From Armatimonadota bacterium (GTDB lineage: Bacteria; Armatimonadota; Armatimonadia; Armatimonadales; Capsulimonadaceae): a stretch of DNA of 36,311 nt. The position numbers and the translations under genes were made by a program. How positions within the stretch are numbered: position 1 is the first letter of the stretch; each line of letters starts with the position of its first letter. Shown here piece by piece: positions 1 through 36,311 of this stretch. The notes beneath the pieces were generated by a model. That model ran no database searches, was not told the DNA's origin, and saw only the letters and a program-made list of their open reading frames with translations. The stretch is taken from contig JAFAZD010000376.1 of assembly GCA_019239955.1 (NCBI GenBank), positions 1 to 36,311 of the forward strand, written 5' to 3'.

Positions 1-33
1 CGATGCCGACGGGCCGCTAAAGGAGTGAAATTG

Positions 34-750
34 ATGCAAAAGGGAATGATCCTCGCGCGCCGCCCCGTCGGCGCGACCGCCTGCGGGCTGCTGGCCGCGC
101 TCGCCCTGACCGGCTGCAACAACAACCCGCCGGAGACCCCGCCGACCAATACCGTCGTCACCACCAACCCGGCCCCGCCCGCCGGGACGACCACGACCGT
201 CACGCCCGGCGCGGCCACCACGACGACAAGCGCCGCCCCCACCGGCCCCGATACCAAGATCAACACCAATGCCGGCCCCGGCACCTCCAATGGCACGGAC
301 GCCGCCACCGCCGATGCTGTCAACGCGGCCATCGTGCATAACAAGCAGATGACCGGCTCGCGCGTGGAGGCCGTCGTCACCAACGGCGTCGCCCGCCTGA
401 ACGGCACCGTGCAGAACCAGCAGCAGAAGGCGCTCGCCGCCACCACCGCCAGCAAGACGCCCGGCGTCAGCAGCGTCATCAACAAGCTGACCATCATTGC
501 GACCGGCGGGGCGCACGCCAAGCCCAAAACCATCGTCAAGGTGTTCAATCACACCACCGTCGTCCACGACAAGCAGTACGTGCCCGTCCCCGTGCCCTCC
601 GACAAAGGCAATGACAACGCCAATGGGAACGGCGGCAATTCGGATAACGGCGCGGGAAACGACAACGGTACGAGCGACAACAGCGGCAAGGGCAGCAACG
701 ATAAGGGCGGCAACGGCGACAATACGCAGTCGTCCGGCAGCAACCCCTGA
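34..750 (+). CDS. BON-domain lipoprotein-like secreted protein with Asn/Gly/Asp-rich low-complexity C-terminus
   Basis: ORF 25..750; ATG at 34 preceded by AAGGAG; lipobox-like LALTGC; BON-like segment DAVNAAIVHNKQMTGSRVEAVVTNGVARLNGTVQNQQQKALA; C-terminal NGNGGNSDNG repeats. Confidence 0.75.
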   Translation: MQKGMILARRPVGATACGLLAALALTGCNNNPPETPPTNTVVTTNPAPPAGTTTTVTPGAATTTTSAAPTGPDTKINTNAGPGTSNGTDAATADAVNAAIVHNKQMTGSRVEAVVTNGVARLNGTVQNQQQKALAATTASKTPGVSSVINKLTIIATGGAHAKPKTIVKVFNHTTVVHDKQYVPVPVPSDKGNDNANGNGGNSDNGAGNDNGTSDNSGKGSNDKGGNGDNTQSSGSNP

Positions 751-776
751 GTTCTCGCCTCTCCTTCCGTCACCGG

Positions 777-804
777 CCCCTCTCCCGTTCCTACGGGGGA
801 GGGG
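777..804. repeat. Palindromic CCCCTCTCCC...GGGGGAGGGG element, possible terminator or dispersed repeat
   Basis: Imperfect inverted repeat cccctctcccgttcctacgggggagggg just after the BON gene; resembles the repeat at 23935-24070. Confidence 0.5.
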
Positions 805-860
805 TACGCGAAGCGGGGGGTGGGGGTCTCCGGTGGCGAGGAACGAGCCGGGGTGGGGGC

Positions 861-890
861 TTGTCCTGGCCCCGCCCCCCGTGCTACAAT
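861..890 (+). promoter_or_regulatory. Sigma70-like promoter of the adenylate kinase-like gene (TTGTCC-N18-TACAAT)
   Basis: -35 TTGTCC at 861-866 and -10 TACAAT at 885-890; the ATG at 897 coincides with the expected +1. Confidence 0.6.
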
Positions 891-896
891 AGCCTC

Positions 897-1526
897 ATGC
901 CAGCCACCACGCGATACAAGACCTTTCTTCTCTTCGGCGCACCCGGCAGCGGCAAGGGCACCCAGGGCAAAATCCTCGGCAGCATCCCCGGCCTAGTACA
1001 TGTCGCCTGCGGCGAGATCTTTCGGGATTTGCGCGTCGGCTCGCCCCTCGGCAAAGTCTTCCTGGACTACAGCAGCCGGGGCGCACTCGTGCCCGACGAC
1101 TTTACCATCCAGCTCTGGAAGGAGCATACCGAGGGCCTGGAGCAACTGGGCCGCTTTGACCCCGCGACCGACGCCCTGATCCTCGACGGCATCCCTCGCA
1201 ACGTCGCCCAGGCGCGGCTGATGGACGAGTATGTGGATGTCAAGCGCGTCTACTACCTGGACTGCGAGGACAAGGAGAAGATGTTCCTGCGCCTCAAGCG
1301 CCGCGCCCTGCACGAGAACCGCCTGGACGACGCCTCCGACGCCGTGATCCAGCACCGCCTTTACGTCTACGAGGCCGAGACCGCCCAGGTGCTGAGTTAC
1401 TACCCCGTCGACATCATCCGCCGCATCAACACCGACCGCACCCCCGTGGAAGTCCTGGCCGACATCCTGGCCGACATCCGCGACCTCGCCATTGACGTGG
1501 AGAAGGAGACGACCGATGAAGCGTAG
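897..1526 (+). CDS. adk: Adenylate kinase family nucleoside monophosphate kinase
   Basis: P-loop LLFGAPGSGKGTQG, LILDGIPRN, RRALHENRLDDASDAVIQHRLYVYEAET; true start is probably 897 rather than 861. Confidence 0.85.
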   Translation: MPATTRYKTFLLFGAPGSGKGTQGKILGSIPGLVHVACGEIFRDLRVGSPLGKVFLDYSSRGALVPDDFTIQLWKEHTEGLEQLGRFDPATDALILDGIPRNVAQARLMDEYVDVKRVYYLDCEDKEKMFLRLKRRALHENRLDDASDAVIQHRLYVYEAETAQVLSYYPVDIIRRINTDRTPVEVLADILADIRDLAIDVEKETTDEA

Positions 1527-1971
1527 CCAGGTTGAGGCGGCCCGGCGGGAAATCCGGGCGCAACTGGAACAGGCGGGCCTGACCGTCGCCCCGGAACTCT
1601 CCATCGAGGCCGCCGACTTCGGCCTGGGGCGTTACGCGCAGGAGGGCCTGGGCCTCGTCGTCCGCGTCAACGAGCCGGAGTATTGCTCCAAGTGGCTCAC
1701 CCTGCGCCCCGGCCAGCAGTGCCCGCGCCACTACCACAAGCTCAAGAAGGAGACCTTCTTCGTTCTGCAGGGCGAGGTCGAGTTGGAGGCGGACGGCCAA
1801 AAGATCACGCTGCGCCCCGGCGAAATTTTCACCCTCCGCCCCGGCGTCCGGCACGCCTTCTCTTCCCGCGAGGGGGCCGTCATTGAAGAGGTCTCCACCC
1901 ACGACGAGAACAGCGACTCCTACTTCGACAACCCCGCCATCGTCCGTGATCCCATCATCGAGGAAGATTGA
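1516..1971 (+). CDS. Cupin-fold protein, D-lyxose ketol-isomerase-like
   Basis: ATG 1516 overlaps the end of the upstream gene; CPRHYHKLKKETFFVLQGEVELEADG, LRPGEIFTLRPGVRHAF, EEVSTHDENSDSYF. Confidence 0.75.
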   Translation: MKRSQVEAARREIRAQLEQAGLTVAPELSIEAADFGLGRYAQEGLGLVVRVNEPEYCSKWLTLRPGQQCPRHYHKLKKETFFVLQGEVELEADGQKITLRPGEIFTLRPGVRHAFSSREGAVIEEVSTHDENSDSYFDNPAIVRDPIIEED

Positions 1972-1976
1972 TCCCC

Positions 1977-2729
1977 ATGTTCAGCCTTGCCGATAAAGTC
2001 GCCCTCGTCACCGGAGCCGCGTCCGGCATCGGCGAGGCCATCGTCCGCGCCTACGCCGAGGCCGGGGCCTTCGTCTATGTCGCCGACCGGGACGAGGCGG
2101 GCGGGCGGCGCGTCGCCGAGACCATTCACGGCGCGTTCCTCCCCTGCGACGTGTCCCGCGAGGACGCCTGCCGCCAGGCCATCCAGACAGTTCTGGACAC
2201 GCACGGTCGCTGCGATATTTTGGTCAACAACGCCGGCATCGGCCACGTCGGCACCGCCCTGACCACCACCGGTGACGATCTGGACCGCCTCTATGCCGTC
2301 AACGTCAAGGGCGTGCTGTTCTGCTCCCAGGCCGTCCTGCCGGGCATGATCGAGCGGCGGTCCGGGAGCATCGTCAACCTGGCCTCCATCGGCGGCGTCA
2401 TCGCCGTCCGCGACCGTCTGGCCTACTGCGCCACCAAGTTCGCCGTCGTCGGCCTGACCAAGAGCATGGCATTGGATCATGCCGACTCGCAGGTGCGCGT
2501 CAACTGCCTCTGTCCGGGCCGCGTCGAGACCCCCTTCGTCCAGGCCCGCATCGCCGAATATCCCGACCCGCAGAAGGCCTACGCCGAGATGGCCGCCACC
2601 CAGGCCCTGGGCCGCATGGCTCGCCCGGAGGAGATCGCCGCCGCCGCCCTCTACCTCGCCTCCGATGAGTCCGCCTTCGTCACCGGCAGCGCCCTCATCA
2701 TTGACGGCGGCTGGAGCGCCGGGAAATAG
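1977..2729 (+). CDS. SDR family NAD(P)-dependent oxidoreductase
   Basis: TGAASGIGEA, NNAG, YCATKFAVVGLTKSMA (YxxxK), C-terminal TGSALIIDGGWSA. Confidence 0.9.
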   Translation: MFSLADKVALVTGAASGIGEAIVRAYAEAGAFVYVADRDEAGGRRVAETIHGAFLPCDVSREDACRQAIQTVLDTHGRCDILVNNAGIGHVGTALTTTGDDLDRLYAVNVKGVLFCSQAVLPGMIERRSGSIVNLASIGGVIAVRDRLAYCATKFAVVGLTKSMALDHADSQVRVNCLCPGRVETPFVQARIAEYPDPQKAYAEMAATQALGRMARPEEIAAAALYLASDESAFVTGSALIIDGGWSAGK

Positions 2730-2801
2730 GGCGCGGTGATGCCCGCTTCTGCGGCATATCCCATTGCTGGGTGGCAGAGCAATACACGTTCAGGAGAGAC
2801 T

Positions 2802-3332
2802 ATGTCAGCGGAACATCTCAGCCCGTCGGCACAGGAGGCCGGCGAGGAACTGGCGGGACTGTTCTCTGAGGATCAGTCCGACCGCACCTCCCGGCCGATG
2901 GATCAGATCGACATCGAGGCGGTCATGGCCCGCGACGCGGCGCGTCTGGGGCGGGTCAAGGAGATGTGCCGAGGCCAGGCCCTGCGGACGGGGGCCGACT
3001 ACTACCATGCGGCGATGATCCTTCAACACGCCCACGAGCCGGAGGATTATCTTCTGGCTCACGAGCTCTGCGTCGTCGCCATCGGCAAAGGCGAGGAGCG
3101 GGCCAAGTGGCTGGCGGCGGCCAGCGAGGACCGCTACCTGATGAGCATCGGGCGGCCCCAGCGTTTCGGCACCCAATACCGTACCGACGACGGGGGCAAA
3201 AGTTGGTATCTCCACCAGGTTGATCCCGATTTCAGCGATGACCTGCGCCGCGCCTTCAACGTGCCTCCGTTGTCTGAGGCAAAGGCGCACCTGGAAAGGA
3301 TGAACACAAAGCCCGCAGCGTCTGCGGCCTGA
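2802..3332 (+). CDS. DUF6624-like hypothetical protein
   Basis: ATG 2802 with AGGAGAG upstream; DYYHAAMILQHAHEPEDYLLAHELCVVAIGKGEERAKWLAAASEDRYLMSIGRPQRFGTQY pattern. Confidence 0.65.
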   Translation: MSAEHLSPSAQEAGEELAGLFSEDQSDRTSRPMDQIDIEAVMARDAARLGRVKEMCRGQALRTGADYYHAAMILQHAHEPEDYLLAHELCVVAIGKGEERAKWLAAASEDRYLMSIGRPQRFGTQYRTDDGGKSWYLHQVDPDFSDDLRRAFNVPPLSEAKAHLERMNTKPAASAA

Positions 3333-3428
3333 TGCCACGAGGGCGGCCCGGCAGGAACGCGGCTGTCCGGCGGCGAATAGCACCATCAGACGACACCGAT
3401 TTTCAATCCCTTTGAGGAGGCCGGCAAC

Positions 3429-5390
<1,962 letters not shown>

Positions 5391-5396
5391 CCTGCT

Positions 5397-5795
5397 ATGA
5401 CACTCGTTGTTGACCTGCCGCCGGAGACCGAAGCGCAGACGCGCAAAGTCGCCGAGGCGGAAGGAGTGGACGTGTCCACGGTCTTGGAAGAAGCCTTGCG
5501 GGCCTACTTACCCACTGCCGGTTCGCCACAGCGAATGACGGAGGCGGATCTGCTCCGAAACATCAACCTGGGGTTCCCCGAACAGTTCTGGCGGCGCTAC
5601 CGTGAGCTGGTCGCCGAGCGCCGCGCCGGGACGCTCACTCCCGAACAGCAGGCGGAGCTAATCACTTTCTCCGACCGCGCCGAGCAACGGGCCGCCGAGC
5701 GCCTTGTCTATTTGACGGAACTCGCCGCGCGTCGCGGCACATCAGTCCGATCCTTAATGAATGAGCTAGGCATCCGGCCGGTGCGGGTTGAGTGA
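5397..5795 (+). CDS. Ribbon-helix-helix/CopG-like N-terminus hypothetical protein, partner of the HNH endonuclease
   Basis: MTLVVDLPPETEAQTRKVAEAEGVDVSTVLEEALRAYL RHH-like; SD provided by the last acsA codons (GGAGGGA). Confidence 0.7.
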   Translation: MTLVVDLPPETEAQTRKVAEAEGVDVSTVLEEALRAYLPTAGSPQRMTEADLLRNINLGFPEQFWRRYRELVAERRAGTLTPEQQAELITFSDRAEQRAAERLVYLTELAARRGTSVRSLMNELGIRPVRVE

Positions 5796-5798
5796 CCT

Positions 5799-6218
5799 GT
5801 GATTTCGGAGGAGACTCGGCGTAAGGTTGCGGAACGGGCGGCGGGGCGATGTGAATACTGTCGTTGCCCCGCCTCACACGCCTCCGATGACTTTGCGGTG
5901 GAGCACATCTTGCCCCGCGCGCTGGGTGGTTCAGATGATTTCGCCAATCTCGCTTGGTCCTGTCAAGGCTGTAACAACCGGAAATTTACTGCCGTCAGTG
6001 CTCCAGATCCGCTGACGCTGAGAAGAATTCGGTTGTATCATCCGCGCAACTCTGTCTGGGGCCATCACTTCGGATGGAGCGCGGACGGCCTTCATGTCAT
6101 TGGCAGAACGCCCACGGGTCGGGCCACAGTGGAAAGACTTAAACTTAACCGTGCTGGCGTCCTCAATCTGCGTCGCGCACTCATGGCCGTCGGCGAACAT
6201 CCGCCAGCCGATGAATGA
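5799..6218 (+). CDS. HNH endonuclease
   Basis: GTG start 3 nt after the previous stop; CEYCRCPASHASDDFAVEHILPRALGGSDDFANLAWSCQGCNNRK. Confidence 0.85.
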   Translation: MISEETRRKVAERAAGRCEYCRCPASHASDDFAVEHILPRALGGSDDFANLAWSCQGCNNRKFTAVSAPDPLTLRRIRLYHPRNSVWGHHFGWSADGLHVIGRTPTGRATVERLKLNRAGVLNLRRALMAVGEHPPADE

Positions 6219-6220
6219 GG

Positions 6221-6330
6221 GCCGCCTGCTGCGCGACATCGCGGAGGGCCGCGCCCTGGGCGACACGACCACCCTGGCCGATCCCGCCGTGGCGGCGAGT
6301 CTCAAGGAGAGGTATTCGGAGGAGGGGTAG
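6221..6330 (+). pseudogene. Displaced acsA 3'-terminal fragment (copy 2)
   Basis: Encodes [35 protein letters not shown] followed by a stop; the intact gene has [35 protein letters not shown]. Confidence 0.9.
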
Positions 6331-6363
6331 CCCGCCACGGCCCTATTTCGCTGAGATGGTTTC

Positions 6364-7551
6364 ATGACCTTAACACAACTCATTGAGCGTGAGATGGTGC
6401 GGACGGATGAGGGGCTGGCGGCGCTGTGCGCGGAGCTGCGCGCCGCCGGTCGGTTCGCGCTGGACACGGAGTTTCTGGGGGAGCGCAGCTACGTCCCCAA
6501 ACTCTGCCTGGTGCAGGTCGCCACGCGGGAGTTTATCGCGCTGGTGGACACGCTGGCGGTCAAGAACCTCGCCCCGCTGTGGGCGCTGGTGGGTGACCCG
6601 GGGGTGGAGAAGGTGCTCCACGCGGCGCGGGAGGACCTGCGGCTGGCCTTCTATGGCGGCGGGCGGCTGACCCCGCGCGGCATTTTTGACACTCAGATCG
6701 CCGCCGGCTTCGTCGGCCTGCCGATGTACCCGCTGAGTTATGCCCGTTTGGTAGAGGCGCTGGCCGGTGTCAAGCTCGGCAAGGGCGAGACGCGCTCCGA
6801 GTGGGACCGGCGGCCCCTGACGCCTGAGCAAATTCGCTACGCCCGCGACGACGTGCGCTACCTATTGCCCGTCGCGGACAAGCTGCAAGGAGTCCTCAAG
6901 CGCCTGGGCCGCGACGGGTGGATGGGCGAGGAGATGGGGCGCTTCTCCGAGTCGCGCGTCTACGAGCTGGATCCCGACCAGGCCTACCTGCGCCTGCGGG
7001 GGCCGCGCGCCGGCTTTACCACCCGCCCGACCGCCCTGCTGCGCGCCGTCGCCGCCTGGCGCGAGCGCCGCGCCGCCGATCTGGATGTCCCCACGCGCTC
7101 CGTGCTGCGCGACGAGGTCTTGACCGAGATCGCCCTGCGCCCCCCGCGCCGCCTGACCGACTTCACCCGCCTGCGCAGCTTCCCCGAGGGCGAGGAGGCC
7201 GATCTCGGCCCCGGCATCCTGGCCGCCCTGGACGCCGCCCGCGCCCTGCCCGAAGACCAATGGCCGCCCGCGCTGGCCGGGGCCTTCGATGAGGGCACGC
7301 CCGCCGAGCGCGCCGCCGCCGACCTGCTCCACGCCCTGGGGGAGTCGCTGTGCCTTGCCCGCAACCTCGCCCCGGAACTGGTCCTGGGCCGTGCCGACGC
7401 CCTCGCCCTGGCCCGCCGGCAGCCGGACCCGCCGCTGCTGACCGGCTGGCGGCGGCAGGCACTGGGCGAGGAGCTATCACGTCTCGCCGCCGGGAATGCA
7501 ACCGCCCGGGTGCAGTTCGCGGCGGAGGGGCCGCAGGTGTCTCTGTCTTGA
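6364..7551 (+). CDS. rnd: Ribonuclease D family 3'-5' exonuclease with HRDC-like C-terminus
   Basis: FALDTEFLGERSYVPKLCLVQVA, HAAREDLRLAF, FDTQIAAGFVG, YARDDVRYLLPVADKL. Confidence 0.9.
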   Translation: MTLTQLIEREMVRTDEGLAALCAELRAAGRFALDTEFLGERSYVPKLCLVQVATREFIALVDTLAVKNLAPLWALVGDPGVEKVLHAAREDLRLAFYGGGRLTPRGIFDTQIAAGFVGLPMYPLSYARLVEALAGVKLGKGETRSEWDRRPLTPEQIRYARDDVRYLLPVADKLQGVLKRLGRDGWMGEEMGRFSESRVYELDPDQAYLRLRGPRAGFTTRPTALLRAVAAWRERRAADLDVPTRSVLRDEVLTEIALRPPRRLTDFTRLRSFPEGEEADLGPGILAALDAARALPEDQWPPALAGAFDEGTPAERAAADLLHALGESLCLARNLAPELVLGRADALALARRQPDPPLLTGWRRQALGEELSRLAAGNATARVQFAAEGPQVSLS

Positions 7552-7635
7552 CGCCCTCCATCATGGGGGGTAAAATGTGGTACAATACTTCGTGAAGAAT
7601 GGCACAATGTCGCGCATGAGAACGGAGCAGGAGTT

Positions 7636-8808
7636 ATGAGCAGGCGATTGATCGAGTCGGCGGGGCTGATGCCGATCCATGACAAGGTGATGGCGGGAGA
7701 GCGGCTGACGTATGACGATGGGCTGGCGCTCTACACCCACCCGAACCTGAACGCGCTGGGCGCGCTCGCCAACCTGGTGCGCGAGCGGATGAACGGCAAC
7801 GTTACCTACTACGTCCGCAACCAGCACATCAACTACACCAACGTCTGCAACAAGGGCTGCAAGTTCTGCGCCTTCTACGCCCAGAAGGGCGGCCCGGACC
7901 CCTACACGATGAGCATCGAGGAGGTGCAGAACCGCCTGCGGATGCACCTGGACGTGCCCATCAAAGAAGTGCATATGGTGGCGGGCATCAACCCCAAGCT
8001 GCCGTACTCTTATTATTTAGACTTGCTGCGCGCGGTCAAGGCTATTCGGCCCGGCGTCCACATCAAGGCGTTCACGTGCGTGGAGATCGCCGAGATCTGG
8101 CGTCAAGCGAATAAGCCGCTGGATGAGGTGTTCGCTGATTTGAGGGAAGCGGGCCTGGACAGCCTGCCCGGTGGCGGCATTGAAATTCTGTCCGACCGCG
8201 TCCACATGGAGCTATTTGGGCGGAAACTCAGCGGCGACCAGTGGATGGAAATCTCCAAGGCGGCGGCGAAGGCGGGGCTGACCCAATACGCGACCATGCT
8301 CTACGGTCACATCGAGACCGTGCCGGAGCGCGTCGAGCACCTGGTCAAGATGCGCGCCTTGCAGGACGAGACCGGTCACTTCGTCACGTTCACGCCCCTG
8401 TCATTCCACCCGGAGGGGACGCAATTGGCCGACCTGCCGCACCCGACCGGCGACGGCGACCTGCGCGCCCTGGCCGTCTCCCGCCTGATGCTGGACAACT
8501 TCCAGCACATCAAGACGTTCTGGATCATGAACACACCGCAGGTCTCGCAGCTCGCCCAGTGGTACGGCGCGGACGATCTGGACGGCACCATCCACGAGTA
8601 CGAGATCACCTATCAGGACGGCGACCAGGGCAACAAGAAGCAGGTCCTCACCCGCCGCCAACTCATCGGGCTGATCGAGGAGGCGGGCCGCACTCCTATC
8701 GAGCGCGACAGCTTCTACAACCAAGTTCACGCCGACGACGAGCTGGACGACCCTGTCCGTCGTTCCAATCCTCAATCTGCGGCCATTCCCCTGGCTATGG
8801 CAAGATGA
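7636..8808 (+). CDS. mqnE: Aminofutalosine synthase MqnE (radical SAM, menaquinone futalosine pathway)
   Basis: CNKGCKFCAF cluster motif; VHMVAGINPKLPYSYYLDLLRAVKAIRPGVHIKAFT; LPGGGIEILSDRV; SD aggag. Confidence 0.88.
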   Translation: MSRRLIESAGLMPIHDKVMAGERLTYDDGLALYTHPNLNALGALANLVRERMNGNVTYYVRNQHINYTNVCNKGCKFCAFYAQKGGPDPYTMSIEEVQNRLRMHLDVPIKEVHMVAGINPKLPYSYYLDLLRAVKAIRPGVHIKAFTCVEIAEIWRQANKPLDEVFADLREAGLDSLPGGGIEILSDRVHMELFGRKLSGDQWMEISKAAAKAGLTQYATMLYGHIETVPERVEHLVKMRALQDETGHFVTFTPLSFHPEGTQLADLPHPTGDGDLRALAVSRLMLDNFQHIKTFWIMNTPQVSQLAQWYGADDLDGTIHEYEITYQDGDQGNKKQVLTRRQLIGLIEEAGRTPIERDSFYNQVHADDELDDPVRRSNPQSAAIPLAMAR

Positions 8809-8810
8809 CA

Positions 8811-8845
8811 AAGGGGGCGCGGCATTCGCCACGCCCCTCTTTTTG
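8811..8845 (+). terminator. Rho-independent terminator after mqnE
   Basis: aagggggcgcggcattcgccacgcccctcttttt: GC-rich stem plus T-tract. Confidence 0.8.
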
Positions 8846-8853
8846 TGGCGTCT

Positions 8854-9315
8854 TCATAGGCCGATGCCAGTCGGCGCGTTTTCCTCGCCCCGCATCTGCC
8901 GCAGAAGTGTCTCGTTATCAAAGTAGACGCGCTCCGCGATGAGTTGACCCTCATCTTCTCCCATGCCAAACAGGAAGAAGCAGGCCATTTCAATGGAAAC
9001 ACGCTTCCCCAGCGGCAGTGCGCCGGAATAGTCGCCTTGATGCGTACCTGATACAGTCAACTCGCGGATGGAACAGCCGGGGACATCGTAGGCGCTGTTG
9101 ACCCGGATTGTGACATCCGGCAGGGCGGTTGAAAGAATCTCGTAAGCCTGGGTAACGCCAGCCAGTCCCGGCAGCCGCGCGCTGAACGGCACGAGGTCGA
9201 AGAAGGCGTTGCCTGTCGCCGTGAACGTTTCCTGGACGGCCTGCCATTGGTGGGCATTCTCTAACCGGATATGCTGGTCCACCTTTTCACGCTGAAGTTG
9301 CAGAGGGTCTTTCAT
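8854..9315 (-). CDS. SnoaL-like/ester cyclase family protein
   Basis: HQWQAVQETFT...FDLVPFSARLPGLAGVTQAYEILSTALPDVTIRV, TVSGTHQGDYSG pattern. Confidence 0.7.
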   Translation of the reverse strand: MKDPLQLQREKVDQHIRLENAHQWQAVQETFTATGNAFFDLVPFSARLPGLAGVTQAYEILSTALPDVTIRVNSAYDVPGCSIRELTVSGTHQGDYSGALPLGKRVSIEMACFFLFGMGEDEGQLIAERVYFDNETLLRQMRGEENAPTGIGL

Positions 9316-9338
9316 TAGGAGCCTCCTGAAAATGAGAT

Positions 9339-10418
9339 TTAGGCGCGTGCCTCGAAGACCCGGTTGAAGGGCGTCTGTGTGGCGCGGCGGAAGCGGGTGA
9401 ACCCGCCTGCCAGAACGACATCGCGCAGCGCCTGATCCGAAGCCACCGTGCCGAGGGCAGGGCCTCCGGCGCAGATCGCGTTCGGCGTGCAGCAGAGTAC
9501 GGAGGCGGCGGAATAGACGCGGCCCACCGGATTGAAATTTTCCTCCGTGCGTTCGCCGGCCATCGGCTCCACGATCATCGCGGTCCCGCCGGGCGCGAGC
9601 GCGCCGCAGGCGCGCCGGGCCGCGCCAGTCGGGTCACCCATGTCATGGAGACAGTCGAAGAACGCGATCAGATCATAATCCGAGCCGGGAAACTCGGTCG
9701 CCTGGGCGACCTCGAAAGTCACCCGGTCGGCTACCCCCGCCTCCGCCGCCGCGCGGCGCGCCCGCTCAATGGAGGGCGCATGGTTGTCAAAGCCGAAGAA
9801 GCGGGAGTGTGGGTAGGCCCTTGCCATGATGATGGTGGAGGCACCGTGCCCGCAGCCCACGTCCGCCACTTTCGCCCCGGCGGTCAACTTTGTCTCCACG
9901 CCATCCAGGGCCGGAATCCAGTCGGAGACCAGGTGGGCCAGGTAGCTGGAGCGGAAGAATCGCTCGGTGCCTTCAAACAGTTCCGGGTCATGCTCGCCCC
10001 AGCACATTCCCTCACCGGTGCGAAACGCCTCGGTGATGCGTGGTTCGGCTTTCGCCAATGCCGTCACCAATTGGAACCCACCTCCGACGAAGAAGGGGCT
10101 GGCCTCGTCGGCCAGGGCGACCGCCTGCTCCGGCGGCAGATGATAGCGGCCCGCCGCCGGGTCGTACTCGATGTAGCCGCCGGCGGCCTGGTTGATAAGC
10201 CATTCGCGGACATAACGCTCTGCCGTGCCGGTGCGCTGCGCCAGTTCCGCCGACGTGAGCGGGCCGGCCTGCGCCATCGCCCGGTACAGTCCGAGTTTGT
10301 CGCCGATGTGTGCCAGGGCGGCGCTCATGGCGGCCCCGAAGTCACCGACCACCCTGCCCAGGAACGCCATCAATTTGGCCTCATCAGGGGGCGGCTGAGT
10401 TGTCTGCAGTGTGTCCAT
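9339..10418 (-). CDS. Class I SAM-dependent methyltransferase with N-terminal winged-helix dimerisation region
   Basis: GAKVADVGCGHGASTIIMARAYPHSRFFGFDNHAPSIERAR; winged-helix-like LTSAELAQRTGTAERYVREWL. Confidence 0.85.
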   Translation of the reverse strand: MDTLQTTQPPPDEAKLMAFLGRVVGDFGAAMSAALAHIGDKLGLYRAMAQAGPLTSAELAQRTGTAERYVREWLINQAAGGYIEYDPAAGRYHLPPEQAVALADEASPFFVGGGFQLVTALAKAEPRITEAFRTGEGMCWGEHDPELFEGTERFFRSSYLAHLVSDWIPALDGVETKLTAGAKVADVGCGHGASTIIMARAYPHSRFFGFDNHAPSIERARRAAAEAGVADRVTFEVAQATEFPGSDYDLIAFFDCLHDMGDPTGAARRACGALAPGGTAMIVEPMAGERTEENFNPVGRVYSAASVLCCTPNAICAGGPALGTVASDQALRDVVLAGGFTRFRRATQTPFNRVFEARA

Positions 10419-10454
10419 CTGACACCTCCTTCTCCCAAGCCTTGCGCTTCTCCG

Positions 10455-10817
10455 TCATTCATCCCAGGCCTGCACGTTCACCTGATGGATGATCTTTCCG
10501 TCTTGCAATTGCAGCATCGCCGCGCAGTAGACATGCGAGCCGCTCGGATATTCACAAACTTCAGTGAACGCCAGGCTGTCCGTTCCCACGACCGCCTGCT
10601 CAATCCGATGGGTCATGGCGCGGCCACAGATGTCATCGTAAAAGCGCCGGATCGCGGCTTGTCCCTGGATCTCCAGCGGCGCACTGGGCGTGTGGCTGCG
10701 ATCAATGACGCGCAGGTCCGCGTGTGGGGCGTAGAGGCTGGCGAGCAATGGGGCGTCGTTCTGCTCAATAGCGCGGCGCAAGGTCTCCGCGGCCTCCGCC
10801 GTCGTGGAACCATTCAT
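10455..10817 (-). CDS. SnoaL-like/NTF2-fold protein
   Basis: LRRAIEQNDAPLLASLYAPHADLRVIDRSHTP...GQAAIRRFYDDICG. Confidence 0.7.
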   Translation of the reverse strand: MNGSTTAEAAETLRRAIEQNDAPLLASLYAPHADLRVIDRSHTPSAPLEIQGQAAIRRFYDDICGRAMTHRIEQAVVGTDSLAFTEVCEYPSGSHVYCAAMLQLQDGKIIHQVNVQAWDE

Positions 10818-10832
10818 GGCGATCTCCTTTGT

Positions 10833-11129
10833 TCAGTCGTGCGGGAAGGTCTCGCCGCGTTCCGAACTGATCCAATGGCCCATTTCCTCCAATTTGTGCT
10901 TGGCGAGCGCCTGGCGGAACGGGCCGTTGGCATCGTCAACGACGGCATGATAGGCGGCTTCATCCTGATAGCCATGCACCACGACATAGTGGCCCTCGCT
11001 GCGGAAGGATTCGACCAGGACCACGCCCGGCTGCTGGCGCAGGACGGCGCGAACGTCGGGGCTGACTCGCTCAAATTCCTCCGCGCGGCCGGGGAGGGCT
11101 TCCCAGCGGGAAACAACAAGAAACATCAC
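10833..11129 (-). CDS. Antibiotic biosynthesis monooxygenase (ABM)-like protein
   Basis: MMFLVVSRWEALPGRAEEFERVSPDVRAVLRQQPGVVLVESFRSEGHYVVVHGYQDEAAYHA. Confidence 0.65.
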   Translation of the reverse strand: MMFLVVSRWEALPGRAEEFERVSPDVRAVLRQQPGVVLVESFRSEGHYVVVHGYQDEAAYHAVVDDANGPFRQALAKHKLEEMGHWISSERGETFPHD

Positions 11130-11319
11130 GTCACCTCCTGGATGACAAAGATTGGGTGAAGTGCGCTTTCCGAACCAAAGATGGAGTCACAGTGAGAGAG
11201 GGGGCGATCTTCGTCTGCTCATCGGGCAATGTCTCCATTTCTGTCGCCGAAAGGGCGGCGACGCCGCAGCAGGACTGGAGCAACGTATCGGGAACTACAA
11301 ACAGACTTGCAACAATGGC

Positions 11320-11348
11320 ATTATGGCACTATCATGTGAAGTTGTCAA
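11320..11348 (-). promoter_or_regulatory. Sigma70-like promoter for the 11129-8854 operon (TTGACA-N17-CATAAT)
   Basis: Reverse strand TTGACA (11348-11343), 17 nt, CATAAT (11325-11320). Confidence 0.7.
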
Positions 11349-11385
11349 CAGCGGCGGGTGTGTTAGTCTGCCGCGCCCGCCGCTG
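11349..11385 (-). terminator. Inverted repeat CAGCGGCGGG/CCCGCCGCTG downstream of the 11403-11723 gene
   Basis: 10-bp perfect arms at 11349-11358 and 11376-11385 with no clear T-tract; could also be an operator. Confidence 0.4.
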
Positions 11386-11402
11386 TGAGTGCCCCGTAGC
11401 GT

Positions 11403-11723
11403 CTATCCTCCGGTGGGCTTGCGGGAGGAGGCGATCAATTGGAGCAGGTCGCTCACCTTGAGGTCCGCCACATTGCCCTCCGCGTCGACTCCCGCCGGCA
11501 AAGTCGGTGGGGAGATAGTTTGAGACGGCGGGCCTGCGGGGAGGGTGCGCCCCAGCAGCGTGAGCAGATCGCGCACCGACATGTCCACGACCTTTGGCTC
11601 GCCGGGCGCACCAGTGCTCGCCGGCTCAGGCGAGGCGGCTTTGGGGTCGGGCTTGGCAGCGTCCTCAGCCTGGGGCTTGGGAGCGGCCGAGTCTCCGCGA
11701 GGAGTGTTTCGTTTGCGCGCCAT
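11403..11723 (-). CDS. Small Pro/Ala-rich protein with two copies of the V-x-D-[LM]-x-V-x-D-L-L motif
   Basis: MARKRNTPRGDSAAPK...KVVDMSVRDLLTLLGRT...NVADLKVSDLLQLIASS; start assigned to MARKRN. Confidence 0.65.
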   Translation of the reverse strand: MARKRNTPRGDSAAPKPQAEDAAKPDPKAASPEPASTGAPGEPKVVDMSVRDLLTLLGRTLPAGPPSQTISPPTLPAGVDAEGNVADLKVSDLLQLIASSRKPTGG

Positions 11724-11749
11724 GGGGTTCCGTCCTTTCTCAGAGATGG

Positions 11750-11777
11750 GTAGGGGCATGGCGCGCCATGCCCCTAC
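11750..11777. repeat. Perfect 28-bp palindrome
   Basis: GTAGGGGCATGGCGCGCCATGCCCCTAC equals its own reverse complement. Confidence 0.95.
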
Positions 11778-11803
11778 GGACACTGCCTCGGACGACAGAG
11801 GGC

Positions 11804-12508
11804 TTAACCCTGACCGCCCGCCTGCGATGCGGCCGCGGGCGCGGAGCCGGCGCCCTGCTGGAGAGCGGCGACCTGCTGCTCCAGGCCGCTGACGCGCTGA
11901 ATCAGGCTGTCAATGCTCTGCTGGTCGCCTGGGTTGGTGTCCCCCGGCCGGTCATCGAGCTTCTCCAGGTCTTCCTTGACGGCTTCCTTGCCGACCTCCT
12001 TGACCTCTTCCTTGATCTGCTTTTCGATCTCCTTGAACTCCTTGATGTCTTCCTTGATGCGGTCCTTGATCGTGTCCTTGATGCCGTCCTTGCTGTCCTT
12101 ATGGTCCTTGGTGTCCTTGGTGTCCTTGTGGTCTTTCGCCTGCTTGTGGTCCGGGGTGTCCTTCTGATCCTTGTGTTCTTTTTGATCTTTCTGGTCCTTG
12201 GTGTCCTTGGGCTCCTTGTGATCCTTCTGGTCCTTGGTGTCCTTGTGGTCCTTCGGCTCCTTGTGGTCCTTGGTGTCCTTGGCGTCCTTCTGTTCCTTGT
12301 GCTCCTTGGTCGGGAGTTTGTCCGGGACATCCTTGATCTGCTTCTCCACGACCTGCTTCTCCACGACCTGTTTCACTGGGGGATTGGCGGACGTACTCTT
12401 GCCGAGGACATCGGAGAGTTGGCGCACGGACAGATCGCCGACCTTGGAGTTCAAGTCAACGGTCAGGTCCGGGCGGCTCTGGGGGTCAATAAAGGGCTCG
12501 TTAGCCAT
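11804..12508 (-). CDS. Lys-Asp/Glu-X triplet-repeat protein, candidate substrate of the adjacent ATP-grasp ligase
   Basis: AGGAGG upstream of ATG 12508; residues 68-142 are K-[DE]-X triplets (KEHKEQKDAKDTKDHKEPKDHKDTKDQ...), followed by an IKD/IKE helical segment and a coiled-coil-like SIDSLIQRVSGLEQQVAALQQ. Confidence 0.75.
   Translation of the reverse strand: MANEPFIDPQSRPDLTVDLNSKVGDLSVRQLSDVLGKSTSANPPVKQVVEKQVVEKQIKDVPDKLPTKEHKEQKDAKDTKDHKEPKDHKDTKDQKDHKEPKDTKDQKDQKEHKDQKDTPDHKQAKDHKDTKDTKDHKDSKDGIKDTIKDRIKEDIKEFKEIEKQIKEEVKEVGKEAVKEDLEKLDDRPGDTNPGDQQSIDSLIQRVSGLEQQVAALQQGAGSAPAAASQAGGQG
12083..12307 (-). repeat. 9-bp-period coding minisatellite encoding K-[DE]-X
   Basis: About 25 in-register 9-nt units (tccttggtg / tccttgtgg on the + strand). 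Confidence 0.85.
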
Positions 12509-12583
12509 CGTGAGTTCCTCCTGCCGGCGGTCATCGCCGGCGCTGTGAGCGGAATGGGACCGGCCCGATTGCCGGTCGTGGGA

Positions 12584-13516
12584 CTACCCCGGGGTGCCGC
12601 GCAGCAGGTGGGCCACCGCCTCGCTGATTGACTGCCCGGTCGCGCGTTCGTAAAAGATAAAGCCCGGGGACGGGTTGATCTCAAAGCAGTAGTAGCGGCC
12701 CTCCGGCGTCCGCCGCAGGTCCACGCCGGAGAGGTGGAGGCCCAGGGAGCGCGCGAGGCCGAGGCAGGACTGCGCCACGGCGTCGGGAATCTCCGTCTCC
12801 TCCAGCGACAGGTCCGCGCCCTCGCGGCGCGCGTAACGGTAGTCGTGGGCGTCGGAGCGAATCTCGGTCGCAAACACCTTGTCGCCGACGGTGTGGACGC
12901 GGAGATCCACGCCCTCAACGCGCTCCTGAAACTGGGTCGGGCAGTTGCGGACGCGCTCCAGGCGCTCCCCCAGGTCCTCTTCGGTCAGGCGGCGCACGAT
13001 GGAGCGGACGCCGGACAGCGATTTGTAGATGACCTCCCCGTGATGCGCCTCATAGAAGGCGCGGGCCGCGTCCGGGTCGGTCGTCACCAGTGTCTCCGGC
13101 GTGAGCAGGCCGAACTGTTGTGCCAAGAAACCCTGATAGACTTTGGAGTCGTTGCTGACCGAGGCCCCGGCGCGGTTGACGACGGTGCAGGGCAGCAGTT
13201 CCAAAAGCTGCATCAAGGAGAGCTGGTACTCGGCGTCCACCAACTGCTTCTCGTGCTCGGAGAACTCGGGACGCTCCGGCCCACCTTTGTAGCTGACGTA
13301 GCGGGCGTAGGCTCCGGTCAGGTCGGCGAGATCTACCGCGCCGCCCGGCGACTCGATGCGGCCCCGTAGGCCGTCCGGGCCAAGCTCCCAGGACAGGTCG
13401 TAGCGCCCGGGGAACTGAGCCTGGTCCAGAAACAGGTACTCGTAGCCCAGGTCTTCCAAACGGGCGCACATCAGCTCGGTCATGCCGTCGGCCAGGACGC
13501 CGCAGACGAGAATCAT
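12584..13516 (-). CDS. RimK/MvdD-like ATP-grasp ligase
   Basis: GEVIYKSLSGVRSIVRRL, CPTQFQERVEGVDLRVHTVGDKVFATEIRSDAHDYRYARREGAD, YYCFEINPSPGF. Confidence 0.8.
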   Translation of the reverse strand: MILVCGVLADGMTELMCARLEDLGYEYLFLDQAQFPGRYDLSWELGPDGLRGRIESPGGAVDLADLTGAYARYVSYKGGPERPEFSEHEKQLVDAEYQLSLMQLLELLPCTVVNRAGASVSNDSKVYQGFLAQQFGLLTPETLVTTDPDAARAFYEAHHGEVIYKSLSGVRSIVRRLTEEDLGERLERVRNCPTQFQERVEGVDLRVHTVGDKVFATEIRSDAHDYRYARREGADLSLEETEIPDAVAQSCLGLARSLGLHLSGVDLRRTPEGRYYCFEINPSPGFIFYERATGQSISEAVAHLLRGTPG

Positions 13517-14406
13517 GCTGCCTGTCCTCCTTTGCCGGTGAGCAGTGCAACCAGATGCCCCACGATCTCCTCACGGGCGGCCGGGCCACACGCATAGAGC
13601 TGCGGCATCCGATCCAACGCCAGGCAGTACCAATCGCCCCCGGCCCGTTCCACGAGAGAGAGCTGGAAGAAGGTCAGCCCCAGGTGCGTCCCGACCTGGA
13701 GGCAACGATCAACAAGGGAGGCGGGCGCGGAACCGGCCGCCGTCCCATCCGCGCCGACCAGCGTGACCGTGTTGCCGACCACGAACGCCTCCATGGCTCG
13801 CCCATCAAGCGCCTCCGTCAGATGCAGCGGCAGAGCGCCGCTCAGCGCCGTCAGCTTCTCCAGGTCGTCCTCATCGCGGATCGGGTACGGCGCCGACCCG
13901 CTCAGCGCGGCGTAAGTGACGGGGCCGGCGAGGCGTCGGCGGAAGGCGCGGGCCTCCTCGGCGCGCGTCGTCACCAGTATGCGAGGACGCGCAAAGGGCA
14001 GGTCGGGCATGAGGGCGCTCAGGGCGGGCACGTTGAGCCGCGTCTTGTACCACAGGTCAGGCTGTAGGCGGTTGATGACGGGGCAGGGCAGCGGGCGCAG
14101 CCAGGCCATGAACAGCGCGTTCCATTCGGCGCAGATGTAGCGCCCGTCCTGCGTCTGAAACTCTTCGGCGGGAAGGGGCATCCCATAGAACCGGTACAGG
14201 ACGCCGTCCAACTCGGCGAACCGCGCCTCCTGGCCCCGGAAGCGGACGCCGCCCCCGCCGTCCGCCGGCGTCCAGGCGAGCGACATCTCCGGCAGGAGCT
14301 GGTCTTCGGGCAGGAACAGGACCTTCCGCCCGTCACGCCGCAACGCCTCGGCCACTATCTGACCGCATAAGTCTTCGTTGCGGCCCAGGATCAGGATCGC
14401 GCCCAT
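13513..14406 (-). CDS. Degenerate ATP-grasp-like protein (probable pseudoenzyme partner)
   Basis: Same overall layout as 12584-13516 (PCPVINRLQPDLWYKTRL, ARPRILVTT, VTYAALSGSAPYPIRDEDDL) with catalytic-site changes; ATGA overlap with the downstream ligase gene. Confidence 0.65.
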   Translation of the reverse strand: MGAILILGRNEDLCGQIVAEALRRDGRKVLFLPEDQLLPEMSLAWTPADGGGGVRFRGQEARFAELDGVLYRFYGMPLPAEEFQTQDGRYICAEWNALFMAWLRPLPCPVINRLQPDLWYKTRLNVPALSALMPDLPFARPRILVTTRAEEARAFRRRLAGPVTYAALSGSAPYPIRDEDDLEKLTALSGALPLHLTEALDGRAMEAFVVGNTVTLVGADGTAAGSAPASLVDRCLQVGTHLGLTFFQLSLVERAGGDWYCLALDRMPQLYACGPAAREEIVGHLVALLTGKGGQAA

Positions 14407-14448
14407 CGGGCCTCCCCGACCTCTCGCACACGGAGGCCGTGATCGAAA

Positions 14449-14700
14449 TCAATCCCTTGAGGTCGGCGCGAGAACGAGATCGTATCGGCTGGCGATTTCC
14501 AGTATCCGCGCCATATCCGGGGGCCGGGGGCAGCGCGTCCAGCTCCGCGAAGAATCGCGCAAAGCCCCCCGGCGTAATGATTACCAGGAAGGTGCCGCCG
14601 TGTCCCCGACATTCACGAACGTGCGTAGGCTGCCCTTCGGCGAGTAAACACAGGTGCCCGACCCTGCGGCAATACGGTCGCGCGGGAAGGTTGATCGGCG
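14449..14700 (-). pseudogene. Frameshifted cupin-domain protein remnant
   Basis: Minus-strand frames stitch to RDRIAAGSGTCVYSPKGSLRTFVNVGDTAA / FLVIITPGGFARFFAELDALPPA / PPDMARILEIASRYDLVLAPTSRD*, with two frameshifts at C-rich runs. Confidence 0.65.
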
Positions 14701-14739
14701 GTAGGCACGGGCGGGTGGCTCCTCAGATGGTCTGCGACC

Positions 14740-14784
14740 ATTATAACACGGCCTGCCTGCTATTGTCTATACCCTTTTAGGGTA
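14740..14784 (-). promoter_or_regulatory. Promoter of the ATP-grasp operon with adjacent palindromic operator candidate
   Basis: Reverse strand TAGACA (14769-14764), 18 nt, TATAAT (14745-14740); TACCCTTTTAGGGTA inverted repeat at 14770-14784 abuts the -35. Confidence 0.6.
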
Positions 14785-14844
14785 ATCTGAGGCGCAGTGG
14801 CAAGGTTGCCTTGGGGCCATTTGGCCGTCTTCAGGCAAGAGGTC

Positions 14845-15897
14845 TTAGGCATACAACCCGACTTGGGCCTTCTGGTAGATCATGTTGAGCAGGTTGACCG
14901 CGTGCCGGGCCTCCTGCGCGGAGACCAGCGGTTGGCGCTTCTCGTGAACGGCGAGCACGAAGTCGCGGACGTTGCCCAGGTGGCCGTCGCCGGAGAGGGC
15001 CGCCGGGTCGCTCGCCTTGGCCGCGCCGGTGTCGCCCGACTCCGCCTCAGACGGCTCCTGCGCCGCCGCGTCCTCCTCGAACGGCTCGCGGGTGTGGAAG
15101 TGGGCCAGATGATCCCCGACCAGCATCGCGCTGCCCGTCGTGCCGGACACGTCAATGCGCTCCGGGAAGCCTTCGTAGGAGAGCGTCGTCATCGTGATCG
15201 TGCCCAGCGCCCCGTTGGCGAACCGGACGGTCGCCACGCCCAGCGTCTCGGCCTCGATGCTGCGCAGGAAGCCGACCTTGAGCGTCGCCGACAGCACCTC
15301 CTCCACCGGGCCGGCCAGCCACTGCACCTTGTCCAGACTGTGGATGCCCTGGTTGGAGAACACCCCGGCGTCCTGCATCCAAGTCCCGCGCCAGTCGCCG
15401 CTGTCGTAGTAGCCCTGGCTGCGGTACCACTTGGTCTCCGCGCAAGCCAGCACGATCTGGCCAAACGCCCCGGCGTCAATGGCCCGCTTGACCTTGCGCG
15501 CGGCGGGCGAGAAGCGCTCCTGGAAGATGCCCCCGTAGGTCACGCCCGCCTCCCGGCAGGCGGCGATGGCGCTGTCCACGTTCTCGATCCACACGTCCAG
15601 CGGCTTCTCCGACAGGACGTGCTTTCCCGCCTGCGCCGCCTGCACGGCCATCTGCCCGTGCAGGCCCGACGGCGTGCAGAGCGTCACGGCGTCCACGTCG
15701 TCGCGCGCCAGCAGCTCCTCCAACGACCCGCAGGCGACGCCGCCCCACTGTCCCACGAACGACTCCGCGCGCCCCTTGTCCACATCCGCCGCCGCGACCA
15801 GCCGCGCCAGCCCTTCCGCCTCCAATTTCCTCAGCGCCTGCCCGTGCGTCCCCGAAATGACGCCGCAGCCGACGATGCCAAAGCGTAATGGTTCCAT
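14845..15897 (-). CDS. Gfo/Idh/MocA family oxidoreductase
   Basis: LRFGIVGCGVISGTHGQAL, GKHVLSEKPLDV, GGIFQERFSPAARKVKRAID, DAGVFSNQGIHSLDKVQWL. Confidence 0.92.
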   Translation of the reverse strand: MEPLRFGIVGCGVISGTHGQALRKLEAEGLARLVAAADVDKGRAESFVGQWGGVACGSLEELLARDDVDAVTLCTPSGLHGQMAVQAAQAGKHVLSEKPLDVWIENVDSAIAACREAGVTYGGIFQERFSPAARKVKRAIDAGAFGQIVLACAETKWYRSQGYYDSGDWRGTWMQDAGVFSNQGIHSLDKVQWLAGPVEEVLSATLKVGFLRSIEAETLGVATVRFANGALGTITMTTLSYEGFPERIDVSGTTGSAMLVGDHLAHFHTREPFEEDAAAQEPSEAESGDTGAAKASDPAALSGDGHLGNVRDFVLAVHEKRQPLVSAQEARHAVNLLNMIYQKAQVGLYA

Positions 15898-15909
15898 CAG
15901 GATTCTCCT

Positions 15910-16128
15910 TTAGTGCGCCGCCAGCGCGCGGGCGATGGCGAGGCGCACCTGTCCCTCATACTCCGCCGGGGGGCGTTCTTCCTCCCAGATGCAGCCGCCG
16001 GTCTGCGGATCACACAGCGCCGTCCCCTCGCCCATCGTCATGCCGTTGTCGCAGATCAGCCAGCGGACCCACCGGCGGGCCTCATTCTCCTGCGGCGGCA
16101 GCACCGTCACGTCTATCTGCTTTTCCAT
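15910..16128 (-). CDS. Small hypothetical protein
   Basis: MEKQIDVTVLPPQENEARRWVRWLICDNGMTMGEGTALCDPQTGGCIWEEERPPAEYEGQVRLAIARALAAH, between operonic neighbours. Confidence 0.5.
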   Translation of the reverse strand: MEKQIDVTVLPPQENEARRWVRWLICDNGMTMGEGTALCDPQTGGCIWEEERPPAEYEGQVRLAIARALAAH

Positions 16129-16138
16129 CGGCCTTGCC

Positions 16139-17365
16139 CTACGGCGTGGTTGTCGCGGCGGCAGACCGCAGCTCGAACGTGTGGGGCTTCGGCTGCGCCG
16201 AGTCATGGGCGCGGACGCGCCACGCATCCAGCCACTTGTCCAGCGCGGTCAGCGCGCCGATCTCGTCGCGCGTCGGCTTGTCATCGGCGCGGGCGATGCC
16301 GTTGCCGCCCTTGAAGTACTCGTGCCAACGGTTGATGCGCTCGTTGTTGATCGCCGCCACCGCCTGCGCCTGCTTGTTGAGGGGCAGGTCGGGGTACTGC
16401 GTCAGGTCCACGCCCGCCCCCGGCGCGAGCTGCGCGCCGGTGAACGTCCCGACCACCTGCCCGTCCGCCAGGAGCGCGTAGCGGGCGTCCGGGGGCGTCA
16501 TCGCGGACGACGTGACGGTGACGCGGGCCAGCGGGCCGGGCAGCGGCGAGACGTCCAGGGCCTGATGGGCGTCGCCCGGCACGGGCCAGGGGGCCGGGAG
16601 TGTCAGTGTGGTGGGCTGGCCCGGCGTCAGGACGAGGCCCAGTGCGGGCGGGGCGTCCCAGACTTGCAGGATGGCCGAGGCCATGATGAGATGCCCGACC
16701 GGGCCGGGGTGAACGTTGTCGTTCGCCAGCGTGAACTTGGGGTCGGTCTCCCGCCCCTTCACGGTCGCCGCCACCATCGGCGCGTTCAGGTCCACGACGG
16801 GGATGCCGCGCCGCGCGCCGAGCTGCTTGACGAAATCGCCGTACTTGATCAACGCCTGGTTGTACGGCGCGCTGCCCGCCGGCTGGCCGTCCTTGTTGTC
16901 GAACAGGGAGGGGGTGAACAGGGTCAGCCGGACGTGGGGCAGCGACTTCTGCAATTCATCGACAATGTGCGTCAGCCCCCGGGCGTAGGTCTGGAACGTG
17001 GGCTCATCAAAGGGGTGATACCCGCCGTCGTTCATGCCGAGAAAGATGGTCACGACCGTCGGCTTGTAGGGCAGCACGTCGCGCCGGAGCCGCGTCTCGA
17101 TGGGGCCGCCCCCGCCGCCCGAGACTCGGTCCCCGCCCCAGCCGGAGTTGATGAAGCGGACCCGCATCTTCGGGAAGCGCGTGGTCACGTAGTTCTCGAT
17201 GTCCGCCGCGTACATCTGCTGCTCGGTGATCGAGTCGCCGTAAAAGACGACCGTGTCACCGTCGTGCAGGAAAAAGTTCTTGGCGGCGTCCTGCGCCTGA
17301 ACGGCGCACGCCATTAGCGCCATCGTCACGACGGCCAGTGCTGTCCTCATGCCTCTGTGCATCAT
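16139..17365 (-). CDS. SGNH/GDSL hydrolase family protein with signal peptide
   Basis: VVFYGDSITEQQMYAADIENYVTTRFPKMRVRFINSGWGGDRV, IFLGMNDGGY, DNVHPGPVGHLIMA. Confidence 0.9.
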   Translation of the reverse strand: MMHRGMRTALAVVTMALMACAVQAQDAAKNFFLHDGDTVVFYGDSITEQQMYAADIENYVTTRFPKMRVRFINSGWGGDRVSGGGGGPIETRLRRDVLPYKPTVVTIFLGMNDGGYHPFDEPTFQTYARGLTHIVDELQKSLPHVRLTLFTPSLFDNKDGQPAGSAPYNQALIKYGDFVKQLGARRGIPVVDLNAPMVAATVKGRETDPKFTLANDNVHPGPVGHLIMASAILQVWDAPPALGLVLTPGQPTTLTLPAPWPVPGDAHQALDVSPLPGPLARVTVTSSAMTPPDARYALLADGQVVGTFTGAQLAPGAGVDLTQYPDLPLNKQAQAVAAINNERINRWHEYFKGGNGIARADDKPTRDEIGALTALDKWLDAWRVRAHDSAQPKPHTFELRSAAATTTP

Positions 17366-17805
17366 CCTCGCATCTCCTCGAACGTTTGTAAGAACTTGTC
17401 GGCCTCCGGTGCCAGGTACTCGTCGGCGTGCCAGCCCATCTGAATCTTCTGGAAGTGGCTCTCCGCCCCCGGCATCCGCACGTGCAGGTTGCCGTTGTCA
17501 TCGCGCGTGACCTCCACGTCCCGGATGGAACGCGGTGCACTCAGGCTGTTGCCCAGCTGGCCGAAGGTGCGGCCCGCATACCAGCCCAGCGCCAGCGCCA
17601 GCCCGCCGAGCGCCATCAGCCCCAGCCCCAGGCGCGTCCCCCAGGCCTGCGAGCGCTCCAGGGCCTCCTCCTCCAGCCGCGCCATCTCCTCGCGGAACTC
17701 GCGGCTCGGCTCAATCCGAAACGTCCCGTCATCGCTCAGGACCAGCGCGCCATGTTCTTTCGGCCTCTTGATGCTCTTGAACCGGAGCCGCGCGATGTCA
17801 GTCAT
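17362..17805 (-). CDS. Single-TM hypothetical protein
   Basis: Start reassigned to MTDIARLRFKSIKRPKEHG...; TM GTRLGLGLMALGGLALALGWYAG; the upstream part of the supplied ORF is out-of-frame sequence of the next gene. Confidence 0.65.
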   Translation of the reverse strand: MTDIARLRFKSIKRPKEHGALVLSDDGTFRIEPSREFREEMARLEEEALERSQAWGTRLGLGLMALGGLALALGWYAGRTFGQLGNSLSAPRSIRDVEVTRDDNGNLHVRMPGAESHFQKIQMGWHADEYLAPEADKFLQTFEEMRG

Positions 17806-17819
17806 GTCTGCTTCCTCTC

Positions 17820-18977
17820 TCACCCTCCATAGAGCGCCGCCGCGTTCTCGCACAGCATCTGCCGGGCGGCCCGCTCCGCCTGGCCCGGCGTCAGCCAGCC
17901 CTCCGCCGTCAGCCGGGTCAGCGCCCGCGCCAGGCCCTCCCGCGCATGGAGCGCGCCCAGGTAGAACAGCTCCGGGATGCTGAAGGCGTCGGTCCCCAGC
18001 AGCACTTTCGACGTGGGCGCCAGTTCCAGGGCGGCGCGGACGGCGGCCTCGCCCCCGTGCGCCGTGAACGGGATGGTCAGGGACAGGTCCAGGAAGACGT
18101 TCCCGTAAATGCTCGCCAGATAGCCAGCCTCGCGCACGAACGGGTAGCAGTGCAGCAGCACGAACGGGACGCCGCGCCACGCGGCCTCCTCCAGCAGCGG
18201 GCGCAGGCGTAGCGGGTTCGCCCGCCGCAGGTCCAGGTCGGCGTCGCCGAGCCCCGTGTGGAACTGCACCGGCAGTTCCTGCACGGCGGCGGCTTCCAAC
18301 CCCACGCGCAGCAGGTATTCCAGCACCGGCCGCGACGTCAGGCGCACCCGCCCGTCCCGCACGGCCCGCTCCCGGAGGGCAGGAAAGGCCGCGGCCGCCT
18401 CGGCCCGCGTCCGGGGCCGCACCGTCAGGCCGCCCCGGTAGGCGATGATGCTCTTGAAGGCCAGGATGCCCCGCGCCCGGACATCCGCCAGCGCCGCCCG
18501 GAAGGCGTCTTCGACCTCGTCAAAGTTCGCGGCCTCGGCAATCAATCGCTCGGCCAGCGTCTCCAGGCGCAGCGCCTCATGGATGGGGCAGGGGAGAAAT
18601 TCTCGCTGCTCCGTCAGGGTGTAGTTCTCCGCGCCCCGAAAGCCCGTGTCCACCAGCAGCGCCACGACGTGGGCCGCGTCCAGCAAGCGCCGGGCATGCG
18701 CCTCCGGCGGCTGGCGGTGGCGTGCCGCCAGGACCGAATCCTCCTCGGGCGCGCAGCCGAGCAGCGCGGCCAGGTCGCGCAGGCTGCGCCCGTAGAAGAG
18801 GCCGGACGATTGATGCGCCGCCATCGCCGGGTCCCGGCTCTCGCCGAAGTGGCGGCGGAACGCCGCCCCGTCCAGCGCCGCCCCCGGACGCCGCAGCGCG
18901 TGGCAGTGGTGATCGTACAGCGGGATTGCCGTCAGGTCCATCATGCTTGCCGATGCAGGACGAATATCTGTGGACAC
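17820..18977 (-). CDS. Amidohydrolase family protein (FluG N-domain-like)
   Basis: IPLYDHHCHALRRP, VQFHTGLGDADLDLRRANPLRLRPLLEEA, PFVLLHCYPFVREAGYLASIYGNVFLDLSLTIPF, KVLLGTDAFSIPELFYLGA. Confidence 0.85.
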   Translation of the reverse strand: MSTDIRPASASMMDLTAIPLYDHHCHALRRPGAALDGAAFRRHFGESRDPAMAAHQSSGLFYGRSLRDLAALLGCAPEEDSVLAARHRQPPEAHARRLLDAAHVVALLVDTGFRGAENYTLTEQREFLPCPIHEALRLETLAERLIAEAANFDEVEDAFRAALADVRARGILAFKSIIAYRGGLTVRPRTRAEAAAAFPALRERAVRDGRVRLTSRPVLEYLLRVGLEAAAVQELPVQFHTGLGDADLDLRRANPLRLRPLLEEAAWRGVPFVLLHCYPFVREAGYLASIYGNVFLDLSLTIPFTAHGGEAAVRAALELAPTSKVLLGTDAFSIPELFYLGALHAREGLARALTRLTAEGWLTPGQAERAARQMLCENAAALYGG

Positions 18978-19065
18978 CTGGGGCTGAAACCCCCAGGCTA
19001 ATCCCGGCTCCGCCGGAGCAACCCCTTCGGGGCTAGGAGAGCCTGTTCTTTAGCCCCGAAGGGGG
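18977..19065. repeat. Compound palindromic intergenic repeat
   Basis: CCTGGGG...CCCCAGG (18977-18983/18991-18997), GCTCCgccGGAGC, CCCCTTCGGGGCTA...TAGCCCCGAAGGGG (19022-19035/19051-19064). Confidence 0.75.
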
Positions 19066-19160
19066 TTCCGTCCGTTTAACCCAGCGGTTCACCGCCGGGG
19101 GACAATTTCGCAAGGGCGGCCACGCGGGGCCGCCCGGCCTGGTGGCGTGGCCGCTCCCCG

Positions 19161-20519
19161 TCAGTACTTGTCAAAATGGCCGGCGATCTCAAAGTCCACG
19201 CCCTGGTCGCGGTAGGCCGCCGCCTCGGAGCGGCGCACGGCCAGATACGACTCGGCCAGCAGCGGGCCAAGTGCATCGGTGAGGAATGGGTTGGATTCCA
19301 GCGCCGCCAGCGCCTCCTCCAACGTGGATGGCAGACGGCGGATGCCGCACTCGCGGCGCTGCTCCTCGGTCAGCGCCGCCGGGTCCTCCTCGACAGGGGC
19401 CGGCGGCTCCAGGCGGCGGTCCAGGCCGTCCAGCCCGGCGGCCAGCAGGCCGCCGAGCGCCAGGTACGGGTTGCAACTGGAGTCGGCCGCCTTGAGCTCC
19501 AGGTTGACCGTGTCCGCCGCGTTGCTCCAGAAGGGGGAGGCGACCCGCAGCGCGGCCTCCCGGTTGTCGTGGCCCCAGACGGCGAAGGCGCTGCTCCAGG
19601 TCTGCGGCTGGAGGCGGCGGTAGGAGTTGACGCTGGGGCAGGTCAGCGCGACCAGCTCCGGCAGGTGGGCCAGCACCCCGGCCAGGAAGTGCCGGCCCCG
19701 CTCCGAGAGGCTGTCCGGGGCCGACGCATCGAAGAAGGCGTTCCCGCCGGCCGCGTCCCACAGGCTGAAGTGGATGTGCGCGCCATTGCCCGCCGCGTCC
19801 GGCCAGGGCTTAGGGGCCAGCGACGCCGCCAAGCCGTGTTCACGGGCGACGCCCCGGATGGTCTCCCGCAGCGTCAGGTGGTTGTCCGCGGCGCGCAGCG
19901 CCTCCGCGTGGCGGACGGAGATCTCGTGCTGGCCATGGGCGAGCTCGGGGTAATACTGCTCCACCGTCAACCCCTGCGCCTCCAGCGCGCCGACCAGCGC
20001 GTCGGCGAAGGCGGCGGCCTGAGTCATGGCGACCGTGGAGAAGCAGAGGGTCCGGTCAAAGGGCCGGTAGCCGCCTTCGGGCGTGGGGAGGGCCAGCGAG
20101 AACTCGGCCTCCAGGGACGCGCGCAGGGTGAGACCCTGGGCGGCGGCGCGCTCGCGCATCCGCTTGAGGAAAGAGCGGGGACAGGCCCCCCAGGGCGCGC
20201 GATCCAGCCTGAGCATGTCGCAGAAGAAGGCGGCGCTGCGGGGGACGTAGGGCAGGACGGCGAACGTGTCCAGGTCCGGCACCAGGCGCACCTCGCCGAC
20301 CGGCCCCATGCCCGCGACCGGCTGGAGCTGGTCCAGGCTGTTCATGGCCATCATGGCGACCGTGAGGCCGATGCCGTCGGCGAGGCGTCCGGCCAGGCCG
20401 CTCATTGCCGTCGCCTTGCCCCGGATGACGCCGCCGTTGTCGCAGTAGAGAAAGCGGGCCAGACGGACGCCGCCATCGTGGCAGGCCCTCAGCACATGCT
20501 CCGCGTCCGTCGCCACCAT
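19161..20519 (-). CDS. Glutamine synthetase family protein (FluG/type I-like)
   Basis: RFLYCDNGGVIRGKATAMSGL, LRASLEAEFSLALP, NGAHIHFSLWD, NSYRRLQPQTWSSAFAVWGHDNREAALRV, NLELKAADSSCNPYLALGGLLAAGLDGL. Confidence 0.92.
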   Translation of the reverse strand: MVATDAEHVLRACHDGGVRLARFLYCDNGGVIRGKATAMSGLAGRLADGIGLTVAMMAMNSLDQLQPVAGMGPVGEVRLVPDLDTFAVLPYVPRSAAFFCDMLRLDRAPWGACPRSFLKRMRERAAAQGLTLRASLEAEFSLALPTPEGGYRPFDRTLCFSTVAMTQAAAFADALVGALEAQGLTVEQYYPELAHGQHEISVRHAEALRAADNHLTLRETIRGVAREHGLAASLAPKPWPDAAGNGAHIHFSLWDAAGGNAFFDASAPDSLSERGRHFLAGVLAHLPELVALTCPSVNSYRRLQPQTWSSAFAVWGHDNREAALRVASPFWSNAADTVNLELKAADSSCNPYLALGGLLAAGLDGLDRRLEPPAPVEEDPAALTEEQRRECGIRRLPSTLEEALAALESNPFLTDALGPLLAESYLAVRRSEAAAYRDQGVDFEIAGHFDKY

Positions 20520-21886
20520 TAGGCCTCCTTCTTGTCCGCCGCCTTGCGCACGTCGATCCGCAGGGGCGTTCCCTCGAACGAGTACGACTCCCGAATCCGG
20601 TTCTCCAAGTAACGCTTGTAGGAGAAGTGCATCAGTTCCGGGTCGTTGACGAACAGCACGATGGTCGGGGGCTTGACGGTGGGCATGGTGGCGTAGTAAA
20701 TCTTGAGCGCACGGCCCTTTTCATTATAGGGATGGGCGTCGGCGGCGTCGCGCAGCAGCCGGTTCAACTCGCCGGTCGGGATGCGCATCGCGTGGTTCTC
20801 GGCGGCGTCCAGGGCGGCGTCCACGGCGGCGGCGACGCCCTTGCCCGTCAGGGCGCTGGTGAAGGCCAGCGGCGCGTAGCTCATGAACGGCATCTGCTCG
20901 CGCAGTCCGTCGCTGAAAATCTTCATCGGGTTCTTGCCGGGCGCCTCCTCCAGAACGTCCTTGCGCCCCGCGTCCCATTTATTGACCACGATGACCGCCG
21001 CCCGGCCCGCCTCGTGGGCGTAGCCGCCGACCCGCTTGTCGCCGTCGGTCAGCCCGTCAATGGCATCAATCACCAGCATCACCACATCGGCCCGCTCGAT
21101 GGCCCGCAGGGCGCGCAGCACGGTGTAGTACTCGACACCGCCCTGAATCTTGCCCGCGCGTCTGATCCCCGCCGTGTCAATCAGGACGAGCTCGCGCCCG
21201 TTGAACTCGAACGAGGTGTCCACCGCGTCGCGCGTCGTCCCGGCGACGGGCGAGACGATGGCGCGCTCCTCGCCCAGAATGGCGTTCAGCAGCGACGACT
21301 TGCCGACGTTGGGCCGCCCGATGATGGCGATCTTGGTGCGCTCGTCCTCGGCCTCCTCTTCGGGCGCGGGCGGCGGCGGCGGCAGATGATCCACGATGGC
21401 GTCCAGCGCGTCGGCGACGCCCCGCCCGCCGAGGGCGGAGACGGGATAGACTTCGGGGAATCCGAGCGCGTAGACTTCGGGGACGTTGCGATACTCCTGG
21501 TCGCCGTTGTCCACCTTGTTGGCGAGCACGACTAGCGGCTTCGGGGAGCGGCGCAGCGCCGTGGCAAGCTCAAAGTCGTCCGCGGTCAGGCCCGCGATGG
21601 TGTCCACCACGAACACGATCACGTCCGCCTCGGCCATGGCGATCTCGGCCTGGGTGCGGACCTGCGCCTTGAGCGGGTCGGGGTCGAACATCTGGATGCC
21701 GCCGGTGTCGATCAGCGTGTACTCGCGCCCGCGCCAGTCCCCGTCGGCGTACAGCCGGTCGCGGGTGATGCCCGGCGTGTCCTCCACGATGGCGATGCGC
21801 CGCCCGGCCAGGCGGTTGAACAGGGTGGACTTGCCGACATTGGGGCGGCCGACGATGGCGACCAGGGGTTTGGGGATCGTGCTCAC
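20519..21886 (-). CDS. der: Ribosome biogenesis GTPase Der (EngA)
   Basis: Two G domains: VAIVGRPNVGKSTLFNRLAGRR and IAIIGRPNVGKSSLLNAILGEE; NKVD, NKWD; C-terminal KH-like. GTG 21886 preferred because the supplied start (21919) lies in the -10 box. Confidence 0.93.
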   Translation of the reverse strand: MSTIPKPLVAIVGRPNVGKSTLFNRLAGRRIAIVEDTPGITRDRLYADGDWRGREYTLIDTGGIQMFDPDPLKAQVRTQAEIAMAEADVIVFVVDTIAGLTADDFELATALRRSPKPLVVLANKVDNGDQEYRNVPEVYALGFPEVYPVSALGGRGVADALDAIVDHLPPPPPAPEEEAEDERTKIAIIGRPNVGKSSLLNAILGEERAIVSPVAGTTRDAVDTSFEFNGRELVLIDTAGIRRAGKIQGGVEYYTVLRALRAIERADVVMLVIDAIDGLTDGDKRVGGYAHEAGRAAVIVVNKWDAGRKDVLEEAPGKNPMKIFSDGLREQMPFMSYAPLAFTSALTGKGVAAAVDAALDAAENHAMRIPTGELNRLLRDAADAHPYNEKGRALKIYYATMPTVKPPTIVLFVNDPELMHFSYKRYLENRIRESYSFEGTPLRIDVRKAADKKEA

Positions 21887-21914
21887 GGCTTGGGCGTCCT
21901 TTGCGACACCCGTT

Positions 21915-21944
21915 AGCATAGCACAAACTGGGGAGGGGTGTCAA
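21915..21944 (-). promoter_or_regulatory. der promoter (TTGACA-N18-TATGCT)
   Basis: Reverse strand TTGACA (21944-21939), 18 nt, TATGCT (21920-21915). Confidence 0.65.
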
Positions 21945-22009
21945 CGAATGGGGGCGCAAAAGCACAGGACCATCCCATCCTCGCTGGCGTGGGCAACCCG
22001 GCGATGGAA

Positions 22010-22125
22010 GTGCCCAGCGAATGAATTCGCGGGCTTGATGACAGCGAAGTCCCTGCGGGACTGAGGACCCGGTCGGCAGGGCCGACTTCGTTGTCATCAA
22101 GCCCGCCACTTCAGTGGCCGGGCAC
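22010..22125. repeat. Cruciform palindromic element A (116 bp)
   Basis: Inner arms GCGGGCTTGATGACAGCGAAGTC (22029-22051) and GACTTCGTTGTCATCAAGCCCGC (22084-22106), one mismatch; outer GTGCCC/GGGCAC; internal hairpins GTCCctgcGGGAC and GTCGGCaggGCCGAC. Confidence 0.9.
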
Positions 22126-22251
22126 GAGAACGGAATGACCCTGTGCAAAAGCAGGGAACCGGAGGCTGCGCGGCGTACAGGCAGGTGATGGCTTCAAATG
22201 CCTGAAGGCAGGAGCCTTCGCGTTCGGTCACTCCAGGAGGATCGCGCCACC

Positions 22252-22821
22252 GTGACTTCGATCTGCCCACGTTGCGGGGCAATGCCGGCCATCGGCGAAA
22301 TCCGCTGTCCTCGCTGTGGGCTGCCGCTGGGCGCGTCCATGCCCAGTCCGCGCCCGCTGCGGCTGATTCTCGGCTTGATGCTGCTGCTGGTCCTCGGAGG
22401 CGCCTCGGTATTCCTGGTCTTCGACCTGCGCGGCTGGAGAGGGGGCTTCGACATGGACCGGATGACGACGGGCCGCAACGGATTGCCCCGTCTGTCCGGC
22501 CCCACCAATCCCGGCGGCCCGACCTACGGCGAGAGCGAGCGCGCCGACCTGGAGATCACCGACTTCGGCTGGAACTTCCTCGGGCCCGACAGCAACCCGC
22601 ACCAGCAGACCTGGGCCTACGCCGCCGTCCTCAACAAGAGCGCGCGCCCCTGGCGCGGCGTCGCCGTCCTGCTGCGGTTGGACGACAGGCAGGGGAACAT
22701 GCTGTCCAACACCGCGATTCCAATCGGCACCCTCGCCCCCGGCCAGACCCGCAAGGCCCAAGTCGCCGTGCTCGACCCGCGAGTCTATTACTCCAGCGTC
22801 ACCGGCATCACCGGCCGTTGA
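22252..22821 (+). CDS. Zinc-ribbon membrane protein with FxLYD-like C-terminal domain
   Basis: GTG start with AGGAGG; CPRCG...CPRCG; TM LRLILGLMLLLVLGGASVFLVF; YAAVLNKSARPWRGVAVLLRLDDRQGNMLSNTAIPIGTLAPGQTRKAQV. Confidence 0.7.
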   Translation: MTSICPRCGAMPAIGEIRCPRCGLPLGASMPSPRPLRLILGLMLLLVLGGASVFLVFDLRGWRGGFDMDRMTTGRNGLPRLSGPTNPGGPTYGESERADLEITDFGWNFLGPDSNPHQQTWAYAAVLNKSARPWRGVAVLLRLDDRQGNMLSNTAIPIGTLAPGQTRKAQVAVLDPRVYYSSVTGITGR

Positions 22822-22870
22822 CCGATGCCGCGCGGCAGGGGGCGCTGAACCGCCTGGAAAGGAATTTCTG

Positions 22871-23281
22871 ATGGACACCGGCAACAACGGGCAGTCCGAT
22901 CTCCTGTCCACTGTCTGGCCCCCGCCGCCCACTGCGCCTCCGCCAAACCCAGTGCATCTGGTCTCGGCCCAGATGTTCACCGCGGGCGGCCCCGTGTCGG
23001 ACTTCCGCGACGGGACCCTGCGCTTAGACGCGGACGGCGTCCACCTGGACGGCCGGGCCGCCGTCCGCGCTGAGATCGCCTTCCTGTTGTGCCTGTTCAC
23101 CCCGGCGGCCTACGCGCCCTTCATCGCGGAGGCGGAGCAACACGCCCCCGGACGCGCCGCCGTGGGCCGCCTGCGCCGCTGGGCGCCGCCCCACGTCTGG
23201 GTGTTCATGGCCCCCGTGCTCGCGCTCGGCGTTGTCCTCGCCGGTCTGATTGTCACGGCGTACCTCAATGCGGGGCCATAG
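22871..23281 (+). CDS. Hypothetical protein with C-terminal TM helix
   Basis: VWVFMAPVLALGVVLAGLIVTAYL C-terminal hydrophobic segment; SD-like aaagga upstream. Confidence 0.55.
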   Translation: MDTGNNGQSDLLSTVWPPPPTAPPPNPVHLVSAQMFTAGGPVSDFRDGTLRLDADGVHLDGRAAVRAEIAFLLCLFTPAAYAPFIAEAEQHAPGRAAVGRLRRWAPPHVWVFMAPVLALGVVLAGLIVTAYLNAGP

Positions 23282-23296
23282 GAGGCGGTCCGGCCC

Positions 23297-23325
23297 TTGC
23301 CAACTCGCCTCGCTTCAGGTATCCT
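23297..23325 (+). promoter_or_regulatory. nadD promoter (TTGCCA-N17-TATCCT), leaderless arrangement
   Basis: -10 at 23320-23325 ends 7 nt before ATG 23333. Confidence 0.55.
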
Positions 23326-23332
23326 TACCCCG

Positions 23333-24076
23333 ATGCAGCGATTGGGAATCATGGGCGGGACGTTTGACCCCATACATTACGGACACCTGCTGATGGCCGA
23401 GGAGGCGCGCCAGGCCTTCGCGCTGGAACAGGTCGTCTTCGTGCCCAACGGACAGCCGGCGCACAAGAAGGCGTACCTGGTCTCCGCGCCGGAGGACCGC
23501 TACGCCATGACGCTGCTCGCCACCGGCTCCAACCCGCACTTCGGCTGCGACCGGGTGGAGATCGAGCGCCCCGGCCCGTCCTACGCCATTGACACCATCC
23601 GGCACTTCCGGCGCTCCTACCCGGAACTGGACGCTCTGTACTTCATCACCGGCGCGGACGCGATTTTGGAAATCCTGACGTGGCACGAGTATGAGCGGCT
23701 GATTGAAGAGTGCCGGTTCATCGCCGTCACCCGGCCCGGCTTCGTGCTGGACCGGCTCTCCGAGATCGCCGGCACCCGATTTTTGGAGCGGGTCTCGTTC
23801 CTGCCGATCCCCGGCCTGGACATCTCCTCCACCGACCTGCGCCGCCGCGTCGCCGAGGGGCGGGGCATCAAGTACATGACGCCGGACGCCGTCCAGACCT
23901 ACATCGCCCGCCGGGGGCTGTACCGGCATCCGGCCCCCGCCGGCCCCCCTCATCCCCCAGCCCCTTCTCCCTCGGAGGGGCGAAGGGGAGACGGAGAAGC
24001 CATTGGCGGAAGGAACCCTCTCCCCCGCGAGGGAGAGGGCAGGGTGAGGGGGCCGGGCGAGGGAGAGATGCCATGA
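23333..24076 (+). CDS. nadD: Nicotinate-nucleotide adenylyltransferase with repeat-derived C-terminal extension
   Basis: LGIMGGTFDPIHYGHLLMAEEAR, FITGADAILEILTWHEYERLIEECRFIAVTRPG, ISSTDLRRRVAEGRGIKYMTPDAVQTYIARRGLY. Confidence 0.93.
   Translation: MQRLGIMGGTFDPIHYGHLLMAEEARQAFALEQVVFVPNGQPAHKKAYLVSAPEDRYAMTLLATGSNPHFGCDRVEIERPGPSYAIDTIRHFRRSYPELDALYFITGADAILEILTWHEYERLIEECRFIAVTRPGFVLDRLSEIAGTRFLERVSFLPIPGLDISSTDLRRRVAEGRGIKYMTPDAVQTYIARRGLYRHPAPAGPPHPPAPSPSEGRRGDGEAIGGRNPLPREGEGRVRGPGEGEMP
23935..24070. repeat. CCCTCTCCC/GGGAGAGGG palindromic repeat overlapping the 3' end of nadD
   Basis: ccccagccccttctccctcggaggggcgaaggggaga ... ccctctcccccgcgagggagagggcagggtgaggggg. Confidence 0.75.
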
Positions 24077-25332
24077 CCGACTGTGAAAACCAGCTCGTCC
24101 TCGCGCGACGGCAGATCGAGGCCGTCCAGCGCATCTCTACCGCGCTCTACTCCCTCACTGACCTGGATGCACTCCAGCGGATGGCCTTGCAGACGGCGAT
24201 GGACGTGGTGGAGGCCGACGCCGGCTCCCTGCTGGTCTACGACCTGGAGAGAAACGTCCTCGTCTTCCGCTACGTGGTCGGGCCGGTCGCCGACACCCTG
24301 ACCGGCACGGAGCTGGACCTGGCGCGGACTCCAGGCATCGCCGGCCAGGTCTTCCGCAGCGGCGTCCCGCGCATCACCCGGAACGTGGACGAGGACGCCG
24401 ACCATGTCCGCGTGGTGGACGCCCGCACCGGCTACCACACCCGCTCGCTGATGACCGTCCCCCTGCGCCGACGCGACGGCGGCCTCCCCTTCGGCGTCGT
24501 CCAGTTCGTCAACAAGCGCGCGGGCGACTTTGACGACAGCGACGTGGCGACCATCGAGGTCATGGGCAGCCTGGTCGTCATGGCCGTGCAGAACGTCATC
24601 CTGGCCCAGCGCGCCCGCCTGGCCGCCGTCGCCTACGCGGCCGGCGAGATCAGCCACGACGTCGGCAACATGCTTACCTACGTGCTGCCCTACGTGCAGA
24701 GCCTGGACGCCTACATCGCCGACGTGCGAGCCGGCAAGCCGGGGGCGCTGGAGGCGCTGGAGGCATTCTACCAGGAGGTGGTCGAGAGCGTGGCCGACGG
24801 CGTGGAGCAGGTCCAGTTCCGCACCCGCGAGATCGCCCGCGCCGTCAAGGGGGAGGTGGCCCCGCTGGCCTTCGAGGCGGGCCGCCCGATGCACGTCGCC
24901 CGGCAGGTCGTGCGCGCCTTCGCCGTCACCGCCCAGCGCCACGGGATCACGCTCGATTTGGAGGGTGACGCCGAGATGGAGGCGGTCTTCGACCAGTTCC
25001 GCCTCTACAACGCCCTCTACAACCTGGTCGGCAACGCCCTCTCGGAGACCCCGGCGGGGGGCCGCATCGCCCTGACCGTCGCTCCCGACACGGACGACCC
25101 CGCCTTCTACGCCGTCACCGTTGCCGACACCGGGCGGGGGATGCCCGAGGACGTGCGCGCGGCGCTGTTCACCGACGCCGCCCGCTCCACCAAGCCCGGC
25201 GGCACGGGCCTGGGCACCCGCATCGTCGGCCGCATCGTCGAGCAGCACGGCGGCGCCGTCCGCGTCCAGAGCGCCCCCGACCGGGGAACTGCCATCACCC
25301 TGCGCCTCCCGAAGCGGCCGCCGGCTGCTTGA
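24073..25332 (+). CDS. GAF-domain sensor histidine kinase
   Basis: ATGA overlap with nadD; GAF LQRMALQTAMDVVEADAGSLLVYD; H-box-like EISHDVGNMLTYV; N-box YNALYNLVGNALSETP; DTGRGMPEDV, GGTGLGTRIVGRIVEQHGG. Confidence 0.9.
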   Translation: MTDCENQLVLARRQIEAVQRISTALYSLTDLDALQRMALQTAMDVVEADAGSLLVYDLERNVLVFRYVVGPVADTLTGTELDLARTPGIAGQVFRSGVPRITRNVDEDADHVRVVDARTGYHTRSLMTVPLRRRDGGLPFGVVQFVNKRAGDFDDSDVATIEVMGSLVVMAVQNVILAQRARLAAVAYAAGEISHDVGNMLTYVLPYVQSLDAYIADVRAGKPGALEALEAFYQEVVESVADGVEQVQFRTREIARAVKGEVAPLAFEAGRPMHVARQVVRAFAVTAQRHGITLDLEGDAEMEAVFDQFRLYNALYNLVGNALSETPAGGRIALTVAPDTDDPAFYAVTVADTGRGMPEDVRAALFTDAARSTKPGGTGLGTRIVGRIVEQHGGAVRVQSAPDRGTAITLRLPKRPPAA

Positions 25333-25357
25333 CAAGCGCCCCGCTTTCTGCGATAAT
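25329..25357 (+). promoter_or_regulatory. Promoter of the DUF6785-like gene (TTGACA-N17-GATAAT)
   Basis: TTGACA 25329-25334 overlaps the histidine kinase stop; GATAAT 25352-25357. Confidence 0.7.
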
Positions 25358-25412
25358 GGCCGCAAGGTCGTGATTGTGTCCCCGCGACCGTTCTCGTGAA
25401 GGTGACGCCGCC

Positions 25413-27419
25413 ATGAGCCTGGTCAATGCCCGCCCCGAAGCCGTCCCCGCGCCGTCCGTGACCCCTGCGCCGTCCCCGCCGCGCACCGTCACGTTCCGGG
25501 CCGTGCTGCTGGGCATGGTCCTGATGGTCGTCAACTCCTATTGGGTCGTCATGATGGAGCGCATCCGCTACTCGGCCCACCCGACCACGATCTCCCTCTT
25601 CTTCAACTGTGTCTTCATCCTGGTCGTCCTGACGGGCCTGAACGGGCTGGTCGCCCGCGTCCGCCCGCGCTGGGCCTTCTGCCAGGGCGAGCTGCTGCTG
25701 ATCTACGCGATGCTCACCATTGACTCGTGCATGTCCGCGCACGACGCCGGCCAGATTCTGGTGCCGCACCTGACCTGGCCCTACTCGCAGGCCACCAAGG
25801 GCAACGGCTACGCCCAATTGTTCTGGCACTACCTGCCCGCCTGGGCGCTGATGACGGACAAGCAGGCCGTCCAGGGCTTCTGGCTGGGCAACGACACCCT
25901 CTACACCCGCGCGCACCTGCTGGCCTGGCTCCAGCCCACGCTGGTCTGGACCGGCTTCATCACCGTGCTGCTGTTCGTGATGCAGTGCGTCAACGTGCTG
26001 ATCCGCAAGCAGTGGACCGACAACGAGCGCCTGACCTACCCGCTGGTGCGCCTGCCCCTGGAGATCACCGACGCCCAGCCCGGCGGCCGGGGCCGCAGCG
26101 GCCTGCCGCTGACCCGCCAGCGCCTGTTCTGGCTCGGCTTCGTCCTGGCGGCGGGCATTGACCTGACCAACTCGCTCAACTACTACTTCCCCAGCATCCC
26201 GGCGATCCTGACGCCCGGCCACGGGCAAAGCTCGCTGGACCTGGGCCAGTTCCTGACCACCAAGCCCTGGAACGCCGTCGGCTGGACCCCGGCCTCGTTC
26301 TACCCGTTCGTGATCGGCCTGGGGATACTGATGCCGCTGGACTTCCTGTTCTCGTCCTGGTTTTTCTACCTGATCTGGAAGCTGCAGCACGTCATTGTGG
26401 TCTCCAACGCCTGGGACGCCAACCCGCAGATGCCCTACGACAAGTACCAGGCGTTCGGGGCCTACATGCTCTTCTTCGCGTCCACGATCTACCTCAGCCG
26501 CCACTACTTCCGCCAGGTGGTGCGCCGGGCGCTCGGCCTCTCCTCGGACATTGATGACTCCGATGAGCCGCTGCGCTACCGCTGGGCGTTCGTGGGAATC
26601 TTCGTCGGCCTGCTCCTGCTCATCGCCTTCACGATGGCCCTGGGGCTGTCGCCCTGGCTGAGTGTGATCTTCTTCGCGGTCTACCTCGCCCTGGCGCTGG
26701 CGATCACGCGGATGCGCGCGGAGTTGGGGACGCCGGTGCATGACCTGCACTTCACCGGCCCGAATTGGATGTTCACGGACTTCCTGGGGCCGCGCGCCCT
26801 GGGGCCGTCCAACCTGGCCGCCCTGAGCACGCTGTTCTGGTTCAACCGCGCCTACCGCTCCCACCCGATGCCGTTCCAGCTGGAGGCGTTCAAGATGGCC
26901 GAGCAGTCGGGCGCGCGCCGCGAGATGCGCCGCTGGTTCTGGGCCTTGATCCTGGCGGGCGCGTTCGGCATGGTCTGCACCTTCTGGGCCATGCTGCACA
27001 CCTACTACATCTTCGGCGGGCAGGCCAAGTCCGCCGGGACGTTCGGCAACGAGGCGTGGGACAATCTCGCCGGCTACCTCAAGGCCCCCCGTCAGGCGGA
27101 CCCGAATGTTGCCATCGCCATCGTCGTCGGCTTCCTATTCGCCACGTTCCTACAGGCGATGCGGGTGCAGCTGCCCTGGTGGCCGTTCCACCCGCTCGCC
27201 TACGCCGTCAGCGGCTCCTGGGAGATGAACCTGCTGTGGATGCCGCTCTTGATCGCCTGGACGGTCAAGAGCGTGCTATTGCGCTACGGCGGCATGAAGA
27301 TGTACCAGGCCAGCCTGCCCTTCTTCTACGGCCTCATCCTCGGCCAGTTCATCCCCGGCAGCCTGCTCAACATCTGGGGCATCATCACTGAGACGCCCAC
27401 CTACCAGTTCTGGCAGTGA
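25413..27419 (+). CDS. DUF6785/DUF6784-like polytopic membrane protein
   Basis: Many TM segments; NSYWVVMMERIRYSAHPTTISLFFNCVF, CQGELLLIYAMLTI, NERLTYPLVRLPLEI, RMRAELGTPVHDLHFTGPNWM. Confidence 0.8.
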   Translation: MSLVNARPEAVPAPSVTPAPSPPRTVTFRAVLLGMVLMVVNSYWVVMMERIRYSAHPTTISLFFNCVFILVVLTGLNGLVARVRPRWAFCQGELLLIYAMLTIDSCMSAHDAGQILVPHLTWPYSQATKGNGYAQLFWHYLPAWALMTDKQAVQGFWLGNDTLYTRAHLLAWLQPTLVWTGFITVLLFVMQCVNVLIRKQWTDNERLTYPLVRLPLEITDAQPGGRGRSGLPLTRQRLFWLGFVLAAGIDLTNSLNYYFPSIPAILTPGHGQSSLDLGQFLTTKPWNAVGWTPASFYPFVIGLGILMPLDFLFSSWFFYLIWKLQHVIVVSNAWDANPQMPYDKYQAFGAYMLFFASTIYLSRHYFRQVVRRALGLSSDIDDSDEPLRYRWAFVGIFVGLLLLIAFTMALGLSPWLSVIFFAVYLALALAITRMRAELGTPVHDLHFTGPNWMFTDFLGPRALGPSNLAALSTLFWFNRAYRSHPMPFQLEAFKMAEQSGARREMRRWFWALILAGAFGMVCTFWAMLHTYYIFGGQAKSAGTFGNEAWDNLAGYLKAPRQADPNVAIAIVVGFLFATFLQAMRVQLPWWPFHPLAYAVSGSWEMNLLWMPLLIAWTVKSVLLRYGGMKMYQASLPFFYGLILGQFIPGSLLNIWGIITETPTYQFWQ

Positions 27420-27425
27420 GGAGCC

Positions 27426-28613
27426 ATGAGGGAGAACAAGCGATTAGAGAAGCGGACAGCGAATGAAATCGCCGCTGAGGGCCTTTGGCCGAGTCTCCGC
27501 CTTCGCGGAGACAGGTTCGTGTCCTTACCCTCGGACACTCGGCGTCCGCGCCGGAAGCGGCGATTTCATTCGCTGATCCCTGTGGCGCTGGCCCCCTGCC
27601 TGGTCCTGCTCCTGGCCCTATCTTTTTCGGCGGCGCAGGCCCGCGTCACGGTGACACACACCACCTACAAAGGCTGGACGGACGCCTACCGGCTGTCCAA
27701 CAAGACAGTGGATGTCGTGGTCGTGCCGGGCATCGGGCGCATCATGGCGTTCGGCTTCACCGGGTCTGCTGAGACCAGCCCGCTGTTCAACAACCGGGCG
27801 GAACTTGGCCGGCCCGCCGTCCAAAAGTCGGGCGTCTATCCGAACGACTGGATCAACTACGGCGGGGACAAATTATGGCCGTCGCAGCAAATTGACTGGT
27901 TTCGGCATCAGCCGAAGGCCTGGCCGCCGGACCCCAACTTTGACGAGGGGCCGTACCGTGTCTCCCGTATCCGCAGCGGCCTTCGCCTCACCGGCCCCGT
28001 CAGCCCCTACTATCAGATTCAAGTCGTGCGCGAGATCACCCTGCCGCCCCACGGGGCACGGGTGTACCTCCGCGACACGTTCCGCAAGTCCCCGGACGCG
28101 GCGGGCAGGCGCAACGGCTTCCCCGTCGGTATCTGGAGCATCTCGCAGGTGCGCGGCGACGCCACCATCTACCTGCCACTGAACCGGCGCGGGCTGTTCC
28201 CCGGCGTCGGCCTCACGTCGCTGGGCGACAAGCCCACGCTGCTGCCCAACTGGCGGGCGCGGGGCGACACGGTGGCCGTCACGCGGCCCAACAACGTGGC
28301 GACCAAGATGGGCGTGGACGACGCGGCGGGCTGGATGGCCTGCATCTTCGGCGGCGACCTGCTGTTCTCGGAGCGCTTCACGCGCCGGCCCCGCGCCCTC
28401 TACCCGGACAAGGGCTGCAACGCCGAGGTCTACACCAACGGCGACCCGCACCTGCCCTACATCGAGATGGAGGTGCTCAGCCGGATGGTCCGCCTGCGCG
28501 CCGGCCAGACGCTGACGCGCACGATGTCCTGGCGTTTGCAGCGCCTCCCCCGCTGGCCACGCAGCGACGCCGACGCCCGCCGGCTGGTGGTGGCGGCGAT
28601 GGCGGGCCGATGA
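27426..28613 (+). CDS. DUF4380-like secreted protein
   Basis: YRLSNKTVDVVVVPGIGRIMAFGF...NYGGDKLWPSQQ pattern; signal peptide begins ~50 aa into the ORF, so the start is uncertain. Confidence 0.7.
   Translation: MRENKRLEKRTANEIAAEGLWPSLRLRGDRFVSLPSDTRRPRRKRRFHSLIPVALAPCLVLLLALSFSAAQARVTVTHTTYKGWTDAYRLSNKTVDVVVVPGIGRIMAFGFTGSAETSPLFNNRAELGRPAVQKSGVYPNDWINYGGDKLWPSQQIDWFRHQPKAWPPDPNFDEGPYRVSRIRSGLRLTGPVSPYYQIQVVREITLPPHGARVYLRDTFRKSPDAAGRRNGFPVGIWSISQVRGDATIYLPLNRRGLFPGVGLTSLGDKPTLLPNWRARGDTVAVTRPNNVATKMGVDDAAGWMACIFGGDLLFSERFTRRPRALYPDKGCNAEVYTNGDPHLPYIEMEVLSRMVRLRAGQTLTRTMSWRLQRLPRWPRSDADARRLVVAAMAGR
27457..27575. repeat. Cruciform palindromic element B (119 bp) inside the 5' part of an ORF
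   Basis: Perfect 20-bp arms CAGCGAATGAAATCGCCGCT (27457-27476) and AGCGGCGATTTCATTCGCTG (27556-27575); internal GTCTCCGCcttcGCGGAGAC and GTGTCC...GGACAC hairpins. Confidence 0.95.
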
Positions 28614-29206
28614 GGCCGATCATCGTGGGCATCGCCGGAGGCTCGGCCTCCGGCAAGAGCACGTTCGCCGCCGCCCTCGCCAATGCCCTGGCCGCCGGGG
28701 ACCCGCCGTTGCGCGCCGAAACGCTGGCGATGGACGGCTACGCGGTTCAGGACAAGAGCCGAGGACCGTGCTTCGTCTTCTCGCCCACGGGCGAGACCCT
28801 CTTTGACTGGAATCACCCGGAGGCCTTCGACGATGCGCGCCTGGTCGCCGATGTCGAGGCGCGTGTCCGCGCCCAGGACGCTCCTGACGTTCTGCTGGTG
28901 GAGGGATTGATGCCGCTGTACCTCCCGTCCATCCGGGATCGCCTCGACCTGCGCCTCTTCGTCGAGTTGGATGCCGACGAGCGTGCGCTGCGCCGTCTGC
29001 TGCGCGACATGGCCGGGGGCCGCGCCAGCCGCGACCCGCGGTTCATCGCCGACTACTACCGCGAGAGCGCCCGCGTCGGCCACGCGCGCTACGTCGAGCC
29101 GTCGCGGGTCCACGCCGACCTGATCCTGCGCGGGGACTCCGATTTCCGACGCACGGCTCCTCTGGTCGCCGCGATTGTCCGGGCCAAACGTCATGACGTT
29201 GAATGA
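28610..29206 (+). CDS. Uridine kinase/phosphoribulokinase family P-loop kinase
   Basis: IIVGIAGGSASGKSTFAAALANAL; TLFDWNHPEAFDD; VLLVEGLMPLYLPSIRDRLDLRLFVELDADERALRRLLRDM. Confidence 0.88.
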   Translation: MRPIIVGIAGGSASGKSTFAAALANALAAGDPPLRAETLAMDGYAVQDKSRGPCFVFSPTGETLFDWNHPEAFDDARLVADVEARVRAQDAPDVLLVEGLMPLYLPSIRDRLDLRLFVELDADERALRRLLRDMAGGRASRDPRFIADYYRESARVGHARYVEPSRVHADLILRGDSDFRRTAPLVAAIVRAKRHDVE

Positions 29207-29279
29207 GGACATCTTCATCTGCAAACCCTTTCAGACTCTCATCGGGCAGTAGCGGTCGGCGGTACTCACAGGAGGCGGC

Positions 29280-31100
29280 ATGGCACGGGTGGAGCGGAGA
29301 CACCACCGTTGGTTTTGGATTGTTGTGGGACTTTGGCTGGTCTGCGCGTCGGCGGCCCAGGCCGGGATACAGGCGGCGAGCGACCCGATCTTCAACAGCC
29401 GGGCCCAGACACTGCTGGAAAGCGTGCAGGGGGGCGGCACCGACCTGCCCCTCTCCCTGCAAACCAGCCGGGACGTTTATCTGTTCATCACGGCAGGCGC
29501 GGCCTACACGGAGGTGCGGGCACTGGCGCTGCCGTTGGTGCCCCCGCAGCGGCTGGCGCAGGCGCTGGCGGCCTCGACCGCGGGGACGGCGCTGGCGGGG
29601 CGGACGGTGACGTGGTCGGCGGACGACTACTCGGCGGCGCTGGTGCAGGAAGGGCACGGGCAGTTGCTGGCGCGGAGCGCCGCCAACACCGTGCCCGTCG
29701 GCGCGCTCGTCACCGGCCTGCGCCGGGCCGGCTTCGCGCCCCACACGCTGTTGCGCGTGCCCCTCTACGCCTCCGGCGTGTCGCTGCCGCCGCCCCGCCA
29801 CCGGGCGCGCGCCTTCAACTGGTATGACCAGCGCCAGGTCGCCGGCATGGGCAGTGTGCATGTCCGGGCGTCGCTGTCCGGCACGGACATCGGGCTGCTG
29901 CTCTTCTTCCTCATCTTCGTCGCCGCCGTTGGGATGATCGGCCTGCTGGCGGTGGTGCGGGTCGCCCGCGACGAGCGGCTGCCGGCAGAGACGCGGCGGC
30001 AGCGTTTGAAGGCGTTGCCGATGAACGCGATCCTGGGTGTGTTCCTCTTGTACACGCCGCTGATGATGGCCTATCTGCGCACACAGCATCCATTGGCCGT
30101 CTCCGACCTCTGGTTCAGCAGTAGCACCCCGGCCACGTTGGTCCCCTTCCTCGCCCCCTTCCCGGCGATCCTGCTGTTCCTGATGCCGATCGCGACGAGG
30201 CGCTTGGAGACTCGCCATCTCGGTCCGGCGCCGGTCGCCGCCCCGATCTCGATGTCGCCGGAGGAAACGGCGATTCGCCAGCGCATGGCGCGCTGGAGCG
30301 CCCTGCCGCATCTAGCCGCTGTTGTCGGCGTCGCTGTCGGCCTGTTCCTGCTGCCGCGCAAAAGCCCCCTGTACCCTGTGCTCCACCCGCTGGCCCAAAT
30401 TCTGCCCGTCGTTGGGGCGGCGGTCATCGCCCGCCTGTTCCGCCGGCCCCTGGCCGCCTTCACCTGCATCACGCCCGATGACGACCTGACCTGGCGGGCG
30501 CGTCAGTTGGGGATGCAGATGGGCGCGCGCCCGCAGGAGGTCCGGGTGGAGGACAGCAGCAAGGCGGCGCATTACGCCACCATCACCAACGAAGGTGGCG
30601 GGCGCATCCTGGTCAGCCGCAAACTGCTGGAAGCGATGTCGCGGGATGAATTGGAGTTCCTGCTGGCGCATCAGGTCGCATTGATGCAGGTTAAGGTCCC
30701 GCTGACGCCGCTGATGCTGCTTCCCGTGTTGCCGGCGGTGCTGCCGATCGCCTTCGCTGCCTGGATACTCACCGGGCACAGGGCCACAACGCTCTTCAGC
30801 CTGATGCCTTACCTAATCCCCCTGATGTTGCTCCCCCTTCTGGCGACCCTGTTCTTGAGCCGGCGGGGGGCCACTTTGGAGGCGCGGCGGGCATTGGCGG
30901 CGGACCGGGCGGCGCTGGCGGTGACGCGGAACGTCGCGGCGGCGCAGTCCGCGCTGATGAAACTGGCGAGCAGCGCCCCGGCCTCGCCGGGGGAGGTGGC
31001 GGGGATGGGCGCCCTCCCGCCGAGCCTAGCCGCGCGGCTGAAGGCGCTCGCGGAGATGCCGCCGAGCGCCGCCGGCTTGGGAAGACGCGGGAATCGTTAG
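29280..31100 (+). CDS. Polytopic membrane protein with M48-like region lacking HExxH
   Basis: Signal/TM N-terminus; RQLGMQMGARPQEVRVEDSSKAAHYATITNEGGGRILVSRKLLEAMSRDELEFLLAHQVALMQ resembles the M48 Zn-site region. Confidence 0.65.
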   Translation: MARVERRHHRWFWIVVGLWLVCASAAQAGIQAASDPIFNSRAQTLLESVQGGGTDLPLSLQTSRDVYLFITAGAAYTEVRALALPLVPPQRLAQALAASTAGTALAGRTVTWSADDYSAALVQEGHGQLLARSAANTVPVGALVTGLRRAGFAPHTLLRVPLYASGVSLPPPRHRARAFNWYDQRQVAGMGSVHVRASLSGTDIGLLLFFLIFVAAVGMIGLLAVVRVARDERLPAETRRQRLKALPMNAILGVFLLYTPLMMAYLRTQHPLAVSDLWFSSSTPATLVPFLAPFPAILLFLMPIATRRLETRHLGPAPVAAPISMSPEETAIRQRMARWSALPHLAAVVGVAVGLFLLPRKSPLYPVLHPLAQILPVVGAAVIARLFRRPLAAFTCITPDDDLTWRARQLGMQMGARPQEVRVEDSSKAAHYATITNEGGGRILVSRKLLEAMSRDELEFLLAHQVALMQVKVPLTPLMLLPVLPAVLPIAFAAWILTGHRATTLFSLMPYLIPLMLLPLLATLFLSRRGATLEARRALAADRAALAVTRNVAAAQSALMKLASSAPASPGEVAGMGALPPSLAARLKALAEMPPSAAGLGRRGNR

Positions 31101-31423
31101 CCGGCGGAGGCCAGCAATGCCTTGACCAGCGACTCCCACTCCGCCTCCAGTGGGCCGCTGGCGACCGGCTGCTCGGCGCGGCGGTACCAGTAGCCGGCAT
31201 TGGACAGGTCGCCCTCCTTGCGGTGCAGGTAGGCGTGGACCCAGGCGCTGTCCCGGTCATCGGCATCTTGCAGACGCTCATGCGCCTCGTGCCAGTTCCC
31301 CTTGCCGTCCAGCCATAACGCTTGGAGGGCGGGCGACGGTCCCGCCGGGGGCGTCGCATCCGCCAGCGTCCGCCGAAATTCCTCAACACCCATTCGTTCG
31401 GTACTCCTGTCATGGTCTTGCAT
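31097..31423 (-). CDS. Conserved hypothetical protein
   Basis: GKGNWHEAHERLQDADDRDSAWVHAYLHRKEGDLSNAGYWYRRAEQPV; convergent stop overlap with the upstream gene. Confidence 0.75.
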   Translation of the reverse strand: MQDHDRSTERMGVEEFRRTLADATPPAGPSPALQALWLDGKGNWHEAHERLQDADDRDSAWVHAYLHRKEGDLSNAGYWYRRAEQPVASGPLEAEWESLVKALLASAG

Positions 31424-31624
31424 AAGGTCATTGTACCGCAATCGGGTTCAGCGCCAGGCGGGGACCTTGTCCGGGGTGACGGGGCCGCCGAGGCTCTCGA
31501 AGTCCTTCGGGCCCGCCGACCATGACAACGGCGGGGAGGAGCGATCGGTCAAGGTCCGTCATCTGCGGGCATCATATCACGCATTGACCTGGGCGATAAT
31601 GTTGCCCAGCTCTTGATCCGTCAG

Positions 31625-31798
31625 CTACCTCACATCCCCACTCTGATTGAGGAGCAAGGTGTTGCCGATCCGGTCATCTACGGCTGGCTCCTTGATCCAC
31701 TTCCAGTAACCCTGGTCATCGTCCATCGTGAAGACGAATTGACATACGGGGTAGGGGGCGTCCTGATAGGCTGAGACGTCAATGCGCTGATCACTCAC
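31625..31798 (-). CDS. 57-aa small protein downstream of RtcB
   Basis: GTG start; VSDQRIDVSAYQDAPYPVCQFVFTMDDDQGYWKWIKEPAVDDRIGNTLLLNQSGDVR. Confidence 0.45.
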   Translation of the reverse strand: MSDQRIDVSAYQDAPYPVCQFVFTMDDDQGYWKWIKEPAVDDRIGNTLLLNQSGDVR

Positions 31799-31800
31799 TT

Positions 31801-33129
31801 TCAGTTGTCTCCTGGCTCGCCGGCCATGATGACGGCGATGGGGCGCATCCGGGCGAGGGGTCGGACCAGGCCGGCGTCCGCTTGCAGGCGCAGGACGCGC
31901 TCGATGTCCTTGTAGGCCTGCGGGGCCTCCTCCACGCTCAGGCCATCCACCAGGATGTCCTGCTGTTTCAGAGAGCGCCGCACGTCGGCCAGGCCGATGT
32001 CGCTGCGGGCGCGCGTCCGGCTGCCCCGGCGGCCCGCGCCGTGCGAGGCGCTCCAGAGGGCGTCGGGCCGGCCCAGGCCCCGGACCACGTAGGATGCGCT
32101 GCCCATGCTGCCGGGGATGACGCCGAGGACGCCCGGCTCGGCGGGCGTCGCGCCCTTGCGGTGGATAACCAGGTCGTCCGTCCGCCAGGCGAAGTTGTGG
32201 TGGTTCTGAATGACGCGGGCCGGGGTGAGACCGGCGCGGCGGGCGAACTCGCGGTGAATGACTTCGTGGCAGGCGCGGGCGAAGTCGCCCGCCAGTTCCA
32301 TCGCCTGCCAGTATTCCCGCCCGGCGTCGGCGTCCAGGGACAGCCACTCGTAGAACTTGGGGACCTTCGCCCGCGCCGCCGTCTCCTGCGCGGCCAGGCG
32401 GATGTAGTGGTTGGCGAGGGCGTAGCCGACGCCGCGCGAGCCGCTGTGGGTCAGCAAGGCCGTGAACTGCGCTGGCAGGCTGGCCGCTGGGTCCAGCGCC
32501 TCGCCCACGACCAGTTCCGCGAAGTGGTTGCCGCTGCCGCTCGTGCCCAGTTGCTGGGCTGCCTTCGCGCGCAGGCCGCGCGTCTGAGTCGTGAGCTGCC
32601 AGCGGTCGTTGTCCAAAATGGGATGGTCGGCGGGCCGGGCGCGGCGCTCACCCAGGCCGAAGGTCGTGACTTCCCGCAGGTCGGCGAACAGGGGGAGGCG
32701 ATTCTTGCGGAACTCATCCGGCGGGTTCTCGAAGACGCTCAGGTGCATCCGGCAGCCGATGTCCACGCCCACCATCGCCGGGGCGACGGCGTTTTGCATC
32801 GCCAGGACGCCGCCGATGGGCAGGGCGTAGCCGGGGTGGGCGTCCGGCATCAGCGCGCCCTGTACCGACGGCGGCAGGCGCAGGGCCAACTCCAACTGCG
32901 CCCGCGCCGCCGGCTCAATGTCCGCGCCGACCTCGCCGCAGACGAACGCGGGTTGGGGCGCGTCGCGCAGGGCGTCCTTGGGCCGCGAGGGCGGGCCGAA
33001 CTCGGCCTCAATGGCGGCCACGATTTCGGCTTCGCCCAGCCGGGCCTTTTTCAGCGCGGCGGCGCGGGTGGCCATCTGCGTCCACCGCCTGTCGCCTTTC
33101 CATGGGGCAATGATCTTGTTGGATTTCAC
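31801..33129 (-). CDS. RtcB family RNA ligase-like protein
   Basis: LMPDAHPGYALPIGGVLAMQNAVAPAMVGVDIGCRM, LGTSGSGNHFAELV, LLTHSGSRGVGYALANHY, NHHNFAWR, GVIPGSMGSASYVVRGLG, SHGAGR. Confidence 0.92.
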   Translation of the reverse strand: MKSNKIIAPWKGDRRWTQMATRAAALKKARLGEAEIVAAIEAEFGPPSRPKDALRDAPQPAFVCGEVGADIEPAARAQLELALRLPPSVQGALMPDAHPGYALPIGGVLAMQNAVAPAMVGVDIGCRMHLSVFENPPDEFRKNRLPLFADLREVTTFGLGERRARPADHPILDNDRWQLTTQTRGLRAKAAQQLGTSGSGNHFAELVVGEALDPAASLPAQFTALLTHSGSRGVGYALANHYIRLAAQETAARAKVPKFYEWLSLDADAGREYWQAMELAGDFARACHEVIHREFARRAGLTPARVIQNHHNFAWRTDDLVIHRKGATPAEPGVLGVIPGSMGSASYVVRGLGRPDALWSASHGAGRRGSRTRARSDIGLADVRRSLKQQDILVDGLSVEEAPQAYKDIERVLRLQADAGLVRPLARMRPIAVIMAGEPGDN

Positions 33130-33171
33130 ATCTTCCTGATACGTCTCAGGCGGCCCGTCCGGTAAAGAGGG

Positions 33172-34446
33172 TCAGCCGCCCGCCGACTCGCCCGCCACCC
33201 AGCCGGTGCTCCAGGCGGCTTGCAGGTTGTAGCCGCCGATGGGGCCGGCGATGTCCAGTATCTCGCCGCAGAGGAACAGGCCGCCCACCAGCCGGGAGCG
33301 CATCGTCTGCGGGTCCACCTCGTCCAGCGAGACGCCCCCCGCGACCACCTCGCCGCGCTCCAAGGGGATGTGGCGCACGTCGCCGAGCGGCCAGCCTTTG
33401 AGCGTGGCGACCAGCTTATTCAGGGACTTGGCCGGCAGGTGCGCGCCGCGCGTCACCCCGTCCACGCCGGCCGCGACCAGCAGCGTCTCGACCAGGCGGG
33501 CGGGGACGTAGGGGGCGACCAGACTCGCCGCCGTCTTGCGCGGGTTGTCCCGAACCTCGCGGCGCAAGTCGGCCTGCACGGCCTCAAAGGATTGGTCTGG
33601 GACGAGGTCGGCCTCCAAGACGGCCCACGCGCGGGCCTCGGCGTGGTGGTCGGCGACATCGCGGGCGATGCCCAGCGCCGTCGGCCCGGAGACGCCCTTG
33701 TGCGTGAGCAGCAGGTCGCCGCGCCAGCGGGTCATCTCCTTGCCACCTGGCCCGACGCGGGCGCGCAGGACGACGTCGCGCAGGGCGACGCCAGAGTGAT
33801 CGGGCAGGGCGTCGGCCAGGTATAGGGGCGCAAGCGCCGCGCGCAGGGGGACCAGTGTATGCCCCAGCGCCGTCAGCCACTCCCAGCCGTCCCCGGTCGT
33901 GCCCGTCGCCGGGTAAGACGAGCCGCCGGTGGCGACGATCACACGAGAGGCAGAGAGGAAGGCCCCCCCGCCCCCAATGCTGGGGGAGCCGGAGAAGTAA
34001 ACACCCGCCATCACGCCATCCTCGGCGACCAGCCCTGTCACTGCCGCGCCGTATTTGATCCTTACCCCAGCCTCCTCCACGTACCGCGTCAGGAGGGCGA
34101 CGACGGCTTTGGCGTCGGCAGGTTCGGTGGGGAAGATGCGCCCGTCGGGCCGCGTGTACGTCGCCATCCCCCGCGCGTGCAGGATGTCTAGGAAGTCGGC
34201 GTTGCTGAACTTGTAGAAGGCGGGCTTGAGGAAGCGCGCCTCGTTGGGACGGAACTTGGCGCGGATGTCCTCCATCCCCCCCGCGTGGGTCAGGTTGCAC
34301 TTGCCGCCGCCGGAGATAAGGATTTTCAGGCCTAGCCGCTCGTTCTTTTCCAGCAAGGTGACGCGCGCGCCCCGCTCCGCCGCCCGCCGCGCGGCGATGA
34401 TGCCCGCCGCCCCGCCCCCGATAACAACAACCTCCGGTTTCACCAC
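33172..34446 (-). CDS. HI0933/YhiN-family NAD(P)/FAD-dependent oxidoreductase
   Basis: VVIGGGAAGIIAARRAAERGARVTLLEKNERLGLKILISGGGKCNLTHAG; VATGGSSYPATGTTGDGWEWLTALGH; LFLCGEILDIAGPIGGYNLQAAWSTGWVAG. Confidence 0.93.
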   Translation of the reverse strand: MVKPEVVVIGGGAAGIIAARRAAERGARVTLLEKNERLGLKILISGGGKCNLTHAGGMEDIRAKFRPNEARFLKPAFYKFSNADFLDILHARGMATYTRPDGRIFPTEPADAKAVVALLTRYVEEAGVRIKYGAAVTGLVAEDGVMAGVYFSGSPSIGGGGAFLSASRVIVATGGSSYPATGTTGDGWEWLTALGHTLVPLRAALAPLYLADALPDHSGVALRDVVLRARVGPGGKEMTRWRGDLLLTHKGVSGPTALGIARDVADHHAEARAWAVLEADLVPDQSFEAVQADLRREVRDNPRKTAASLVAPYVPARLVETLLVAAGVDGVTRGAHLPAKSLNKLVATLKGWPLGDVRHIPLERGEVVAGGVSLDEVDPQTMRSRLVGGLFLCGEILDIAGPIGGYNLQAAWSTGWVAGESAGG

Positions 34447-35366
34447 TCCTCCCAGGCGTGCTTGTCCAGGGCGAGGTGCTGCCCTTCGGGGAAGCGGAGC
34501 AGGAAGGTCTTGCCGTCGGGCTGCTCGCCGGTCGAGTGCTGCGCCCAGGTCTGAGCCAGCGAGATCGTGACATCGGCCAGGCCCTGCGGCCCGGCGATGC
34601 TGTCCATCTGGGGCGTCAGCGGGTAGTCCGTGAAGACGCGGAACGTGTGGTGCTGGAGCAGGTTGGGGATGTCGCTGCGGGCGATCCGGCCCCGGAGGTA
34701 GTGGATGCCGTGATGACGTGTGAAAGCCCAGTCGCCGACCAGGCGCTCGCCGACGGGGGCGAACGTCACGCGGTAGGACGGCTCTTCGGCTTCGGTGTAG
34801 GGGGCCATGTGTGGCGTGAGGCCCTCGTGGACCGTGTAGCCGTCCGGGATGTCCCGGAGCCGGTAGGCTCTCATGTGAGGCCAGTCAATGTCGCCGTCGC
34901 CGCCGACGAGGCCGGGGATGGGGCAGACGACGACATGGTAGGCCGGATGCGGCCCGCGACTCAGGGCCAGCTTACGGCGGAACTCCCGGTCCGGGGCGTG
35001 GAGGGGCATGGGAGAGGTAGTCGCCGTGACGGGCATCCGGTGAATGCCGTAAACGGGTTGTGGGATGACGATGGCGGGCCCGACGACCTGTACCTGCACC
35101 GGAGGGCCGGCCCAGGCATGAACAAAGGGCGCTGTCGCCGGCTGAGGGTAAGCGAAGTAGCGGCGCGGCTGGGCGCCCCCGCCGGTCCAGATGAAGACCC
35201 CCAGCAGGGCCGCCAGGCCGCCCAGGATGGCGATCATGTACAGCGCCGTGTAGTCAGCCGGCTCCCCGGCCCGTCGCCGCGAACGATCTCCCTGCGCCTG
35301 CTCCTGGGGCGTCACCCGGCGCTCTTCCGCCGGGATGTTCTGATCTGTCTGCTCCTGTTGCGGCAT
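34440..35366 (-). CDS. Single-TM hypothetical protein ending LALDKHAWEEW
   Basis: Start assigned to MPQQEQTDQN; TM YMIAILGGLAALLGVFIW; paralogous C-terminus with the next gene. Confidence 0.7.
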   Translation of the reverse strand: MPQQEQTDQNIPAEERRVTPQEQAQGDRSRRRAGEPADYTALYMIAILGGLAALLGVFIWTGGGAQPRRYFAYPQPATAPFVHAWAGPPVQVQVVGPAIVIPQPVYGIHRMPVTATTSPMPLHAPDREFRRKLALSRGPHPAYHVVVCPIPGLVGGDGDIDWPHMRAYRLRDIPDGYTVHEGLTPHMAPYTEAEEPSYRVTFAPVGERLVGDWAFTRHHGIHYLRGRIARSDIPNLLQHHTFRVFTDYPLTPQMDSIAGPQGLADVTISLAQTWAQHSTGEQPDGKTFLLRFPEGQHLALDKHAWEEW

Positions 35367-35391
35367 GGCATCGTGTCCGTGCCCTCCGGCC

Positions 35392-36183
35392 TCACCACTT
35401 CTCCCAGGCATGCCGATCCAGGCGAAGGTCTGATAAGTCTGAGATGGTCAGACGCTCGCCGCCGATGACCTCCTGCCGCTCCATCGTCGGCGGGTCAAGA
35501 TCAAGGGCGCGTGTGGTGATGCGGAAGGTGATGGGGACGGGCCGGGGACCGAGTTCCCGGGCGAGCGGTGTGTCATAGAGCGCGACGCCGCCCAACCGGG
35601 CGGCTTTTGGCGTCAGCCTCTGGGCGACCCAGCCACGGAGGTAAACATCATTCCCGTACCTGACAATACGCCATGGCATCGCCTCATGGTTGCCGACGGA
35701 ATGCCGCAATCGCTGCCAGTCGGCGTCTTCCATGCGCCGGTTGGCGTACTCGCCCAGGGCAATCAGATTGTCGGCGCTGCACCGGACGGTATGGTCGTCG
35801 GGAACTTCGCTGAGGGTGCGAAGTACGGAGCCGGCAGGCACGGCATCTTGGACAACGATGTTCCGCGCCAGGGTGGACAGGGGAGTCGTTGCCGTCTCAA
35901 CGCGCTGGGAGGCTTTGGCGGTGGTCAGATCGTAGGTGATGAAACTTCCGGCGGAAACCAGCATGGCGCAGGCGGCAAAGAGGGCGGCTTTGCGCCGCCT
36001 GTGCCCCCGCCGAGAACGCGCCCGTTGCATCTGCACCTCTGCCCAAATCTCTTCCGGTGTGGCGTCAAAATCCAACTGCTGCACGGCGTCGCCAATGGGA
36101 ATTGCGTTTTCGGCCTCGCACGCGGATTGTTCTTTGCGAGCCTCAATGGTCGCCAGCGCCTTCGCTAGTGGGTCACTTGTCAT
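35392..36183 (-). CDS. Single-TM hypothetical protein (anti-sigma-like layout) ending [11 protein letters not shown]
   Basis: [22 protein letters not shown]-terminal [14 protein letters not shown]. Confidence 0.7.
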
Positions 36184-36311
36184 GGGCGTAGCCTTTCGGC
36201 CTGGACCGCCGCACGGGCCGGAGCGTGCAGGCGCCGGAGCCGCCCAGCGCGTGCCGCCGCTGCCGCGCCCGCTCTCGCCGGGCCTGGCGCTTGCCGCCCC
36301 ACACGAACGGC
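36173..36311 (-). CDS. Possible partial CDS entering from the window edge
   Basis: Open frame to the window end: ...[45 protein letters not shown]; not supported by homology. Confidence 0.25.

Follow-up and report, generated by a model that had tools for sequence, protein, structure and literature searches.

A graspetide-type ligase and its catalytically dead partner beside a Lys-Asp/Glu repeat protein in an Armatimonadota bacterium

Gene organization of the locus

The window analysed here is the whole 36,311-nt stretch of contig JAFAZD010000376.1 (assembly GCA_019239955.1) from an Armatimonadota bacterium. The four genes described here lie on its minus strand, namely a degenerate ATP-grasp protein (14406-13513, 297 aa), an intact ATP-grasp ligase (13516-12584, 310 aa) that overlaps it by ATGA, a K-[DE]-x repeat protein (KD protein, 12508-11804, 234 aa) with AGGAGGA upstream as a ribosome-binding site, and a small protein (11723-11403, 106 aa). 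A promoter-like site (TAGACA-18-TATAAT, with TG before the -10) is located at 14769-14740 (-) and has 11 of 12 consensus matches; three promoter-like sites were found, against 0.3 in shuffles. The next one lies beyond the last gene at 11348-11320, and no terminator-like site on the minus strand separates the four genes. The original observation of four minus-strand genes was confirmed by the sequence, and they follow one promoter-like site. Between the promoter and the first gene (14430-14620, -), the reading frames look by eye like a frameshifted cupin remnant; however, short fragments gave no Pfam hit.

The KD protein contains several features. A leader-like motif, PFIDPQSRPDL, is located at residues 5-15 (12496-12464), and is followed by the segment VGDLSVRQLSDVLG at residues 23-36 (12442-12401). 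The K-[DE]-x tract, which is the proposed site of modification, covers residues 68-184 (12307-11957), and a coiled-coil-like segment, read directly from the sequence, covers residues 198-218 (11917-11855) and is also seen beside the motif in the tails of other loci. The 117-aa tract holds 35 K, 23 D and 15 E with 32 K[DE] dyads, whereas 10,000 shuffles of its own letters gave a mean of 11.4 and never exceeded 20. The protein had been described as almost purely alternating Lys and Asp/Glu; the pattern is K-[DE]-x triplets rather than strict alternation. Among 3,788 six-frame ORFs in 444 kb of DNA, only the KD protein and eight cassette proteins from homologous loci reached 8 K[DE] in 60 aa.

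The KD and small proteins share a V-x-D-[LM]-x-V-x-x-L-x-x-[LV]-[LI] motif (1 of 5,000 shuffles scored as high), represented by VGDLSVRQLSDVLG in the KD protein. It occurs twice in the small protein, at 11550-11591 and 11430-11471 (0 of 5,000 shuffles). No counterpart of the small protein was noticed in any other locus, and therefore its proposed place as a conserved component of the system was not supported. A perfect 28-bp palindrome, GTAGGGGCATGGCGCGCCATGCCCCTAC, lies between these two genes (11750-11777). It was found 38 times, with up to 2 mismatches, in the 5-Mb genome, and some copies have matching changes in both arms (REP-like). The next minus-strand gene group (8854-11129), behind its own promoter-like site at 11348-11320, encodes an antibiotic-biosynthesis-monooxygenase-like protein, two SnoaL-like proteins and an Rv2258c-like methyltransferase. 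A PADLOC search for defence systems gave nothing convincing.

The intact ligase and its degenerate partner

NCBIfam profile searches placed the intact ligase nearest to TIGR04187 (E 2e-44), followed by MvdD, MvdC and only then RimK, although all scores were below the curated cut-offs (152 vs 350 bits for TIGR04187, 123 vs 475 for MvdD, and 104 vs 425 for MvdC). A profile of its clade matched PsnB (E 4e-44), PruB, MdnC, CdnC and AMdnB. The predicted structure (pLDDT 88) fits MdnC, AMdnB, PruB and PsnB at TM about 0.8, above RimK at about 0.68. The residues K125, K165, R206, D266, E279 and N281 are invariant among ten members of the clade. These results place the enzyme with the graspetide macrocyclases, and the description of the ligase as RimK-like holds only as distant relatedness. 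The Pfam RimK domain is above its cut-off (33.9 vs 21 bits); however, TIGR00768 scores 66.8 vs 143.4, and the phylogenetic tree separates the two with 100/100 support. RimK glutamate ligases also belong to the ATP-grasp superfamily and act on protein carboxylates, and RimK matches appear here at lower scores; nevertheless, tree, profile and fold all favour macrocyclases, and it is therefore very unlikely that the ligase adds amino acids to Glu/Asp or to the C-terminus in the RimK fashion.

The partner matched the ligase clade by profile comparison over nearly its full length (E 2.9e-15), and its model (pLDDT 65, poorly predicted in the middle) retrieved graspetide synthetases first. Relative to the ligase, pairwise alignment gave K125R, K165A, R206E, D266S, E279A, N281D and loss of the SDAxDYRYA segment. 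Similar partners precede the ligase in nearly all loci of the clade, although that of locus L015 is partly masked and that of L070 is cut short. These indicate that the partner is a retained pseudo-enzyme with the same fold rather than a decaying copy; a complex with the ligase is inferred.

A phylogenetic tree of 31 rows was reconstructed, in which the clade (14 rows, without locus L103) is supported at 97/94 and is separate from TgmB, MvdC/MvdD and the ligases linked to M43 proteases. Actinomycetota, Alphaproteobacteria and Armatimonadota are mixed within the clade, which suggests horizontal transfer. The genome of the window is in the same phylum as two other genomes (G079 and G121), whose contigs match Chthonomonas and Armatimonadetes records.

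Homologous loci and the leader-like motif

A scan of genome contigs, surveys of three taxonomic groups and scans of viral contigs gave fifteen distinct loci of the ligase clade, window included, from Armatimonadota, Actinomycetota, Alphaproteobacteria and one viral-collection contig. The neighbouring proteins include M6-type proteases (L015-L020 and L022; Pfam E 6e-16 for L018), a trypsin-like protein (L071), a protein with a weak S8 hit (L075, E 0.008), kelch or galactose-oxidase-like proteins (L021, L023 and L076), and a DUF6519 protein (L103, the viral-collection contig), whereas L070 has no tail protein. Clade members were found in 3 of 398, 3 of 387 and 3 of 292 genomes in the three surveys; this rarity is approximate, because the genome contig scan used two peptide patterns. 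The usual order is putative substrate, dead partner, live ligase; in the window the putative substrate follows the ligase, and outside it the tail is fused to proteases or kelch proteins.

The neighbouring protein carries the leader-like motif (PFIxxELRPDL or variant) in twelve of the fifteen loci. Ten of these also have a Lys-Asp/Glu tract, and one further kelch locus has the tract with a weakened motif, so that the tract stands next to the ligase pair in 11 of 15 loci from three phyla. The tract is dense in the window, the seven M6 proteins, L071, L076 and the Chthonomonas kelch protein, and missing or weak in L075, L023 and L103. The refuting condition set beforehand, ligase homologues that consistently occur without the KD-repeat protein, was thus examined and did not refute the KD link. 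The subtilase-like protein of L075 (2162-3550, -) joins a coiled coil and the RPDL motif without a KD tract and is short in the catalytic domain, which might be an assembly collapse or a real deletion.

The PFIDPQSRPDL motif of the KD protein matches PFIGxELRPDL near the end of the M6 and trypsin-like tails, FITQEMRPDL in the S8 one, and FIRPEERPEV or FIRADERPMI in L076 and L103. The pattern FIx(3,4)RP[DEM] occurred 17 times in 6,671 six-frame ORFs, including 12 substrate proteins, two repeat reads of the same genes, and three others. Graspetide leaders were reported to carry a Phhx motif, and PFFARFL to contact the ligase (PMC8939145); PFIxxxxRPDL fits Phhx, and the motif is a probable leader, whereas its recognition by the ligase is inferred. 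The motif lies before the tract in the window and after it in the others; a C-terminal leader is accepted by the engineered graspetide system of ThfB (PMC13003496). The one other DNA match in this genome (C331) encodes the motif only in a frame antisense to a longer plausible gene, and was judged to be a chance match.

As a control, 248 genomes were searched with the M6 domain of L018. One close homologue (57% identity, with the same N-terminal CAVAPSP segment) was found in genome G398; it ends without a tail, and that genome has only a distant ATP-grasp hit (2e-13). More distant M6 proteins, including plasmid copies from Phyllobacterium and Sinorhizobium, also lack tails, and no clade ligase was found in the flanks read, although this control set is small. 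For the kelch proteins, no second close homologue was found in 241 genomes.

The motif-bearing protein of L103 is DUF6519, named eBAP5, a fibre baseplate anchor of extracellular contractile injection systems (PMC12923769). It ends in FIRADERPMIAPPG, is in a row with a TIGR02243 baseplate gene, which precedes it, and a tail gene, and is followed by the dead and live ATP-grasp genes (L103 6310-10921). Injection-system genes were also found beside L019, where the cassette of Streptomyces triculaminicus abuts a convergent cluster with baseplate, tail and DUF6519 homologues. The tagged enzymes show no hydrophobic N-terminal segment, unlike classical M6 controls. The cassette might therefore serve contractile injection systems by modifying cargo or fibre proteins of phage-tail-like particles, with the stapled tail helping loading or stability. 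However, no such genes were found in the other flanks read (up to about 20-28 kb where contigs allow), in the window, or in 229 kb sampled from 20 contigs of its genome; the tailless M6 homologue also lacks a signal-like segment, which rules against a missing signal peptide as a consequence of the tail. This reading is only a lead and is considered unlikely. A search of open-access literature found no paper that joins ATP-grasp with M6 family metalloproteases or with extracellular contractile injection systems.

Proposed modification of the repeat tract

The operon is best explained as a graspetide-type protein-modification system. In this view, the intact ligase, probably in a complex with its dead paralogue, recognizes the PFIxxxxRPDL leader of the KD protein and uses ATP to activate Asp/Glu side chains of the K-[DE]-x tract, which nearby Lys side chains would attack to form many isopeptide (lactam) staples. 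The analysis itself establishes the gene content, the enzyme family, the catalytic residues kept in one protein and lost in the other, the shared leader-like motif, and the conserved association of the ligase pair with K-[DE]-tailed proteins; whereas complex formation, leader recognition, the chemistry and the biological role (a stiffened or protease-resistant tail or spacer, in this genome a stand-alone tail protein) are inferences. The KD protein is very probably the substrate of the ligase pair, which is well supported by association; dense isopeptide stapling of the tract is the likeliest chemistry, but no modification has been observed and this reading is only somewhat more likely than not. 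The original interpretation, that an ATP-grasp enzyme with a degenerate partner could crosslink or tag the repeat tract to give an isopeptide-stitched fibre or a modified polyampholyte, was therefore partly supported: the graspetide-type ligase, the dead partner and the association with repeats hold, whereas crosslinking of the tract and any fibre or material role remain unproven.

Across ten tails, Lys has an acid at +1 (152 vs 59), +4 (95 vs 56) and -2 (98 vs 58) more often than in shuffles. The +4 spacing is the KxxxD spacing stapled in corallotide (PMC13097080); however, it follows from the period of three and is not seen in the kelch tails, and is thus compatible with stapling rather than proof of it. 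A single alpha-helix reading of the tract was not favoured, since E(i)-K(i+4), the order usually held to stabilize helices, is depleted (24 vs 56) and the window tract is rich in D, H and T. It is also possible, although less likely, that the tract is only a charged spacer, and that the ligase pair installs one or a few crosslinks in or near the motif region, such as the AKRx[YF]D[ST] end of the M6 tails, which the repeats keep accessible. The motif is more constant than the tract (L075 and L103 have the motif with little or no tract), and the AKRx[YF]D ending is conserved among M6 tails; whereas the KD protein has no such ending, and repeats rich in Lys plus acid recur in tails of different sequence.

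The ligase shares its fold, catalytic residues and pre-ATP-grasp domain with the graspetide synthetases PsnB (plesiocin), MdnB/MdnC and MvdC/MvdD (microviridin), and TgmB (GRASP_SAV_5884), and the putative substrate likewise has a Phhx leader-like motif and Lys/acid residues. It differs from these in its separate clade, in the dead ATP-grasp partner, and in the putative substrates, which are a 234-aa repeat protein or the tail of a 50-100 kDa protein (up to about 1,000 aa) rather than a short precursor that releases a small peptide. No leader peptidase or exporter lies in the window operon. Corallotide (CorA/CorB, PMC13097080) also has a large (about 22 kDa) substrate with repeated Lys-to-Asp isopeptide staples and depends on a partner protein; whereas it has five spaced repeats and the oxygenase partner CorC, with no K-[DE]-x tract and no pseudo-ATP-grasp partner described.

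Graspetide enzymes are known mainly for small caged peptides. A clade that instead targets tails of full-size proteins, with a dead ATP-grasp partner and leaders naturally found C-terminal to the repeats, would be a natural protein-stapling system, as protein cyclization and C-terminal leaders have so far been engineered (PMC12291112, PMC13003496). It would explain the lysine-acid tails on secreted-type enzymes, and may reveal a modification in contractile injection systems. A more tentative possibility, rated as less likely than not, is a horizontally spread tail-stapling system, in which the live/dead ATP-grasp pair would densely crosslink Lys-Asp/Glu tails carried by proteases, kelch proteins, injection-system fibres or a free tail protein, guided by a portable leader that may sit on either side of the tail.

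Enzyme-borne tails of a similar kind were also seen outside the clade. The M43 metalloproteases of L072 (4984-6498, +) and L079 (4391-5998, +) are secreted-type proteases with C-terminal nucleophile/acid repeats (KFRDDPVGT, or T..D units) and a PFVLxTPHHS motif next to a graspetide-type ligase. This ligase groups with MvdC/MvdD and no dead partner was seen, and the two loci are apparently an independent case of graspetide-like tails.
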